Position numbers and translations under genes: made by a program
The notes under the pieces: model-generated
The model's input: the letters and a program-made list of their open reading frames with translations, nothing else
Database searches by the model: none
What the model was told of the DNA's origin: nothing
Shown: positions 1 to 64,000 of the stretch, piece by piece
Layout of the letters: each line of letters opens with the position of its first letter
Position numbering within the stretch: the stretch's first letter is position 1
Source of the DNA: Halorubrum halophilum
Lineage (GTDB): Archaea; Halobacteriota; Halobacteria; Halobacteriales; Haloferacaceae
Length of the DNA stretch: 64,000 nt
NCBI RefSeq assembly: GCF_000739595.1
Contig: NZ_BBJP01000081.1
Coordinates: 62,001-126,000, forward strand
Direction: 5' to 3'

Positions 1-2
1 TC

Positions 3-266
3 GCGAGCCAGTTCCTCGGGATGTTCTGCGTCTCGATCCCGCTGGCGTACGTCGGGGCACGCGAGGCGACGCCGGCGATCGACGTGCCCGGGCTCGCCGT
101 GACGATCCCGGAGATCGCGCTCCCCGCGATCGGGCTGTGGGGGGTGTACCTCGCGTTCCTCGCCGAGACGACGATCCCCGCCGCGATCAACTACTGGCGG
201 TTCCGCTCCGGGAAGTGGAAGGCGATAAGCGAGGCGTATCGGCCGGACACGCCCGCCGACGATTAA
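3..266 (+). CDS. MATE-family efflux transporter, C-terminal fragment (5' end outside window)
   Basis: The reading frame is open from the left edge and ends at TAA 264-266, so only the last 87 residues are present. The fragment has two hydrophobic stretches (about residues 7-18 and 33-52). It ends with a basic patch reading AAINYWRFRSGKWK, the kind of cytoplasmic tail seen at the C-terminus of haloarchaeal MATE (multidrug and toxin extrusion) antiporters. These polytopic membrane proteins exchange cations for organic substrates. No ligand-binding residues lie in the visible part. The family call rests on this tail motif and the hydrophobicity pattern; another 12-helix transporter remains possible. 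Confidence 0.6.
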   Translation, partial: ASQFLGMFCVSIPLAYVGAREATPAIDVPGLAVTIPEIALPAIGLWGVYLAFLAETTIPAAINYWRFRSGKWKAISEAYRPDTPADD

Positions 267-311
267 AAAGAGATCGGCGAGAGATCGGGAGTAAACAGCG
301 TCAAATATCTA

Positions 312-482
312 GCCGCTCGCTTATAAATAGTTGAATTCGGATCGATAGTGGCAGCTTCCAAAGTTCCAGCCGCTTGTTTATAAGTGGCTGATTTCGGATC
401 GGCGGCGAACACTTCCAAAGCCACAGTCGCTTATTTATAAATGGTTGACCGCGAATCGACGGTGAAGACCCCCAAAGCCCCA
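312..482 (+). repeat. three tandem 57-nt units of a dispersed repeat (copy A leader)
   Basis: Three head-to-tail units of exactly 57 nt occupy 312-368, 369-425 and 426-482. Each has the order GCCGCTT-like start, TTATAAAT/TTATAAGT, GGTTGA-like, GGATCG/GAATCG, then GAACACTTCCAAAGCC or a variant. Differences between units are substitutions only, with no spacers. Related units occur at 7828-7881 and, inverted, at 37626-37738. The last unit runs directly into the long element that follows. Confidence 0.85.
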
Positions 483-775
483 GCCGTGCTCGGCGAACCC
501 CAGCGACGCAAGCACCGCAAGGAGCGAGTGAAACGAGCGACTGAGGAGCGCAGCGAGCTGTGGGAGCCGAGCACGGCTGCCCCTTTGAGTCCCACCCGAC
601 CGCACAGCACCGCCGGAAGACGGTCGCCTCGCTGCGCTCGGCGCTGCGACTTCCGTGCTCCCGCTCGCTCCCTTCGGTCGCTCACGGGACCGCAGCCTCA
701 CGCCTCCCCAGCCTCGTCGCGCGACGCTCCTCGCGGTCGCCGACGGCGACCGCTCGGAGGCGCGCGCCTCCGCAC
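483..775 (+). repeat. long dispersed intergenic element, copy A
   Basis: No convincing gene lies here. Signposts shared with copy B (7882-8190), in the same order and orientation, are CCCCTTTGAGTCCC (about 580-593), CCTCCCCAGCCTCGTCGC (about 703-721) and CTCGGAGGCGCGC (about 753-765). A 13-nt perfect inverted repeat, AGCCGTGCTCGGC, has arms at 482-494 and 566-578. Flanking CAAAG (473-477) and CTTTG (583-587) extend the stem across a C-rich internal mismatch. A short hairpin, GGTCGCC-GAC-GGCGACC, lies at about 734-750. The function is unknown. A structured RNA, a MITE-like element or a recombination site are the options I would test. Confidence 0.7.
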
Positions 776-829
776 TAATCAGTGTGTGATCGATCGCTGC
801 GCTCGCTCGGTGTCTTTTAAAAGGTCACC

Positions 830-2041
830 TCACCACGCCTCGCGCAACACGCCCTCGATCGCTTCAGGCGTCGCGTCGAGGTCGGCGGGGGCCTGTTCCA
901 TCGACCAGTCATCGGCGATGTACTCGGCGATCGCGGGGAAGTCGTCCTCCTCGACCGGGTCCAGTTCGCGGAGCCGCGAGGGGACCGAGAGGGAGTCGCG
1001 GACCGCGGCGACCTCGCCCACCACGTCCTCAGCGATGGCGGTGTCGTCGCGGCCCGCGGTCGCGACGCCGAGCCCGTTCGCGAGCGCTCGCCGGCTCGCG
1101 TCCACCTCGTCGAAGAGGTACGCGAGGACGTGCGGCGCGACCACCGCGTGGACGTTCCCCTGCTGCACGTCGTACCGGCGGGCGAAGCCGTGGCCGAACG
1201 CGTGAATCACCGATATCTTCCGGTCGAGCTGGACGAGCAGCGCGCCGACCACGGCGCGGTCGGTCGCCGCCGGATCGTCGGGACGGTCGCCGGCGACGTG
1301 CGGGAGCGCGTCCCGCAGGAGCCGGGTCCCGTGGACCGCGGTCGCGTCGCTCACGGGCGAGGCGTCGGCGGCGTACGGCGTCTCGATCCCCTTGTTGAAC
1401 CCGTTCATCGCCGATCCCGCCAGCACCGACCGCGGGGTGGTCTCGAACAGCGCCGGGTCCGCGAGGTCGATCGCGGGCATCGCGCCGCCGCCGCTGACGG
1501 TCATCGGCTGGCCGGTGGGCGAGGCGTCGGCGGCGATCACCTCCAGCGAGCCGCCCGTGGAGACATCCGCGCCGGCGAACGTCGTCGGGATCACGACGAA
1601 GGGGATCGCGGGGTCGCTCCCGGGCGCGAGGTCGCCGAGCGCGTCCGTGCCGTCCTCCGCGTCAGCGCGGAGGTCGGCGATGTCCCGGCCGTCCACGTCG
1701 AGCAGGGTCGCCTGTCGGGCCACGTCGAGGCTGCTCCCGCCGCCGACCGCGACGAGGCAGTCCGCACCGACCTCGGCCCGCTTGTCGAGTAAGTCGAACG
1801 CCTCCTCGACGCGCTTGTCCGGGGTCGTCCCGTCGAAGACGCCGGCGAACCGGTCGCCGAGTCCCTCGCGTATCGGGTCCATCAGGTCGTCGTTGGCGCC
1901 GACGTTCGAGCCGCAGACGACGAGCGCGTCACCGAGGCCTCGCTCGTCGAGGGCGTCGCCGAGTTCGGCGACGCGCCCGCGGCCGTATCGGATCTGACAG
2001 CCCTGATAGTCGTGTTCGAAGGAGTCCGCGATCGGTAGCAT
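830..2041 (-). CDS. iron-containing alcohol dehydrogenase family protein
   Basis: A 403-aa soluble protein of the Fe-ADH fold (NAD(P)-dependent, dehydroquinate-synthase-like superfamily). The N-terminal nucleotide-binding half carries the GGGSSLD phosphate-binding motif followed by VIPTTFAGADVS. The helical C-terminal half has HAFGHGFARRY. The start was chosen at ATG 2041 (MLPIADSFE), because the 31 codons upstream in this frame show no family features. Typical metal ligands look altered: the usual DAxxHxxE region reads NGFNKGIE, and the usual HG near the end reads QQG. The enzyme may therefore be a divergent subgroup using other ligands, and its substrate cannot be stated. It is transcribed alone, divergently from the RNA-ligase-like gene at 2199. 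Confidence 0.8.
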   Translation of the reverse strand: MLPIADSFEHDYQGCQIRYGRGRVAELGDALDERGLGDALVVCGSNVGANDDLMDPIREGLGDRFAGVFDGTTPDKRVEEAFDLLDKRAEVGADCLVAVGGGSSLDVARQATLLDVDGRDIADLRADAEDGTDALGDLAPGSDPAIPFVVIPTTFAGADVSTGGSLEVIAADASPTGQPMTVSGGGAMPAIDLADPALFETTPRSVLAGSAMNGFNKGIETPYAADASPVSDATAVHGTRLLRDALPHVAGDRPDDPAATDRAVVGALLVQLDRKISVIHAFGHGFARRYDVQQGNVHAVVAPHVLAYLFDEVDASRRALANGLGVATAGRDDTAIAEDVVGEVAAVRDSLSVPSRLRELDPVEEDDFPAIAEYIADDWSMEQAPADLDATPEAIEGVLREAW

Positions 2042-2198
2042 CGAACGCCGATACGCCGGGCGGCGGCTTGTAGCTGTGGGAACGGGCGGCACACGCGGGC
2101 GGTATTCGGAACGCGCGTCCCCGCGGGCGAACACGAGCGACTCCCAAGAGCCAACCCGCTCCGGGACGCACCCTTCGACGACTCACCATCGTCCACTC

Positions 2199-3083
2199 AT
2201 GCGCTCGTTCCCACCCCTCCCCAACGTTCGCGGCTCGCGGGCCTCCGACGATCTCCTCGCGGGCCACCTCTGGCTCCTCGAACTGATCGACGGGACGGGG
2301 CTCCGCTTCGGGATGGACGCATCCGGCCTCATCCGCTTCGGCGACCCCGAAACGACGTACGCGGACCCGGAGGCGGTCCCGGTCGCGCTCCGACCCGCCG
2401 TCAGGCGCGTCCGCGAGCGGTTCGACCGCGAGGCCCTCCGGGACGCGGTCGCCGACCCCGAGAGCGTGGTCTTCTTCGGCGTCGCGACCCACCACCGAGG
2501 AACCGACTACGACTGGGACCGGCTCCCGTCGTTCCTCGGGACCGACGTGTGGATCGGGAGGGCGACGGGACAAGAGGCGGAGTCGGGCGCGGAGTCGCGA
2601 GAGGGATCGTTCCGGCCCCCCGACGCCGCCGCGGCCATCTTCGAGGGAGTCGGTCTCGACCCGGTCAACGCGGTCGAGCGCGAGGTGAACGCTCGCGACT
2701 TCGACCCGGAGGGGTACGCGATTCCGGGGTCGGCGTGGCGCGACGGGCCAGCCGCCGGCGTCGTCGTGCGCAACAAGCGGGGTGGGCGGGGGAGAATTCT
2801 CGCGGACGAGAGGGCGACGGGCACGAGCGAGGACGCCCCGGACTTCGACGATCCCGAAGCGATCGCCGAGACGTACGCCACCGAAGACCGGTTCGAGCGC
2901 GTCGTCGCGGATCTCGATCGGCGGGGTGCGGCCGCGACCGTCGACGCGGTCGCCGACCGGGTCGTCGAGTCGATCGCGAGGGAAACGCCCGTTCGGTTCG
3001 GCGCCGGCGGCGGGAGCGCGGATCCGGGCCGGGTTCGCGCCGCGGTCACCGAGCGGGCGCGAGTCGCGCTCGCCGACCGATAG
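2199..3083 (+). CDS. RNA-ligase-like nucleotidyltransferase domain protein lacking the motif I lysine
   Basis: A 294-aa protein resembling the haloarchaeal RNA_ligase family (covalent nucleotidyltransferase fold). The start at ATG 2199 (MRSFPPLP) begins the conserved region; an upstream in-frame start would add a non-conserved leader. Visible blocks are LLELIDGTGLRF at about residues 26-37 (motif I position), VVFFGVATHHRGTDYDW at about 91-107 (motif III-like) and AAGVVVRNKRGGRG at about 185-198 (motif IV/V-like). A functional ligase needs K-x-D-G in motif I. Here codon 29 is CTG, giving L-I-D-G. The glutamate normal after FFG is also valine. The fold is probably kept, but adenylate transfer is probably lost. 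It lies about 100 bp upstream of gyrB on the same strand. Confidence 0.65.
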   Translation: MRSFPPLPNVRGSRASDDLLAGHLWLLELIDGTGLRFGMDASGLIRFGDPETTYADPEAVPVALRPAVRRVRERFDREALRDAVADPESVVFFGVATHHRGTDYDWDRLPSFLGTDVWIGRATGQEAESGAESREGSFRPPDAAAAIFEGVGLDPVNAVEREVNARDFDPEGYAIPGSAWRDGPAAGVVVRNKRGGRGRILADERATGTSEDAPDFDDPEAIAETYATEDRFERVVADLDRRGAAATVDAVADRVVESIARETPVRFGAGGGSADPGRVRAAVTERARVALADR

Positions 3084-3111
3084 ATTGCCGGGTTCGTCAC
3101 TTACGATATGA

Positions 3112-7631
<4,520 letters not shown>

Positions 7632-7827
7632 GCGCACCGATCGAGTCGTTCAGAATCGACATCCCCACGGCCCGTTCGCTTTTACCGCGATCCGGCTTCA
7701 GTGAGTCCTCTGTAAGCGATTCAGTCTTCTCGGGTGCAACCGATACAGAGACAGCGGCGATGGATAGCGGGAGTATGTGTCTCAATTCGGTTGATCGGTC
7801 GTTTATACGTAATCGAGTGGTGTTGCT
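7632..7827. other. intergenic stretch between gyrA and repeat copy B
   Basis: No gene is visible. A TTTTA tract lies just after gyrA (about 7680-7684). At 7801-7827 GTTTATACGTAATCGAGTGG resembles a decayed leader unit of the repeat that follows. Confidence 0.4.
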
Positions 7828-8190
7828 GTCGACTGTTTATAAGTAGTAGACGGCTCTGCGGTGAACACCTCCAAAGCCCCAGCCGGCGAGGCGGGCGCAC
7901 GCTCGCTGCGCTCCTCAGTCGTTCGCTCACTTCGTTCGCTCCCTCGTTGCGGTGCTTACGTCGTCATCAGAACGCAGAGCGTTCTGATTGGCTCACGAGA
8001 GCTCCGCTCTCGTGAACGCCTGCGCCCGCCTCGCCGGCTACCCCTTTGAGTCCCGCCCCGCACCGCAACCGCACCTCACACCTCCCCAGCCTCGTCGCTG
8101 GCGCCGACGGCGCCAGCGACTCCCTCGCGGGCTCCTCGCGGGCCGATAGCCCGCTCGGAGGCGCGCCACCGCCACGTTCATTTATAAGCG
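7828..8190 (+). repeat. long dispersed intergenic element, copy B
   Basis: It begins with a 54-nt leader unit (7828-7881) ending GAACACCTCCAAAGCCCC. A perfect 19-nt inverted repeat follows, with arms 7881-7899 and 8021-8039 (AGCCGGCGAGGCGGGCGCA and its complement). CAAAG (7872-7876) and CTTTG (8044-8048) lie outside the arms. The interior (7901-7963) is the reverse complement of the interior of copy A (504-558). Perfect hairpins with 3-nt loops lie at 7966-7988 (10-bp stem) and 7994-8014 (9-bp stem), with another at about 8095-8117. The downstream signposts CCCCTTTGAGTCCC, CCTCCCCAGCCTCGTCGC and GCTCGGAGGCGCGC match copy A in order and strand. Confidence 0.8.
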
Positions 8191-8239
8191 ATCGCCGTCG
8201 CCGTCGCTCATTTCCATTTAAATACTGTATCGCCACTAC

Positions 8240-8271
8240 CGATCTACAACACTCACTCCCGCTATCGATCA
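8240..8271. repeat. short dispersed repeat, copy 1
   Basis: The segment reads CGATCT, then a variable ACAACAC, then TCACTCCCG and CTATCGATCA. It matches 50419-50450 at 26 of 32 positions, with differences mainly at transitions. It lies between repeat copy B and the lipoprotein pseudogene. The function is unknown. Confidence 0.5.
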
Positions 8272-8408
8272 AGGGGCGATCGTCGGCGATCAACGGTTTC
8301 GACCGAGAAGTCCCTCATGGATGGAACACCGACGGCGTCCACGCTCCGCGTGGCGTTCGCAACGGCTTCGTGTGCGGGGTTGAAGTCCGAGAGCGACGAG
8401 TCACCGGC

Positions 8409-8793
8409 ATGGACCGACGCGAACTTCTCACGGCGACGACCGCGACGGTGACAGCGGCGGCGACCGCCGGCTGTCTCGAACTGGGAGAGAACGACTCCGG
8501 GCGGCTCGATCTGACGGTCCGAAACGAGCGACGAACCGATAGACGTCGACGTGGTCGTACGCGGCGACGACGGGACGCTGTACTTGGAGGAGACCGACCG
8601 CGTCGACGTCGGTGTTGCCCGCGCGTTCGAGACGACGGTCGGCGAGACCGGCCGCCACGAGGTCGTCGTGACCGGCGGCGACTGGGAGGGACGACTCGCG
8701 TGGGACGCTGGGGTCTGCGCCCTGTACGACGGGCAGATCACGGTCGACGCCGAGACCGTTTCGGTCGCCGGCGAGTGCGTCGATCCGCGGTAG
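8409..8793 (+). pseudogene. Tat-type lipoprotein gene broken by a frameshift
   Basis: The 5' part (from ATG 8409) encodes MDRRELLTATTATVTA followed by a TAGC lipobox, with Cys22 as the expected lipidated residue. The twin arginines make this a Tat-exported lipoprotein signal typical of haloarchaea. The mature part starts normally (RLDLTVRNE). At about 8526-8531 the sensible reading then moves to the next frame, where it continues as SDEPIDVDVVVRGDDG to TAG 8791-8793. Loss of one AG from an AGAG sequence would explain the shift. The joined product would be about 128 aa, a small beta-rich lipoprotein with two late cysteines. A sequencing error is the alternative. No substrate or partner can be inferred. 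Confidence 0.7.
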
Positions 8794-8844
8794 CCGAACG
8801 TTCAGGAAAATTACTTACGGTCACCGCGAAAACGGCCGGACGAG

Positions 8845-10884
8845 ATGGACGAGTACGAGGGGATAGACGAGATCGTACACGAGCCGAGCGCGGCGTTCGC
8901 CGAGTCGACGAACGTCGCCGCGTTCATGCGCGAGTACGGGATCGACGACTACGAGGAGCTGATCGAACGCACCACCTCGGAGGTCGCCGGCGAGCCCGAA
9001 TCCGGCGTCAACTGGTTCTGGGACGAGATCGTCGACTACCTCGACATCGACTTTTACACCGAGTACGAGACCGTTCGTGACGACACCGACGGCCCGCAGT
9101 TCACCGACTGGTACTCCGGCGGCGAGATCAACGTCGCGCATAACGTCGTCGACCGCCACGCCGCCCTCGACTCGCCGAACCGGAACCGCGTCGCGCTGAT
9201 CTGGGAGGGCGAACCGGGTGACGTCCGGGAGGTCACCTTCCACGAACTCAAACGCGAGAGCGACCGCGTCGCCAACTATCTCGAATCCGTTGGGATCGAG
9301 ACCGGCGACACGGTCGGGCTGTACATGCCGATGGTACCTGAGGTCGTCTCGATCCTCTACGGCTGCCTGAAGGTCGGCGCGATCGCGGTGCCGATCTTCT
9401 CCGGATTCGGCACCGAGGCGACGGCGACGCGGATCGCGGACGCGGAGCCGTCGGTCCTGTTCACGGGAGACGGGTTCTACCGCCGCGGGAGCGAGGTGCG
9501 ACTGAAAGCGACCGCCGACGCGGCGATCGAAGCGGCCGGTCACGTCGAGCACACCGTGGTGTACGACCGGCTCGGCGCGACGCCCGGGAGTGGCGAAGAC
9601 GCCGAGCGCGCCGCCGGCGACTCCGAAGACCCGGTCCCGTGGACTCCCGACCGCGACGCCACGTGGACCGAGGCGGTCGGGTCGCAGCCGGTCGGCTACG
9701 AGACGAAGCGGCTCCCCAGCGATCAGGAGTCCATGCTGCTGTACTCGTCAGGAACCACCGGCGAGCCGAAAGGGATCGTCCACACCCACGCGGGCGTCCT
9801 CACGCAGTGCGCGAAGGAGATCCACTTCGGCTTCGACCAGAAGCCCGCGGACCGGTTCTTCTGGGTCTCCGATATCGGCTGGATGATGGGCCCGTGGACG
9901 CTGATCGGTAACCACGCGTTCGGCGGGACGGTGGTGATGTATGAAGGGGCGCCCGATCACCCCGAGCCGGACCGGTTCTGGGAGCTGATCGACCGGCACG
10001 CGATCACGCAGTTCGGTATCTCGCCGACCGCGATCCGCGCGCTCCGCAAGCACGGCGATCAGTGGGTCGAAGGCCACGACCTCTCCTCGCTCCGCATCTT
10101 GGGCTCGACGGGCGAGCCGTGGGACCCCGAGTCATGGCGCTGGTTCTACGACGCGGTCGGCGGCGGCGAGTGCCCCATCGTCAACATCTCCGGCGGCACG
10201 GAGATCTGCGGCTGCTTCCTGATGCCGATGCCGAACCAGCCGCTGAAGCCCTGCACGCTCGGCGGACCGGGGCTCGGGATGGACATCGACATCGTCGACG
10301 AGACGGGGGAGTCCGTCAAAGAGTCGGGCGAGCGCGGGTTCCTCGTCGCGCGCGACTCCTGCCCCTCGATGACCAAGTCGCTGTGGTCGGGCGACGAGCG
10401 GTACATCGAGGAGTACTGGTCGACGTGGGACGACCTCTGGGACCACGGGGACTTCGCGCAGAAGGACGCGGACGGGTTCTGGTTCCTCCACGGCCGCGCC
10501 GACGACGCCCTGAACGTCGCCGGCCGGAAGGTCGGCCCGGCCGAGATCGAGGGCGTGCTCATCGACCACGACGCCGTCAATCAGGCGGCCGCGGTCGGCG
10601 TCCCCGACGACACCACCGGGACGGCGGTGGTCGCGTACGTCGTGCTCGAACCCGGCGTCGAACCGAGCGACGAGCTTCGGGAGGAGCTCCGGGCGCTCGT
10701 GGGTGAGGAGCACGGCAAGCCGTTCCGGCCGCGCGAGCTGCTGTTCGTCGACGCGTTCCCGAAGACGCAGTCCGGGAAGATCATCCGGCGCGCGATCGAG
10801 TCGGTGTATAACGGCGAGGACCCCGGCGACCTCTCGTCGATGGAGAACCCGGAGGCGCTGGAGGGACTTCGGGACCCGGTCTGA
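8845..10884 (+). CDS. AMP-forming acetyl/acyl-CoA synthetase (ANL superfamily)
   Basis: A 679-aa cytoplasmic enzyme expected to activate acetate or a short-chain acid to its CoA thioester through an acyl-adenylate. Visible features are an N-terminal acetyl-CoA-synthase-type domain (FTDWYSGGEINVAHN, about 88-102), the P-loop-like YSSGTTGEPKG (about 299-309), a GSTGEPWD motif, and a C-terminal lid with GRADDALNVAGRKVGP and the adenylation lysine in QSGKIIRR. Its length and N-terminal domain fit the acetyl-CoA synthetase group better than long-chain ligases. It appears to be a single-gene unit, with an AT-rich box (about 8809-8817) some 28 nt before the ATG. Confidence 0.9.
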   Translation: MDEYEGIDEIVHEPSAAFAESTNVAAFMREYGIDDYEELIERTTSEVAGEPESGVNWFWDEIVDYLDIDFYTEYETVRDDTDGPQFTDWYSGGEINVAHNVVDRHAALDSPNRNRVALIWEGEPGDVREVTFHELKRESDRVANYLESVGIETGDTVGLYMPMVPEVVSILYGCLKVGAIAVPIFSGFGTEATATRIADAEPSVLFTGDGFYRRGSEVRLKATADAAIEAAGHVEHTVVYDRLGATPGSGEDAERAAGDSEDPVPWTPDRDATWTEAVGSQPVGYETKRLPSDQESMLLYSSGTTGEPKGIVHTHAGVLTQCAKEIHFGFDQKPADRFFWVSDIGWMMGPWTLIGNHAFGGTVVMYEGAPDHPEPDRFWELIDRHAITQFGISPTAIRALRKHGDQWVEGHDLSSLRILGSTGEPWDPESWRWFYDAVGGGECPIVNISGGTEICGCFLMPMPNQPLKPCTLGGPGLGMDIDIVDETGESVKESGERGFLVARDSCPSMTKSLWSGDERYIEEYWSTWDDLWDHGDFAQKDADGFWFLHGRADDALNVAGRKVGPAEIEGVLIDHDAVNQAAAVGVPDDTTGTAVVAYVVLEPGVEPSDELREELRALVGEEHGKPFRPRELLFVDAFPKTQSGKIIRRAIESVYNGEDPGDLSSMENPEALEGLRDPV

Positions 10885-10935
10885 CGGCCGGGAACCGGCA
10901 GTCGACGGAACACGCAGACGACAGCGAACGCGTTT

Positions 10936-11406
10936 TTAAGCGCGCGCCTCGTCGACCGCCGCTTCGAGGGCGTCGTAGTCGGGCTCCTGTCCGGAGTCGT
11001 CCGCGAGCCACCGGTACGTCACGACGCCGTCGCCGTCGATCACGAACACAGCGCGCTGTGCGACCGTGTCGACGCCGTAGTGCTCGAACGACTCGATCGC
11101 GTCGTACGCCTCGATTGCGCGGTGGGCGGGGTCGGCGACGAGCGCGAACGGGAGGTCGTACTGCGCCCGGTAGGCGGCCAGCGCGTGCGGGAGGTCGGTG
11201 CTCACGCCGAACAGCGTGCAGTCGTCGCGGTCGAACCCGTCGCGGAGCGCCTCCATCTCGTCCGTACAGGTGTTCGAGAAGGCGGCCGGGAAGAAGGCGA
11301 GCACGGCGGGCTCCCCGCCGAGATGGTCGGACAGGTCGAACGGCTCGATCTCGTCGGTCACGAGCGAGGCGGTGAACGTCGGGGCGTCGTCGCCGACATC
11401 AGTCAT
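10936..11406 (-). CDS. peroxiredoxin (AhpC/TSA, BCP-like)
   Basis: A 156-aa thioredoxin-fold peroxidase that reduces hydroperoxides through a reactive cysteine. The peroxidatic centre is FPAAFSNTCTDE with Cys47. The downstream FALVADPAH and GVVTYRW blocks are typical of redoxin proteins. No second cysteine is present, so a 1-Cys mechanism or an external thiol partner is likely. ATG 11406 (MTDVGDDAPTF) gives the family N-terminus; the 26 codons further upstream are not conserved. It is convergent with the acyl-CoA synthetase gene. Confidence 0.9.
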   Translation of the reverse strand: MTDVGDDAPTFTASLVTDEIEPFDLSDHLGGEPAVLAFFPAAFSNTCTDEMEALRDGFDRDDCTLFGVSTDLPHALAAYRAQYDLPFALVADPAHRAIEAYDAIESFEHYGVDTVAQRAVFVIDGDGVVTYRWLADDSGQEPDYDALEAAVDEARA

Positions 11407-11595
11407 ACCGGATCGGTCGTCGCGGTGCGGTATCACCGTTTCGCCGTCGGCAGCGATTCGGGCCGGTTCCGAGACGGATGGCATCGAACACGAGACAGCC
11501 GGGAACGGTAATTTCGTGAGGCCTCAGACGGTATCTACACCTCGTTCATCGAGGCAAAAAGACTATAGTCGCCAGAGATTTACGGTCGTATAGAG

Positions 11596-11913
11596 ATGGC
11601 AAGTGCGATTCCACTGATCGGCGGCATCCCGGCGGGCCCGGAGCTCCTCATCATCCTGCTCGTGTTGGTCCTACTGTTCGGGGCGAACAAGATTCCGAAG
11701 CTCGCTCGGTCGACCGGCCAAGCGATGGGCGAGTTCAAGAAGGGGCGCGAACAGGTCGAGGACGAACTACAGCAGATGCAGGGCGACGACGAGGACACGG
11801 CGGTCGAGACGGACTCGACGGTTAACACCGGCTCCACGGTCAACTCCGACTCCACGATCGACGACGAGGACGACGAGTTCGAGACGGAGACCGAGAAAGA
11901 GACCCGCACGTAA
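11596..11913 (+). CDS. tatA: Sec-independent translocase protein TatA
   Basis: A 105-aa membrane protein of the twin-arginine translocation pore, which exports folded proteins such as the Tat lipoproteins common in haloarchaea. It has one transmembrane helix (about 13-31, GPELLIILLVLVLLFGANK). The conserved FGANKIPKLARSTGQAMGEF hinge and amphipathic helix follow. The charged tail has a threefold repeat (STVNTG, STVNSD, STIDDE) and ends in an acidic run. No tatC is adjacent. Confidence 0.93.
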   Translation: MASAIPLIGGIPAGPELLIILLVLVLLFGANKIPKLARSTGQAMGEFKKGREQVEDELQQMQGDDEDTAVETDSTVNTGSTVNSDSTIDDEDDEFETETEKETRT

Positions 11914-11973
11914 TCGGCTCCGCGACGCCGACCGATCCCCGCAGCGACGTTTTCTCCACTCTTTACTCGCCTC

Positions 11974-12046
11974 GGGCGCGTGGCCTAGCGGACAGGGCGA
12001 GAGGTTCCTAACCTCTCGATCGCGGGTTCGAATCCCGTCGCGCCCG
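11974..12046 (+). tRNA. tRNA-Arg (anticodon CCT)
   Basis: The cloverleaf is readable. The acceptor is GGGCGCG paired with CGCGCCC, with discriminator G at 12046. The anticodon stem AGAGG/CCTCT holds loop TTCCTAA, so the anticodon is CCT and decodes AGG. The T arm is GCGGG-TTCGAAT-CCCGT. No intron and no encoded CCA. Confidence 0.95.
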
Positions 12047-12109
12047 CTCCTCACTTCGTTCGTCACGGGCGCGACTGGCTCCACGCTCGCTCACTCCGTT
12101 CGCTCGCGT

Positions 12110-12130
12110 GGATCCCGCCACGCCCGCTCT
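12110..12130 (+). repeat. degenerate copy of the tRNA-Arg 3' end
   Basis: GGATCCCGCCACGCCCGCTC matches the tRNA 3' end and its following bases (from 12030) at about 18 of 22 positions, in the same orientation and 64 nt downstream of the gene. It could be an old attachment-site scar or chance similarity in GC-rich sequence. Confidence 0.3.
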
Positions 12131-12154
12131 TACGTCAATTTTTAAACACTCCCG

Positions 12155-12856
12155 TTACTCACCCTCGCCCAGCCGACAGAACGATCGGTTCGCGAGCCAC
12201 ACCGCCCCGACGCCGATCGCGAGCGTCGCGCCCGCCAGCAGGGGACCGGGCTCGTACAGAAGCGGCGGGTGGTAGCCGACGCCGTAGTCGAGGGCGACGT
12301 TGACAACGACGAGCGTGAACGCGAGCGCCAGCGCGCCGCGAGTGGTCCGGCCGAACGCCGGAAACAGCAGGGCGAGGCCGACGAAACAGAGGTGCGTCCC
12401 GAGCACGCCCCAGTAGTAGATCCACGCGTCGGGGGCCGCGACGTACTCGCCGAACGCGAGGTTCAGGGAGACGATCGGCCAGAGCCCGAACTGGACCAGC
12501 CAGACGAACGCGGCGGTCTGGAGGTACGCGAGCCCGAGTGAGGTCGGGGCGTCGGTCACGCTGTTGCCGCGGCGAACCGTGGGGACGAGGCTCAACAGGG
12601 CGATCCCGCCGAGCGCGACCGCGACCGCCGAGTCCGCGTAGAGCGGCCACAGCGGGACCGGGACCTCGCCGGCGGTCGGCGCGTAGTACCCGATTCCGAC
12701 TGCTAGCATGAACGCGGTGAACCCGAGCACGACGGCGAGGCTCCGCGGCGTGCCGAGCAGTTCCTCGGCGATCGCGTCCCGGACGCGTCGACGGACCGGC
12801 GCGTGGCGGAGTCGACCGAGCGACCGGAGCCCCCCGGAGGCGTCGGAGCGTGTCAC
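12155..12856 (-). CDS. DUF1405-type integral membrane protein
   Basis: A 233-aa polytopic protein with about six or seven hydrophobic segments (about 37-55, 68-88, 110-130, 145-165, 172-190, 205-222). The block PLWPLYADSAVAV and the later FVWLVQFGLWPIV resemble the DUF1405 (YpjA-like) membrane family, whose role is unknown. It is downstream of tRNA-Arg on the opposite strand, and 55 bp separate it from the next gene on the same strand, so the two may be co-transcribed. No enzymatic motif is visible. Confidence 0.65.
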   Translation of the reverse strand: MTRSDASGGLRSLGRLRHAPVRRRVRDAIAEELLGTPRSLAVVLGFTAFMLAVGIGYYAPTAGEVPVPLWPLYADSAVAVALGGIALLSLVPTVRRGNSVTDAPTSLGLAYLQTAAFVWLVQFGLWPIVSLNLAFGEYVAAPDAWIYYWGVLGTHLCFVGLALLFPAFGRTTRGALALAFTLVVVNVALDYGVGYHPPLLYEPGPLLAGATLAIGVGAVWLANRSFCRLGEGE

Positions 12857-12910
12857 ACCGCCCGTTTCGACCGTGCCGACCTAAAAAGACGCCCTCTGCG
12901 CTCGATCGGC

Positions 12911-13567
12911 TCACTCCCGTTTCGGGTCCAAGTTCTTCGCGGTCGGGAGGTTCCAGCCGTACGCGACCGCGGCCAGCCGGCTCCCCGCCGTCACGACCGC
13001 GCACGCCGCGGCGGCGGTTCCGGAAGATGCTCCCAGCGCTCCCACCGCCCAGTACGCGCTCCCTCCGAGGACCGCACAGCTCGCGTAGAAGTCCTCGAAG
13101 AGGATGAACGGGGCCCGGTCGAGGAGGATGTCCGCGAACGCGCCGCCGCCGACGGCGTTGATCGTCGCGATCGCCACGACGCCGAACGCCGATACGCCGG
13201 CCTCGGTCGCGACGATCGCACCGGCCGTCGCGAAGGCCGCCAGTCCGACGGCGTCCGAGACGAGCGTGACTGGATGCGTCTCCGGGGCGGACAGCACGAC
13301 GTTCAACCCGATCGCCAGGGCGACGCCGAGGAGCCCCAGCCAGATCTCGATCGGGGACTGCAGCGCGAGCGGCACGCGGGCCACGAGGAGGTCCCGGGTC
13401 GCGCCGCCGGCGAACGCCATCGCTAACCCGACGATGACGATCCCGAGCAGGTCGAACTCCTCGCGGATGGCCTTCGACGCCCCGACGAGCGCGAACGCGA
13501 CCAAGCCGATCGTGTTCATCGCGGCGAACGGGTCGCCGAACAGCACCGCAACGAGGCTCTGAGTCAC
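12911..13567 (-). CDS. TRIC/UPF0126-family cation channel-like membrane protein
   Basis: A 218-aa membrane protein with two similar three-helix halves, as in the UPF0126/TRIC family of prokaryotic trimeric cation channels. The first half contains GGATRDLL, and the equivalent position of the second half has VGGGAFADILL. The glycine-rich bends match the family's selectivity kinks. A C-terminal helix and a short charged tail follow. It probably conducts K+ or Na+ across the cytoplasmic membrane, by family analogy only. Its downstream neighbour on the same strand is the DUF1405 gene. Confidence 0.85.
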   Translation of the reverse strand: MTQSLVAVLFGDPFAAMNTIGLVAFALVGASKAIREEFDLLGIVIVGLAMAFAGGATRDLLVARVPLALQSPIEIWLGLLGVALAIGLNVVLSAPETHPVTLVSDAVGLAAFATAGAIVATEAGVSAFGVVAIATINAVGGGAFADILLDRAPFILFEDFYASCAVLGGSAYWAVGALGASSGTAAAACAVVTAGSRLAAVAYGWNLPTAKNLDPKRE

Positions 13568-13943
13568 TGTCGCCGGCTACGAGCGCGAGGATCTTGAGCG
13601 TGCCGCAGTCACCGCGGAGCGCATCGAAAGCCGTGTCGGACGCAGTCGCCGAACCCCGCGCGATGTCGCGGCTCGTCCCGTTCGTCGCCGGCCTGTCCGA
13701 GATCGCGTGGCCGTCAGGCCCAAGTACTCCCCCTCGTCTCCGACGGCCACTGAGACCCCGCGATCATCCGCCGGCGGGCCACGCGAACCCTGCTCCGCTC
13801 CGACCCCGACCTATATATAAACGGCTGACATTTAGTAAGCGCCAAAACCGTCGTAAATACGCATCACAGGCTCCGATATCGGGATTATCAGTTGTGGTGT
13901 TTTGCGAGGCACCTTTTTCAACGGGCGAACCGTGGACGCACGT
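13568..13943. other. intergenic region upstream of the pilB operon
   Basis: No gene was found. The only marked signal is TATATATAA at about 13812-13820, roughly 125 nt before the pilB start, followed by an AT-richer stretch and a CCGATATCGG palindrome (about 13875). This would give the pilus transcript a leader of about 100 nt, unusual for a genome of mostly short leaders. Confidence 0.45.
13812..13820 (+). promoter_or_regulatory. probable TATA box of the pilB operon
   Basis: TATATATAA is the strongest TATA-like sequence between the divergent membrane-protein gene and pilB. The start codon is about 125 nt downstream, implying a long 5' leader unless a weaker AT tract near 13914 is used instead. 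Confidence 0.4.
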
Positions 13944-16900
13944 ATGACAACCGAGGACGCCGAGCGTTCGCCCCTCTCGCCCGACGAGACGGCGGGATCG
14001 CCGGCGTCCGATCGCCCGGCTTCAGACCGCCCCGACCGCCCAGATCGCCCGGTTTCGGTGGGTCGCTGCTCGTGGCGATCGTTCCTCCGTGACCGCGGCC
14101 GCGGCGGCGACGCGACCGATCTGTACGCCGACATCGGCGAGGAGCCGATCCTCCCGGCGACCGCCGTCGACGCCCACTTCGAGGAGGGCGTCGACCGGGT
14201 GGTCCGCGCCGCCGGCGTCGACGAGCCGTACGAGGCCGACGGCGACACGGCCGTTCCGGGACACGGGACGCCCGAGGCGGGCACCCTCGTGATCGGTCCC
14301 GACCACGTCGTTCTCAGCGGTGCGGCCGTCGTGCCGGCCGGGAATTCAACTGCGGCGGCGACTCTCGAACCCGAGGCGGAGTCGGGTGACGGATCGGAAG
14401 CCGACGACGAGCGAGACGGCAGTGAGGAAGGCGTCGGCGAGGGCGATGACGAGTCGTCCGGCGAATCTCCCAGCGAACCGACCGACGAACCGGCTGGCGA
14501 ACCGACAGCGAGCGAGCCTGCGGAACCGGACGAGCCGGAAGCTCGTCCCGGCATCGCGGTTGACAGCCCGGGCGTCTCCGGTGTCGTGGTCGCCGCGAGC
14601 GCCGACGTGGAGTCGGTGCCGCGCCGCGCGCCGACCGACGAGGAGTGGGACCGGATCGGCGTCGATCCGAGCGAGTTCCTCGGCTTCGACCCCTTGGAGA
14701 CCGAGTACCGCGTCGGGGCGGCCGCGGCGGTCGGAGACGTTCTCTGGGACCTGTGTGCGGCCCGGTACGACCCCTACTCGGTCCCGGTGCTCAAGGGGTA
14801 CTACACGTGGGACGACTACCGGGACGAGTACTTCCTCGACGAGGAGGGGAACCCGCCGACCGAGGAGAACGAGGAGGGGGAAGCGGCGCCGCTGGAGTTC
14901 ACCCACGAAGACAAGACGGAGGCGCTGGGATTCGACCCCGACCAAACCGAGGGCCTGCTGGGGGCGGGCGGGAGCGCCGCGGCCGACCTCGCGGAGCTGG
15001 TCGACGAGCGCACGGTCGACGTGAACCCGGAGGTCGACGAGGACGCCTTCTTCTCGACGGACGAGGGCGACACCACGCTCGCGAACCGGTACGACCTAGA
15101 GAAGGCGGTGCCGATGCCGAAGAAGCAGCACTTCCGCGAGATCGAGCGCTACTGGGTGAACAAGCCGTACGCGTTCGTGATCGTGTTCCGGTCGAGGAAG
15201 GAGAACGAGGTGAAGTACTACGCGGTTCAGCCGCACCGGACGGAGATCGAGACCGACCTGGTCGAGTTCCTCACCGGGAAACTCCGGACCTCGATCAAGT
15301 ACGCCGACGAGTCGATCGCGGGCGGCGACGAGGCGTTCCGCGAGGGCGTGATCGTCGACGAGACGCTGACGCTGCTCGACCGGTACGACCTCTACGAGCG
15401 CGAGGACGACGACCGGGGGCCCATCGACGATCTCGTGGACGACCTCGTCGACCGGTTCGGCTTCGATCTCACCGAGGGCATCGCGCACCGGATCACCGAG
15501 TCGCTCGGATACGAGCCGCCGACCGGGTCGGACTCGGAGTCAGTGCCGGCGAAGGTACTCGCCCGTCCCGAGCCCGCGGTGATCGCGGAGGACCCGGAGA
15601 CGCTCTCGGAGCATCAGGTCGAGAAGCTGCTGTACTACCTCAAGCGAGACTTCATCGGCTACGAGCGCATCGACCCGATCAAGTACGACATCAACGTCGA
15701 GGACATCTCCTGTGACGGGTACAACTCTCCCGTCTTCGTCTACCACTCCGACTACGAGCAGATCATCACCAACGTCTACCACGGGACCGACGAGCTCGAC
15801 GACTTCGTCGTGAAGCTCGCGCAGCGCTCGGGAAAGGGGATCTCGAAGCGCCGCCCGCAGGTGGACGCCACCCTCCCGGACGGCTCCCGCGCCCAGCTCA
15901 CGCTCGGCCGCGAGGTGTCCGACCACGGGACCAACTACACGATCCGGCAGTTCAACGACGTGCCGTTCACGCCGATCGACCTGATCAACTGGAAGACGTT
16001 CTCGCTCGACGAGATGGCCTTCCTCTGGCTCTCGATCGAGAACCACAAGAGCCTGATCTTCGCGGGCGGCACCGCCTCCGGGAAGACGACGAGCCTGAAC
16101 GCGGTCTCCCTTTTTATTCCCTCGAACGCGAAGATCGTCTCCATCGAGGACACCCGCGAGGTGGAGCTTCCCCAACGCAACTGGATCGCCTCCGTCACGC
16201 GCCCCTCCTTCTCCGACGACGACAAGGGCGACATCGACGAGTTCGACTTACTGGAGGCCGCGCTCCGCCAGCGCCCGGACTACATCGTGATGGGCGAGAT
16301 CCGCGGCGAGGAGGGACGGACGGCCTTCCAGGTGATGTCCACGGGTCACACCACCTACACCACGTTCCACGCCGACTCGGTCGGCGAGGTGCTCAAGCGG
16401 TTCACCACCGACCCGATCAACGTCTCGAAGACGATGTTCACCGCCCTCGACCTGGTCTCCGTCCAGACCTCCACGCGGGTGCAGGGCAAGAAGGTGCGCC
16501 GGAACAAGTCGCTGACAGAGATCAACCACTACGACGCCGAGAACGACGAGATCAACGTCCAAGACGTGTTCCAGTGGCAGGCGGAGACCGACGAGTTCCT
16601 CCAGATGGGCGACTCGAACACCTTGGAGGACATCATGTTCGACCGCGGGTGGAGCCGCGAGACGCTGAACGACGAGCTCCAGAAGCGCCGCGTCGTGTTG
16701 GCGTACCTCATCGACCGCGGACTCAACAGCTACGCGCAGGTGGCGGCGACGTTCCAGGCGTTTATCAACGACCCGGAGACGGTGCTCGCGCTGATGGCGA
16801 ACGAGGAGTTAGAGCGGTCGCTGGAGGACCTCCGCGAGATGGAGTCGGTCCTGATCAACGTCGACCGCGACAAAGAGAAGATGGTGCCGCGACCGGACCC

Positions 16901-17660
16901 CGACGAGGACGGCCGCGAGGAGGTCGAGGAGATCCTGGCCGAGGCCGAGGACCTGTTCGCGGAGTACCGCGGCCGGATGCCCGACTCGGTCGCCGACGCC
17001 CTCCTCGACGTCGCGCCCGCTCGCGACGTGGAGGCGGAGCCCGGGGCCGACCGCGAGGCGCTCGCGCAGACGGCGGACGAGGCCGCGGCCCTCGACGCGG
17101 AAGTCCCGACCGAGTCGGAGTCGGGCGAGACTGACAGTGCCGCCGAGATCGACGGGATCGGCGGCGTCGACGATCCCGACGAGGTGGGGGTCGTCGCGGA
17201 CGCGACACCGACCAACGGGGAGTTCGGAGCCGGTCCGGCGACGGCGGACGGGTTCTCCGACGGGGGCGACGCGGACGACGCCGGTGACGCGGGAGGCGTT
17301 GTGACTCCGGACGAGAGCGACACGGCGGCCGCGGACGAGAGAGGCGACACGGCCGACACGAACAACGCGGGCGGCGGTATCGACTTCGACGAGCCGTTCG
17401 ACGAGGGGATCGACGTGCTCGACTCGGACCCGACTCCGGATTCGGAACCGGCAACGAGCTCGCGACGCGCCGATTCCGGCGCCAGGGCAGACGTCGACGG
17501 CGGAGAGATCGGAACCGAGGCCGGAGCGGAGGACGCGGCCGAGGGCGACGAGGCCGGTGACGGCTCTGCCGAGAGCGAGGCCGAAGACGCCGACGAAAGC
17601 GATACCGACGACACCGACGGCTGGGGCTTCGACTCCGTCGAATCCCGGGAGGACCGGTGA
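13944..17660 (+). CDS. pilB: type IV pilus assembly ATPase PilB (archaeal GspE family)
   Basis: A 1238-aa cytoplasmic hexameric ATPase that drives pilin extrusion. The catalytic core (about 390-960) contains Walker A GGTASGKTTSLN (about 706-717), an Asp-box-like VSIEDTREVELPQ, Walker B region YIVMGEIRGEE (about 777-787) and the His-box THFH-like TGHTTYTTFHADS. The core is flanked by long acidic low-complexity arms: an Asp/Glu/Ser-rich N-terminal stretch (about 130-220) and a C-terminal Asp/Glu/Ala tail from about 1000. Archaeal PilB proteins are usually much shorter, near 550-900 aa. ATG 13944 was chosen because it starts the MTTEDAERSP reading. The gene heads the pilB-pilC-pilin operon. Confidence 0.92.
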   Translation: MTTEDAERSPLSPDETAGSPASDRPASDRPDRPDRPVSVGRCSWRSFLRDRGRGGDATDLYADIGEEPILPATAVDAHFEEGVDRVVRAAGVDEPYEADGDTAVPGHGTPEAGTLVIGPDHVVLSGAAVVPAGNSTAAATLEPEAESGDGSEADDERDGSEEGVGEGDDESSGESPSEPTDEPAGEPTASEPAEPDEPEARPGIAVDSPGVSGVVVAASADVESVPRRAPTDEEWDRIGVDPSEFLGFDPLETEYRVGAAAAVGDVLWDLCAARYDPYSVPVLKGYYTWDDYRDEYFLDEEGNPPTEENEEGEAAPLEFTHEDKTEALGFDPDQTEGLLGAGGSAAADLAELVDERTVDVNPEVDEDAFFSTDEGDTTLANRYDLEKAVPMPKKQHFREIERYWVNKPYAFVIVFRSRKENEVKYYAVQPHRTEIETDLVEFLTGKLRTSIKYADESIAGGDEAFREGVIVDETLTLLDRYDLYEREDDDRGPIDDLVDDLVDRFGFDLTEGIAHRITESLGYEPPTGSDSESVPAKVLARPEPAVIAEDPETLSEHQVEKLLYYLKRDFIGYERIDPIKYDINVEDISCDGYNSPVFVYHSDYEQIITNVYHGTDELDDFVVKLAQRSGKGISKRRPQVDATLPDGSRAQLTLGREVSDHGTNYTIRQFNDVPFTPIDLINWKTFSLDEMAFLWLSIENHKSLIFAGGTASGKTTSLNAVSLFIPSNAKIVSIEDTREVELPQRNWIASVTRPSFSDDDKGDIDEFDLLEAALRQRPDYIVMGEIRGEEGRTAFQVMSTGHTTYTTFHADSVGEVLKRFTTDPINVSKTMFTALDLVSVQTSTRVQGKKVRRNKSLTEINHYDAENDEINVQDVFQWQAETDEFLQMGDSNTLEDIMFDRGWSRETLNDELQKRRVVLAYLIDRGLNSYAQVAATFQAFINDPETVLALMANEELERSLEDLREMESVLINVDRDKEKMVPRPDPDEDGREEVEEILAEAEDLFAEYRGRMPDSVADALLDVAPARDVEAEPGADREALAQTADEAAALDAEVPTESESGETDSAAEIDGIGGVDDPDEVGVVADATPTNGEFGAGPATADGFSDGGDADDAGDAGGVVTPDESDTAAADERGDTADTNNAGGGIDFDEPFDEGIDVLDSDPTPDSEPATSSRRADSGARADVDGGEIGTEAGAEDAAEGDEAGDGSAESEAEDADESDTDDTDGWGFDSVESREDR

Positions 17661-17682
17661 TGGTCCGAACGAGGTGGGTCGC

Positions 17683-19719
17683 GTGAGCCTCGACACGGGC
17701 GTCGGCGACGGCTCCGTCGACGGGAACCTCCTCGCGGAGCTGTTCTACCCGGTCTTCGAGCTGCTCTTCGACGCCGACGGCGACTTCGTCGGCGACGTGG
17801 AACGCAAGCTCGCGGAGGCGCGCATGCCGGACCAGGTGGAGATGTACGTCTCCCGAGCGCTCGGGGTCGGCCTGCTCGTGGGCGGGACCCTCTGGGCGCT
17901 CGGAACCCTGACCGGCTACGGCGTGTTCTCGCTCGGGCTGATCGATCCCGACGCGCTCTCGCTCGGGATGCCCGCGCCCACGCCGGCAGTCCGGGAGTTC
18001 CTGCGGTCGCTCGTCGTGCCCGCCGCGGTCCTCGTCAGCGGGCTCGTGTTCGGCTCGCTCGGGTTCGCGATCGGCTTCGGGGGCGTGGTCGCGATCCCTT
18101 ATTCGCGGGCGTCGGCGCGGGAACGCGAGATCAACCTCCTCCTCGCGGACTCGGTGTCGTTCATGTACGCGCTGTCGGTCGGCGGGCTCAACCAGCTTGA
18201 GATCCTGCGCTCGATGGCGACGGCGGAAGACACCTACGGCGAGGTGTCCCGCGAGTTCCAGAGCATCGTCAACGAGACGGAGTACTTCGGTACCGACTAC
18301 CGGAACGCGATCCGCCAGCAGTCGATGGAGACCCCCTCCGACGAGCTCTCGCAGTTCCTCGCGGACATGCTCTCCATCGTCAACTCCGGCGGCGACATGG
18401 AGAGCTTCCTGAAGGACAAAAAGGAGAAACATCTCCGCACGTCGAAACAGGAGCGCGAGATGACGTTGGAGACGCTGGAGCTGTTCGGCGAGATGTACAT
18501 GACGCTGTCGCTGTTCCCGCTCCTCCTCATCATCATCCTCGTCATCATGGGGATGATGGGCGAGTCCGACGAGCGTCTGCTGTACGCGACCGTCTACGCC
18601 CTCATCCCGCTGACCGGCGTCGGCTTCCTCGTGCTCGTCTCCACCGTCAAGCAGGACGAGCCCGGAGACGGCTACCTCCGTCCCGACGGCGGCAGCGATC
18701 GGCTCCGGCAGACGAGCAAAGAGGGGCTGCTTCACTTCGGGCTGATCGAGGCGTTCGTAGGTCGGTTCGGCGTCTTCGACCGGATCCGCGACCGCGAGGG
18801 GACGTACAAGACCAAGCAGATCGTCTCCGCGCCGCACCTGTTTCTCCGGGACAACCCGCTGTACACGCTCGCGTTGACCGTTCCGGCCGCGCTCGTCATC
18901 GTCGGCGTCGCGGTCGGCTCGGGGAACGCGCCGACGACCTTCGACGGGTGGGTTGACCGTCCGGTGTGGTCGACGTTCATCTGGGTGTACCTCCCCGCAT
19001 ACCTCGTGTTGACGCCGCTCGCGGTGTTCCACGAGTGGAGCCAGCGGTCCAAGCGGGCGATCACGGGAAAGCTCTCGGAGAGCCTGCGGAAGCTCTCCTC
19101 AGCGAACGACACCGGACAGACCCTGCTCGAATCGGTGGAGACGGTCTCGGAGACGTCGAGCGGGAAGCTCGCCGAGGAGTTCGAGGTGGTCCACGAGAAG
19201 GTGAACTATGGGATGAGCCTGCGGGACGCTTTGGTGGAGTTCAACAACAAGTACGCGGTCCCTCGGCTCGCTCGGACGGTGAAACTCATCTCGGAGGCGC
19301 AGGAGGCCTCCTCGCAGATCACGGACGTGTTGACAACGGCGGCGCAGGCCTCCGAGAACCAGGACGACATCGAGCGCAATCGGATCTCTCAGACCCGGAT
19401 GCAGGTGGCGATCATCGTGATGACGTACGTCACCCTGCTCGGCGTGATGGCGATCCTTCAGACCCAGTTCATCGACGTGATGGGCGGGCTCTCCTCGCAG
19501 GCCGACGGCGGCGGTGCAGGGGGCGGCGCCGGCTTCGGGGGCGGCGGCGGCGTCGATCCAGAGGTGCTCTCGCTGCTGTTCTTCCACGCCGTGACGCTGC
19601 AGGCGGTCCTCTCCGGGTTCATCAGCGGGTACATCCGGAACGCCGACATCATCTCCGGCGTCAAGTTCGCCGTGGTCCTGATGACGCTCGCGCTGGGGGT
19701 GTGGATCTATGTGGGATGA
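17683..19719 (+). CDS. pilC: type IV pilus platform protein PilC (TadC/GspF family)
   Basis: A 678-aa inner-membrane platform protein that works with PilB. It contains two T2SSF domains, each with a cytoplasmic helical bundle followed by membrane helices: the first around residues 130-330 (VSFMYALSVGG), the second around 440-620 (LSSANDTGQTLLESV). A Gly-rich linker (GGGAGGGAGFGGGGG) precedes the last helices, and about eight hydrophobic segments are visible. ATG codons are absent near the 5' end, so GTG 17683 is preferred (GTG 17674 is possible), 22 nt after the pilB stop. The 3' end overlaps the next gene by 11 nt. Confidence 0.92.
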   Translation: MSLDTGVGDGSVDGNLLAELFYPVFELLFDADGDFVGDVERKLAEARMPDQVEMYVSRALGVGLLVGGTLWALGTLTGYGVFSLGLIDPDALSLGMPAPTPAVREFLRSLVVPAAVLVSGLVFGSLGFAIGFGGVVAIPYSRASAREREINLLLADSVSFMYALSVGGLNQLEILRSMATAEDTYGEVSREFQSIVNETEYFGTDYRNAIRQQSMETPSDELSQFLADMLSIVNSGGDMESFLKDKKEKHLRTSKQEREMTLETLELFGEMYMTLSLFPLLLIIILVIMGMMGESDERLLYATVYALIPLTGVGFLVLVSTVKQDEPGDGYLRPDGGSDRLRQTSKEGLLHFGLIEAFVGRFGVFDRIRDREGTYKTKQIVSAPHLFLRDNPLYTLALTVPAALVIVGVAVGSGNAPTTFDGWVDRPVWSTFIWVYLPAYLVLTPLAVFHEWSQRSKRAITGKLSESLRKLSSANDTGQTLLESVETVSETSSGKLAEEFEVVHEKVNYGMSLRDALVEFNNKYAVPRLARTVKLISEAQEASSQITDVLTTAAQASENQDDIERNRISQTRMQVAIIVMTYVTLLGVMAILQTQFIDVMGGLSSQADGGGAGGGAGFGGGGGVDPEVLSLLFFHAVTLQAVLSGFISGYIRNADIISGVKFAVVLMTLALGVWIYVG

Positions 19720-20248
19720 GGAGTCCCGGGCGCAGACTCCGATCGACTTCGCGGTCGGCGCGGGCGTGTTCCTGTTGACGCTCGCGTTCGTGATCGCCTT
19801 CGTTCCGACGCTCTTCGACCCGTTCTCCGTGGCTGAGACGGCCTCGCCGCTGGTGAGCGACCGCGTCGCGGCCGGCGTCGCCGGCGATCTGCTCGCGGCG
19901 TCGCCCGCGGAACCGGGCGTGTTGTCGCCGGCCTGTACGGTCGCCTTCTTCGAATCGGACGCGGCGCTCGGGAGCGACGCCGACTGTCATCCCGCCGTCG
20001 CCGAGAGCCCGGCGACCCACTTCGGGATCGACGGCGACGTGCAGGTGGTGATCCACGCCCCCGACGAGCGAAACCCGAGCACGAGTGCGTCGAATCTCTC
20101 GATCACGACGCGTCACGGACAGTTCGACGTGGAGCCCAACCGAACTACCGCCGATCCCGCCGACGCGGCCGCCGAAGACGTCACCGTCTCACAGCGACTC
20201 GTCTCGATCGACGGGACGCAGTACCGGCTCACGGTGCGGGTGTGGTGA
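19709..20248 (+). CDS. pilin-like one-helix surface protein 1 of the pil operon
   Basis: A 179-aa protein with a short charged leader MWDEESRA, then QTPIDF and one hydrophobic helix (about 14-31). This is the layout of a class III (prepilin-like) signal, with an acidic residue five positions after the presumed cleavage before Gln9. The rest is extracellular-type, rich in Asp, Thr and Ser. It has two cysteines about 25 residues apart. It overlaps pilC by 11 nt and is followed 2 nt later by the next gene, so co-translation is likely. A minor-pilin role is inferred from context. Similar haloarchaeal proteins carry only DUF names. Confidence 0.75.
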   Translation: MWDEESRAQTPIDFAVGAGVFLLTLAFVIAFVPTLFDPFSVAETASPLVSDRVAAGVAGDLLAASPAEPGVLSPACTVAFFESDAALGSDADCHPAVAESPATHFGIDGDVQVVIHAPDERNPSTSASNLSITTRHGQFDVEPNRTTADPADAAAEDVTVSQRLVSIDGTQYRLTVRVW

Positions 20249-20250
20249 CC

Positions 20251-20883
20251 ATGAACTCGATCAACGACGGAAACGACCGCGCGCAGGCGCACACCCTTGA
20301 GGCGTTCGCGGCCGCGATCCTGCTCGTCGCGGGGCTCACGTTCGCTCTCCAGGCGACGGCCGTAACGCCGCTTTCGGCCAGCACGTCGAATCAGCACATC
20401 GAGAACCAACAGCGCGCGCTCGCGGGCGATCTGCTCGCGACGAGCGCCGAGAACGGCGACCTCGAGGCGGCGCTGCTCTACTGGGACCCCGACGGCGGAG
20501 ACGGCAACGGGACGTTCGTCGGAACCGGAGCGTCCGGGGCATACACCGGGGGAGGACCACCGAACACCTTCGGTGAGACGTTGAACCAAACGTTTCTCGA
20601 TCGGACGATCGCGTTCAACGTGGTGATCTATCACGGCGAGCGCAACGAGAACCGGACACGGATGGTCAACATGGGGTCGCCGAGCGACAACGCCGTGACA
20701 GCCACACGGTCGGTCGGGCTCCCAGACGGCGCGAACCTGACTGCCCCCGGCCATCGGGACACGACGCTCCGTCGGCTGGCGGACGACACCGATCCCGGCG
20801 CGTTCTACGTCGAAGACGACGTCGTCGCGGACACCGCGATGTACGACTACGTGGAGGTGAGGATCGTCGTATGGCGGATGTGA
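20251..20883 (+). CDS. pilin-like one-helix surface protein 2 of the pil operon
   Basis: A 210-aa protein with leader MNSINDGNDRA, then QAHTLEAF and a hydrophobic helix (about 18-35). A glutamate sits near the start of the helix, as in type IV pilins. The exposed remainder contains several N-x-S/T sequons (for example NGT, NQT, NRT, NLT), suggesting N-glycosylation. ATG 20251 is preferred over two in-frame GTG codons just upstream, because those overlap the previous stop. The 3' end overlaps the next gene by 13 nt. The role as a minor pilin is an inference. Confidence 0.75.
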   Translation: MNSINDGNDRAQAHTLEAFAAAILLVAGLTFALQATAVTPLSASTSNQHIENQQRALAGDLLATSAENGDLEAALLYWDPDGGDGNGTFVGTGASGAYTGGGPPNTFGETLNQTFLDRTIAFNVVIYHGERNENRTRMVNMGSPSDNAVTATRSVGLPDGANLTAPGHRDTTLRRLADDTDPGAFYVEDDVVADTAMYDYVEVRIVVWRM

Positions 20884-21881
20884 GTCCACCACCCCGTGAC
20901 GGCGACGAGACGGGGACGACTGCGGAGCGCCCCCGCGACGAGCGCCGCCGTGATGCGGACCGCTTCCGCGACGCGGATCGGGGTCAGCTCCTGTTGGTCG
21001 CCGGGCTGGTCATGGCCGTCTCGCTGGTGACGCTCGTGGTCCTGTTGAACGCGAGCATCTACAGCGAGAACCTCGCGACGCGCGGCGTTGAGGCCGCCGA
21101 CGGTGAGCCTCTTGAGTTCAGGGCGTCCGCTGTCGATGGAACCGGCGCCTTGATCGACGCGACGAACCGGCGACGGTTCGGTGACTACGACACGACATCG
21201 AACGAGGTCGAACGCGGTGTCGACGACCTCGATCGACGGCTCGGACGGTCGTCGGCGAGACGCGGCGGCGTCTCTCACCTCGACCTGACCGGAGATAAAC
21301 TCCGAGAGGGCAGATACGTCACGGGGACGGTGAACGACTCGGCCGCGATCCATGACGTGGAGCGGATGCGAGCGTTCGATATCGCGATCGACGAGTCGTC
21401 GCTCTCGAATGCGAACGCGTCAACCGCTTCGGAGACGGCCGCCACTGTCGTCTTCAACCGAACCGGAGCGAACACGACCCACGAGGTGTACGTGTACGCA
21501 CCGATTGACGGGTCCGCCGCCGCGATCGCGACCGCAACCAACGGAACGAACGCGACGGAGCGATGTCGACTGGACGCGGTCGACGGCGACCGCCTGCCGA
21601 TCGGTCTCACTGCCGGAACGATAGGCGACAAGCCGTGTCCCGGGATCTGGCCGTCGGACCTACGCGGGGAGACAGACGCGTACGACATCGAGTTCGAGAA
21701 CACCGACGGTACCGACACCGAGATGACCGCGACCGCGCTCACGACGATGGATCCGGTTGGTCCGCTGGCCGACGGGTCGACGCCGGCCGTGTACGACGCC
21801 ACGCTTCGCCTTCGATACCGGACCGCAGATATCCGGTTCGACACGACCGTTCGGGTCGCGCCGGGTGAGCCGAATGAGTGA
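20871..21881 (+). CDS. pilin-like one-helix surface protein 3 of the pil operon
   Basis: A 336-aa protein, the largest of the five. A long Arg/Asp-rich cytoplasmic leader (about 40 residues) ends in DRG, followed by QLLLVAGLVMAVSLVTLVV, a single helix (about 41-62). The large outside domain is rich in Asp, Thr and Ala and holds several N-x-T sequons plus two cysteines that could pair. In bacterial type II secretion the corresponding large minor pilin is GspK; that parallel is only positional. ATG 20871 overlaps the preceding gene, and the stop overlaps the following ATG by 8 nt. Confidence 0.72.
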   Translation: MADVSPPPRDGDETGTTAERPRDERRRDADRFRDADRGQLLLVAGLVMAVSLVTLVVLLNASIYSENLATRGVEAADGEPLEFRASAVDGTGALIDATNRRRFGDYDTTSNEVERGVDDLDRRLGRSSARRGGVSHLDLTGDKLREGRYVTGTVNDSAAIHDVERMRAFDIAIDESSLSNANASTASETAATVVFNRTGANTTHEVYVYAPIDGSAAAIATATNGTNATERCRLDAVDGDRLPIGLTAGTIGDKPCPGIWPSDLRGETDAYDIEFENTDGTDTEMTATALTTMDPVGPLADGSTPAVYDATLRLRYRTADIRFDTTVRVAPGEPNE

Positions 21882-22425
21882 CGCGGACGCCGCGGTCGAC
21901 GACCGCCCCGTTTCGGACGGATCGTCGGAGGCCGGCGGTCGAGTACCGCTCGTCGCCGACGAGCGTGGCGTGAGCGTCACCGTCGGCTACGTGTTGACGC
22001 TCGCGATCGGCGCGCTGTTGCTCTCCGGAGTCGTCATCGCCGTCGGCGGCGTGATCGACGGACAGACGCAACGGACCGTCGAGAGCGAGCTGTCCGTTGC
22101 CGGCCAGATCGCCGTCGCGAACGTGGAAAGCGCCGATCGGTTCGCGCGCGCGGCAGAGGCCGACCGGCCGGAAAGCGAGGGAACGGTGAACGTCGTCGTC
22201 GAGGCTGACCTCCCGAGTCGGGTCGCGGGGAGGGGGTACCGAATCGAGATCGACTCTGAGACTGTCCTGGTCCGGACAGATCGTCCAGACGTACGGGTCG
22301 AGATTCCGCACGCCGCGACCAGGAACGTGACGGAGACGACCGTTCGCGGCGGGCCGATCCGGATCAGCTACACCCTCGCCGACGGGAATTCCGGACCGGG
22401 GACGATAGAGGTGACAGAGCGGTGA
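21874..22425 (+). CDS. pilin-like one-helix surface protein 4 of the pil operon
   Basis: A 183-aa protein with a leader of about 33 residues ending DERG, then VSVTVGYVLTLAIGALLL. The helix resembles the archaeal pilin H-domain (VSxVxGxxL) that drives filament packing. The short exterior domain has no cysteine. Start ATG 21874 lies 8 nt inside the previous gene's end. The gene ends in a GTGA overlap with the next start. Of the five it looks closest, with its downstream neighbour, to true archaeal pilins. Confidence 0.75.
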   Translation: MSDADAAVDDRPVSDGSSEAGGRVPLVADERGVSVTVGYVLTLAIGALLLSGVVIAVGGVIDGQTQRTVESELSVAGQIAVANVESADRFARAAEADRPESEGTVNVVVEADLPSRVAGRGYRIEIDSETVLVRTDRPDVRVEIPHAATRNVTETTVRGGPIRISYTLADGNSGPGTIEVTER

Positions 22426-23231
22426 GCGACCGAGACAATCGAGACGACCGGTGCCCGACGATCGCGATCGCCGACGGTGACCTCGGTTCGATCGCTGCCG
22501 ATGACCGCGGTGTGAGCAACGTCGTGGGGTACGTTCTCGTGTTCTCGCTCATCATCGTGACGATCGGAACGGTGTTTACGGTCGGACTCGCGGGGGTGGA
22601 GGACAGACAGGAGGCGGCGCGCGTCACGAACGTCGAGAGGGCGTTTGACGTGTTCGACGACAACATCCGCGACATCCAGCGGTACGGCGATCCCAGTCGA
22701 TCGACGGAAGTCAGGCTGAACGGCGGGAGGCTCGTTGTCGCTGACCCGACGACAGTGCGGGTGGAAAACAGTAGCGGGGGAACGGTAACGGAGCCGATCA
22801 CCACCAGCCCGCTCGAGTACACGAACGGGGACACGACAATCGCCTACGAGGCGGGCGCACTGTTCCGGAGCGACTCGGGGAGGTCGACGATGCTGTCTAC
22901 ACCCCGCTTCGTCGCCGCGGACGGCAGGACGGTGCTCCCGTTGGTTCGGCTGTTCCGGGACACTGAGGCCGCGTCTGCTGGCGGCACAAGCACCGTCCAG
23001 ATTGAGGCGCAAACGCCGAACGACGGCAGCTTGGGCCGATTCAACGCCACGGACGATCCGCACAGGGTTTCGGTCGAGTCCCCCCGAGCGGCGGCATGGG
23101 GGAGATACTTCGAGCGCACCGACGGGTTCGACGAGGTCACCGCCAACGAGACCGTCGCGAGCGCGACGCTCACCGAGAATGAGACGGTATACGTCCGCCG
23201 GATCGCGATCGATATCACGTTGCGAGAGTGA
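22422..23231 (+). CDS. pilin-like one-helix surface protein 5 of the pil operon
   Basis: A 269-aa protein starting at GTG 22422, which overlaps the previous stop (GTGA). The leader of about 29 residues ends DDRG, followed by VSNVVGYVLVFSLIIVTIG, an archaeal-pilin-like hydrophobic domain. The exterior region (about 60-269) is rich in Thr, Val and Asp with NSS, NAT and NET sequons. It is the last gene of the operon. The 67-nt gap before tfs contains a separate promoter. Confidence 0.75.
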   Translation: MSDRDNRDDRCPTIAIADGDLGSIAADDRGVSNVVGYVLVFSLIIVTIGTVFTVGLAGVEDRQEAARVTNVERAFDVFDDNIRDIQRYGDPSRSTEVRLNGGRLVVADPTTVRVENSSGGTVTEPITTSPLEYTNGDTTIAYEAGALFRSDSGRSTMLSTPRFVAADGRTVLPLVRLFRDTEAASAGGTSTVQIEAQTPNDGSLGRFNATDDPHRVSVESPRAAAWGRYFERTDGFDEVTANETVASATLTENETVYVRRIAIDITLRE

Positions 23232-23270
23232 GTTCCGGATCGGGCGTGCGTTCGCACGCGATCCCGCCGT

Positions 23271-23278
23271 TTATATAC
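23271..23278 (+). promoter_or_regulatory. TATA box of the TFS gene
   Basis: TTTATATA ends 21 nt before the ATG at 23299, a spacing that predicts a leaderless transcript. Confidence 0.65.
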
Positions 23279-23298
23279 GATCCGCGGTTGGTTCAGCC

Positions 23299-23619
23299 AT
23301 GAAGTTCTGCGACGAGTGCGGATCGATGATGAAGTCCGGCGAGGGCGAGGACCACTGGGTATGCGGCTCCTGCGGCTACGAGATCGGCCGCGAGGAGGAG
23401 GACGATCAGTGGACCACCGAGTCGCAGGTGGAGTCGGAGATCGTCGACGTGAGCGACGCGGAGGACAAGGGGCTCCCGAAGACGACGGCCCACTGTCCGG
23501 AGTGCGGGAACGACCGCGCGTACTGGTACATGCAGCAGATCCGCTCGGCCGACGAGTCGGAGACCCGCTTTTTCGTCTGCACCGAATGCGAGCACAAGTG
23601 GCGCGAAGACGACCACTGA
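23299..23619 (+). CDS. tfs: transcription elongation factor TFS (TFIIS/Rpb9-like)
   Basis: A 106-aa archaeal transcript-cleavage factor that rescues backtracked RNA polymerase. The N-terminal zinc ribbon uses Cys4, Cys7, Cys22 and Cys25 (CDECG, CGSCG). The C-terminal ribbon uses CPECGN and CTECEH. The RSADE segment at its tip supplies the acidic Asp-Glu pair that reaches the polymerase active site. Length and motif order match archaeal TFS. The TATA box just upstream fixes this start rather than in-frame codons further upstream, which overlap the pilin gene. Confidence 0.96.
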   Translation: MKFCDECGSMMKSGEGEDHWVCGSCGYEIGREEEDDQWTTESQVESEIVDVSDAEDKGLPKTTAHCPECGNDRAYWYMQQIRSADESETRFFVCTECEHKWREDDH

Positions 23620-23690
23620 GCGCACCGAGAGGCGCCACAGCCCGCTGATCGCCGTTTCCTTTTAATTGCCTCGACGGAGAAACGCCCTCC

Positions 23691-24251
23691 ATGGACCCTC
23701 CCGTGGTCCCCTCCGAGCGCCTCGCCGGCTGGCGACGCGTCGACGAGACGACGGAGCGAGCGTTCGCCGCCGGCCCCGTCTCGGTCGACGCGAGCACGGT
23801 CCGGTACGAGCGCGACGCGGCGGCCCCTCCCCGCCCGTTCTGCTTCGCGAGTCGCCTGCGGATTCGCCCGACGACCGCGCCGAACCCGGCTCTCACCGCG
23901 CTCGTCGAGCGTCGGGCGCGCTCGGGGTTCGGCGACCGCCTCGCCGAGCGAGACATCGAAGAGATCGAACACTGCGGCGACCGGCAGATCGCGGTCGACG
24001 ATTCGAACGCGTCTCGGGCGACCCTCTCGACGTTTCGCGGCGTCGCACGCGTCGACGCCGAGAAGCGGCGCGTGCCTGTCGAGGCGCTGCTCGCGGTCTG
24101 GGCGGCTGGAGAGTATCTGCTCGGTGGGGGGGCCTATCCCCTCGGCGAGGAGGCGTATCCTCCGGGAGAGAGCCCGGCGGACGCGCGCCGAGAGCTTCTC
24201 GGAATCGTGAGGGGGATCGAGTCGCCGGGCGACCGCGACGAGTCGAATTAG
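23691..24251 (+). CDS. conserved hypothetical soluble protein
   Basis: A 186-aa protein without signal or membrane segment. It contains one FCFASRLRI patch, a region rich in Arg and Glu, and a tandem peptide near the end (GGAYPLG, EEAYPPG). A TTTTAATTG box at about 23659-23667 precedes the ATG by 24 nt. Its stop overlaps the convergent downstream gene by 4 nt. I do not recognise the family. Codon composition matches its neighbours, so it looks like a real gene. Confidence 0.6.
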   Translation: MDPPVVPSERLAGWRRVDETTERAFAAGPVSVDASTVRYERDAAAPPRPFCFASRLRIRPTTAPNPALTALVERRARSGFGDRLAERDIEEIEHCGDRQIAVDDSNASRATLSTFRGVARVDAEKRRVPVEALLAVWAAGEYLLGGGAYPLGEEAYPPGESPADARRELLGIVRGIESPGDRDESN

Positions 24252-24802
24252 CAGGGCACCGTGCCCGCACTCGATTCGATCGGCGACCCGTCGTCCCGGT
24301 ACTCCGAGTCGTCGATCGCCCCGTCGAACATCGGGAGCCGAAGCTCGTAGGCGTACAACACGTCGAACGCCGCGAACGGGTCCACGCCGTTCGCGATCGC
24401 CTCGCGCGCGGTCAGCCTGACGCCGGCGCCGAGCGTCACGATGGGGTCACCGGCGAGCGTCCCCGCCGCCTCCATCCCGAACTCGTTGCCGGCGGCCGGA
24501 TCGGTCAACACGGAGAGGTGGACGAGCGCCTCGATCGCCGCTCCCTCGTCGCCGATGGAGATCGGGTACCCCTCGCCGGCGAAGCACTGCGTCGGGGGAG
24601 CGACGCGGTCGGCAGGGGCCTCGACGCCACCGTCGTTCGAGCCGCCCGTGGCACCATCGTCGCCCGTAACCGCGTCACTGCCGCCCGGTGCCGCCGCCGC
24701 GGCGCCGACGAACCCCCCGCTCGCGACGGTCGCCACGACGAGAAGCAGCGCGACCGTGATCGTGGCGCGGCCGGTTTCTCCCGAGCGAGAGCGGCGTGTC
24801 AT
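24248..24802 (-). CDS. secreted hypothetical protein
   Basis: A 184-aa protein with an N-terminal Sec-like signal: charged start MTRRSRSGETGR, hydrophobic core ITVALLLVVATVASGGFVGA (about 15-34), then AAAA-P. A Gly/Asp/Ser linker follows (about 40-60), then a compact domain of about 120 residues with two cysteines (about 73 and 184) that could form a disulphide. It is likely exported. No family name or enzymatic motif can be assigned. It is convergent with the preceding gene. Confidence 0.6.
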   Translation of the reverse strand: MTRRSRSGETGRATITVALLLVVATVASGGFVGAAAAAPGGSDAVTGDDGATGGSNDGGVEAPADRVAPPTQCFAGEGYPISIGDEGAAIEALVHLSVLTDPAAGNEFGMEAAGTLAGDPIVTLGAGVRLTAREAIANGVDPFAAFDVLYAYELRLPMFDGAIDDSEYRDDGSPIESSAGTVPC

Positions 24803-24919
24803 CGAGTCGGACTACGCCTGGCCGGGTAAAAACGGCGCGCCCCCGGTTATCCGGTCTGATACTCGACGCGAGGACCCGTCGGGCTCACTCGCACGCGCCG
24901 AGCGCCGTCGCTCCCGGGA

Positions 24920-25291
24920 TCACGCCTCCTCGAGGAGTCCCTCGACGAGCAGTTCCGCGGAGGCGACGTTCGTCGCGAGGGGAACGTCCTTCACGTCGCA
25001 GACGCGGAGGAGCGCGGAGATGTCGGGTTCGTGGGCCTGCGCGGTGAGGGGGTCCCGGAGGAAGACGACGCCGTCGATCGCCCCGTCAGCGATCTTCGCG
25101 CCGATCTGGAGGTCGCCGCCGAGCGGTCCGGAGGCCTGCCGATTCACCGCTAACCCGGTCTCGTCGGCGATGCGTTTCCCCGTCGTTCCGGTGGTGACGA
25201 GCTCGCAGTCGCCGAGGGCGTCGGCGTGGGCGGTGACGAACTCGACCATCTCGTCCTTCAGCTCGTCGTGGGCGATGAGTGCGATTCGCAT
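24920..25291 (-). CDS. mgsA: methylglyoxal synthase
   Basis: A 123-aa enzyme converting dihydroxyacetone phosphate to methylglyoxal and phosphate, the start of the glycolytic bypass that relieves phosphate limitation. The family signature is intact: IAHDELK at the N-terminus (His8), TTGTTG phosphate-binding loop (33-38), [12 protein letters not shown] with the catalytic aspartate Asp60, and HEPD near residue 91. Length is close to the usual 120-150 aa. It is transcribed alone, between the secreted protein and the histidine kinase gene. Confidence 0.95.
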
Positions 25292-25323
25292 ACGGGACGT
25301 ACTCGTCGGTGGTTCTTAAAAGG

Positions 25324-27093
25324 TCACGCGGACCCGGACGATCGGTCGGCGGGAAGCGACACCGTCACCACGGTCCCGTCCTCGGTCTCGGTGAACTCGA
25401 GAGAGCCGTCCACCTCGCGGATGATCCACGTCGCCAGCCAGAGGCCGACGCCGCTCGTGTGTTCGAGGGGCGTTTCGGTTCCCCGATCGATCGGTTTGAT
25501 CTCGTGATCGGGGATCCCCGGACCGTTGTCGCGTATCCGGAGCCGCACGGTGTCGCTCTCGCTGGGCTCGTCGGTCATTATCGAGACCTGTACCTGCGGC
25601 CGCTCGGCGTCGTTGTGTTTGATCGAGTTGGTGAGGAGTTCGTCGAGCGCCGAGACGACGATCCCGCCGGTATCGACCCACGCGGGCGTGGTGCAGTCGA
25701 ACGAGATTGTGACCTCCGGATGCCGGCGGCACTTCGTCGCGACCAGCTCTTCGAGCTCCGCCGTGAGGTTGATCGACTCGCGGTCGGACCCGCCCAGACG
25801 ACCCGTCAGATGCGAGAACCGCTCGTTGCGCTCGATCATCGTCTCGACGGTCCGCTCGATCGTTTCGAGGCGTCGCAGCACGGCGGGGTCCGTGATGTCG
25901 TCTCGGAGGAGCGACGCGTTCCCCCGGATGGCGGTCGCGTCGTTTCGGAAGTTGTGACGCAACAACCGGTTCAGTACCTCCAGCTGCTGTTCTCTCTGTC
26001 GCTGATCGGTGACGTCTCGGAGGCTGATCAACCGCCCGGTCAGCGTTCCGAAGCCGCGCTGCAGGGGCGAGACGCGCACGTCGTAGTAGCGCACCGCGCT
26101 CTCTTCTCTCCGTTCGATCTCCGTCCGGAACGCTCCAGTACCGTCCGCGTCTCCCGCCTCGCTCCCGTCCACGTCTCCGTCACCTGTCTCGCTCCCGTTC
26201 GCGTTCTCGTCGATCGCGTCGGCGAGATCGGGGAACGCCTCCGCGAGCGGTCGTCCGATCACGTCGGTCATCTCTCGGTCTAACAGCCTCTCAGCCGCCG
26301 GGTTACCGTCGACGAGTCGGTTTCGGCGGTCCACGATGAGGACGGCGTCGGTCATGCTCTCGATCACCTTATCCCGGGCTACTTCACTGACCACCGGAAC
26401 GATGTCGAGCAGCCGATGTCGGACGGTGATCACGGTCAGCACGACGCCCGTGATCGAGAAGCCGATGATCGTCGTGTCGAGCGCCGGCGGCGTGGCGCCG
26501 AGGAGGAACAGTCCGTTACCGATCCACGGGGAGCACACCGCGAGCAGCAGCCCGATCGCCTGGCTGCGGTACAGGTGATCGGAGCGAACCAGCAGCCGGA
26601 TGATCAGGACCGCGCCGACGAACAGGAGGAGGTACGAGTACGCCGTGTGGACCCAGAACGCCGGCCCGGGGGTCGATATCAACCCCGTCAGCGACCCGTA
26701 CGACAAGAGGTCCGTCGAGGTCCGGAACAGCCCGTGGCTTTCGTTCGTCCAGATCACGAACAGCGCGAGCAGCGGCTCGACGGCCAACAAGAGCGTGATG
26801 CGTCTGGTCTGCCACCTGTATTGGCCAGTGTACGTAAGCACGAAGAGCAGCCACATGGCGATGACGACGACGATCCCGGCGTACTGGGCGTTCGCCCAGA
26901 ACAGGGTCGCCGGGAGTCCCGGGCTCGCGAGCTCAGCGATCTTTCCGACCGCCCAAAAGGTGACCGCCGAAAGCAGGACCCCCAGGGACAGCGCGCCAGC
27001 GATATCCCGGTTCCGGAGCGCGACGACGGAGAGAGACGCAGACAGCACCGCAGAGGCGCCGATCAAGAAGACGTATATGAGGTGAGTTGACAT
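25324..27093 (-). CDS. membrane histidine kinase (7TM N-terminus, PAS, HATPase)
   Basis: A 589-aa sensor kinase. Residues 1-225 hold about seven transmembrane helices of the HisKA_7TM type. A PAS domain follows (about 245-360, DAVLIVDRRNRLVDGNPAA). The dimerisation helix contains the phospho-acceptor histidine in LLRHNFRND (about 380). The ATPase domain has N-box DELLTNSIKHND (about 480-491), G1 DNGPGIP and G2 GVGLWLA. It signals a membrane or redox stimulus to a receiver protein. No cognate response regulator is adjacent; the HalX regulator at 32816 is the nearest receiver. A run of AT dinucleotides lies directly at the start codon. Confidence 0.9.
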   Translation of the reverse strand: MSTHLIYVFLIGASAVLSASLSVVALRNRDIAGALSLGVLLSAVTFWAVGKIAELASPGLPATLFWANAQYAGIVVVIAMWLLFVLTYTGQYRWQTRRITLLLAVEPLLALFVIWTNESHGLFRTSTDLLSYGSLTGLISTPGPAFWVHTAYSYLLLFVGAVLIIRLLVRSDHLYRSQAIGLLLAVCSPWIGNGLFLLGATPPALDTTIIGFSITGVVLTVITVRHRLLDIVPVVSEVARDKVIESMTDAVLIVDRRNRLVDGNPAAERLLDREMTDVIGRPLAEAFPDLADAIDENANGSETGDGDVDGSEAGDADGTGAFRTEIERREESAVRYYDVRVSPLQRGFGTLTGRLISLRDVTDQRQREQQLEVLNRLLRHNFRNDATAIRGNASLLRDDITDPAVLRRLETIERTVETMIERNERFSHLTGRLGGSDRESINLTAELEELVATKCRRHPEVTISFDCTTPAWVDTGGIVVSALDELLTNSIKHNDAERPQVQVSIMTDEPSESDTVRLRIRDNGPGIPDHEIKPIDRGTETPLEHTSGVGLWLATWIIREVDGSLEFTETEDGTVVTVSLPADRSSGSA

Positions 27094-27591
27094 ATATATC
27101 TCGAGTTTCGCGTGATCGTCGACGAGCGTCCTCCGGCGCCGGCGAGCACGGCGGCGACGCTGACCGACGGACCGTGCGTCGGTCTCGCTGACGCCTTCCG
27201 TCTGAGGACCGCCGCGGGGAGACCGATCGCATCCGGACGCGACGGGATCATGTAGTTACGCTCTCAAGATGGAAGAAAAAGGTCCGCGTTAAAATATCTC
27301 GGATGATATTTGGGTTGGATAACCTCCGGGGGTGGGCCGCTCGAGTTCAGAGACGATCTTGGGACATAGAACGACGGCCACCACCCGTCACACACCGGTT
27401 CGGCACTGTCGCGCTAGCAATAGCTCACGGTCGGATCGAAGCCGTCGTCGACTCTCTCAACTCACGTCACACTTAACGCGACCGCATTTGGAGGACCTGA
27501 GAACGATCCTGAAGCGCCGCGCGCAGATCGCTGAGCGACTGGTCGGTGCGGCCGGGCTCGTTCGATCGGTACCGCTCCGTTCTGTGGGGCC
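27094..27591. other. intergenic region between histidine kinase and fttA genes
   Basis: About 500 nt without a convincing gene; the open frames are short and lack homology signs. An AT-rich patch with TAAAATATCTCGGATGATATTT (two parts of an imperfect palindrome) lies at about 27289-27310. Nothing else stands out. Confidence 0.4.
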
Positions 27592-29517
27592 TTACTTGAA
27601 CCGGAAGGTCTCCAAGTTCTTCGGCGCGAACGTCCGCATGTTGTAGTCGTGGTACAGCGCCGACGAGAGATCCTGTACGGAGCGCTCGTCGCCGTGGACG
27701 CACAGCACCTTCTCGGGGCGCGGATTCATCGTCTTCACGAAGTTCTCTAACCCCTGCCGGTCGGCGTGGCCGGAGAAGCCGTCGACGACCTCCGTTCCCA
27801 TTTCCAGGGTGAGCGTGTCGCCGCGGCTCCCGCCGCCCCAGCCGTCGACCGGGATCTCGTCCCAGCCGTTCTGGATCCGGCGGCCGAGCGTCCCCTGCGC
27901 CTGATACCCGACGAAGACGAGGTTGGAGTCCGGATCCGGGCCGATGTGGCGGAGCCACGACATGATCGGCCCGCCCTCGATCATCCCGGAGGTGGAGATG
28001 ACGATACACTCGTCGCCGTCGGCGACGTCCTGCCGCTCGTCCTCGCCCGCGTCGATGTGGTTGAACTGGTCGGCGAGGAACGGATTCTCGTCGTCGTGGA
28101 AGATCCGGTCGCGGAGGTCGTCCCGGAGGTACTCGGGGTAGGTGGTGTGGATCGCGGTCGCCTCCCAGATCATCCCGTCGAGGTGGACGGGCATCTCCGG
28201 GATCTCCCCCTCGCGCATCGCCTCCTCCAAGACGAGCATGATCTCCTGGGACCGCCCCACGGCGAACGCCGGGATGACGACCTTTCCGCCCTGCTCGTAC
28301 GTCTCGTTGATGACCTCCTTGAGCGCCTCCTCGGAGTCGGCCTGATCGGTCTGGTAGTCGTCGCGACCGCCGTAGGTGGACTCCAGAACGAGCGTCTCGA
28401 CGCGCGGGAAGTCGTTGACTGCGCCGTTGAACAGCCGCGTGTCCTCGTAGTGGATGTCGCCGGAGAAGGCGACGTTGTAGAGGCCGTCGCCGATATGGAA
28501 GTGGGTGACGGCGCTGCCGAGGATGTGGCCTGCGTTGTGGAAGGTGAGCTTCACGTCCGGCGCAATGTCGGTCACGTCGCCGTACTCCAGCGGGATCGTG
28601 TGTTTGATCGCCTCGCGGACCTGCGACGACTCGTACGGGGGCGTTCGCCCGTCCTTGGCGGCGACGTCGAGGTAGTCGAGGGTGAGCAGGCCCATGAGGT
28701 CGCGGGTCGGTTCCGTCGTGTAGATCGGGCCGTCGTAGCCGTATTTAAAGAGCAGCGGGACCAGCGCCGAGTGGTCGAGGTGGGCGTGCGTCAGGATGAC
28801 GGCGTCGAGGGTCGCGGCGCCCGCCCCGAGCGCCTCGGGCACTTGGAGGTACGGCACCTCGCCCTCCGCGCCGGGCTTGTCGCCGCAGTCGATGAGGATC
28901 CGCGTCTCGGGCGTCGAGAGGATGAAGGCGGCGCGACCGACCTCGCGACAGCAGCCGAGCGTCGTGATTCGGACCCACTCGTCGTCCGACATCTCCTCGC
29001 GGTGGATCTGCCGACCGACGCGTTCGAGGATGTCGCGGCGCTCCTCGCGTTCGTTCTTCAGGAAGCCGCGCACGTTCGAGACGGTGGAGGACTCAATCGG
29101 GGGCGTCCGAACGACCTCGGGGGTCCAGCCGACCTCCTGGGTGATCTCTCGGAGCGTCGAGCCGCGGCGGCCGATCACCATCCCGGGCTTTTCAGCCTCG
29201 ATGACGACCTCGCCGGTATCCTCGTGGAAGTCGAGATCGGTCACGCCGGCCTCTTCCGGAATCACCGACTGGACCTCCTCCTCGGCGCGTGCCGGGGGGG
29301 CGAGGGCGCTCGGGTCCGGGCGGACCGTGATCCGCTTCCGGAGCTTGGAGGCGAGCCGCCGGATCAGATCGCCGTCGCCGGCGAACTCCTTGGGGTCGCG
29401 CGTGTACACGACCAGCTCCGGTCCCTCGTATTTCACGTCGGTGACCGTGATGTCGTTCGGAATCTCCTGTTCGATCTCTGATTTCAGGGTATCGAGTTGC
29501 TTATCGACTTGACTCAT
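27592..29517 (-). CDS. fttA: transcription termination factor FttA (aCPSF1, KH plus beta-CASP ribonuclease)
   Basis: A 641-aa archaeal homologue of CPSF73, which cleaves nascent RNA and terminates transcription. An N-terminal region (1-70) and a KH domain with GMVIGRRGSTLREI (about 109-122) bind RNA. The metallo-beta-lactamase core follows with HAHLDHS (about 244-250), the later HAGHILGSA, SGDI, and the beta-CASP blocks VLESTYGG and STSGMIEGGP. The zinc ligands are all present, so it should be catalytically active. Length matches the archaeal orthologues (about 635-645 aa). It is transcribed as a single gene, divergent from the hypothetical gene at 29744. Confidence 0.96.
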   Translation of the reverse strand: MSQVDKQLDTLKSEIEQEIPNDITVTDVKYEGPELVVYTRDPKEFAGDGDLIRRLASKLRKRITVRPDPSALAPPARAEEEVQSVIPEEAGVTDLDFHEDTGEVVIEAEKPGMVIGRRGSTLREITQEVGWTPEVVRTPPIESSTVSNVRGFLKNEREERRDILERVGRQIHREEMSDDEWVRITTLGCCREVGRAAFILSTPETRILIDCGDKPGAEGEVPYLQVPEALGAGAATLDAVILTHAHLDHSALVPLLFKYGYDGPIYTTEPTRDLMGLLTLDYLDVAAKDGRTPPYESSQVREAIKHTIPLEYGDVTDIAPDVKLTFHNAGHILGSAVTHFHIGDGLYNVAFSGDIHYEDTRLFNGAVNDFPRVETLVLESTYGGRDDYQTDQADSEEALKEVINETYEQGGKVVIPAFAVGRSQEIMLVLEEAMREGEIPEMPVHLDGMIWEATAIHTTYPEYLRDDLRDRIFHDDENPFLADQFNHIDAGEDERQDVADGDECIVISTSGMIEGGPIMSWLRHIGPDPDSNLVFVGYQAQGTLGRRIQNGWDEIPVDGWGGGSRGDTLTLEMGTEVVDGFSGHADRQGLENFVKTMNPRPEKVLCVHGDERSVQDLSSALYHDYNMRTFAPKNLETFRFK

Positions 29518-29693
29518 ATCTCACCGCGGGTCGTCGCGATCGCCGTCGCCGTCGAGTCGTCTCGCGTGTCTGCACGCGACTCGGCGCCGAAGGTCGACCG
29601 TGACGGGGTAGGCATAGTGGTAGTACTGTCCGTAGGTGGTTCCGTGCGGGAACAGCCAGCGAAAACCCGCTTAGCTGATGATTAGCCCGGTCG

Positions 29694-29701
29694 TTATAAA
29701 A
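29694..29701 (+). promoter_or_regulatory. TATA box for the gene at 29744
   Basis: TTATAAAA lies 43 nt ahead of the ATG, predicting a transcript with a leader of about 15-20 nt. Confidence 0.5.
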
Positions 29702-29743
29702 CCCTTCGCAAATGGCAAACCCCTCGGCCGCGAACGACGGCGC

Positions 29744-30250
29744 ATGCGTATCACCCCCGAGACGGTCAGCGACGAGCACGCATGGATCCGCGAGCGCGCT
29801 CCGGTCGTCGTCCCCCTGATCAACGAGACCCGCGAGCGGCTGGGCCGGCTCTTCGAGACCGAGGTCGACCCCGTCACCGCCGAGACGTACCGGCACGAGG
29901 TCGACGCGGTGTTCGCGGACGGCGAGGTCGCGGTCAACGTCGCCGGCTGCGTCGCTCTGCTTCGCGACCTCGACGTGGCGGGCGACTACCCGGGATTCGT
30001 CGTCGACGAAGTGCTTGGCCGCGAACTGGCCGCGACGATCGCTGGCGGGCGTCCCCTCTCGCTGCTCGCGCAGGCGACGTTCCACCTCGTCGACGTACGG
30101 GTCACGGAAGACGCGACCGCCGACGGAGCGGGCGCGGCTGGCGCCGACGACCTCGACGCCGCGCTCGCCGCCGGCTTCCAGACGCGGCTCCCCGGCTGGG
30201 AGTGGCGGGAAGGGGAGAGTCCGTTCGCGGTGACGCGGACCGACGACTGA
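29744..30250 (+). CDS. hypothetical soluble acidic protein
   Basis: A 168-aa protein with no signal or membrane helix. Conserved-looking blocks are LINETRERLGRLFETEVD (about 26-43) and AVNVAGCVALLRDLD (about 63-77, with the single cysteine). An Ala/Gly/Asp-rich loop (about 126-146) is followed by a C-terminal W-E-W motif. ATG 29744 follows the TATA box at the right distance; earlier in-frame codons lie upstream of that promoter. I cannot name a family. It is convergent with the SDR gene, with only 2 nt between stops. Confidence 0.6.
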   Translation: MRITPETVSDEHAWIRERAPVVVPLINETRERLGRLFETEVDPVTAETYRHEVDAVFADGEVAVNVAGCVALLRDLDVAGDYPGFVVDEVLGRELAATIAGGRPLSLLAQATFHLVDVRVTEDATADGAGAAGADDLDAALAAGFQTRLPGWEWREGESPFAVTRTDD

Positions 30251-30252
30251 GG

Positions 30253-31167
30253 TCAGCTTGTGAACTTCCGGACGAACTCGTACCCCCGATCGAGCACCGC
30301 GTCGGGGAGGAACCGCGCGAGCACGCCGATCCGGGCGGCGGTGCCGGGCTGGACCCGCGCCGGCGGCTGCGTCGCGCTCGCGGCGTTGACGATCGCGGCG
30401 GCGACGACCTCGGGCTCTATCGCGCCGGGCCCGTCGCCCCCGATCAGCTGCGTGTCCTCGAACAGCTCGTAGAACTCCTCGTAGGCGCCGGACCGGTCGA
30501 GTCCGCCGTCGTCGGTCCCGGAGCCGTCGGTCTCTCCGGCGTCCGCCTCGCCGTCCGCGTTCCCGGCGCCCGCCTCCCGCTCCGCGCGCTTCGAGAAGTT
30601 CGTCTTGACGGGGCCCGGTTCGACGACGACCACGTCGATCCCGTACTCCGCAACCTCGTTGCGGAGGGCGTCCGACAGCGCCTCGATCGCGAACTTCGAG
30701 CCGCTGTACACCCCGCCGCCGGGGAACGACAGCCGCCCGGCGACGGAGGAGACGTTGACGATCGTCCCGTCGCGCTCGCGGCGCATCCCGGGGAGGACGG
30801 CCTTGATGAGCCGGTGCGGACCGTACACGTTCACGTCAAACTGCTCGTGGACCTTCGCCGTCGGCACGTCCTCGACCGGTCCGAACTGACCGTAGCCGGC
30901 GTTGTTGATCAGCGCGTCGATCGCCCCCTCCTCGTCGAGGATGCGGTCGACGACGCGGTCGATATCGGACTGGTCCGTGACGTCGAGCGTCGCCAGCTCG
31001 CAGCCCGCCTCGCCCAGCGTCTCGATGTCCGCGGGGTTCCGCGCGGTCGCGTACACGGTCCACCCCTCGTCGAGGAACGCGCGCGCCGAGGCCCGCCCGA
31101 TACCCGAGGAACAGCCGGTGATGAGTACCGTCTTCTGCACGCGTCGTCGGTCGTCCCCCGGCGGCAT
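30253..31167 (-). CDS. short-chain dehydrogenase/reductase (SDR) with acidic loop insertion
   Basis: A 304-aa NAD(P)-dependent oxidoreductase of the classical SDR type. Motifs in order: TGCSSGIG cofactor loop, NNAGYGQ, the catalytic Ser in VSSVAGR, and YSGSK with the Tyr/Lys pair. Between the active site and the C-terminal helices is an insertion of about 25 residues rich in Gly, Asp, Glu and Ala, at the substrate-binding loop and absent from typical SDRs. Either ATG 31167 or GTG 31140 could be the start; GTG 31140 begins nearer the conserved KTVLITG strand. Substrate unknown. Confidence 0.88.
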   Translation of the reverse strand: MPPGDDRRRVQKTVLITGCSSGIGRASARAFLDEGWTVYATARNPADIETLGEAGCELATLDVTDQSDIDRVVDRILDEEGAIDALINNAGYGQFGPVEDVPTAKVHEQFDVNVYGPHRLIKAVLPGMRRERDGTIVNVSSVAGRLSFPGGGVYSGSKFAIEALSDALRNEVAEYGIDVVVVEPGPVKTNFSKRAEREAGAGNADGEADAGETDGSGTDDGGLDRSGAYEEFYELFEDTQLIGGDGPGAIEPEVVAAAIVNAASATQPPARVQPGTAARIGVLARFLPDAVLDRGYEFVRKFTS

Positions 31168-31617
31168 AACTCTCCCGACCGGCGGCGGGACGGCGGAACG
31201 GAGAGGGGTCCGTTGAGATCCGCGGCAAGAGATATACTTTGGCCCAGCTGCGTTCAATACAGGGGACTCACAGACCAGAGTCAGTCTACATCTCTCCCAC
31301 TTCTGTTAGGAACGCCTTGCGAGATACACAGGATGCAGTCAGCACGGAAACTACATTATTTCTCCATCTGAATCCGGAACCAACCGATAGAACGTGCCTG
31401 CGTGATGATTATCCGGGTTACTATGGGGTTTGATGCCGTTTCACATATATTGGATTTGTGAGTGAGCGTGGCTCACGTCGGCATCTCACTCATCATTAAC
31501 AGTGGCACACAGCTATCGCACACACATACGTCGATCATGATTCAGTGACGTTGGCAGGGCGCACGTTACGTGTCTGGAATGGAAGTCGAGGCGCTCATAC
31601 TCGGGGGAGTTGAGATC
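31168..31617. other. intergenic region at the left edge of an AT-richer island
   Basis: From about 31230 base composition shifts from GC-rich to nearly balanced. Small open frames here lack family features. No terminal repeats or tRNA mark the boundary, so the left edge of the island is not defined by sequence. Confidence 0.4.
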
Positions 31618-31848
31618 ATGCGCAAGAAAGAACTCATTTCGATTCACGCCCTGCTTTTGGAAGTCGCACAGTATCTGATCGAGAATGAAAACATGCCAGC
31701 TCGGCGGATGTCCACGTATCACGCACTTGGTGTGACTCCATTGGGCATTCATAAGTCGAAACAGGACCATTACGAAGCAATTACTGTTCTCATCAAGACA
31801 ATCGAAGAAGAGTTCGAACAGACACCAATGCCACCTATTTCCCCATAA
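31618..31848 (+). CDS. UPF0058 family protein
   Basis: A 76-aa protein from ATG 31618 (MRKKELISIHALL). The N-terminal KKELI-x-x-H helix and the block YHALGVTPLGIHKSKQDHYEAI match the small archaeal UPF0058 family, whose function is unknown. The frame is open to GTG 31570, but the conserved region starts at the chosen ATG. Lower GC and A/T-ending codons set it apart from the core genes around it. Confidence 0.75.
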   Translation: MRKKELISIHALLLEVAQYLIENENMPARRMSTYHALGVTPLGIHKSKQDHYEAITVLIKTIEEEFEQTPMPPISP

Positions 31849-31901
31849 TTACACGAGATAGCCGCGAAGTTACGCGGAACAGAATCCCTGCTTCTGCATA
31901 C

Positions 31902-32171
31902 TTAGCGATGCGATTCGATTTTGATCATTGGGTTTCCGCTCGTATCGGCAGTGATGGTAGCTGTCGTGGTATCTGCCTCAAACTGGAGCGTCATCTTGAG
32001 ATTCCGTTCCTGAAAGAGTCCATCAAGTGCGTCCGTGTTAATGTCGTCACTGATGACCCACTTTTGAGCGATTACATCCTCGTCGTGAGCCTTCGCAATC
32101 GCCGTTACGACTGCTGTACTTAGCTGTTCGCCCTCATCTGGCTCGTAGTAAAATTCACGTGTGTTTCCCAC
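31902..32171 (-). CDS. stand-alone HalOD1 output-domain protein
   Basis: An 89-aa protein consisting of one HalOD1 (halobacterial output domain 1) unit: an N-terminal helix LSTAVVTAIAKAH, then DDINTDALDGLF and a beta hairpin ending in an acidic segment. HalOD1 usually occurs fused to receiver or PAS modules, so the single-domain form implies a partner protein. It is divergent from the second HalOD1 gene, with 112 nt between their starts. Composition is AT-richer than the genome average, indicating transfer or weak selection. Confidence 0.65.
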   Translation of the reverse strand: MGNTREFYYEPDEGEQLSTAVVTAIAKAHDEDVIAQKWVISDDINTDALDGLFQERNLKMTLQFEADTTTATITADTSGNPMIKIESHR

Positions 32172-32283
32172 CCATACAGATTAGATGTTAACAGAATAAT
32201 ACTTCCTATTATAAATCGTGACTTTAATCGTATTGAATAGTATGTTGCTTATTACCATGTGAGGAGATCTCGATTGTAGTTAC

Positions 32284-32580
32284 ATGAGAACGTCTTCAGA
32301 GGAACCCCTTGTGAGTATCACTGAGGCTGTTTCCGACGCGTTGAACACGCCAATGGAAAAGTTACCTCCACTCTCTCAGTCAATTGACCTTGATGGATTA
32401 GTGGAAATTGTTACGGAGAATCGATCCCATGATGTGACGGTAACATTTTCTTACGCTGGTCACAGAGTTCTCGTTCACTCAGACGACACCGTCTATGTTC
32501 GCCCGATTCAGAACGACAACATAGGCCGATTGAACACGGTGTATTTTGACAAGGAGCAACCACGCAAAGGACACAACTAA
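32284..32580 (+). CDS. second stand-alone HalOD1 output-domain protein
   Basis: A 98-aa protein of HalOD1 type: SITEAVSDALNTPMEKLPPL, then SIDLDGLVEIV, and a beta strand region VTFSYAGHRVLVHSDD-TVYV. It shares the helix-hairpin layout with the neighbour at 31902, but sequence identity is low, so these are not a recent duplication. The region upstream of its ATG (32210-32283) is AT-rich. It probably acts as a signalling output module, but no target can be named. Confidence 0.68.
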   Translation: MRTSSEEPLVSITEAVSDALNTPMEKLPPLSQSIDLDGLVEIVTENRSHDVTVTFSYAGHRVLVHSDDTVYVRPIQNDNIGRLNTVYFDKEQPRKGHN

Positions 32581-32815
32581 TTACTTGTCACCACTGACCG
32601 ACCACTCCCTCCCGTAGACTGTCCTCGGTTTGTGTCCATTCGCGCTCTGTATCTTGCACGGCTATCGCAACTTTTCTCTGAGCTGGTAACATTCTCGGTA
32701 GTCAATACGCACTCCTCAGCGATCAGCTGTTTCAGATGAGAACGTATCTGAAGAATATGAGTTCAACAAAGCCTCTGTGTTGATTTTTGACTGAGAGGAG
32801 ACTGAGCACCCGTTT

Positions 32816-33403
32816 TCAGCTGAACACTCCGTCTATCTTTTCCGTGGAAAACTCGGGGTACGGCTCGCCGTTCGGCCCCCATAGGTTGATCTCCTCCCGT
32901 AGGTCGTCGAACCGCTCCGTCAGCGCGGTGTATTCCGAACTGGCTTCCATTTCCGGGAGGGTCATCATCGATTCGAGTGTCGCCATTTTCGAGACGGTGG
33001 CGACGATCTCTCGCATCGTCTCGTCGTATGACGCGCGGACGAGCATCCGAGAGACGGCGTCTCGAATGTCTTCGCGGGAGACCGGTTTGACGAGGTAATC
33101 GTCGAACGGGAGGTCAAGGATGTCCGTTCCGGGAGAGATCGCCGTCACCATAACGACCCGACAGTCGATCTCGCGTTCCCGGATCGTCGCTAACACGTCG
33201 TCACCGGACATCCCCGGCATGCGCCGATCGAGCAAGACGACGGCGACGTCCGAACTCAGCGTCTCCAGTGCTTCCGCTCCGGAGTACGCCGTCAAAACCG
33301 TGTAGTCTTCGGCTAAAAATTCCGAATACAGATCCACTTCGTCGGGCTGATCGTCGACGATTAGGACAGTCTGGCGTTCATGAGTATCTATCGATTCACC
33401 CAT
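32816..33403 (-). CDS. response regulator with HalX domain
   Basis: A 195-aa protein with an N-terminal receiver (about 11-123). The acidic pocket is Asp17/Asp18, the phospho-acceptor is Asp59 in LLDRRMPG, and the conserved lysine sits in VKPVS. The C-terminal part (about 125-195) is the HalX domain, a haloarchaeal alpha-helical output module of unknown function ending in a coiled tail. It has no DNA-binding domain. Its kinase is not adjacent; the membrane histidine kinase at 25324 is the only kinase in the window. It lies at the right edge of the AT-richer island. Confidence 0.85.
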   Translation of the reverse strand: MGESIDTHERQTVLIVDDQPDEVDLYSEFLAEDYTVLTAYSGAEALETLSSDVAVVLLDRRMPGMSGDDVLATIREREIDCRVVMVTAISPGTDILDLPFDDYLVKPVSREDIRDAVSRMLVRASYDETMREIVATVSKMATLESMMTLPEMEASSEYTALTERFDDLREEINLWGPNGEPYPEFSTEKIDGVFS

Positions 33404-33624
33404 ATTAGTACACTATCTCCGAGAGCGGATAAGTATTCCTAGAATATCCAATTAAATTTATTGTCTCGTTCTTTCAGTCGTTTCCGTACGCCTCACGACC
33501 CTCCTGACTGACAACGAGAAACCCACTGGACGACCGGTCCGTGGTCTCCTGGACCGACCGATCGTAGCCAAAGAACCGAAAAGCGACGGTCGGAGCGTGT
33601 CTCCGTCGACCGCCAGCCGTCGCG

Positions 33625-34428
33625 TTACTCCTCGCCGTCGGTCTCGTCGGCGTCCGCGTCGCCGGACTCGGCGTCGGCGCCCGCCTCGTCCTCCTCGTTC
33701 GGGAGCAGATCGCGGTCGGCGAGGATCGCCTCGATCTCGTCGGCCGATCGCTCCGTGTACTCCTCGTCGTCGACCGTGATTGTGGCGACGCCGACGCCGT
33801 CGGGCGTCAGCTCGCCGTCGTTCGACTGCGCGAGGGTGTCGAGCGCGAGCCCGACCGCCTCGTCGACCGAGAGGCCCTCCTCGTACTCCTCTTCGAGGTA
33901 GTCGCGGAGGTCGCTCCGGTCGGAGCCGATCGACAGCGCCTGCCACTCGTAGGGGGTGCCGGACGGGTCGGTCTCGAACAGGCGCGGCTCGCCGTCCTCG
34001 ATGCCGCCGACGATCAGCGCGACGCCGAAGGGGCGCGCGCCGCCAACCTGCGTGTACTGCTGGATGTGGTCGGTGATGTTCTTGGTGAGCGTCTCGATGC
34101 CGATCGCCTCTCCGTAGCGCAGGCGGTTCACCTGCGCCTGTCGGCGCGCGAAGTCGATGAGCTGGCGGGCGTCGGCGACGTGGCCCGCGCTCGCGACGCC
34201 GACGTGGTCGTCGGCCTTGTGCAGCTTCTCGATGCTCTCCGGCTCCATCAGCGAGGACCGGGCGCGCTTGTCCGCCGCGAGGACGACGCCGTCCTCGGCG
34301 CGGACGCCGACGCTTGCGGTCCCGCGTTTCACCGCCTCCCGGGCGTACTCGACCTGGTAGAGCCTGCCGTCGGGAGAGAAGATAGTGATTCCTCGGTCGT
34401 ACGCCTGCTGTTGGGATTGGCCCTGCAT
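33625..34428 (-). CDS. psmA: proteasome subunit alpha
   Basis: A 267-aa structural alpha subunit that forms the outer rings of the 20S proteasome. The N-terminal gate reads YDRGITIFSPDGRLYQ, followed by VEYAREAVKRG, the family signature. The internal ADKRARSS and later DPSGTPYEW blocks are in place. A C-terminal extension rich in Asp, Glu and Ala (about 240-267) is typical of haloarchaea. ATG 34428 gives the standard N-terminus; the frame continues upstream but overlaps rnp2. The gene ends the rnp3-methyltransferase-rnp2-psmA operon. Confidence 0.97.
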   Translation of the reverse strand: MQGQSQQQAYDRGITIFSPDGRLYQVEYAREAVKRGTASVGVRAEDGVVLAADKRARSSLMEPESIEKLHKADDHVGVASAGHVADARQLIDFARRQAQVNRLRYGEAIGIETLTKNITDHIQQYTQVGGARPFGVALIVGGIEDGEPRLFETDPSGTPYEWQALSIGSDRSDLRDYLEEEYEEGLSVDEAVGLALDTLAQSNDGELTPDGVGVATITVDDEEYTERSADEIEAILADRDLLPNEEDEAGADAESGDADADETDGEE

Positions 34429-34432
34429 GATA

Positions 34433-34912
34433 TCACTCGGTGTCGAACGCCGCCGCGCCGACGTACCCCGACTCGGTCCGCACGTCGCACGCGTCATCGC
34501 GCACGACTGCGGACCGCTCGGCGTCTTCGAACGCGACGTCTCGCTGTGTCGAAGTACCGCCCGCGCGACCCATATATCTTTCCTCACAGGCACGTACCGT
34601 CCCCGAAATCCCGCGAATGCGGATTCCGACGGGGTCGTCGTCGACCTCGCTCACACACCCGATCACCGCGCGCGCGTCGTCGACGTGGCCGTGGCGGGCG
34701 CGGACGATCGCTTCGCCCTCGCCGTCGTCGTGCGAAAAGGATAGCAGCGTGAGGTCGGCGTCGGCGCTGCCGGCGTCGCCGAGGAGGTTGCCCGCGGCGT
34801 ACCACAGCGCGCGCTGGAACGCGCGCCGCCGGATCTCGGCGTCGGGCCACGTCTCGATCCCGACCGCGAGGTACCGCCAGCGCGGCCGGAGGTGTTTGGG
34901 GAGGTGTTTCAT
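34433..34912 (-). CDS. rnp2: ribonuclease P protein component 2 (Pop5/Rpp14 family)
   Basis: A 159-aa protein subunit of RNase P, which removes 5' leaders from pre-tRNA. The start MKHLPKHLRPRWRYLAV is characteristic of archaeal Rnp2. A mixed alpha-beta fold follows with ARHGHVDDARAVIGCV and IRGISGTVRACEERY. The C-terminal 45 residues, rich in Asp and Ala, are unusual for the family. The stop lies 4 nt before the psmA start, so the two are translated from one message. Rnp3, its binding partner in the Pop5-Rpp30 heterotetramer, is two genes upstream. Confidence 0.93.
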   Translation of the reverse strand: MKHLPKHLRPRWRYLAVGIETWPDAEIRRRAFQRALWYAAGNLLGDAGSADADLTLLSFSHDDGEGEAIVRARHGHVDDARAVIGCVSEVDDDPVGIRIRGISGTVRACEERYMGRAGGTSTQRDVAFEDAERSAVVRDDACDVRTESGYVGAAAFDTE

Positions 34913-34921
34913 CGGACTGGA

Positions 34922-35551
34922 TTATTCCTCGTCCGAATCGTCGTCGAGTCGCTCCGCGACGATCACCGCCACCTGATCGTGGACGCGCTCGACCGCGGTC
35001 ACCGCGAACCCCTCGGCCGTGAACGCCTCGACGAGGGTGCCGACGGTCGCCGGATCGTCGACCTCGGGACCGTAGAAGGGAGCGTCGGGGTCCGGGTCCT
35101 CGAAGAAGGCCACGTCGCCGAGGACGATCCGGCGCGCGCCCGTGTCAGCCATCACCCGGATCGCCTCGCGCTTCTCGTCGTCCGAGAGATGGTGGAGCGC
35201 GAAGTTCGAGGTGACGACGTCGACCCGCTGATCGGGGGCGACCTCGGGGTCGCGGAACTCGCCATACGCGAACTCGACGTTGTCGAGCCCGCGCTCCTCG
35301 GCCTTGCGGCGTCCCTCGTCCATCATCCCCTCGCTGATGTCGCGGGCGAGCACGCGCTCGGCGTCAGGTGCGAGCGCCAGAGCGATGGCGCCGGTGCCGG
35401 CGCCCAGATCGAGGACAACGTCGTCGGCGTCCGGGACGGCGTAGTCGATCACGAGGCTCGCGCAGGCGTGGTACTCGTCGCTCTTCGAGTCGTCGTACTC
35501 GGCGGCCTTCTCGGAGAAGCGCGCGGCGTGCTCCTCAACCGTCTTCTTCAT
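34922..35551 (-). CDS. class I SAM-dependent methyltransferase
   Basis: A 209-aa Rossmann-fold methyltransferase with motif I LDLGAGTGAIALAL (about 47-60) and a motif II-like acidic loop. Later blocks VTSNFALHHLSD and VLGDVAFF are in place. The enzyme sits between rnp3 (17-nt overlap) and rnp2 (9-nt gap), so RNA or ribosomal protein methylation is a reasonable guess from context. The substrate is not shown by sequence. The gene conserves its place between the two RNase P subunits in haloarchaea, as far as I recall. Confidence 0.85.
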   Translation of the reverse strand: MKKTVEEHAARFSEKAAEYDDSKSDEYHACASLVIDYAVPDADDVVLDLGAGTGAIALALAPDAERVLARDISEGMMDEGRRKAEERGLDNVEFAYGEFRDPEVAPDQRVDVVTSNFALHHLSDDEKREAIRVMADTGARRIVLGDVAFFEDPDPDAPFYGPEVDDPATVGTLVEAFTAEGFAVTAVERVHDQVAVIVAERLDDDSDEE

Positions 35552-36266
35552 ACCTGCCCAGTCGAACCCCCGGCTCTATGAAGGCCTCGGAGCGACGCTC
35601 GCGGTTGCGGGCCGCGATCTCGCCCCACGCGCGGAGCCCCTCTTCGACCCACTCGGCGTCGAACCCGACCGCCTCGGCGGCGGCGACGATCTCGCGCGGC
35701 GCGCGGAGTTCGAGGTGCGACCGCGGGTTCGCGCTGACGACGTGGGGCGCGTCGTAGTAGGTCACGATCTCCCGGAGCTTCCGGAGGTCCGCCAGCGCGC
35801 GGACCCGCTTCCCGCCGGTCGCGCGGAACAGCGGGCCGAGGTCGAACTCGACGTGGACCCCGTTGTCGCGGGCGGCCTTCGCGAGGACGTGGTTGAAGTC
35901 GCCCGACCCGGCCATGGGGCGGACCAGCACGTCGACGCGGGGCTCCTCAACCGCGAACCGGTTGAGGCCGTCGTCGCCGCCGGCGACGCAGACCACGGTG
36001 CGGTCGGACCGGTAGTTGCCCACCGCGCCAGACGCGCTGGTGGCGCCGTCGGCGTCGATCTCGACCGCGTCGACGACGTCGATCCCGTACTCGTCGCGGA
36101 GCGCGGCGGCCTCCGGGGACCGGTCGTCGACCGCGTCCGCGCCGACCGGATCGAGCGCCTCCCGCGTCCGGACGACGACCCCCTCGTAGCCGTACCGCGC
36201 CGCGGTGGCGGCGTGGCGGGCAGCGGTCGCGTCGCCGTCGGGGTGGGCGTGGACGGCCTCGTACAT
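35535..36266 (-). CDS. rnp3: ribonuclease P protein component 3 (Rpp30 family)
   Basis: A 243-aa RNase P subunit with a TIM-barrel fold (PHP-like). Conserved blocks are GYEGVVVRT, AVEIDAD, RVDVLVRPM, HVEFDLGPLF and DAPHVVSANPRSHLELRAP. ATG 36266 (MYEAVHAHP) is the family N-terminus; the upstream in-frame codons lie in the divergent DUF357 promoter. It heads the operon with the methyltransferase, rnp2 and psmA. The product pairs with Rnp2 and stabilises the catalytic RNA, which is not encoded here. Confidence 0.93.
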   Translation of the reverse strand: MYEAVHAHPDGDATAARHAATAARYGYEGVVVRTREALDPVGADAVDDRSPEAAALRDEYGIDVVDAVEIDADGATSASGAVGNYRSDRTVVCVAGGDDGLNRFAVEEPRVDVLVRPMAGSGDFNHVLAKAARDNGVHVEFDLGPLFRATGGKRVRALADLRKLREIVTYYDAPHVVSANPRSHLELRAPREIVAAAEAVGFDAEWVEEGLRAWGEIAARNRERRSEAFIEPGVRLGRYEEDG

Positions 36267-36313
36267 GGCCGCCCGTTTCGACTCCGGGGATATCGAGGTT
36301 GCGCTTCGCCGAC

Positions 36314-36322
36314 GGCTTTTTG
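36314..36322 (+). promoter_or_regulatory. TATA-like box of the DUF357 gene
   Basis: GCTTTTTGAC lies 24-32 nt upstream of the ATG at 36346, consistent with a leaderless transcript. It is within the 80-nt divergent gap to rnp3. Confidence 0.45.
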
Positions 36323-36345
36323 ACCCGCACCCCGGAACGGCTCGC

Positions 36346-36630
36346 ATGGCCGCGGATCTGGAGGAGAAGACGGACCGCTACGAGCGGATGCTCGCCGACG
36401 CGCTCGCGGTCGCGGAGCCGCGCCCGCCGGCCGACACCCCGCTCGGCGAGGGCGCCGCCGACGTGCTGGAGATGGCCGAATCGTACCTTGAGGACGGGCG
36501 GCACTTCCGCGACGACGGCGACCCCGTCAATGCGCTGGCGTCGTACTCGTACGGCTACGGCTGGCTCGACGCCGGCGTCCGGATGGGGCTGTTCGCCGTC
36601 CCCGACGACACCGAACTCTTCACGACCTGA
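36346..36630 (+). CDS. DUF357 family protein
   Basis: A 94-aa alpha-helical protein with the family blocks LEEKTDRYERML (about 4-15), EMAESYLEDGRHF (about 42-54) and the YSYGYGWLDAGVRMGLF segment (about 67-83). DUF357 proteins are small, widespread in archaea and of unknown function. The ATG at 36346 follows the TATA-like box and is preferred over upstream codons. It is divergent from the RNase P operon. No cysteines or metal motif are present. Confidence 0.88.
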   Translation: MAADLEEKTDRYERMLADALAVAEPRPPADTPLGEGAADVLEMAESYLEDGRHFRDDGDPVNALASYSYGYGWLDAGVRMGLFAVPDDTELFTT

Positions 36631-36762
36631 GCGGGGCGGGGTCGCCGCGCGACCGCGGCGCGGCGGCCCGTCGCGATCGACTCCTTATAAACCCCGCGAC
36701 GCCCCCCGTCGCTTCCGGGCGCGGGCGCCTTTTACGTCGAGCGCACCAACGTGGAGCCACGC

Positions 36763-37440
36763 ATGACCGAAGCGCTATTCGTCGTAAGCGAGGAAGGGTA
36801 CTGGGCCGAGGAGTGCATCGAGCCGCTGACCACGCTCGAATCGGAGGGCGTCGACGTGACGGTCGCGACCCCCTCGGGGTCGCCGCCGGTCGTCGACGAG
36901 CGATCGCTCGATCCCGAGGCTGCGGGCGGCGAGGAGCGAGTCGCGGAGCTCCGCGAGGTCGACGAGGAGCACCCGAAGCTCAACGATCCCGAACCGATCG
37001 CGACGGTCGACGCCGACGGCTACGACGCGGTCGTCTTCCCCGGCGGGCACGGCACCGTCTGGGACGTGAACCAGGACCGCCATGCGCGCCAGCTCCTCCT
37101 CGACGCGGTCGCGGGCGAGGAGGGCGTCGCCCTGGTCGTCTGCCACGCGGTCGGCATCCTCGCGTTCACCCGCGAGGCCGACGGGACGCCCCTCGTCGAG
37201 GGGCGCTCGGTCACCGGGTTCCCGAACGCGTGGGAGGAGGACATCGTCGACGACGACGACGTGATGCCGGACGGCCGGAAGCTCCCGTACTGGGTGGAAG
37301 ACGAGGTCGTCCTCGCGGGCGCCGACTGGGACGCCGAGCTCGACGCCGACACGAGCGTCACGGTCGACGGCGACCTGATCACCGCACGCGGCCCGGGATC
37401 GTCGGCCGACGCGGCGGCGACGCTGCTTGCGGAGCTGTAG
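36763..37440 (+). CDS. DJ-1/PfpI family protein
   Basis: A 225-aa cytoplasmic protein of the class I glutamine amidotransferase-like superfamily. Cys127 sits in the nucleophile elbow VVCHAVG. FPGGHG (about 93-98) is the oxyanion-hole loop, and the N-terminal glutamate of EEGYWAEE is near the active site. Family members act as chaperone-like deglycases or glyoxalase-III-type enzymes, which fits a cell that also carries a methylglyoxal synthase (24920). A TTTTACG box at about 36730 lies 30 nt upstream. Single gene. Confidence 0.88.
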   Translation: MTEALFVVSEEGYWAEECIEPLTTLESEGVDVTVATPSGSPPVVDERSLDPEAAGGEERVAELREVDEEHPKLNDPEPIATVDADGYDAVVFPGGHGTVWDVNQDRHARQLLLDAVAGEEGVALVVCHAVGILAFTREADGTPLVEGRSVTGFPNAWEEDIVDDDDVMPDGRKLPYWVEDEVVLAGADWDAELDADTSVTVDGDLITARGPGSSADAAATLLAEL

Positions 37441-37625
37441 GCGGATCCTGAGCGGATTTATAAGCAGACGCGGAATCGGCTCGTCGACTTTTCCGGCTCT
37501 GTTGGATCATGCAGGAGTGGGTGTTGCAGAGCGACGGTAACGATTCAGTATGTAACCGATCGCGAGCATCAGCGACGATCGCTTATTTAAAAGAACGATG
37601 CGGTCGGCGCGCCGCCCTCACGGCC
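37441..37625. other. intergenic region left of repeat copy C
   Basis: No gene is visible. It contains CGCTTATTTAAAAGAAC near 37580, an AT-richer block of the type seen at the edges of the dispersed repeat, and the GCGCGCCGCCC tract that follows it. Confidence 0.4.
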
Positions 37626-37738
37626 GGGGCTTTGGAGGTGTTCGCCGTCGAGTTCTCAGCAGCAATTTTTGAATGAGCGACTGGAGCTTCGAAGGCAATC
37701 TTCGTCGATCCAAAGTCGACCACTTATAAGCGATCGAC
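37626..37738 (-). repeat. two units of the 57-nt repeat in inverted orientation (copy C, truncated)
   Basis: Read on the minus strand, two head-to-tail units occupy 37682-37738 (57 nt) and 37626-37681 (56 nt). The second ends GAACACCTCCAAAGCCCC, exactly as in copies A and B. The first carries CTTATAAGTGGTCGAC and GGATCGACGA like the units at 312-482. The stem arm, inner segment and CCCCTTTGAGTCCC signpost of copies A and B are absent after it, so this copy looks truncated. Confidence 0.7.
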
Positions 37739-37822
37739 AACTACGACCCTCCCGAACGCAACCCCGTCTGACACCACGTATCGGCCGAAGCTATTCGGGC
37801 GTCGCTCCCGAACACCGACCCG

Positions 37823-38494
37823 ATGAAGATGGGGCTCATCTCGGATATCCACGCGAACCTGCCCGCGCTCGAAGCCGTCCTCGACGACATGCCCGCGGTC
37901 GACCGGATCGTCTGTGCCGGCGACGTGATCGGGTACAACCCGTGGCCGGCCGAGTGCGTCGAGCGCGTGCGCGATGTCGCCGCGAAAACGGTCAGAGGCA
38001 ACCACGACCGCACCGTCGGCACGCCCGAGCGCTACCGGGCCAACCGCATGGCCGAGGCCGGGCTCGAACACGCGAAGGCGTCGCTCTCGGCCGACCAGCG
38101 CGCGTGGCTCGACGGGCTCCCCCGCGCCGAGATGTTCGCGGGCGACCGGTACCTGCTCGTCCACTCGCACCCCGCGGCGGAGCGCGAGGACGCCTACGTC
38201 TACCCGGAGGAGTTCCCCAACCTCGACCGGCACATGGGCGATCACGACGGGATCGTGCTCGGGCACACCCACGTCCAAGGGAAACGCTCGGTCGCGGGCG
38301 GAACCGTGGTCAATCCGGGGAGCGTCGGCCAGCCGCGCGACGGCGATCCGGACGCGGGGTACGCCGTGCTCGACACGCAGACGGGAGAGATCGATCTGCG
38401 ACGCGTCGCGTACGACATCGACCGCGTGAGCGAGGCAGTCGCCGACGCCGGGCTCCCGGAGCGAACCGCCGCGCGTCTTTATAAAGGCGAGTGA
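37823..38494 (+). CDS. YfcE-type calcineurin-like metallophosphoesterase
   Basis: A 223-aa phosphoesterase with the five metal motifs of the family: SDIHANL (about 7-13), AGDVIGYN (about 32-39), GNHD (about 59-62), HSHP (about 114-117) and GHTHVQ (about 147-152). All ligands are kept, so two-metal phosphodiester or phosphomonoester hydrolysis is expected. The closest group is YfcE/MJ0936, which hydrolyse small phosphodiesters in vitro. It is preceded by repeat copy C and has no clear partner. Confidence 0.92.
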   Translation: MKMGLISDIHANLPALEAVLDDMPAVDRIVCAGDVIGYNPWPAECVERVRDVAAKTVRGNHDRTVGTPERYRANRMAEAGLEHAKASLSADQRAWLDGLPRAEMFAGDRYLLVHSHPAAEREDAYVYPEEFPNLDRHMGDHDGIVLGHTHVQGKRSVAGGTVVNPGSVGQPRDGDPDAGYAVLDTQTGEIDLRRVAYDIDRVSEAVADAGLPERTAARLYKGE

Positions 38495-38537
38495 CGGGAG
38501 CGCGACGATCGGCGCCGGCACTGAACGACCGACCGAA

Positions 38538-38855
38538 TCACGGCCAGACGCCCGCCACGAAGAGGACGTTCCGCACCGCGGTGGCGATCGAGAGGACGCC
38601 GACGCCGGCGCACATCAGCGTCGCGACGAGCCGACGGGTCCCGCCCGCGACCGCGACGGGGATCCCGATGAGGACCATTCCGGTGGCCTTGGTGAGCAGC
38701 ATGCCGGGGAGGAGCCCGAACGTCCCGATGAACGCGGCGCCGACCGGCGACCCCTCGACGTACTGCCCGCCCGAGATGGCGACGTAGGTCGAAGCGATGT
38801 CGGCGACTGCCCCGACGAGGAGGAGGACGACGGCGGCGGCGAGTCGGGATGGCAC
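38538..38855 (-). CDS. small membrane protein, DUF5658-like
   Basis: About 105 aa from a GTG at 38855; no ATG is available in this frame near the start. Three hydrophobic helices lie at about 3-22, 40-62 and 75-97. The motif ADIASTYVAI followed by EGSPVGAAF resembles DUF5658 proteins, which have an Asp near a small-residue helix and unknown function. A TTATT tract near 38880-38884 on the coding strand lies about 25-29 nt upstream, supporting a leaderless start here. GTG 38861 is an alternative. Convergent with the phosphoesterase. Confidence 0.55.
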   Translation of the reverse strand: MPSRLAAAVVLLLVGAVADIASTYVAISGGQYVEGSPVGAAFIGTFGLLPGMLLTKATGMVLIGIPVAVAGGTRRLVATLMCAGVGVLSIATAVRNVLFVAGVWP

Positions 38856-38973
38856 TGCCACAGCGCACGCGATGGCGCGTAATAAGCTTCCGGGGACGCG
38901 CGGAACCGAGGGACCCGGACCGGGTACGCCGCGCCTAACGGGCTGGCCGCGACCCGCGCACAGCACGACTTCA

Positions 38974-38979
38974 TTTAAA
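38974..38979 (+). promoter_or_regulatory. TATA-like box of the FAD oxidoreductase gene
   Basis: TTTAAA ends 25 nt before the ATG at 39005, the usual spacing for a leaderless haloarchaeal transcript. Confidence 0.55.
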
Positions 38980-39004
38980 CCGCCGCGCCGCGTACGCTCC
39001 GGTA

Positions 39005-40081
39005 ATGAGTTCGTCCGACGACGAGTACGAGATCGCGGTTGTCGGCGGCGGGCCGGCCGGCCTGACGACCGCCCTGTACGGAGCCCGACTGGGCCACGAG
39101 ACGGTGCTGATCGACCGCGGCGGCGGGCGCGCGGCGATGATGGCCGACACGCACAACGTGATCGGCGTTCCCGAGGAGACCTCCGGCAACGAGTTCCTCG
39201 CCACCGGCCGCGAGCAGGTGCAGTCGTACGGCGGCGCCTTCGAGCGCGGCTTCGTCACCGACGCGGAGCGCACCGACGACGACCGGTTCCGGCTGACGAC
39301 GAATGACGCCGAGATCCGGGCCGACCGCGTCGTCCTCGCGACCGGCTTCTCCGACGAGCGCCCGGACCCGCCGCTCCCGCGGACGGGGCGGGGGCTCCAC
39401 TACTGTCTCCACTGCGACGCCTACATGTTCGTCGACGAGCCGGTGTACGTGATGGGCCACGGCGAGGCCGCCGCCCACGTCGCGATGATCATGCTCAACG
39501 TGACCGACGACGTGGACCTGCTGACCCGCGGCGAGGAGCCGACGTGGAGCGACGAGACCGCGGCGCAGCTGGAGGCACACCCCGTGGAAGTCGTCCGCGA
39601 GGACGTGGCGGGCGTCGAGAACGACCCCGACTCCGGGTGGCTCGAGGCGCTGGAGTTCGAAGACGGCACCCGCCGCGAGTACCGCGGCGGCTTTCCGATG
39701 TACGGCTCCGACTACAACACCGCGCTCGCCGAGGGACTCGGCTGCGACCTCACCGACGGCGGCGAGATCGACGTCGACGACCACGGCCGCACCAGCGAGG
39801 ACGGCGTGTTCGCGGTCGGCGACATCACGCCCGGCCACAACCAGGTACCCGTCGCGATGGGGCAGGGCGCGAAGGCCGGCCTCGCGATCCACAAGGAGAT
39901 CCGCGAGTTCCCGCGCTCGACGGAGACGATCGAGGCGGACGGCCCGGTCGATCCCGACGAGGTGCCCGCCATCTCGCCGGAGCTCATGGCGACCGCAGTC
40001 GCCCACGAGGGGCACGCCGGCGGACCGCGTGAGGAGGGCGTTGAGGCCACGGAGGAGACGCCCGCGGCCGACGACGACTGA
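39005..40081 (+). CDS. thioredoxin reductase-like FAD/NAD(P) oxidoreductase
   Basis: A 358-aa two-dinucleotide-binding-domain flavoprotein. The FAD loop is VVGGGPAGL (about 12-20). The CxxC pair Cys134/Cys137 in CLHCDAY has the spacing of thioredoxin reductases. An NAD(P) fold follows (about 147-175, VYVMGHGEAA), then the second FAD motif DEDGVFAVGDI-like SEDGVFAVGDI. A C-terminal extension of about 45 residues, ending in acidic sequence, is longer than in bacterial TrxB. It may reduce thioredoxin or a glutaredoxin-like partner; none is adjacent. Confidence 0.88.
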   Translation: MSSSDDEYEIAVVGGGPAGLTTALYGARLGHETVLIDRGGGRAAMMADTHNVIGVPEETSGNEFLATGREQVQSYGGAFERGFVTDAERTDDDRFRLTTNDAEIRADRVVLATGFSDERPDPPLPRTGRGLHYCLHCDAYMFVDEPVYVMGHGEAAAHVAMIMLNVTDDVDLLTRGEEPTWSDETAAQLEAHPVEVVREDVAGVENDPDSGWLEALEFEDGTRREYRGGFPMYGSDYNTALAEGLGCDLTDGGEIDVDDHGRTSEDGVFAVGDITPGHNQVPVAMGQGAKAGLAIHKEIREFPRSTETIEADGPVDPDEVPAISPELMATAVAHEGHAGGPREEGVEATEETPAADDD

Positions 40082-40191
40082 GCAGGGAGTTCGCCCACGT
40101 ACTGGGCCGGCAGCTCCGCGAAACGACGCGAGAGCCGGCTTGAGGGGCCGTGAGACCGACCCTTTTTGATCCGCTGTCCCCGATCCTCCGT

Positions 40192-40965
40192 ATGGGTAGC
40201 ATCAACGCGGACTTTGCCGGCGAGACGGTCGTGGTCACGGGGGGATCGAGCGGGATCGGCCGCGCGGTCGCGACGGGATTCGGTGACGCGGGCGCGACCG
40301 TGATCAACGCCGACGTCCGGGCGGCGCCGAAAGACGTCGACGCGGAGACCCCCACCCACGAGGCCATCGAGGAGGACGGCGGAACCGCCGCGTTCGTCGA
40401 GACCGACGTCTCCGAGCCGAGTCAGATCGAGTCGGTGATCGAGGCGGCCCGCGAGTTCGGCGGGGTCGACGTGATGGTGAACAACGCGGGGGTCCACCGC
40501 AGCCGCGAGTTCCTCGACGTCACCCCGGAGGACTTCGATTTCGTCCACGGCGTCAACCTCAGAGGCGCCTTCTTCGGCACGCAACTGGCTGCCAAGGACA
40601 TGATCGATCGCGGCGTCGAGGGAGCGATCGTGAACACGTCCTCGACCACGGCCGAACGCGCGGAGTGGGACCACTCCCACTACGCGGCGACCAAGGGCGG
40701 GATCCAGATGCTCACGCGGAGCGCGGCGCTCGAACTCGACGGGCACGGGATCCGGGTGAACGCGGTCGCTCCGGGACCGATCGCCACCGAGATCCGGGAG
40801 GGGTGGGCCGACGAGGCGAGAGACGCGATCGAGGAGTCCGACGGCCTCCCGTCCCGAGCCGGTATCCCCGCGGACCTGCGCGACGCGTACCTCTACCTCG
40901 CCTCCGAGGGCGCGAGCTACGTGACGGGCGAGACGGTGTGGGTCGACGGCGGGGGGAGTCTGTAA
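40192..40965 (+). CDS. SDR family oxidoreductase
   Basis: A 257-aa classical short-chain dehydrogenase with cofactor loop VTGGSSGIG, NNAGVHRS, a catalytic serine in NTSSTTAE, HYAATKG carrying the Tyr-x-x-x-Lys pair, and C-terminal ASYVTGETVWVDGG. Together these make it close to the 3-oxoacyl-ACP reductase / glucose dehydrogenase group. ATG 40192 (MGSINADFAG) gives the family N-terminus; a CCTTTTTGAT box lies 20-30 nt before it. No chaperone or substrate gene is near, so the substrate cannot be named. Confidence 0.92.
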   Translation: MGSINADFAGETVVVTGGSSGIGRAVATGFGDAGATVINADVRAAPKDVDAETPTHEAIEEDGGTAAFVETDVSEPSQIESVIEAAREFGGVDVMVNNAGVHRSREFLDVTPEDFDFVHGVNLRGAFFGTQLAAKDMIDRGVEGAIVNTSSTTAERAEWDHSHYAATKGGIQMLTRSAALELDGHGIRVNAVAPGPIATEIREGWADEARDAIEESDGLPSRAGIPADLRDAYLYLASEGASYVTGETVWVDGGGSL

Positions 40966-41264
40966 GGTGGCGACTGCAAGATGATCGAAGCGGTACGGCT
41001 GATGAGATCCAACTCCTTCTCAGCATTTTCCGAGTGAATCGAGGAAAATCGCCGGCCGGGACCCTCGCGAGCGAACAGCGTGAGCGAGCGAGGGTACGGC
41101 CGGCGCACGACCGTAGGGAGTGCGCCGGCCGGGATTTGAACCGGAATCAGACGTGCTCGCTCACGCTGTTCGCTGCGCGCGACTGATAGGGTTCAAACCC
41201 TCGGCGCATCTTCCCGCACGACTCACTCGTCGCTGTCGCTCCTCGTTCGTAGTGTGCGGGAAGA
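40966..41264. other. intergenic region with copies of the tRNA-Gly 3' end
   Basis: No protein gene. Two inverted copies of an AGCGAACAGCGTGAGCGAG segment lie at 41069-41087 and about 41157-41176. Partial tRNA sequences lie at 41121-41142 (same orientation as the tRNA) and about 41191-41220 (opposite orientation). The segment looks like a layered integration scar next to the tRNA gene. Confidence 0.55.
41121..41142 (-). repeat. 22-nt exact copy of the tRNA-Gly 3' end
   Basis: The 22 bases (starting TGCGCCGGCCGGGATTTG) repeat the first 22 bases of the tRNA-Gly gene region 41265-41286, in the same orientation and 122 nt away. They cover the T-arm and acceptor strand that integrases use as attachment sites. 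No integrase lies between the copies. Confidence 0.65.
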
Positions 41265-41335
41265 TGCGCCGGCCGGGATTTGAACCCGGGCCATGAGCTT
41301 GGAAGGCTCAGGTCCTACCACTAGACCACCGGCGC
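41265..41335 (-). tRNA. tRNA-Gly (anticodon TCC)
   Basis: Read on the minus strand, the acceptor GCGCCGG pairs with CCGGCGC and the discriminator is A. The anticodon stem TGAGC/GCTCA holds loop CTTCCAA, so the anticodon is TCC (decodes GGA). The T-loop is TTCAAAT. No intron and no encoded CCA. Confidence 0.95.
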
Positions 41336-41569
41336 GCAGTGCGTCCGTCGCTGAACGCGTCTACACGTAGGCCGAACAGTTCTGATAAACGTTCCGTGTT
41401 CTCGACGACTGCGGCGCATCCTCTCCGCCGACGATCGTCCACACCACTACTTAAAAAGCCACAATATGTCGGGCCGTTCCCGCGAACGTAGAACCGTTTT
41501 CAGAGGGTTAGAAGCGTTCTGGGTACATATGTCGGTAGCCATCCAACGTACACCCGTAAGGTGACGACA

Positions 41570-42094
41570 ATGTCATACCAATCGAGCAATCCACTGGTCG
41601 ACGAGGTCGAGTTCGCGCTGGACGGCCCATGGGCGGCGTACTGGATCGCCTTCCTGCGTGTCGTCACCGGATGGTGGTTCTTCCACGCCGGGATCACGAA
41701 GGTTATCGAGGACGGGTTCTCGTACACCTACGGGTCGGCGTACATGTCGGAGATGAGCGGGACCGCGCTCGGCGGCATCCCGGTCTGGATGGGGAACAAC
41801 CTCGCGTGGCTCATCGAGCCGGGCGTCCCCCTGTTCGAGACGCTGATCGGGCTGGCGCTCATCGCGGGCGCGTTCACCCGGTTCGCCGCCTTCGGCGGGA
41901 TCATCTTCATGGTCCTGTTCTGGATCGGCAACGCCGGGTTCGGCAACGGGCTCGTCAACGGCGACTTCATGGGCCTGCTGTTGTTCATGACCATGATCGT
42001 GCTCGCGGCCGGCCGGTACTACGGCCTCGACGCGGTCATCGAGAAGATGGACGTGGTCGAACAGCACCCGAAGCTCCGCTACCTGCTCGGTTAA
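41570..42094 (+). CDS. DoxX-like membrane protein
   Basis: A 174-aa integral membrane protein with four hydrophobic helices (about 26-46, 84-103, 112-130, 137-155), the size and layout of the DoxX family. Family members include quinol-oxidising subunits and membrane redox proteins. The blocks LRVVTGWWFFHAG and LIGLALIAGAFTRFAAF match it. ATG 41570 lies 9 nt after an in-frame GTG (41561). The next gene starts 13 nt downstream, so both are probably one operon. Exact role unknown. Confidence 0.85.
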   Translation: MSYQSSNPLVDEVEFALDGPWAAYWIAFLRVVTGWWFFHAGITKVIEDGFSYTYGSAYMSEMSGTALGGIPVWMGNNLAWLIEPGVPLFETLIGLALIAGAFTRFAAFGGIIFMVLFWIGNAGFGNGLVNGDFMGLLLFMTMIVLAAGRYYGLDAVIEKMDVVEQHPKLRYLLG

Positions 42095-42107
42095 GAGGTG
42101 ACATCTA

Positions 42108-42392
42108 ATGACAGACATCATCGACAAGGCGGCGATGGCGCTGAGCGCAGGACTGATGCTGCTCGGGATCGTCGGCATGGGGCTCTTAGAGCTCCTCGTC
42201 GGCCAACCGTACAGCCCGGTCCCGATGACGAACGAGGCGGGCGACGTGATCGCGACCCCGCTGTTCTCGCCGCAGCTCCGGACGGGGGTCGTGCTGGCCG
42301 GCATCGCGGTGCTCGGCCTGTACGCGGCCTACAAGGTCGTGACGCCGCTGGCCGAGGACGCACAGACCGGCCACGAGACGGTCGCCGACTGA
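42108..42392 (+). CDS. small two-helix membrane protein paired with DoxX
   Basis: A 94-aa protein with helices at about 8-28 and 58-78, and a polar loop between them containing a proline-rich segment. I do not recognise the family. It starts 13 nt after doxX, so co-expression and a shared complex are likely. The C-terminal tail is short, charged and cytoplasmic or external depending on topology. Confidence 0.7.
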   Translation: MTDIIDKAAMALSAGLMLLGIVGMGLLELLVGQPYSPVPMTNEAGDVIATPLFSPQLRTGVVLAGIAVLGLYAAYKVVTPLAEDAQTGHETVAD

Positions 42393-42430
42393 GGCGGCTC
42401 GTGACTCGACCGCCGCGGTAGACGGCGCGG

Positions 42431-45037
42431 CTACTCTTCTGCGTTCCCGTCGGATGACCCGTCGAGCCTCGGGTCCGTCTCGTCCGTCTCGTCCGTCTCG
42501 TCCGTCTCGCGAGCGACGCCGCCGTCGGCGCTCACCGACGAGTCGGGGCCGTCCGTCTCTTCCGCGCCGAACGTGAACGAGGTATCCTCCGACTCCCGGT
42601 CGGCCTCGGGCTCGGACGCTCCGTCGTCGCCCTCCGAACTGTCGTCGCTTTCCGAACTGTCGTCGCCCTCCGAACTGTCGTCGCCCTCCGAATCGCTGTC
42701 GACCGTCACGCTTTCTGCGTCGTCGCTCCCCGCTGTTTCAGTCTCGGCGTCGCCGCTCGCTTCTGTTTCGGCCTCGACGTCGACTCCGCGTTCCGCTCCC
42801 GCATTGCCCACGTCGAACGCGTCGGTCATGCGGCGCAGGTCCCGTGCGCGCTCCGTCAGGTCGTGCGCCTGCTCGGAGACCTCCCGCAGCGTCACGGCCT
42901 GCTCCTCGGCGGTCGACGCGACGGTCGTCGCTTCCGCGGTCGTCTGCTGGCTCACGCCGGCGAGGTCGTCGACGGCGCCGGTGACCTCGCTGACGGACGA
43001 CGCCTGCGCGTCCATCGCGCCGGAGATCTCCTGGACCCCGTCGTCGGCCTCGGTCACGCGCTCGGCGACCGCCTCCAGCGCGTCTTCGGCCTCTTCGACG
43101 GTGTCGACGCCGTCGCCGACGCCCTCGCGGATCGCGGCCATCTCGGCGACGCTCTCGTCGGTGCGCTCACGGAGACCGGAGATTAGCGTCTCGACCTCGG
43201 CGGCCGACTCCTGAGTCTCCTCCGCGAGCGACTTCACCTCCTCGGCGACGACCGCGAAGCCGGAGCCGGCCTCGCCCGCGCGGGCGGCCTCGATGGAGGC
43301 GTTCAACGCGAGCAGGTTCGTCTGGTCGGCGATCTCCGAGATCGTCTCGACGATCTCGTCGACCTCTTCCATCTCGGCCTCCAGCCGCTCGACGGTCTCC
43401 GCGGCCGACTCCGACCGGTCCTCGATCGCGTGAAGCTCGTCGACCGCGTCGCCGGTCGCCTCGCGCCCCCGGTCGGTGAGGTCGCTCGCCTGCTGTGACG
43501 TGGTCGCCACCTGCTCGGCGGAGGCGGCCACCTCCTCGACGGTCGCGGACATGTCCTCCATCTCGCCCGCGACGTCGGCGAGTTGGCGGCTCTGTCGCTC
43601 GGCGCCCGCCGAGATTTCGTCGACTGCGTCGCTCGTCTCGCGGCCCGCCTCGGCGACCTCGTCGGTCCCGTCCGTCACCGCCTCGCTCTTCTCCGCCACT
43701 TCGCCCGCGAACGCGTCCACTTCGGCGATCGTCGTCTCCAGCTCGTCCATCGCGTCGTTGAACCCGTCTGCGATCTCGTGAAGCGCCTCGGGATCGTCGG
43801 GCCGGGCGTCGAGCCGGGCGGTGAGGTCGCCGTCGGCGCATGCCTCCATCGTCGCCCCGAACGCCGCGGCGCGCTCCTCCAACGTCTGCGCGAACGCCTC
43901 GCTCTCGGCTTTCGCCGCCTCCGCGCGCTCCTTCTGGATCTCCGCGGACTCGATCTCCTCGCGCAGCGAGTCGCGCATCGTCGAGAACGAACCGTAGAGG
44001 TCGCCGAACTCGTCTCGCCGGCTCGTTTCCAAGTCCACGTCGAGGGTACCGGTCTCAAGTTCGCGCGCCCGGTCGCCGAGGCGGTTCAGCTCGACGACGG
44101 TCCCGCGGCCGAGCGTCGCGCCGAGCAGGCCCAGGCCGACGATCGCGACCCCGATGATCAGGAGGAGGTTCCGGCCGATCATCCCGGAGAGCGCGTACGC
44201 CTCGGAAAGGGGGACGTGGACCGCGATCGACCAATCCTCTGTCGGTACCGGTGCGTACGCGACGAAGTACTCGGTCCCCTCGGCGAAGCCGAACGTCGCG
44301 GACGCGACGTGTCCGATCGGGTTCTCCCCGTCGAAGAGGGCGGTCCGGACCCCGCCGTCGTACCGCTCACCGGCGACGCCCTCGCGGTCGCCGGCGACGA
44401 TCGTCCCATCCGACTGCACGATCGTCGTGAACGCGCCGTCGGTCGGCTGCCGGAGGTCCGCGACGATCGGCGCGAGATTGACCTCCATGACGAGGTAGTC
44501 GCGCATCGGCGTCAGGGCGACGTACGCGACCCGCTGTTCGCCCTCGACCTCGTACGTCGGCGTGGTGAAGACCTGATCGCCGTACAACAGGTTGTCGTCG
44601 AACCACTCCTGCCCGGTGACGGCGGCGCCGGCGTCGGCGTCGTCTTGGCTCGATGCAAGCACGGTGCCCTGTTTGCGGTCGACGTGGTGGAGAGCGACCA
44701 CCTCCTCGGCGGTCCGTGAGTGGTGCGAACTGAGATACCGGCTCGTCACGTCCGGATCGTTGGAGAACGCCTCGTTGTCCGCGATGTCGCTCGCCGTCGA
44801 ACGGCGGGCGCTCGTCCAGCCGTCGAGCTCGATACCGCTCAGCTCTGCGACGGCGGTGTAGTCCTCCTGTGCGCTGGCTTCGAGCTGCTCGGTCGTCTCC
44901 GCGTAGGTGACCGCACCCACCGCGCCGATGGCGGCGACGACGACCAGCACGGCGACCGCGAACTTCGCGAGGTAGCTCCGAGTGACCGCGTCGGGGGTGA
45001 TCCGACGCAGAAGCCGATCCAGCGGTGTAGAACTCAT
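42431..45037 (-). CDS. methyl-accepting chemotaxis transducer with low-complexity acidic tail
   Basis: An 868-aa haloarchaeal transducer. Helix 1 lies at about 24-47, a dCache-like extracellular sensor at 48-285 and helix 2 at about 288-312. Two HAMP-like segments follow (about 313-365 and 395-445), then a long coiled coil with the signalling hairpin tip [18 protein letters not shown] (about 560). It would control CheA/CheY and motor switching. The last 120 residues are low-complexity: imperfect repeats of SSEGDD and a run of ETD triplets, made by 15-nt and 9-nt DNA repeats at 42629-42700 and 42477-42510. The tail has no recognised receptor-binding pentapeptide. Confidence 0.93.
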
Positions 45038-45062
45038 TACAACGACGCGGTCGTCACTGTCC

Positions 45063-45069
45063 CTTTAAT
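45063..45069 (-). promoter_or_regulatory. TATA-like box of the transducer gene
   Basis: On the minus strand ATTAAAG lies 26-32 nt ahead of the start at 45037, consistent with a short leader. Confidence 0.45.
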
Positions 45070-45097
45070 CCACGCCCGTCGATATCGAACGCGATAA

Positions 45098-45748
45098 TCA
45101 GCCGTCTAAAACGGTGACCGCCGCGTAGCAATTCCCGCTCGACACGCCCGCTTCGACCGTTTCGAGAGCGCTCTCCGCGAGATCGGTCTCGAACTCTTCG
45201 GGCGAGTAGATGTGATAGTACCGCGGCACCGTCTCGCCGCCCGGCAGCGTCCAGTCGACCGTCGTGTCGAACCCCGCTTCCCGGTCGAACCGGTCGTGGG
45301 CCGTGCTCCACGCGCTCACCAGCGCGGTCCCGCCCGGCGCGAGCACTCGCGCGAGCTCGTCGAGGCTCCGCACCCGCGCCTCGCGCGACGGGAGGTGGTG
45401 GAGGGCGGCGACGTAGACGGCGAGCCCGACCGCGTCGGTCGCGAGCGGCAGGGTTGCTGCATCGCCGTGGACGAACGACGCCGTCTGGTCGTACCCCCGC
45501 TTGCGGGCCCGAGTGACTGCCTCGCGGAGGAGCTCGCGGCTGAGATCGACACCGACGACCGCGTCCGCACGATCGGCGAGGAGCTCCGCGTGGCGCCCGT
45601 TGCCGCAGCCGAGGTCGAGCGCGCGCGTCGCGGTGCGGCCGTCGAGGAACGACTCTACCTCCGGCCACGCGTACTCTCGCGTCTTCGAGAAGTGCACCGC
45701 GATACGGTCGTACGTCGACTGGGGATCGACGGCGGAGTGGGGGTCCAT
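45098..45748 (-). CDS. Trm9-like SAM-dependent tRNA methyltransferase
   Basis: A 216-aa class I methyltransferase. The start STYDRIAVHFSKTREYAWP matches the Trm9/ALKBH8 signature (YDxIAxHFSxTR…WP), followed by LDLGCGNGRH (motif I) and the catalytic-region block HLPSREARVRSLDELARVLAPGG. Trm9 methylates the wobble uridine side chain of tRNA in eukaryotes, where it needs Trm112. No Trm112-like zinc-ribbon protein lies nearby. Function in haloarchaea is an inference from this signature. Transcribed alone beside the second pil pair. Confidence 0.75.
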   Translation of the reverse strand: MDPHSAVDPQSTYDRIAVHFSKTREYAWPEVESFLDGRTATRALDLGCGNGRHAELLADRADAVVGVDLSRELLREAVTRARKRGYDQTASFVHGDAATLPLATDAVGLAVYVAALHHLPSREARVRSLDELARVLAPGGTALVSAWSTAHDRFDREAGFDTTVDWTLPGGETVPRYYHIYSPEEFETDLAESALETVEAGVSSGNCYAAVTVLDG

Positions 45749-45836
45749 ACCTGGTAGTCGTTTCGCGCCGATTTAGGTCCGGTGACCGCGGCTTTCGGCG
45801 GCAGCGACGCCGGCTCCGAGGTCACCCGAGGGAGAC

Positions 45837-48023
45837 TCACAACGTGTCGATGACGAGGAAGGTGGCGAGCGTCAACAGCAACAGGACGACGACGTGTTTC
45901 ACGCCGTCTTTGACCGATCCCTCCCCGAGCTGCCCGGCGACGAGCCCGGAGCAGACCGCCTGTATCGCGGCGGCGTGGAAGAACAGCTGCTCGTAGGCGC
46001 CCGCTTCGATGTCGCCGAGCCCCTCCGTGATCCCCGAGGAGCCGCCCGGCGCACCGGGGAGGTCGCTGGCACCGGTTCCGGTACCCGAACTGGGGATCGC
46101 CGCCTCCTCGATCGCGGGGATGAACGACACCGACAGCGAGGCGATGATCCCCAAGAAGACGAGGAAGGAGATATAGATCACGATGAGGTACGTCAACATT
46201 ACCTGCCGGCGCTCCCGGCGGAGCGACCACGTCGCGCGCGCCTCGTCGGCCGCGATCCGGAGCACGGGGCCGATGTCGCCGCTGGCGCGCATCGCGTTCG
46301 TGATGAGCGCGACCGCCCGCGAGGTCATCGGCGACCGGACGCGCCGCTCCAGTCGCCGGAGCGCGGTGCTCACGTCGGCCCCCCAGTCGATGTCGCGCCG
46401 AGTGCGCCGCAGGTCGTCCGTGAGCGCCTCCAAGTTCGAGTCCGCGACCCGCCGGACGCTCCCGACCACGGAGGTGCCCGCCTCGTTGACGCTGGCGAGC
46501 CGGTCGAGGAAGTCCGGGACCGCCGACTCGATCCGTCGAACCCGGCGCTTGCGCGCCTCGTAGACGACGGCGTAGCTCGCGAGGACGAGCGCGGTCGCGG
46601 CGACGACCGGCCGCTCGACCTGCGCGACCATCTCGGTCGGCGGGCCGAGGGTGATCGGGAAGGCGGTCACGAGCAGGCCGAGGACCGCGAGCGGCACGGA
46701 CAAGAGGAACACAGTGCGTGGCGCGTCGAGCACGCTCTCGACGGGTGAGGTGACCCACCGCCGCAGCGATCGGATCCCGTCGTACGCCCGGAGGCGCTCG
46801 CGGCTCGTCGCCCAGCGGTCACGCTCGCGGTCGCGGTCGTCCACCGCCGCGCCGCCGTGAGCCTGCGTCCCGCCACCGTGAGCCTGCGCCCCGCCGTCAG
46901 CGGCGACCGCCCCGTCGGCGCCGGCAGCGCCGCCCGCCTCGGCCCCGTCTTCGATCGCCTCCGAGAGGTCGACGGTCTCGGTGCCGCCGACCCCCTGCGT
47001 GACGCTGTCGACGTAGACCACGAACCCGAAGGTCGCCAGCGGCACGCCGAGGTAGACCACGACGCGCAACAGGGGAAGCGTGTCCTCCAACACGAGCCCG
47101 ATCACGACGAGGATGGTGATAAAGAAGAGCGGCCCGGCCACCAGCGCGGTGACGTACGCCTCCGCGAACGTGGAGAGCAGTTCCAGGTACTGCTGCTGTT
47201 TCGCCTCGGCCTCCTCCTGATACAGCTCGTACTGGTCGCTGAGGAACGCCGAGATGGGCTGTCCGGTGCCGAGCACGGACGCGAGGTTCTCCGCGAAGTC
47301 TGCCAGGTCGTCGCTCGGGGTGCGCCGGGAGGTGCGCTGGAGCGCGGTGAGCGCGTCGGTGCCGAAGGCGTTCATGTCGCGGACGGCGACCGACAGCTCC
47401 GTCGCCGCCTCGCCGTACACCGCCTCGTTCTCCGCGAGGGTGTCCATCACGCGGGGGAACGGCATCCCCGATCGCGAGAGCGCGTACATGAACGCGACGG
47501 TGCGCGGGAGGGTGGCGTCGATCTCCGCCCCCCGGGCGTGAGCGCGCTGGTCGAGCAGCTCCCACCGGCCGTAGTACATCCCGATCGCGAGCGCGGAGCC
47601 GAGCGTCGCCGACGCCAGCGTCAACAGCAGGAACAGCTGTGGGAGTCCGAGTTCCGTGAGCCGGGTCACCCCCGCGACGAATCCGAGCGACGCGGGGAGC
47701 GTCTCCCGCAGGGTCGCCTCGCTCACGTCGAGCGCCGAGAGGAGGCCGGCCGCGACGTACACGCCGACGACGCTGCCGGCGACGCCGAGCACGCCCGCGT
47801 ACAGGAGCGTCTTGGCGGCGTACGTCCGGTGGGTCCCGGCGATGTGCGCGGCGCGCATCAGGTCGCGCTGTCGCCGTCTCCGGGGGCCGTCCTCGGCGAC
47901 GTAGTCGCCGAAGATCAACAGCGCGATCCGAGTGACGACCAGGTCGGCCCCGTCGTCGACCGCGGGCAGGAGCAGCGCCAGACAGCACCCGACCGCGGCG
48001 AGCAGGGGGAGGTACGCGATCAT
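45837..48023 (-). CDS. pilC: second PilC-like platform protein
   Basis: A 728-aa GspF/TadC-family protein with two T2SSF domains (about 180-300, VAFMYALSRSG, and about 510-630) and about eight or nine transmembrane helices. A linker of about 90 residues rich in Ala, Gly, Asp and His (including AQAHGGGTQAHGG) separates the halves. It shares a 4-nt ATGA overlap with the upstream PilB gene, so the pair is coupled. It is clearly a paralogue of the protein at 17683 but diverged. Unlike that cluster, no pilin-like genes follow. Confidence 0.9.
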   Translation of the reverse strand: MIAYLPLLAAVGCCLALLLPAVDDGADLVVTRIALLIFGDYVAEDGPRRRRQRDLMRAAHIAGTHRTYAAKTLLYAGVLGVAGSVVGVYVAAGLLSALDVSEATLRETLPASLGFVAGVTRLTELGLPQLFLLLTLASATLGSALAIGMYYGRWELLDQRAHARGAEIDATLPRTVAFMYALSRSGMPFPRVMDTLAENEAVYGEAATELSVAVRDMNAFGTDALTALQRTSRRTPSDDLADFAENLASVLGTGQPISAFLSDQYELYQEEAEAKQQQYLELLSTFAEAYVTALVAGPLFFITILVVIGLVLEDTLPLLRVVVYLGVPLATFGFVVYVDSVTQGVGGTETVDLSEAIEDGAEAGGAAGADGAVAADGGAQAHGGGTQAHGGAAVDDRDRERDRWATSRERLRAYDGIRSLRRWVTSPVESVLDAPRTVFLLSVPLAVLGLLVTAFPITLGPPTEMVAQVERPVVAATALVLASYAVVYEARKRRVRRIESAVPDFLDRLASVNEAGTSVVGSVRRVADSNLEALTDDLRRTRRDIDWGADVSTALRRLERRVRSPMTSRAVALITNAMRASGDIGPVLRIAADEARATWSLRRERRQVMLTYLIVIYISFLVFLGIIASLSVSFIPAIEEAAIPSSGTGTGASDLPGAPGGSSGITEGLGDIEAGAYEQLFFHAAAIQAVCSGLVAGQLGEGSVKDGVKHVVVLLLLTLATFLVIDTL

Positions 48024-49714
48024 CGGTCGCCGGCGTCCATCTCGGTGCGAGTGCCCGGCTCGCTCGGTTCGGCCTCACCCCCGCTCTGTTCGTCGTCCGC
48101 GCCGTCGCTCCGCGCTTCGAGCCGATCCATCACGCGCTCGGGATCGGCGTAGTACTCGTTGACGAGGCCGGTGAACGCCCGGTAGTCGGTGACGCCGAGC
48201 CCGCGGAGCAGTTCGAGGAAGCGCTCGCGGCGCCGGACCTCGCGGAGCAGCTCCGACCGCGACCAGCCGCGCTCGTCCGCGATCTCCTCCATGAGCGACG
48301 AGTCGTTCCGGGTGAACTCGTCGGTCTCGGCGTCCCACTCGAACGCGGAGGAGTAGTCGAGCTCTCCGGTCCGCTGGTCGATCCCGCCGATCTCGCCGAT
48401 CGTCTTCGCGCGCCGGACGCGCTGGTCGCCGGAGCGAGTGAGCGTCTGGATCGACAGCATGTCGAGCGACTGGACCATCGCGCGGGGCACGTTGATCGGC
48501 TCGTTCTCCAGCCGGTTGATCACCGTCTCGATCGAGTCGGCGTGCATCGTCGAGAAGGTGGTGTGGCCCGTGTTCATCGCCTGGAACAGGGTGATCGCCT
48601 CCTCCCCGCGGACTTCCCCGACCACGATGTACTCGGGGCGGTGGCGCAGCGCGGAGCGGAGCAGATCGTACATGTCGATGTCGGCGCCCTCGTAGCGTCG
48701 CTCGCGGGTGACCGAGGAGAGCCAGTTGTCGTGGTAGAGGGACAGCTCGCGGGTATCCTCGATGGTGAGTATCTTCGCTCGCGGCGGCACGAACATCGAC
48801 ACCGCGTTCATCGAGGTGGTCTTCCCGGAGGCGGTGCCGCCCGCGAAGATGAGGCTCTTGTTGTGCTCGATACAGAGCCAGAAGTACGCCATCTGTGCGA
48901 CCGAGAACGTGCCGTACTCGATCAGGTCGATCGGCGTGAACGGGTCCTCGGCGTACTGCCGGATCGTGAACGCGGAGCCGCGCGGCGTCACCTCCTCTCC
49001 GAGCGCGAGCTCCGCGCGCGACCCGTCCGGCAGGGTCGTCTCCACCATGGGGTCCCCGACGGAGACGTGGCGCCCGGACTGCTGGGCGAGCCGGATCACG
49101 TAGTTGTCGAGCGCGGACTTCTCGAACGAGACGTTGGTCTCGATGTCGGTGTAGTCGTCGTGGTAGACGAAGATCGGGAGGTCATAGCCGTCACACGAGA
49201 TGTCCTCGATGTGACGGTCGTTGAGGAGCGGATCGACCTTCCCGTAGCCGCGGAAGTCGCGGTAGAGGTAGTACGAGATCGCGTGGAACGTGTCCATGCC
49301 GACGTCGACGCCGTACCCCTCCAACAGCGACTCAAGCTCCGTCCGGAGGGTCTCCTCGTCGGTCCGGCCGGTTCCCTCGCGGTACAAAAGCGGGTCCCGG
49401 ATGTCGTCGACCACGCGGTCGAGGAGGCCGCGCTCGAACCGATCCAGATCCGGCTCGACCGCGTAGTATCTGTGTTCGCTCTCCGCGTCGTCGTAGGTGA
49501 TCACGACGTACGCGTACGGCGCGTTCACCCAGTACCGGTCGACCTCGCGCTCGCCGTCGGGGACCGCGAAGGCGGCGATCGGGCCGTCTCGGTCCGGTCG
49601 GAAGGGCCGAACGTCGAGGTCGGTCCCTCGAAGCACCTCCCACGTTCGCGAGAGCCGCCGCCGGAGGGCCTCGATGCGGTCTCCGGCGTCGTCGTCGCGA
49701 GCGTCACTCGCCAT
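48020..49714 (-). CDS. pilB: second PilB-like type IV pilus ATPase
   Basis: A 564-aa ATPase with the same core as the protein at 13944: N-terminal ERYWVN-like DRYWVNAPYAYVVI (about 68-83), Walker A GGTASGKTTSMN (about 294-305), the Asp-box LTIEDTRELSL, and Walker B region YIVVGEVRGEEA. It lacks the long acidic arms of the first copy and has the usual archaeal length. ATG 49714 (MASDARDDD) was chosen because upstream codons overlap the divergent gene's promoter. It starts the pilB-pilC pair. Confidence 0.92.
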   Translation of the reverse strand: MASDARDDDAGDRIEALRRRLSRTWEVLRGTDLDVRPFRPDRDGPIAAFAVPDGEREVDRYWVNAPYAYVVITYDDAESEHRYYAVEPDLDRFERGLLDRVVDDIRDPLLYREGTGRTDEETLRTELESLLEGYGVDVGMDTFHAISYYLYRDFRGYGKVDPLLNDRHIEDISCDGYDLPIFVYHDDYTDIETNVSFEKSALDNYVIRLAQQSGRHVSVGDPMVETTLPDGSRAELALGEEVTPRGSAFTIRQYAEDPFTPIDLIEYGTFSVAQMAYFWLCIEHNKSLIFAGGTASGKTTSMNAVSMFVPPRAKILTIEDTRELSLYHDNWLSSVTRERRYEGADIDMYDLLRSALRHRPEYIVVGEVRGEEAITLFQAMNTGHTTFSTMHADSIETVINRLENEPINVPRAMVQSLDMLSIQTLTRSGDQRVRRAKTIGEIGGIDQRTGELDYSSAFEWDAETDEFTRNDSSLMEEIADERGWSRSELLREVRRRERFLELLRGLGVTDYRAFTGLVNEYYADPERVMDRLEARSDGADDEQSGGEAEPSEPGTRTEMDAGDR

Positions 49715-49923
49715 CGTCGTTACGGGGCGGTATGCGCCGTGGCGGTTTAAAGTCCACTCGGTGATTATCAGCGGCGACATCGGGGCCGTCGTCGGCTCTG
49801 GTCGCCGTCGATAGGCTCGTCGCTCTCATGCGCGGCGACGCCGACGGCTCTGGCGGCTCTCGCACTCGACGGGGATCCGCCCGTTACGTTCATACGGGAC
49901 GACCGCAAAGGATTGGACAGGAA

Positions 49924-50382
49924 ATGCGGCGTGACTACTTCGAGCTGACCGTCGAGGGCGTCGACGACGCCGACCGGCAGGCGACGCCGCTGGTCCGTAT
50001 CGACTTCCACGGGCCGGACGGACTCCTGCGCGACCGGCTCTCGGGGACCGACGGCGACCTCCTCGACGCCGACGACGTCGACGTGGCGTTCCGACTCCGC
50101 GAGCCCCTCTCGACCGCGGACGACCCGGAGGGCGTGGTCGGCGTAACGAACCGCTACACCGGGGACTTCGTCCTCGAGCTCAACGAGACGGCCACGGACG
50201 TCCTCCCCTTCATCCACGCCGCGCGCGACTCGGCGGGCGACGAGGACGCCCGCTACCGTGTCGAGATCGACGTCGACGGCGAGCGGCTCGTCACCTACGA
50301 CAAGGACACCTTCCTCGTGTACGACCACGAGGGGAACCTCCTGCGCAACGAGAGCCTGATACCGTCGGGCGTCGAGCTCTGA
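49924..50382 (+). CDS. DUF5793-like conserved haloarchaeal protein
   Basis: A 152-aa soluble acidic protein, with start MRRDYFELTVEGVDD and a beta-rich body with DTFLVYDHEGNLLRN near the end. The pattern resembles DUF5793, a haloarchaeal family of unknown function; I cannot confirm the number without a search. It is divergent from the second pilB gene, with 209 nt between starts. The TTACG tract near 49884 is a weak promoter candidate. It has no cysteine, signal or membrane helix. Confidence 0.55.
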   Translation: MRRDYFELTVEGVDDADRQATPLVRIDFHGPDGLLRDRLSGTDGDLLDADDVDVAFRLREPLSTADDPEGVVGVTNRYTGDFVLELNETATDVLPFIHAARDSAGDEDARYRVEIDVDGERLVTYDKDTFLVYDHEGNLLRNESLIPSGVEL

Positions 50383-50418
50383 CCGAGCGCCGGAGCGTAC
50401 GTGCCGCCTTGCCGCCAT

Positions 50419-50450
50419 CGATCTGCAGTATTCACTCCCGGTGTCGATCA
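50419..50450. repeat. short dispersed repeat, copy 2
   Basis: The segment reads CGATCT, a variable GCAGTAT, TCACTCCCG and GTGTCGATCA. It matches 8240-8271 at 26 of 32 positions. Confidence 0.5.
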
Positions 50451-50456
50451 GAAAGT

Positions 50457-50501
50457 GCCCTTCAGCGACCGCTGCTTCGAACAAGAAGATCTCTGAAGGG
50501 C
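50457..50501. repeat. 9-bp inverted repeat downstream of the DUF5793-like gene
   Basis: GCCCTTCAG (50457-50465) pairs with CTGAAGGGC (50493-50501) across a 27-nt loop. It sits between the DUF5793-like gene and the convergent ylbF-like gene. No T-tract follows the stem closely, so a classical terminator is uncertain. Confidence 0.4.
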
Positions 50502-50575
50502 GGGATTTTCACAGAACCGGTGAGACGGGACCGAACCCGAACGACGGGACGGAAAGGGAAGAGAGGCGGACCGCC

Positions 50576-50968
50576 TTAGTCCTGACAGCAGCCGCCGGCC
50601 TCGCCGCCGAAGTCGACGGCGAGCGGCTCCGAGATGGCCTCGTTGACGGCTTCGAGGGTGTCGTTCAGCTCCTCCTGCGCGTCGAGGAATTCGCTCATCA
50701 CGGGCATCGAGTGGAGCTCGTCTTGCGCCGCTTGGACCTTCTGGAGCCCGGAGTTCGTCGCCTGTCCGGTCTCTCTGGCCTGCATGAACTCCGCGCGGAG
50801 CTGCTCGAACTCGTCGATCTTCGCTTGGACCTCCTCGTCCCGCTGGACCGCTTCGCGGGCCGACTCGAACCGCTCGTACTCCTGTGTCCGGGCGATGCGC
50901 TCGCCGAGCTCGCGGCCGAGGTCCTCGATCGTGGCCTGTTCGTCGGGGGAGGCGTGTTCGACGCTCAT
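50576..50968 (-). CDS. YlbF/YmcA-family protein with C-terminal Cys-Cys
   Basis: A 130-aa helical protein of the YlbF (RicF)/YmcA family, with LGERIARTQEYERF and a central coiled region EELNDTLEAVNEAI. Bacterial relatives in the Ric complex carry Fe-S clusters through C-terminal cysteines and influence RNase Y. This protein ends GGEAGGCCQD, with the cysteines adjacent, a pattern that could bind metal. Its archaeal partner is unknown. Convergent with the preceding gene and 82 nt upstream of the next gene on the same strand. Confidence 0.82.
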   Translation of the reverse strand: MSVEHASPDEQATIEDLGRELGERIARTQEYERFESAREAVQRDEEVQAKIDEFEQLRAEFMQARETGQATNSGLQKVQAAQDELHSMPVMSEFLDAQEELNDTLEAVNEAISEPLAVDFGGEAGGCCQD

Positions 50969-51050
50969 ACCCGATCGTCGGTGCGGATCGGTTTCAACCT
51001 GCCGGAGCCGGGGGTGCTTCCGGGGATCGGTCGCCCAGCGTCCGTCCCGC

Positions 51051-51713
51051 TCACTCGTCCTGCGCGACCTGCGACTCCACGAACGCTACCACGTCGCGCA
51101 GCTCCTGCTGACCGATCCCGTGGCCGCCCGGATAGCTCCCGCGGGTGACGGCGGCGCCGATCTCGTCGAACCGATCGGCAGCCGCGGTCGACCGCGACTC
51201 CGGGATCACGCGGTCGCCGGCCCCCGCGCCGACGAACACCGGCTTGCCCTCGATCCCGTCGGGTTCGAGGTCGGCGTGCGCGTCCGCGAGGTAGCCGTGC
51301 AGCGCGCCGACCCACGCGTAGCGGTCCGGCTCCTCTAAGGCGAGCGAGAGGCTCGTGATCGCCCCCTGACTGAACCCGAGCAGGCCGAGCCGATCGGGAT
51401 CCAAGTCGTAGGCGTCGACCGCGGCGTCGACGCTCTCGGCGACCAGATCGAGGCTCCGCCGGAAGTCCGCCGCGTCGGGCTGGCTCGACTCGAGACCGCC
51501 GGCGGAGAGGTCGAGCTCGTACCACGTGTAGCCGCCCTGCAGCGGGTCGGGCGCGCGCAGGCTCACGACGTGGAGCTCGTCGGGCAAGCGCTGCGCAACC
51601 GGCAGCAGGTCCTCCTCGTCGGCGCCCCGGCCGTGCAACACGAAGACGGCGGGGGCGTTCTCGGGCTCGTCGTCGGGCGCGACGTGGACGTGTTCCAGCG
51701 GGACGTCGGTCAT
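51051..51713 (-). CDS. phospholipase/carboxylesterase-type alpha/beta hydrolase
   Basis: A 220-aa serine hydrolase of the carboxylesterase 2 (YpfH/EstB) type. The nucleophile elbow is GFSQGA (about 118-123, Ser120). The oxyanion region is HGRGADEEDL (about 27-36), and the catalytic Asp and His are in the AGDRVIP and GGHGIG regions. The enzyme is expected to split short-chain esters. No signal peptide is present, so it is cytoplasmic. Divergent from the secreted-protein gene at 51866. Confidence 0.9.
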   Translation of the reverse strand: MTDVPLEHVHVAPDDEPENAPAVFVLHGRGADEEDLLPVAQRLPDELHVVSLRAPDPLQGGYTWYELDLSAGGLESSQPDAADFRRSLDLVAESVDAAVDAYDLDPDRLGLLGFSQGAITSLSLALEEPDRYAWVGALHGYLADAHADLEPDGIEGKPVFVGAGAGDRVIPESRSTAAADRFDEIGAAVTRGSYPGGHGIGQQELRDVVAFVESQVAQDE

Positions 51714-51865
51714 GTGTCCCGCGTTCGTCGGCTCGGGGGTTGTATCCGTCGGCCGCGGCAGCGATCGGTTCCGGGCGGGAACCCCGCGATCGATCCGGGG
51801 ATCGAGTCGTCATCCGCGCCGATACGCGGGTGAATTATTTGGCGATCGCGGCGAGAGCTCGATCC

Positions 51866-52570
51866 ATGCGTCCCCGCACCATCGCCGGTGTGACGGCGAT
51901 CCTCCTCCTCGCGGCCGGGATCGCCGCCGCACCGGCGGCCGACGCCCGCGAACCGCCGACGCCGATCTGCGGCGTCTGTGACCTTGACCGAACGACGCCG
52001 GACGGCACGCCCGTGGTCGCCGGCGAGAGCGAGCTGACCGTCACGCTCCGCGAGAACGGGTCGACGACCTGGGAGGCGGAGGTCGACCTCGCATCCGGTG
52101 GCGACGCGCTCGCGGCGAACAAATCGCTTCGGCACAGGGTCGTCACCGAGGCGATTCAGGACGGGATCGCGGAGCCGAGAGACGTGGACGCCAGGGTCGA
52201 CGGCGACACGCTCCGCGTCGACTACCGGGACCCGAACGCCACGGAGCGACACCTCGGCGTCGTGGTTTTCACGCCGCTGACGCCCGCAGCCCCCTCGATT
52301 CCACTCGCCATCGGCGGCGAGGGGGTGCGGTACCTCGGCGCCGATCGAGTGACCGTTCGCGGGGCGTCCGGATGGGAGGTCCGGGGCGACGCGAACGCGG
52401 CCGACTCGGACGGCCGGCTCGTCTGGACCCGCGACGGCGGCGGCGAGCCCGACGACCGGGGGCGGGTCTTCGTCGACGTCGATCGGGATCCGGTCGCCGT
52501 CGAGGAGAGCGCGGTGCTTCCCGGCGCGCGGGCGTGGATCGGACGACTGCTCACGAGCGACACCCTCTGA
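51866..52570 (+). CDS. secreted hypothetical protein with two-cysteine motif
   Basis: A 234-aa protein with a Sec-type signal peptide (MRPRTIAGVTAILLLAAGI, about 1-27, cleavage after AADA). The mature part starts with CGVCDLD, a CxxC pair that could form a disulphide or bind metal, then a beta-sandwich-like region with sequons NGS, NKS and NAT. ATG 51866 is the first codon that yields a signal peptide. An AATTATTT box (51833-51840) lies 26-33 nt upstream. The family is unknown to me. Confidence 0.65.
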   Translation: MRPRTIAGVTAILLLAAGIAAAPAADAREPPTPICGVCDLDRTTPDGTPVVAGESELTVTLRENGSTTWEAEVDLASGGDALAANKSLRHRVVTEAIQDGIAEPRDVDARVDGDTLRVDYRDPNATERHLGVVVFTPLTPAAPSIPLAIGGEGVRYLGADRVTVRGASGWEVRGDANAADSDGRLVWTRDGGGEPDDRGRVFVDVDRDPVAVEESAVLPGARAWIGRLLTSDTL

Positions 52571-52682
52571 GGGACCGGACGCGCCGCGCCGCACCGCGTC
52601 GGGTACGAACGTCACGAACATCACGGACGAACGCCACGGTCGAACGCGCCGTTTAACCGTCCTGCCGCACAATTCGTTCGAC

Positions 52683-53726
52683 ATGAGCGGCTCCACGGAG
52701 GGCGACCTCACCAAGACGGGGATGGCCCTGAAACACGACCGCGAGTGGGACTACGAACTCGATCGGATCCTCGAGGCGATCGAAGAGCGCGACGCCTCGA
52801 AGGTCGGCCTCCAGTTCCCCGAGGGACTCAAGCGCCGCGGCCCGAAGGTCGCCGACGACCTCCGCGAGGTGGCGCCGGACGACGTAACCTTCATGCTGTC
52901 CGGACAGCCCTGTTACGGCGCCTGCGACCTCGACACGTACCTGATGCGCCGGACAGACGTGTTCGTCCACTTCGGCCACACGCCGATGAAGGAGTCCGAC
53001 AGCATCGTCTACGTCCCCCTCTTCTCGAACGTCGACCCCTTCCCGATCATGGAGGACGCGCTCGAGGAGGAGCTCACGGCTCCGGAGGAGGACGCCGACG
53101 TGGGTCTCGTCACGACCGCCCAGCACATGAACCGCTTCGAGGAGATGACCGACTGGTTAGAGGAGCGCGGCTACGAGGTCCACACCCGCCGGGGCGACGA
53201 CCGGCTCACGAAGGAGGGGCAGGTGCTCGGCTGCAACTACGCCTCCGCGGACATCGACGCCGAGCAGGTGCTGTACGTCGGTGGCGGGAAGTTCCACCCG
53301 GTCGGGCTCGCGATGGAGCACCCCGACAAGCGCGTCGTCATCGCCGACCCCGTCAACAACGCGGTCTCGGTCGCGGAGCACGACCAGTTCCTCAAGCAGC
53401 GCTACGCCTCGGTCCACAAGGCGATGGACGCCGAGAAGTGGGGCGTCATCTTCTGTACGAAGATCGGCCAGGGCCGCTGGGAGAAGGCCCAGGAGATCGT
53501 CGAGAACAACGAGAACGCCTACCTGATCACGATGGACGAGGTGACGCCGGACCGCCTCCGCAACTTCGACATGGACGCGTTCGTCAACACCGGTTGTCCC
53601 CGGATCACGACCGACGACGGCCCGCGGTTCCACAAGCCGATGTTGACCCCCGGCGAGTACGAGGCCGCGATCGGCGAGAAGCCGCTCGACTCGATCGAGT
53701 TCGACACGTTCCACGACACCTGGTAA
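52683..53726 (+). CDS. dph2: 2-(3-amino-3-carboxypropyl)histidine synthase (diphthamide synthesis)
   Basis: A 347-aa radical-SAM-like Fe-S enzyme that makes the first diphthamide intermediate on elongation factor 2. Archaea use a Dph2 homodimer. Three cysteines bind the 4Fe-4S cluster: Cys77 in QPCYGACD, Cys184 in VLGCNY and Cys305 in NTGCPR; all are present. The family block FPEGLKRRG (about 46-54) and CTKIGQGRW are intact. A TTTAACC tract 27-32 nt upstream supports a leaderless start. Transcribed alone. Confidence 0.96.
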   Translation: MSGSTEGDLTKTGMALKHDREWDYELDRILEAIEERDASKVGLQFPEGLKRRGPKVADDLREVAPDDVTFMLSGQPCYGACDLDTYLMRRTDVFVHFGHTPMKESDSIVYVPLFSNVDPFPIMEDALEEELTAPEEDADVGLVTTAQHMNRFEEMTDWLEERGYEVHTRRGDDRLTKEGQVLGCNYASADIDAEQVLYVGGGKFHPVGLAMEHPDKRVVIADPVNNAVSVAEHDQFLKQRYASVHKAMDAEKWGVIFCTKIGQGRWEKAQEIVENNENAYLITMDEVTPDRLRNFDMDAFVNTGCPRITTDDGPRFHKPMLTPGEYEAAIGEKPLDSIEFDTFHDTW

Positions 53727-53830
53727 GCGGCGCAGCCCAGATCCGCCGACACCGAGAACCACAGCGCACCCCGCCGCCGACCTTTTCGAATGGAGAAAGT
53801 GTTTCACTCGCGAGATCGATCCCCCTCCAC

Positions 53831-54625
53831 ATGGTCCCGCCACAGGCTGCGTCCCTCCTCTCTCGCATCGTCGCCGCAATCGGTCCCGCGATTGATAGTC
53901 CGCCGCAGTGGACCGGCGTGGAACTTCTCGGATCTGCCGCCGTCAGCTTCGTCACGACCGCCGTCGGCATTACCCTCGTCGGGGTGATCGTCTCAGCGGT
54001 TTCCCCCAACTTCACCGACGACGGCGTCGAGTACCTCCACGCTGAGCCCGGAGAGGCGTTCGTGTACGGCGTCGTGGCGTACGTGGCGATCGCCGTCGCG
54101 ATGTTTCTGCTCGCGATCACCGTCATCGGCCTCATCGTCGTCGTCCCCGCGGTGATCGTCCTCGCGGTCCTCAGCTTCGGCGGGACGGCCGTCTCCGCCA
54201 TCGCCCTCGGAACGTGGATCCGATCGGCGCTCGGGATGGGGGCCGCGGACGGGCGCGGAGCCGACATCGTGGTCGGCGCGGTCGCGTGCGCGGGACTCGG
54301 CCTCGTCCCCGTCCTCGGCGGGCTCGCGAGGTTCGTCGTCGGCGCGATGGGGTTCGGCTACCTCGCGCTCTGGATCGCGAACGGTCAGTTCGACCGCGAC
54401 TACGGCTCCGTCAACGCCGGGAGGTACGGCGGAACCGGCGGCTCGACGGGTCCGGACTCTCTCGGCGAAAACGACGAGGGCGACGCCGACCGCGAAGGGG
54501 TCGATGACCCCGACCGCTTCCGTAACATCGCCGCGCTTGACGCCGAACGCGAGGCGGAAGCGAACGAGCGAGCGGCGGAGGGCGACGCGTCCGACGAGAC
54601 CGGCTCGACCGGGCGCGAGCGATAG
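53831..54625 (+). CDS. small membrane protein with acidic cytoplasmic tail
   Basis: A 264-aa protein with five hydrophobic segments (about 35-57, 80-103, 110-130, 133-153, 160-178) followed by a Gly-rich linker and a charged tail (about 200-264) dense in Asp, Glu and Arg. The pattern suggests a haloarchaeal membrane family whose name I cannot give. ATG 53831 starts the hydrophobic region; the frame is open far upstream through dph2, but that part is a shadow frame. Convergent with the LOG-family gene, 17 nt apart. Confidence 0.62.
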   Translation: MVPPQAASLLSRIVAAIGPAIDSPPQWTGVELLGSAAVSFVTTAVGITLVGVIVSAVSPNFTDDGVEYLHAEPGEAFVYGVVAYVAIAVAMFLLAITVIGLIVVVPAVIVLAVLSFGGTAVSAIALGTWIRSALGMGAADGRGADIVVGAVACAGLGLVPVLGGLARFVVGAMGFGYLALWIANGQFDRDYGSVNAGRYGGTGGSTGPDSLGENDEGDADREGVDDPDRFRNIAALDAEREAEANERAAEGDASDETGSTGRER

Positions 54626-54642
54626 CGGCGGAGACGGGCCGC

Positions 54643-55095
54643 TTACCGAGTCGCTTCGACCTCTCGTTCCACGTAGTCGACGGCGTCCGCGGGCGATTCC
54701 ACCGCCTCCACGCCCTCAATGTCGTGCGTGTCGAGCCCGGCGACGGCTCGTCCGTGCGCGAGGGCCAGTCCGATCTCCGAGAGGGTACCGTCGGAGCCGT
54801 CGACCGCGATCGCGGCGTCGCCGTTCATCACCACCAGGGCGTTGCGGGCGTGACCCATCCCGGTCGCGATCGGCACCGTGACGTGCGGGTTCGCGTCCGC
54901 GCGGCGGTCGGTCGGGAGAATGCCGATCGTCTCTCCGCCGGCGTTCTCGGCGCCGCGACAGACGGCCTCCATCACACCGCCTAGACCGCCGCAGACGACC
55001 GTGTGGCCGTGGTTTGCGAGCCGTTCTCCCAGCTCTTCGGCGACCGCTTCCGTCTCGGGCGGGACCGAACTCCCGCCGATGACGCTGACGCGCAT
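54643..55095 (-). CDS. TIGR00725/LOG-family nucleotide-binding protein
   Basis: A 150-aa Rossmann-fold protein. The N-terminal SVIGGSS strand and the CGGLGGVMEAVCRGA loop (about 37-51) match the TIGR00725 group within the LOG/DprA-like superfamily, and GSDGTLSEIGLAL is the second family block. Relatives include cytokinin-activating phosphoribohydrolases, but those carry extra arginine/threonine residues not visible here. Function is therefore only a nucleotide- or purine-binding guess. Divergent from the HAD gene, with 92 nt between starts. Confidence 0.78.
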   Translation of the reverse strand: MRVSVIGGSSVPPETEAVAEELGERLANHGHTVVCGGLGGVMEAVCRGAENAGGETIGILPTDRRADANPHVTVPIATGMGHARNALVVMNGDAAIAVDGSDGTLSEIGLALAHGRAVAGLDTHDIEGVEAVESPADAVDYVEREVEATR

Positions 55096-55158
55096 ACCGC
55101 GGGACGCGAGCTGGACGCATATAAAGGAGGTCGTACCTGTCGCGGGATTGGTGAAACC

Positions 55159-55166
55159 CTTTTAAG
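55159..55166 (+). promoter_or_regulatory. TATA-like box of the HAD hydrolase gene
   Basis: CTTTTAAG lies 22-29 nt before the ATG at 55188, consistent with a leaderless message. Confidence 0.6.
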
Positions 55167-55187
55167 CGCTGAGCGTCCATACTCCCT

Positions 55188-55844
55188 ATGACGTACGATA
55201 CCGTCGTGTTCGACAACGACGGTGTCCTCGTGGGCCGCACGCGGTTCGACGTGCTCCGGGATGCAACCCGGGACGCGTTCGAAGAGTGCGGCGTCGAGGA
55301 GCCCGATCCGGACGACGTAGAGCGCATGACCATCGGTGCGACCCCCGGCAGCGTGGGGACCGTCTGCCAGACGTACGACCTCGATCCGGGGTCGTTCTGG
55401 CGGACCCGCGACGACGTGGTCTCGAAGGCCCAACAGCAGGAGGCGCGCGAGGGGCGCAAGACCCCGTACGACGACCTCAACGAGCTACAGAGCCTCGAGG
55501 TGGAGATGGGGATCGTCTCCTCGAACCAGCAGGCCACCGTGGACTTCCTCGTCGATCACTTCGACGGCTTCGAGCGGTTCGGCGCGGCCTACGGCCGAGA
55601 GCCCACGATCCACTCGCTCCAGCTCCGCAAGCCGAACCCCCACTACATCGAGCAGGCGCTCGGCGACCTCGACGCCGGCAACGCCTTGTTCGTCGGCGAC
55701 AACGAGTCCGACGTGCGCGCCGCCGAGAACGCGGGCATCGACTCCGCGTTCATCCGACGGCCCCACCGGCGCGACTGGGAACTGAACGTCTGGCCGACCT
55801 GGGAGATCGATCGGCTCTCCGACCTCCACGACATCGTCGGGTAG
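55188..55844 (+). CDS. HAD-superfamily hydrolase (phosphatase-like)
   Basis: A 218-aa enzyme with motif I FDNDGVLV, in which the two aspartates are the nucleophile and acid/base. Motif II is the Ser pair in GIVSSNQ (about 108-114). Motif III is Lys in RKPNP (about 148-152), and motif IV is GDNESD (about 166-171). The cap is a helical bundle inserted between motifs I and II, as in phosphoglycolate-phosphatase-type HADs. A phosphatase acting on small phosphometabolites is the likely role. Start supported by the TATA box. Confidence 0.9.
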   Translation: MTYDTVVFDNDGVLVGRTRFDVLRDATRDAFEECGVEEPDPDDVERMTIGATPGSVGTVCQTYDLDPGSFWRTRDDVVSKAQQQEAREGRKTPYDDLNELQSLEVEMGIVSSNQQATVDFLVDHFDGFERFGAAYGREPTIHSLQLRKPNPHYIEQALGDLDAGNALFVGDNESDVRAAENAGIDSAFIRRPHRRDWELNVWPTWEIDRLSDLHDIVG

Positions 55845-55902
55845 GTCACGGTCGGTGGCGGGCTCGAATCAGAAGGGTCCCCGCCCACCCCGCTCTCTCA
55901 AG

Positions 55903-55909
55903 GTTTAAC
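55903..55909 (+). promoter_or_regulatory. TATA-like box of the helicase gene
   Basis: GTTTAAC lies 26-32 nt before GTG 55935, supporting that GTG as the start and a leaderless transcript. Confidence 0.5.
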
Positions 55910-55934
55910 TCCGATCGGGAGCTACGCCGCCACA

Positions 55935-58307
55935 GTGACAGACGCCCCGCCGTGGACCGACATCTTCGGCCACGCAGAGCCGTACCCCGAGCAGGCCGAC
56001 GGGATCGACGCCGCGATCGACGCCGCCGAGGACGGCGGCTTCCTCGCCTTGGAGGGCGCGTGCGGGACCGGCAAGACGATGCTCGCGCTCACCGCCGGGC
56101 TCGACCGCGTGCGCGACCCCGACTCCGAGTTCGAGCGCGTGTTCGTCCTCACGAGCGTCAAACAGCAGCTACGCCAGTTCGAGACCGATCTGGAGACGAT
56201 CAACGAGGATCTCCCTGAGGGGTACGATCCGGTCTCCGGACTCACCCTCGTCGGCAAGGCCGACGTGTGTCCGTACGCCCGCGAGAACCGTGGCGGGATC
56301 GACCGCGAGAACGTGTACGAGCGCTGCGAGGGGCTCCGCGAGCGCACCCGCAACCTCGTCGGCGACGGCGGCGCGACCACGACCTCGAACCTCGTGAGCG
56401 AGGCGCAGAGCCAGCAGGTCGGGCTGATGGACTCGGGGGCGCAGGGCGGCTCGACCGGCGGCGGAAGCGGCGGCTCCGGCGCCGCCGACTACCTCACCGT
56501 CGACGGCGAGCCCACTCCCTACCGACCGGACACCGAGGAGTTCGAGGGGACCGAGTTCTGCCCGTTCTACGCTGGGTTCCTCGACGACCTTCCCGAGGAC
56601 GGCGACCCCGCTGAGGCGGTCCCGTTTGACGTGACCGAGCTCGGCCACGTCGGGCCGACGGAGCTGGTCCGGCTCGCCGCCGGCCACGGCACCTGCCCGC
56701 ACTCGATCATGGGCGCGCTTGTCCCCGAGGTCGAAGTCGTCATCGGTAACTACTACCACGCGTTCGACCCGGTGACGACGGGCACGTTCACCGGCGCGCT
56801 GCTGGACGACTCGACGTTCGTCGTCTGCGACGAGGCGCACATGCTCGAACCGCGCGTACGCGACCTCGTGAGCGACCGGGTCGCCGACGCCAGCCTCCGC
56901 GACGCCGAGAACGAGCTCACGCGCGTCGTCCAGCCGCTCTCCTTCGAGACCGCGGGTGCGGAGTCGGACGACGCCGAACTCGTCCGCGGCGAACTTGAGG
57001 ATGCCGACGTGACCGTCGAGGAGATCGAGTCCGTCCGGGAGTTCTACGCCGACCTCCGGGGCGAGCTCGACCGGCGGGTGACCGAACGGCTGGACCGCGA
57101 GCGTCCGGACTGGCGGGCGTCGATGCGCGACCTCGACGACGACGAGGTCGCCCTCCGCGACCCGGAGGAGCCGGCCGAAGACGAGATCACGGCGTGGGCG
57201 AAGCGAGAGGGGTACGGCGACCGCGTCTGGGCGCGCGCGGAGCAGGTCGGTGCGGTCGTCAAGCGGGTGCTCGACTCGCTGGAAGAGGAGGACAAGAAGC
57301 GCGCTGCCCCGGGCGTCGGCCGCACCCTCAACGCGTGGTACCGCGAGGACCACGAGGAGTTCTTCCGCGCCATCGACCTGGAGCGGACGTGGGACGAGAC
57401 TGCGCCGCCCGACTCGTGGCGGCGCGCGTACAACGCGAGCCTCGCGCTGTACAACTGCCTGCCGAGCGAGCCGATCGGCGATCGGCTCGCGGAGTTCGGC
57501 GGCGGCGTCCTCATGAGCGCGACGCTGGAGCCGATGGACGTGTTCCGCGAGGTGACCGGCCTCGATCACCTCGAAGCGCGGGGACGACCGGTCGTGGAGC
57601 GGACGTACGGCCTCTCCTTCCCCGCGGAGAACCGCGAGAGCTTGGCGGTCGACGCGCCCAAATTCACGTACCAGAACCGCGGGGCGCCGGGAGAGGAGAA
57701 CGACACGCGCCTCGCGCACCTCGACGCGACCGCGGCGGTGGCGGGCCGCGAGGGGAACGTGCTCGTGGGCACACCGAGCTACGCGGAGGCGACGTGGATG
57801 GCCGAGTCGCTCTCGGAGCGGCTGGACAAGCCGGTGTTGCTCGACGAGTCGTCCGGCGATCGCGCCACGGAATCGCTGAAAGACGAGTTCTTCTCCGGGA
57901 AGGGGAAGGTGCTCGTGACGAGTCTCCGGGGGACGCTCACCGAAGGCGTCGACTACCGCGGCGACCGCCTGTCGGCCGCCGTGGTCTGTGGCGTCCCGAT
58001 CATCAACACGGCACGACCGCGGACGCGAGCGGTGATCACGGCGTACGACCGTCGGTTCGAGTCGGGGTTCGAGACCGCGCTCACCGTGCCCGCGGTCCGG
58101 AAGGCCCGGCAGGCCGTCGGCCGCGTCATCCGTGGCCCGGACGAGCGCGGCGTCCGCGTCCTGCTCGACGCCCGGTACGCCCGCGAGTCGTGGAACAGCG
58201 TCCGCGAGTACCTCCCGGTGCACGAGCGCGAGGAGTACCAGCCGGTGAGCCCGGATATGCTCGGGCTCGCGCTGGACCGGTTCGAACGGCGGACCCGCGG
58301 CGACTGA
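55935..58307 (+). CDS. XPD/Rad3-family Fe-S DNA helicase
   Basis: A 790-aa superfamily 2 helicase, a 5'-3' DNA unwinder of the XPD family used in repair. Walker A is GACGTGKT (about 41-48) and the DEAH box is at residues 299-302. Four cysteines at 112, 131, 209 and 254 (VCPYA, ERCEG, FCPFY, TCPHS) match the 4Fe-4S domain. Between the second and third is a linker rich in Gly and Ser (about 170-182) that is long for the family. Late motifs TSLRGTLTEGVDYRG and QAVGRVIRG are present. GTG 55935 is the start. Confidence 0.93.
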   Translation: MTDAPPWTDIFGHAEPYPEQADGIDAAIDAAEDGGFLALEGACGTGKTMLALTAGLDRVRDPDSEFERVFVLTSVKQQLRQFETDLETINEDLPEGYDPVSGLTLVGKADVCPYARENRGGIDRENVYERCEGLRERTRNLVGDGGATTTSNLVSEAQSQQVGLMDSGAQGGSTGGGSGGSGAADYLTVDGEPTPYRPDTEEFEGTEFCPFYAGFLDDLPEDGDPAEAVPFDVTELGHVGPTELVRLAAGHGTCPHSIMGALVPEVEVVIGNYYHAFDPVTTGTFTGALLDDSTFVVCDEAHMLEPRVRDLVSDRVADASLRDAENELTRVVQPLSFETAGAESDDAELVRGELEDADVTVEEIESVREFYADLRGELDRRVTERLDRERPDWRASMRDLDDDEVALRDPEEPAEDEITAWAKREGYGDRVWARAEQVGAVVKRVLDSLEEEDKKRAAPGVGRTLNAWYREDHEEFFRAIDLERTWDETAPPDSWRRAYNASLALYNCLPSEPIGDRLAEFGGGVLMSATLEPMDVFREVTGLDHLEARGRPVVERTYGLSFPAENRESLAVDAPKFTYQNRGAPGEENDTRLAHLDATAAVAGREGNVLVGTPSYAEATWMAESLSERLDKPVLLDESSGDRATESLKDEFFSGKGKVLVTSLRGTLTEGVDYRGDRLSAAVVCGVPIINTARPRTRAVITAYDRRFESGFETALTVPAVRKARQAVGRVIRGPDERGVRVLLDARYARESWNSVREYLPVHEREEYQPVSPDMLGLALDRFERRTRGD

Positions 58308-58430
58308 GGCGCGGGGTGAAGAAACGGCTGGACGACACTGAGCAGAAGTCGGGGTTACCACCCGCTTAACGTTTCGTTTTACGTAGGTATGTGGCTCGTA
58401 ACTAACCCTCGGTGACGCCCGTACGGTCTC

Positions 58431-58583
58431 ATGCAGCAACCGACACCGAAAGAGCGGTACCACGTCGTCTGCAGAGAGTGTCAGCTCGAACGGCTGTTCA
58501 GCGTCGTCGACGACGCGAACAGCCTCGAACGCGAACACGTCGCAGAGACCGGTCATCGGGTCGCAGTCGGCCGAGTTCGCTAG
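58431..58583 (+). CDS. small zinc-ribbon-like protein (50 aa)
   Basis: Between the XPD-like helicase and the aIF2-beta gene, ATG 58431 opens a 50-codon frame ending at TAG 58581. It encodes a Cys-x2-Cys pair (Cys14, Cys17 in VVCRECQ) followed by His36 and His42 (REHVAETGH), spacing that could bind one zinc. It has no signal or membrane helix. Short haloarchaeal zinc-finger proteins of this kind are common, and their roles are mostly unknown. A possible GTTTTACG box lies about 55 nt upstream. Confidence 0.6.
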   Translation: MQQPTPKERYHVVCRECQLERLFSVVDDANSLEREHVAETGHRVAVGRVR

Positions 58584-58706
58584 CTCGCGTCGTTCGGACG
58601 AGAGCCGTACCGCCGCGGCCCGGGTGCGGAACGAATCGGAGAAGTCGTCGGGGTGCGGAGCGGAACGGCGCGACGACGGGAAAACGGGGGCGCCCTCGCC
58701 GGATAG

Positions 58707-59318
58707 TCAGTTCTCGCGGCGGGCGAACGCGAGGTTGCCGGAGACGTTCTTGATGTAGGCCGTGACGGTCTCGCCTTCCTGTGCGCCGGGGACGAAGACC
58801 GTGTACTCGCCGCGTTCGGCGACGCCGTCGCCCTTGCGGCCGGTGCCGACGATTTCGAGCTCGTACGTGTTACCCGACTCGATCGCCTCCTCCTGCCGCT
58901 GGGTGTTCGAGGTGTTCTGCTTTGCGACGGGTCGGAAGGCCCCGCAGGCCTCACAGCGGAGCATGGGCGTGCGGTTCTCGGTCTCGAGCCGAGTGTCCGG
59001 CAGACCGCACTCCGAGCAGGTGACGAACGACTCGATGTACGAGTCGATCGCCGCCTGAAAGTCGCGCTCGCGGAAGTTCCCGCTGTAGCGGGCCCGTCCG
59101 TCCTCGTACTGGCCGGCGGTACCGAGCTCCTGCTGGATCTTCGAGTGGACGTGTTCGGGGTCGCGGCTCAACGCGTCGGCGATCGCAGAGAGGTTCGTCA
59201 GCCGGGTGAACGCGCCGTCCTTCTGCGCCTCCGGGTCCGGGACCGACAGCCGCTCGTCGGAGCCGCCGAGGTCCGGAACCTCCTCCATCGCGCGGTCGAG
59301 GCTCGATTCGTAGTCCAT
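58707..59318 (-). CDS. translation initiation factor aIF2-beta with C-terminal TRAM domain
   Basis: A 203-aa protein. Residues 1-140 are the aIF2-beta fold, with FTRLTNLSAIADALSRDPEHV and an FRERDFQAAIDSYIES helix. The zinc ribbon is CSECG…CEACG (C-x2-C-x18-C-x2-C). It helps place initiator tRNA on the small ribosomal subunit. Residues about 145-203 form a TRAM domain (YELEIVGTGRKGDGV, ERGEYTVFVPGA), a nucleic-acid-binding fold that eukaryotic eIF2-beta lacks. The initiator tRNA-Met gene lies just 141 nt upstream. Confidence 0.92.
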   Translation of the reverse strand: MDYESSLDRAMEEVPDLGGSDERLSVPDPEAQKDGAFTRLTNLSAIADALSRDPEHVHSKIQQELGTAGQYEDGRARYSGNFRERDFQAAIDSYIESFVTCSECGLPDTRLETENRTPMLRCEACGAFRPVAKQNTSNTQRQEEAIESGNTYELEIVGTGRKGDGVAERGEYTVFVPGAQEGETVTAYIKNVSGNLAFARREN

Positions 59319-59459
59319 ACCTGTGCGGACGGCGGCGCGACGGAAATCGCTTCCGGGTTCGGGATCGAAGGGTGACGACGCGACTTTGAGGCGAGAAACA
59401 GAGCTGAACGAAAAGGGAGAAAAGAACGCGAAACTCTGCGTGTCGCGTTCGTCCAGAAG

Positions 59460-59534
59460 TAGCGGGAAGTAGATTTGAACTACCGATCTCCGGGTTATGA
59501 GCCCGGCGGAATCTCCTGGCTATCCCATCCCGCT
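59460..59534 (-). tRNA. initiator tRNA-Met (anticodon CAT)
   Basis: Read on the minus strand, the acceptor AGCGGGA pairs with TCCCGCT and the discriminator is A. The anticodon loop CTCATAA gives CAT. Three G:C pairs at the end of the anticodon stem (GGG/CCC) and an A1:U72 first pair mark it as the initiator rather than elongator species. The tRNA is convergent with no protein gene, and 141 nt from the aIF2-beta gene. Confidence 0.93.
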
Positions 59535-59650
59535 ATCGTATCAAAATCGCGTGCGACTGTTAAGGGTTCTGATCCCATCGCCCGTGTGCGATTCGTCCAC
59601 GAAGCGTTTAAGTACTGATCGGGGCGTTCTCTCCCGGCTGCCGTCGGTCG

Positions 59651-59887
59651 TCAGGCGGCCTCGTCGTCGGAGCCATCGGCGCTCGCCGCCGCGTGCCGTT
59701 GGCTGAGCCGGAGCGCGGCGAGCGATCCGACCGCGAACCCGATCGGGAGCAGGGCCTCGGTGGGCTCGCCGGAGAACGCACGCGGAGCGGTCAACCCCGC
59801 CATCACGGCGAATAGCAGCGCCATCAGCCCGGCGATCGGGACCACGTAGCCGTCGGTGACCGGGGTGCGGTCGGATCCGTCGCTCAT
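59651..59887 (-). CDS. small hypothetical membrane protein
   Basis: A 78-aa protein with two hydrophobic segments (about 15-33 and 43-60) and a polar tail rich in Ala, Asp and Glu. The start MSDGSDRTP and the length are typical of haloarchaeal small membrane proteins, without a named family. It is divergent from the acyl-CoA ligase, and a GATTAAAAACCC tract (59909-59918) upstream of its ATG on the coding strand could hold its promoter. Confidence 0.55.
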   Translation of the reverse strand: MSDGSDRTPVTDGYVVPIAGLMALLFAVMAGLTAPRAFSGEPTEALLPIGFAVGSLAALRLSQRHAAASADGSDDEAA

Positions 59888-59985
59888 GCGGGTACGTCAG
59901 GGAGGCCGGATTAAAAACCCGAGGCGGACGCGGTCGAGCCGGACATGTTCGCTCGACCGCGTCCGCCTTGCACCGGCCGCAAACG

Positions 59986-59994
59986 CTTTTATGC
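59986..59994 (+). promoter_or_regulatory. TATA-like box of the acyl-CoA ligase gene
   Basis: CTTTTATGC lies 22-30 nt before the ATG at 60016, consistent with leaderless transcription. Confidence 0.6.
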
Positions 59995-60015
59995 ATCATA
60001 GATAGTGATAAACCG

Positions 60016-61632
60016 ATGCGAAAACCCCTACTGACGACGGACTTCTTGGACCGAGCGCGGCGCCACTACGCCGACGAGGAGGCCGTCCTCGCCACGGACG
60101 GGACGCGGTACACCTACGCCGAGCTGGGCGAGCGCGCGGATCGGTTCTCCGCCGCCCTTCAAGAGCGCGGGATCGAGAAGGGCGACCGCGTCGCGGTGTT
60201 GGACCCGAACACGCACTATCACCTCGAGGCGGCCTACGGCGCGATGCAGGTCGGCGCGATCCACACGCCGCTGAACTACCGGCTCACGCCCGACGACTTC
60301 TCGTACATGCTCTCCGACGCCGGCGTCGACGCCGTCTACGCCGACGCCGAGTACGCCGCGAATATCGAGGCGGTCCGCGACGAGGTGCCGACCGAGACGT
60401 TCCTCACGAATGACGCCGACGCGGTCGCGGGCGACTGGGAGTCGTTCGACGAGGCTCTCGCCGACGCGGACCCCGACGCCTACGAGCGCCCGGAGATGGA
60501 CGAGGACGACGTGATCACGATCAACTACACCTCCGGGACCACGGGCGACCCCAAGGGCGTCTGTCGCACCCACCGCGCCGAGACGCTGCACGCCTACCTC
60601 ATCACCATCCACCAAGAGATCACCGACGACGACGTGTACCTCTGGACGCTGCCGATGTTCCACGTCAACGGCTGGGGACACATCTACGCGATCACGGGGA
60701 TGGGCGCCCGCCACGTCTGTACCCGCGGGGTCGACGTCGCCGAGACGTTCGACCGGATCCGCACCGAGGACGTGTCGTACTTCTGTGCGGCGCCGACCGT
60801 CCTCAACATGCTCGGCGACCACCACGCCGAGCACGGCGGCGCGACGACCGGCGACAACGACGTGCGGGTCGCCACCGCGGGCGCGGCGCCGCCGGAGACG
60901 ACGATTCGCACCGTCGAGGAGGAGTTCGGCTGGGAGCTCAAACACGTGTACGGCGCGACCGAGACCGGGCCGCTCGTGACGACCTCGGACGCGAAGCGCC
61001 ACTACGACGCCGACTCCGACGACCGGTTCGCGGTCAAGAAGACGCAGGGGATCGGCTACCTCGGGACCGACGTGCGCGTCGTCGACGAGAACGGCGAGGA
61101 CGTGGCCGCCGACGGCGAGACGATCGGCGAGATCGTCGTCCGCGGCAACCAGGTGATGGACCGCTACTGGAACAAGCCTGAGGCCACCGAAGCGGCGTTC
61201 TCGGAGCGGCTGGAGGGATACTACCACATGGGCGACCTAGCCGTGGTCGACGAGGACGGCTTTGTCTCGATCCAGGACCGCAAAAAGGACATTATCATCT
61301 CCGGCGGCGAGAACATCTCCTCGATCGAGTTGGAGGACACCCTCTTCGAGCACGAGGTCGTCTCCGACGTCGCCGTCATCCCCGCGCCCGACGAGCGGTG
61401 GGGCGAGACGCCGAAGGCGTTCGTCGTCCCCGAGAGCGGCGACCCCGACGATCCGGGCGCGACGCCCGAGGAACTCACGGCGTTCGTTCGCGAGCGCGTC
61501 GCCGACTACAAGACGCCCGGCGAGGTGGAGTTCGTCGCCGACCTCCCGACGACCGCGACCGGGAAGATCCAGAAGTACGAGCTGCGGGAGCGCGAGTGGG
61601 ACGAGGAGGACCGGATGGTCGGGGAGGGGTAG
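60016..61632 (+). CDS. long/medium-chain fatty-acid CoA ligase-type enzyme (ANL superfamily)
   Basis: A 538-aa enzyme with the adenylation P-loop-like YTSGTTGDPKG (about 173-183), GATETGP, and a C-terminal lid GDLAVVDEDGF, then ENISSIELE and TATGKIQK carrying the catalytic lysine. Compared with the protein at 8845 it lacks the acetyl-type N-terminal domain and is about 140 aa shorter. A medium- or long-chain acyl substrate is therefore more likely; exact specificity is not visible. ATG 60016 fits the TATA-like box. An in-frame upstream Met (59968) falls before that box. Confidence 0.92.
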   Translation: MRKPLLTTDFLDRARRHYADEEAVLATDGTRYTYAELGERADRFSAALQERGIEKGDRVAVLDPNTHYHLEAAYGAMQVGAIHTPLNYRLTPDDFSYMLSDAGVDAVYADAEYAANIEAVRDEVPTETFLTNDADAVAGDWESFDEALADADPDAYERPEMDEDDVITINYTSGTTGDPKGVCRTHRAETLHAYLITIHQEITDDDVYLWTLPMFHVNGWGHIYAITGMGARHVCTRGVDVAETFDRIRTEDVSYFCAAPTVLNMLGDHHAEHGGATTGDNDVRVATAGAAPPETTIRTVEEEFGWELKHVYGATETGPLVTTSDAKRHYDADSDDRFAVKKTQGIGYLGTDVRVVDENGEDVAADGETIGEIVVRGNQVMDRYWNKPEATEAAFSERLEGYYHMGDLAVVDEDGFVSIQDRKKDIIISGGENISSIELEDTLFEHEVVSDVAVIPAPDERWGETPKAFVVPESGDPDDPGATPEELTAFVRERVADYKTPGEVEFVADLPTTATGKIQKYELREREWDEEDRMVGEG

Positions 61633-61665
61633 CTAACGAACAAAACGGCGGAGGAGCCGCCCGCC

Positions 61666-62799
61666 TCAGTCCTCGCCGAGCAGACTCTCGACGAGTTCCT
61701 CGGGCTCGAACAGGGTGAGGTCGTCGTACCCCTGTCCCGTCCCGAGGAAGAGGATCGGCTTCCCGGTGACGTACGCGACGGAGATGGCGGCGCCGCCGGA
61801 GGAGTCAGCGTCGGCCTTCGTCAGGATGGCGCCGTCGATCTCAGCGGCGTCGTTGAACTCCTTCGCGCGGTTCACCGCGTCCTGGCCCGCGACCGCCTCG
61901 TCGACGAACAGGGTCATGTCCGGGTCGACGACGCGGTCGATCTTCTCCAGTTGCGCCATCAGGTCGTCGCTCGTGTGGAGCCGGCCCGCGGTGTCGCCGA
62001 GGACCACGTCGATGTCGTTCGCCTCGGCGTATTCGACGCCGTCGTAGATGACGGCGGCGGGGTCGCCGCCCTGGTCGTGGGAGATGAGCTCTCGGTCAAG
62101 CCGGTCGGCGTGCTCCTGAATCTGCTCGTTGGCGCCCGCCCGGTAGGTGTCGCCGTTCGCCATCACCGACGAGTAGCCGCGGTCGGCGAGCCACTCGGAG
62201 AGCTTCGCGATGCTCGTCGTCTTCCCGACCCCGTTGACGCCGGTGAAGACGATGGTGACGGGTTTGTCCGCCTCCGCGATCCGCTCTTCGAAGTCAAACT
62301 GCCCGACGGCGATCACGTCGAGGAGGGCGTCGTGAAGCGCCGACTCGACCAGTTCGCCGGTCGTCTCGACCTGCTTGCGGGACTCGCCGAGCATCTTCTC
62401 GCGGACGGTCTCGAGGATGCGCTCGGCGACGCTCATCTCCACGTCGCTCTCGAGCAGGGCCATCTCGAGGTCCCACAGTGGCTGCTCGAGGTCCTCCTCC
62501 TCGATGATGATCCGGCCGGTCGCGAACGCCTTCGCGCGCTGGAAGGTGCTGGGCTCGTTGTCGTCGTCTGCGTCGTCCGAGCCGCCGGAAGCGGCCGTCT
62601 CGGCAGCGTCAGCGTCGCTTTCTGCGACGTGATCGGCCTCGGGGGACTCCGCGGCGGCGCTCTCGTCAGCCACGGGCTCGTCTCCCTCCGGCTCGTCCGA
62701 CTCCGCGGGCTCCTCGACCTCGGCGTTCTCCTCGACCTCGGCGTTCTCCTCGACGTCCTCCCGGAACCCGGAGAGCTTGTCTTTCAGTCCGTCGAACAC
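61666..62799 (-). CDS. ftsY: signal recognition particle receptor FtsY
   Basis: A 377-aa GTPase that docks the SRP-ribosome complex at the membrane for co-translational insertion. The acidic N-terminal A domain (about 1-90) has tandem EENAEVEE and repeats. The NG domain follows with the G1 loop GVNGVGKTT (about 187-195), the G3 DTAGR and the G4 TKAD. All GTP-binding motifs are intact. It is 9 nt downstream of pfdA on the same strand and probably in one operon with pfdA and rpl18a. Confidence 0.96.
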   Translation of the reverse strand: MFDGLKDKLSGFREDVEENAEVEENAEVEEPAESDEPEGDEPVADESAAAESPEADHVAESDADAAETAASGGSDDADDDNEPSTFQRAKAFATGRIIIEEEDLEQPLWDLEMALLESDVEMSVAERILETVREKMLGESRKQVETTGELVESALHDALLDVIAVGQFDFEERIAEADKPVTIVFTGVNGVGKTTSIAKLSEWLADRGYSSVMANGDTYRAGANEQIQEHADRLDRELISHDQGGDPAAVIYDGVEYAEANDIDVVLGDTAGRLHTSDDLMAQLEKIDRVVDPDMTLFVDEAVAGQDAVNRAKEFNDAAEIDGAILTKADADSSGGAAISVAYVTGKPILFLGTGQGYDDLTLFEPEELVESLLGED

Positions 62800-62808
62800 G
62801 GTCGGACC

Positions 62809-63267
62809 TTACTCCTCGCCGCCTTCGCCCTGCTGCATCTGCTGCATCTGCTGCTGCTGCATCTGCTGTTGCATCTGCTGGGCCTGCTGTTCGAGCTCGT
62901 CACTCTCGGTCTCAAGCTCGTCGACCTCCTCCTGCGTCTCCTCGATGCGCTCGTCGAGCGCGTCGCGCTTGCGACCGAGCACGTCGATGGCGTCTTCTTC
63001 GCTCTGCTCCGCGGAGTAGTTGCCGCCGAGCGAGACGATGATCTCGTCGATGTCCTGAACCTCGGCGCGCACGTAGGCGCCGCCGCCGAGCGGGACCTGC
63101 ACCGTCGAGCCCGAATCGAGGGTCTCGATCGCCTCGATCGCGTCGTCGATATCGGACTGCTCCTCCTGATAGTCGGCGATCTCGGCTTCGAGCGCCTCGA
63201 TCTCCTCGTCGAGCGCCTGCAGCTCCTGCGAGAGCTGCTGGAGCTGCTGTTGTCCGCCGCCCATCAT
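62809..63267 (-). CDS. pfdA: prefoldin subunit alpha
   Basis: A 152-aa subunit of the hexameric archaeal prefoldin chaperone, which hands unfolded proteins to the thermosome. Two long coiled-coil helices (about 5-55 and 85-130) flank a beta hairpin with VPLGGGAYVRAEV (about 59-71). The C-terminus is unusual: a repeated Met/Gln run (QQMQQQMQQQQMQQMQQG) and GEGGEE. It overlaps rpl18a by 4 nt and is followed by ftsY. Confidence 0.95.
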   Translation of the reverse strand: MMGGGQQQLQQLSQELQALDEEIEALEAEIADYQEEQSDIDDAIEAIETLDSGSTVQVPLGGGAYVRAEVQDIDEIIVSLGGNYSAEQSEEDAIDVLGRKRDALDERIEETQEEVDELETESDELEQQAQQMQQQMQQQQMQQMQQGEGGEE

Positions 63268-63440
63268 GCCGCGGACACCTCCTCGATGTCAATCTGGGTG
63301 CGCTTCCGGTTGTGCTGGCTCCCGACCGTGGTGTAGATTCGCTCGCGGGCGAGGTCCTCGTTCTCCGCCTCGACGTCCTTGGTGAACGGCTGGAAGCCGT
63401 CTCGGCTCTGGAACCGTCCACTCACCGTGTAGGTACTCAT
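63264..63440 (-). CDS. rpl18a: 50S ribosomal protein L18Ae (LX)
   Basis: A 58-aa ribosomal protein matching archaeal L18Ae/LX, with start MSTYTVSGRFQSRDG and basic end RKRTQIDIEEVS. The small size and lack of insertions are normal for the archaeal form. ATG 63440 is preferred to a Met two codons upstream. The order rpl18a-pfdA-ftsY is the usual haloarchaeal arrangement; an ABC fragment lies between it and eif6. Confidence 0.93.
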   Translation of the reverse strand: MSTYTVSGRFQSRDGFQPFTKDVEAENEDLARERIYTTVGSQHNRKRTQIDIEEVSAA

Positions 63441-63568
63441 GTTCACCGATCCGGCAGGGACAGGGAAGTATCTTCCTAAAAATCGAGACGCGGCCGAACA
63501 TCAGAAAAAGCAACGAAGAAGCGTTGAAACGCCCTTCGAGACGTAATTTGTTGTCGTCAGACGCGCGA

Positions 63569-63787
63569 TCACCCGGCGAGGTCGGTCGCGTCGTGACCGA
63601 GTCGGATGGCCCCGCCGCCTGTCGGCGACAGGAATCCGAGAAGGGTACGGGTCGCGGTCGTCTTCCCGGCGCCGTTCGGCCGGAGAAAGCCGAACACTTC
63701 GCCGTCCTCGACGGTGAACGACGCGTCCTCGCTACCGCGAACGTCGCCGTAGTACTTCGTCAGAGACCGACGTTCGATTGCGGGCGT
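63569..63787 (-). pseudogene. truncated ABC-transporter ATPase fragment
   Basis: About 73 codons on the minus strand, ending at TGA 63569, encode the first part of an ABC ATPase. LTKYYGDVRGSEDASFTVED leads into the Walker A loop LRPNGAGKTT and LLGFLSPT, then stop. There is no ATG at the start of the similarity, and the reading frame upstream lacks the usual first residues. The Q-loop, signature motif and Walker B are all missing. The decayed segment lies between eif6 and rpl18a in an otherwise conserved gene cluster. Confidence 0.75.
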
Positions 63788-63903
63788 ACCGTCGGCAACT
63801 CGGCGTCGAGTTTTAAAAAGGGGGAGCAGGATCGCCGGACCGGGCGCGGTCCCGTCAGGCGAGAGTCGAGCGAGGACCGGGGGGCGAAACGCGCGCGTCG
63901 GCC

Positions 63904-64000
63904 TCAGTCGATGAAGCCGAGCGTCTCCTCGATCCGACCCAGCTCCGGGCCGGTAGTGTCCTCGCCGACGACGTACCCCTCGTCGGTGGCGACGAGCCCG
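63904..64000 (-). CDS. eif6: translation initiation factor aIF6, C-terminal fragment (5' end outside window)
   Basis: The last 31 codons are visible on the minus strand, ending at TGA 63904. The reading [20 protein letters not shown] and the final TLGFID are the conserved C-terminus of aIF6, which binds the large ribosomal subunit and prevents joining. Most of the gene lies beyond the right edge. The position beside rpl18a fits the standard archaeal ribosomal cluster. Confidence 0.85.

Follow-up and report, generated by a model that had tools for sequence, protein, structure and literature searches.

The segment at positions 41121-41264 of the window, the whole 64,000-nt stretch of Halorubrum halophilum DNA analysed here, is one member of a defined repeat family rather than a single scar. 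The units of this family share one plan. A spacer hairpin is followed by an inverted copy of the tRNA T-arm (I), then by a covarying imperfect hairpin, and finally by a direct copy of the tRNA 3' end (D), which spans from the T-loop to the 3' end. With its spacer a unit measures about 120-130 nt, and units can succeed one another head to tail. The comparisons below demonstrate the family itself, its location and orientation, the matching of its copies to the cognate tRNA, the covariation of its hairpin, and the precise presence and absence of its units. What kind of element is this? Our preferred reading, to which we give a probability of about 0.45, is that the segment is a tRNA-anchored, mostly non-coding hairpin cassette exchanged by recombination at the tRNA T-arm, through a mechanism that is putative.

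The locus behind tRNA-Gly(TCC)

The tRNA-Gly(TCC) gene occupies 41265-41335 on the minus strand, and its 3' end serves as the anchor copy (D0), which runs from the T-arm to the discriminator base. Along the tRNA strand the order is the tRNA, a 60-nt spacer, I, a 46-nt hairpin region, the 22-nt D, and a 71-nt palindromic module, alpha. The first unit behind the tRNA is called the beta unit, and all its parts are given on the minus strand. Its spacer hairpin (41205-41264) adjoins the tRNA 3' end and closes with an inverted copy of the last tRNA bases; the perfect 18-nt arms in the spacer (41202-41219 and 41254-41271) include the last 7 nt of the tRNA. I, the inverted degenerate T-arm copy, lies at 41189-41201 and reads AGGGTTTGAACCC on the minus strand, the conserved inner hairpin of the TATCAGTCGCGCGCAGCGA...GAGCGAGCACGTCTGATTCC family lies at 41143-41188, and D, the exact 22-nt copy of the tRNA-Gly 3' end that closes the unit, lies at 41121-41142. 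The DNA fold of the 144-nt stretch 41121-41264 has a z value of -4.5, and none of 200 shuffles was equally stable.

The original prediction had described an exact 22-nt copy of the tRNA 3' end in the same orientation, 122 nt away, and this is borne out: the 22-mer TGCGCCGGCCGGGATTTGAACC stands at 41265-41286 and again at 41121-41142. The exact pair is far beyond chance. When up to three mismatches are allowed, these two positions are still the only matches in the 64-kb window, while shuffles expect 0.01. A degenerate copy in the opposite orientation had also been proposed; it is found at 41189-41200, with 12-nt arms (92%), and adjoins the perfect 18-nt inverted pair. The further inverted pair, described as 19 nt long and as flanking the copies, is real and perfect at 20 nt (41070-41089 and 41155-41174, 100% complementary), but it does not flank them, for its arms are loop sequence in two different hairpins.

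Beyond D, the alpha module (41050-41120, minus strand) consists of a 13-nt spacer, an inverted tRNA end, a GC-rich loop and a tRNA-end copy without the T-loop (GGGTCCCGGCCGGCG); a module of this type stands directly 3' of tRNA-Gly(TCC) in eight relatives. It is followed at 40990-41049, on the same strand, by a hairpin and what appears, from comparison with the Halorubrum genome G012, to be the decayed start of a further beta unit. Elsewhere in the window, inspection by eye gave a palindromic alpha-type module at 12048-12128 on the plus strand, directly behind tRNA-Arg(CCT) (11974-12047) and ending in a 3' end copy of that tRNA without the T-loop, while no such module was seen in the 450 nt behind tRNA-Met(CAT) (59459-59534).

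Distribution, cognate matching and folding of the units

Is the segment peculiar to this locus? A search of the own genome (G000) with the window stretch found the inner part at six further places, in all of which the terminal copy equals the 3' end of the tRNA standing upstream, exactly or nearly. At four of them a predicted tRNA (Asp, Val, Gly(GCC) and Arg(TCT)) lies just upstream. The other two, on contigs C77 and C98, are preceded by a partial tRNA end only; the complete tRNAs, Ala(CGC) and Leu(TAG), stand about 5 and 15 kb further upstream, and a tyrosine recombinase match separates them from the units. When a 19-nt stretch of the inner part that holds no tRNA sequence was used as a probe, it matched 71 contigs, all Halobacteria by title. 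On these contigs 71 of 74 unit positions have a same-strand tRNA 46-435 nt upstream; of the three exceptions, two are close to the locus edge (within about 200 nt) and the third follows a partial tRNA.

A model of sequence and structure (R1) was built from 52 units. It holds T-arm positions and so favours units with T-arm copies, while a whole tRNA upstream and its identity are not built in. The window sequence is among its 52 rows, so that the match at 41122-41204 (minus strand, 99.6 bits) is there by construction. R1 has matches in 134 of 146 sampled genomes of the order, or 119 of the 122 good ones. A single genome has up to 29 of them when strict filters are applied and up to 37 when none are; G079, G163 and G031 are the good genomes of the order that lack an R1 match. 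In a sample of the phylum (196 genomes), 24 genomes outside the order gave one weak match each (E 2.7e-4 to 9.5e-4).

Six genomes (G000, G106, G162, G044, G094 and G099) were surveyed with this model. They gave 93 + 95 matches, from which 82 + 91 full-length ones (173) were kept and 11 + 4 partial ones excluded. A same-strand tRNA lies 27-626 nt upstream of 160 of the 173, at 115 loci and 36 kinds of tRNA. Most loci hold one unit (79 of 115), and the remaining 36 hold two (30 loci), three (4), four (1) or five (1). Seven of the other 13 matches, on C77 and C98 of G000, at 2.62-2.63 Mb of G162 C1 and at 2.23 Mb of G044 C1, lie behind a partial tRNA end and have a fitting same-strand tRNA 4.7-15 kb upstream, with a PF00589 match between, two of these PF00589 matches being weak (25 and 28 bits). 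Inserted elements have likely parted the tRNA from the array at these loci. The last six comprise one match that is a tRNA on the other strand and one that is the other strand of a place already counted with its tRNA (both in G099), and four without explanation. A CRISPR-like reading of the arrays was dropped, as their inner parts recur and are not unique spacers.

Such a regular position behind tRNA genes could also mean that the hairpin functions as RNA within the tRNA 3' trailer, in processing, termination or regulation, and varies in copy number. All 71 probe-found units with a tRNA are downstream of it and in sense orientation, and the family is present in most sampled genomes, as such an element might be. 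Its loci, however, cover only part of the tRNA genes counted with the Rfam model (10 against 52 in G000, 21 against 41 in G106 and 25 against 41 in G162), and tRNA is the sole Rfam family type in the window at the gathering threshold. We consider this explanation quite unlikely.

The arms of the units are fitted to the tRNA they follow. Scored against its own tRNA, D reaches on average 20.2 of 24, against 11.2 for the other tRNAs of the genome (n = 160). D fits its own tRNA above the mean non-cognate one in 158 of 160 units and above every other one in 136, and I fits its own above the mean of the others in 146 of 160. When tRNA labels were shuffled within genomes, for the first 77 units, the observed sum was reached in 0 of 1000 shuffles for D and I alike. 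On these 77 units the count of those with the cognate strictly best depends on the alignment, being 53 with a crude register and 65 with a gapped one. A poor fit (D score below 14) is found in 12 of 160 units. At the 36 loci with several units, the first D scores at least 18 in 36 of 36, and the last D in 28 of 36.

Several variants of this pattern were noticed. Some D copies, at different tRNAs (L204, L207, L217, L267, L103 and L094), continue past the T-loop with a CCGANNGRCG-type sequence, which could be the outer half-site of an array. Several D copies (TTCACAATCC, TTCATAATCC, TTCAACATCC, TTCGACATTC; loci L046, L176, L205, L208, L223, L224 and L227) have an additional base midway along the T-loop, and this base would be extrahelical in the folded unit. 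At one locus (L168, G000:C23:14331-14417) an inner hairpin of the GGAAG type stands without T-arm copies, and the 900 nt upstream hold no tRNA.

Does the inner hairpin itself evolve under a constraint of folding? The covariation template fits 70 of the 160 units, identical units being counted once. Two pairs of the middle stem are Watson-Crick in 83% (L8-R6) and 84% (L9-R5) of them, in the forms C-G, G-C, A-T or T-A, compared with 40% and 37% after shuffling, and none of 1000 shuffles equalled them; such shuffles leave the relatedness among units in place. In 50 of 70 units a T.T position, mostly unpaired, is conserved, and the adjoining C-G pair in 70 of 70. Among the 490 cells of the inner stem, non-pairs comprise 10 G.T and 12 A.C, a small sample in which there is no excess of wobble of the RNA type. 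The outer stem is unusable for this test because D is fixed by the tRNA, and a count of single mismatches (33 G.T and 26 A.C, identical units again entering once) was set aside, spoiled by the conserved motif and the related units.

A conserved covarying hairpin would suit an RNA of the tRNA trailer, but a sense strand with no excess of G.T over A.C, in this small sample, speaks against it. The same numbers are what DNA palindromes predict. The units might then be selfish or neutral palindromic repeats, growing and shrinking in number as the tRNA-end copies undergo ordinary homologous recombination, slippage during replication and template switching, with gene conversion at each locus keeping both the hairpins and the cognate matching. 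The alternation of direct and inverted copies, the occurrence of identical tandem units, the near-perfect inverted arms and the lack of a linked enzyme would all agree with such an origin. It does not account so well for the T.T position and its neighbouring C-G pair, which are kept, nor for the same inner families standing at many tRNAs and across families of the order, where local conversion would not carry them. We regard it as a possible but rather unlikely explanation.

Variation of the site and larger insertions

The tRNA-Gly(TCC) site was compared among 23 genomes of Halorubrum, the own genome included. The same segment does not stand in all of them, and variable elements do occur at the site. 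A unit closed by D lies directly behind the tRNA in six (G000, G008, G019, G004, G016 and G003) and behind an alpha module in three (G014, G002 and G007). In G015, G006 and G010 a unit lies behind a partial tRNA or at the far end of an inserted element, the inner hairpin of G006 being different. In eight genomes (G017, G005, G018, G001, G013, G020, G022 and G012) the tRNA leads straight into an alpha module, which is the state expected on removal of the beta unit with one D: the 122-nt segment and one 22-nt copy are precisely absent in several species. G012 and G022 among them have a decayed beta unit without D further downstream, and G011, G021 and G009 have other DNA behind the tRNA. Alpha and beta modules thus differ in their order among Halorubrum genomes. 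A doxX tree was drawn for the 16 genomes whose fetched stretch held a doxX match of sufficient length. On it, having a unit closed by D requires six changes, of which well supported branches demand at least five, against a mean of 5.4 after shuffling; presence of the unit is not clustered on the tree. Such flips between close relatives are a further point against a functional trailer RNA. In G007 and G008 (L014 and L021) the 13-nt spacer between direct and inverted tRNA-end copies is flipped relative to other species.

Larger segments bounded by copies of the tRNA end are found at the same tRNA in four relatives, with sizes of 1.2 kb (G021), 2.8 kb (G003), 8 kb (G015) and 12 kb (G011), and with bounding repeats of 40, 42, 49 and 43 nt, respectively, all longer than D. 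In the segment of G015 a gene that resembles an integrase is split over two frames; the naming is by eye and by a weak match of 18 bits to the archaeal XerA model, far below the cut-off. Then could the small copies be what such elements left behind? The original prediction had read the locus as a scar, the remnants of repeated insertion and loss of integrase-bearing elements. Part of this reading stands: the site varies among relatives, large segments have entered it, and PF00589 matches lie between tRNA and array at four other loci. The tRNA-Gly(TCC) site is a hot spot, as had been held, and the small units are a separate thing of their own. The large elements use longer repeats, the 200-250 nt before attR in G015 and G011 hold no hairpin unit inside the element, and the array of G015 lies beyond attR. 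Moreover, leftovers of random insertion and loss should not look alike at different tRNAs, so the words scar and remnants are not supported by one standard anatomy at the 115 tRNA loci of six genomes, with a covarying hairpin and tRNA-fitted copies. Viral contigs gave no match to an exact 25-mer or to a degenerate one, and none of 14 matches to a third pattern, a 16-mer, has the right-hand motif within 200 nt. The origin of the units as scars is mostly refuted, and we hold it very improbable.

One segment between tRNA-end copies carries genes. In G010 a stretch of about 1.15 kb between two D copies contains a MarR-like HTH gene (Pfam MarR_2, E 2.7e-7) along with a gene for a 116-aa PemK/MazF-like protein, a weak match just under the Pfam cut-off (E 2e-4). 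The remnant of an inverted T-arm, followed by a short hairpin and by D, closes the segment. The same MarR-like/PemK-like pair is found in G003, followed by other sequence with further ORFs, and the same start of the segment in G014, interrupted by an element with a TnpB-like gene named by eye. In our Halorubrum loci the gene pair between tRNA-end copies lies at 610-1352 of L047 and 3023-3765 of L046, and the segment start followed by the TnpB-like gene at 1990-2080 of L019. Of 148 genomes of the family, 100 match the PemK-like, toxin-like member of the pair, and so do 62 plasmid records. At 25 of 29 other loci of the PemK-like gene the fetched 3.3 kb have no T-arm motif, and the remaining four have one T-arm motif each or a tRNA in reach. 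This one gene-bearing segment may be a chance capture.

Are the units carried by a mobile element, or served by a linked enzyme? By DNA similarity 22 phage records matched, and among the 20 listed all matched the tRNA part and none the unit. The one plasmid match, on a Natronorubrum bangense plasmid, is by eye a tRNA-Val with its own unit, and no free-standing carrier of units was found among the plasmid matches. No recombinase was linked to the arrays in the loci and genomes examined, and inspection by eye of the window's ORFs between 34 and 48 kb, from a length of 80 aa upwards, showed no integron integrase. A Xer-like tyrosine recombinase recurs in 12 of 13 loci picked for a Xer-like protein, from eleven genomes (G000, G030, G031, G035, G044, G079, G094, G099 twice, G106, G162 and G163). 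Its open frames measure about 340-430 aa. It has 111 bits to the archaeal XerA model (cut-off 220) and 20 bits to TIGR02249 (cut-off 265), and the good genomes that lack R1 matches, three in number, have it too. Numbers of PF00589 matches do not track the arrays: G162 has 2 with 25 array loci, while G031, G079 and G163 have 7, 8 and 4 with no R1 match.

A putative mechanism and known systems

How might the cassettes move? On the preferred reading, that of a hairpin cassette exchanged at the T-arm, units would enter, leave and permute through recombination between the T-arm cores (GTTCRAA...) of the D copies and the tRNA. The enzyme would most likely be a tyrosine recombinase, with D as a simple site and the folded I-hairpin-D as a structured one, in the manner of integron attI and attC. 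Because the same 3' end comes with every unit, the tRNA would not be disrupted. The arrays may help the cell, perhaps as extra attachment sites that protect the tRNA, or may serve only themselves. Against this reading stand the lack of a linked recombinase, the 12 poorly fitting D copies, the mostly absent T-arm motif at other loci of the PemK-like gene and the fact that all but a few units are non-coding.

Recombination at the T-loop explains the precise gain and loss of units. A T-loop crossover between tRNAs would swap the acceptor end, so one inner sequence across cognate-armed tRNAs is not simply explained, and maintenance of the cognate arms is the main puzzle of the mechanism. Identical tandem units, as at tRNA-Arg(CCT) in G106, need only unequal homologous recombination, which accounts for tandem copies but leaves the same inner hairpins at many cognate-armed tRNAs unexplained. 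A bolder version would make the family a distributed integron-like system, in which tRNAs serve as anchors, crossovers fall in the T-arm, and a host recombinase reading the folded hairpin captures, loses and reorders dozens of cassettes per genome and occasionally takes up genes, a toxin-antitoxin pair for instance. Haloarchaea would then have a tRNA-based counterpart of integrons that arose independently, or a decoy layer keeping integrases off the tRNA. This we offer as speculation, and think it unlikely.

What does the family mean for haloarchaeal genomes? It stands behind about half of the tRNA genes in two genomes of a single contig (G106 and G162). The 3' ends of tRNAs are standard integrase targets, and the family bears on why they are integration hot spots, on the origin of tRNA-end copies that can be mistaken for scars, and on folded-DNA recombination evolving outside integrons. 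Among the papers listed by searches of the open-access literature none describes the hairpin family, and older or subscription papers may do so.

Some known repeats resemble the units in part. REP and BIME elements, which go with Y1 transposases, are short palindromes with many copies per genome, as the units are, but they are not known to be confined to tRNAs or fitted to the flanking gene. Haloarchaea also have the small mobile repeats SMR-A and PATEs, which the Haloquadratum paper (PMC3119063) describes as about 110 bp long, with inverted repeats, no transposase of their own and an unexplained mobilisation, much like our units. The targets of SMR-A are palindromes of IS605-type elements, entered without a target copy, whereas the units lie behind tRNAs (160 of 173) and end in the tRNA 3' end. 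Integrative elements of archaea that target tRNAs also share features with the units: as a review (PMC8371274) describes them, they lie between direct repeats of the tRNA 3' end and have precise empty sites in relatives. The units differ in having no integrase or cargo, since the 122 nt between the copies is too short for one, and in having an inverted copy and forming arrays at about 120 nt each, while the inserted segments at tRNA-Gly(TCC) have 1-12 kb and repeats of 40-49 nt.

The units also resemble integrons. In attC, too, two inverted cores fold into a site whose inner hairpin is imperfect and leaves bases unpaired. The consensus of the attC core is GTTRRRY. The core of the hairpin units is GTTCRAA, usually GTTCAAA or GTTCGAA, with C as fourth base, and does not agree with it. 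Like attC cassette arrays and CALINs (Ghaly et al. 2022, PMC9668308), the units are arranged head to tail, an anchor being followed by spacer and folded site, with variable order and one gene-bearing segment. Unlike integrons, they have a tRNA as anchor, are units of about 120 nt and not gene cassettes, and form many separate arrays per genome, each fitted to its tRNA; no integron integrase was seen among the ORFs read around the array of the window. No membership among integrons is claimed; the likeness that we suggest is to the topology of attI plus attC.
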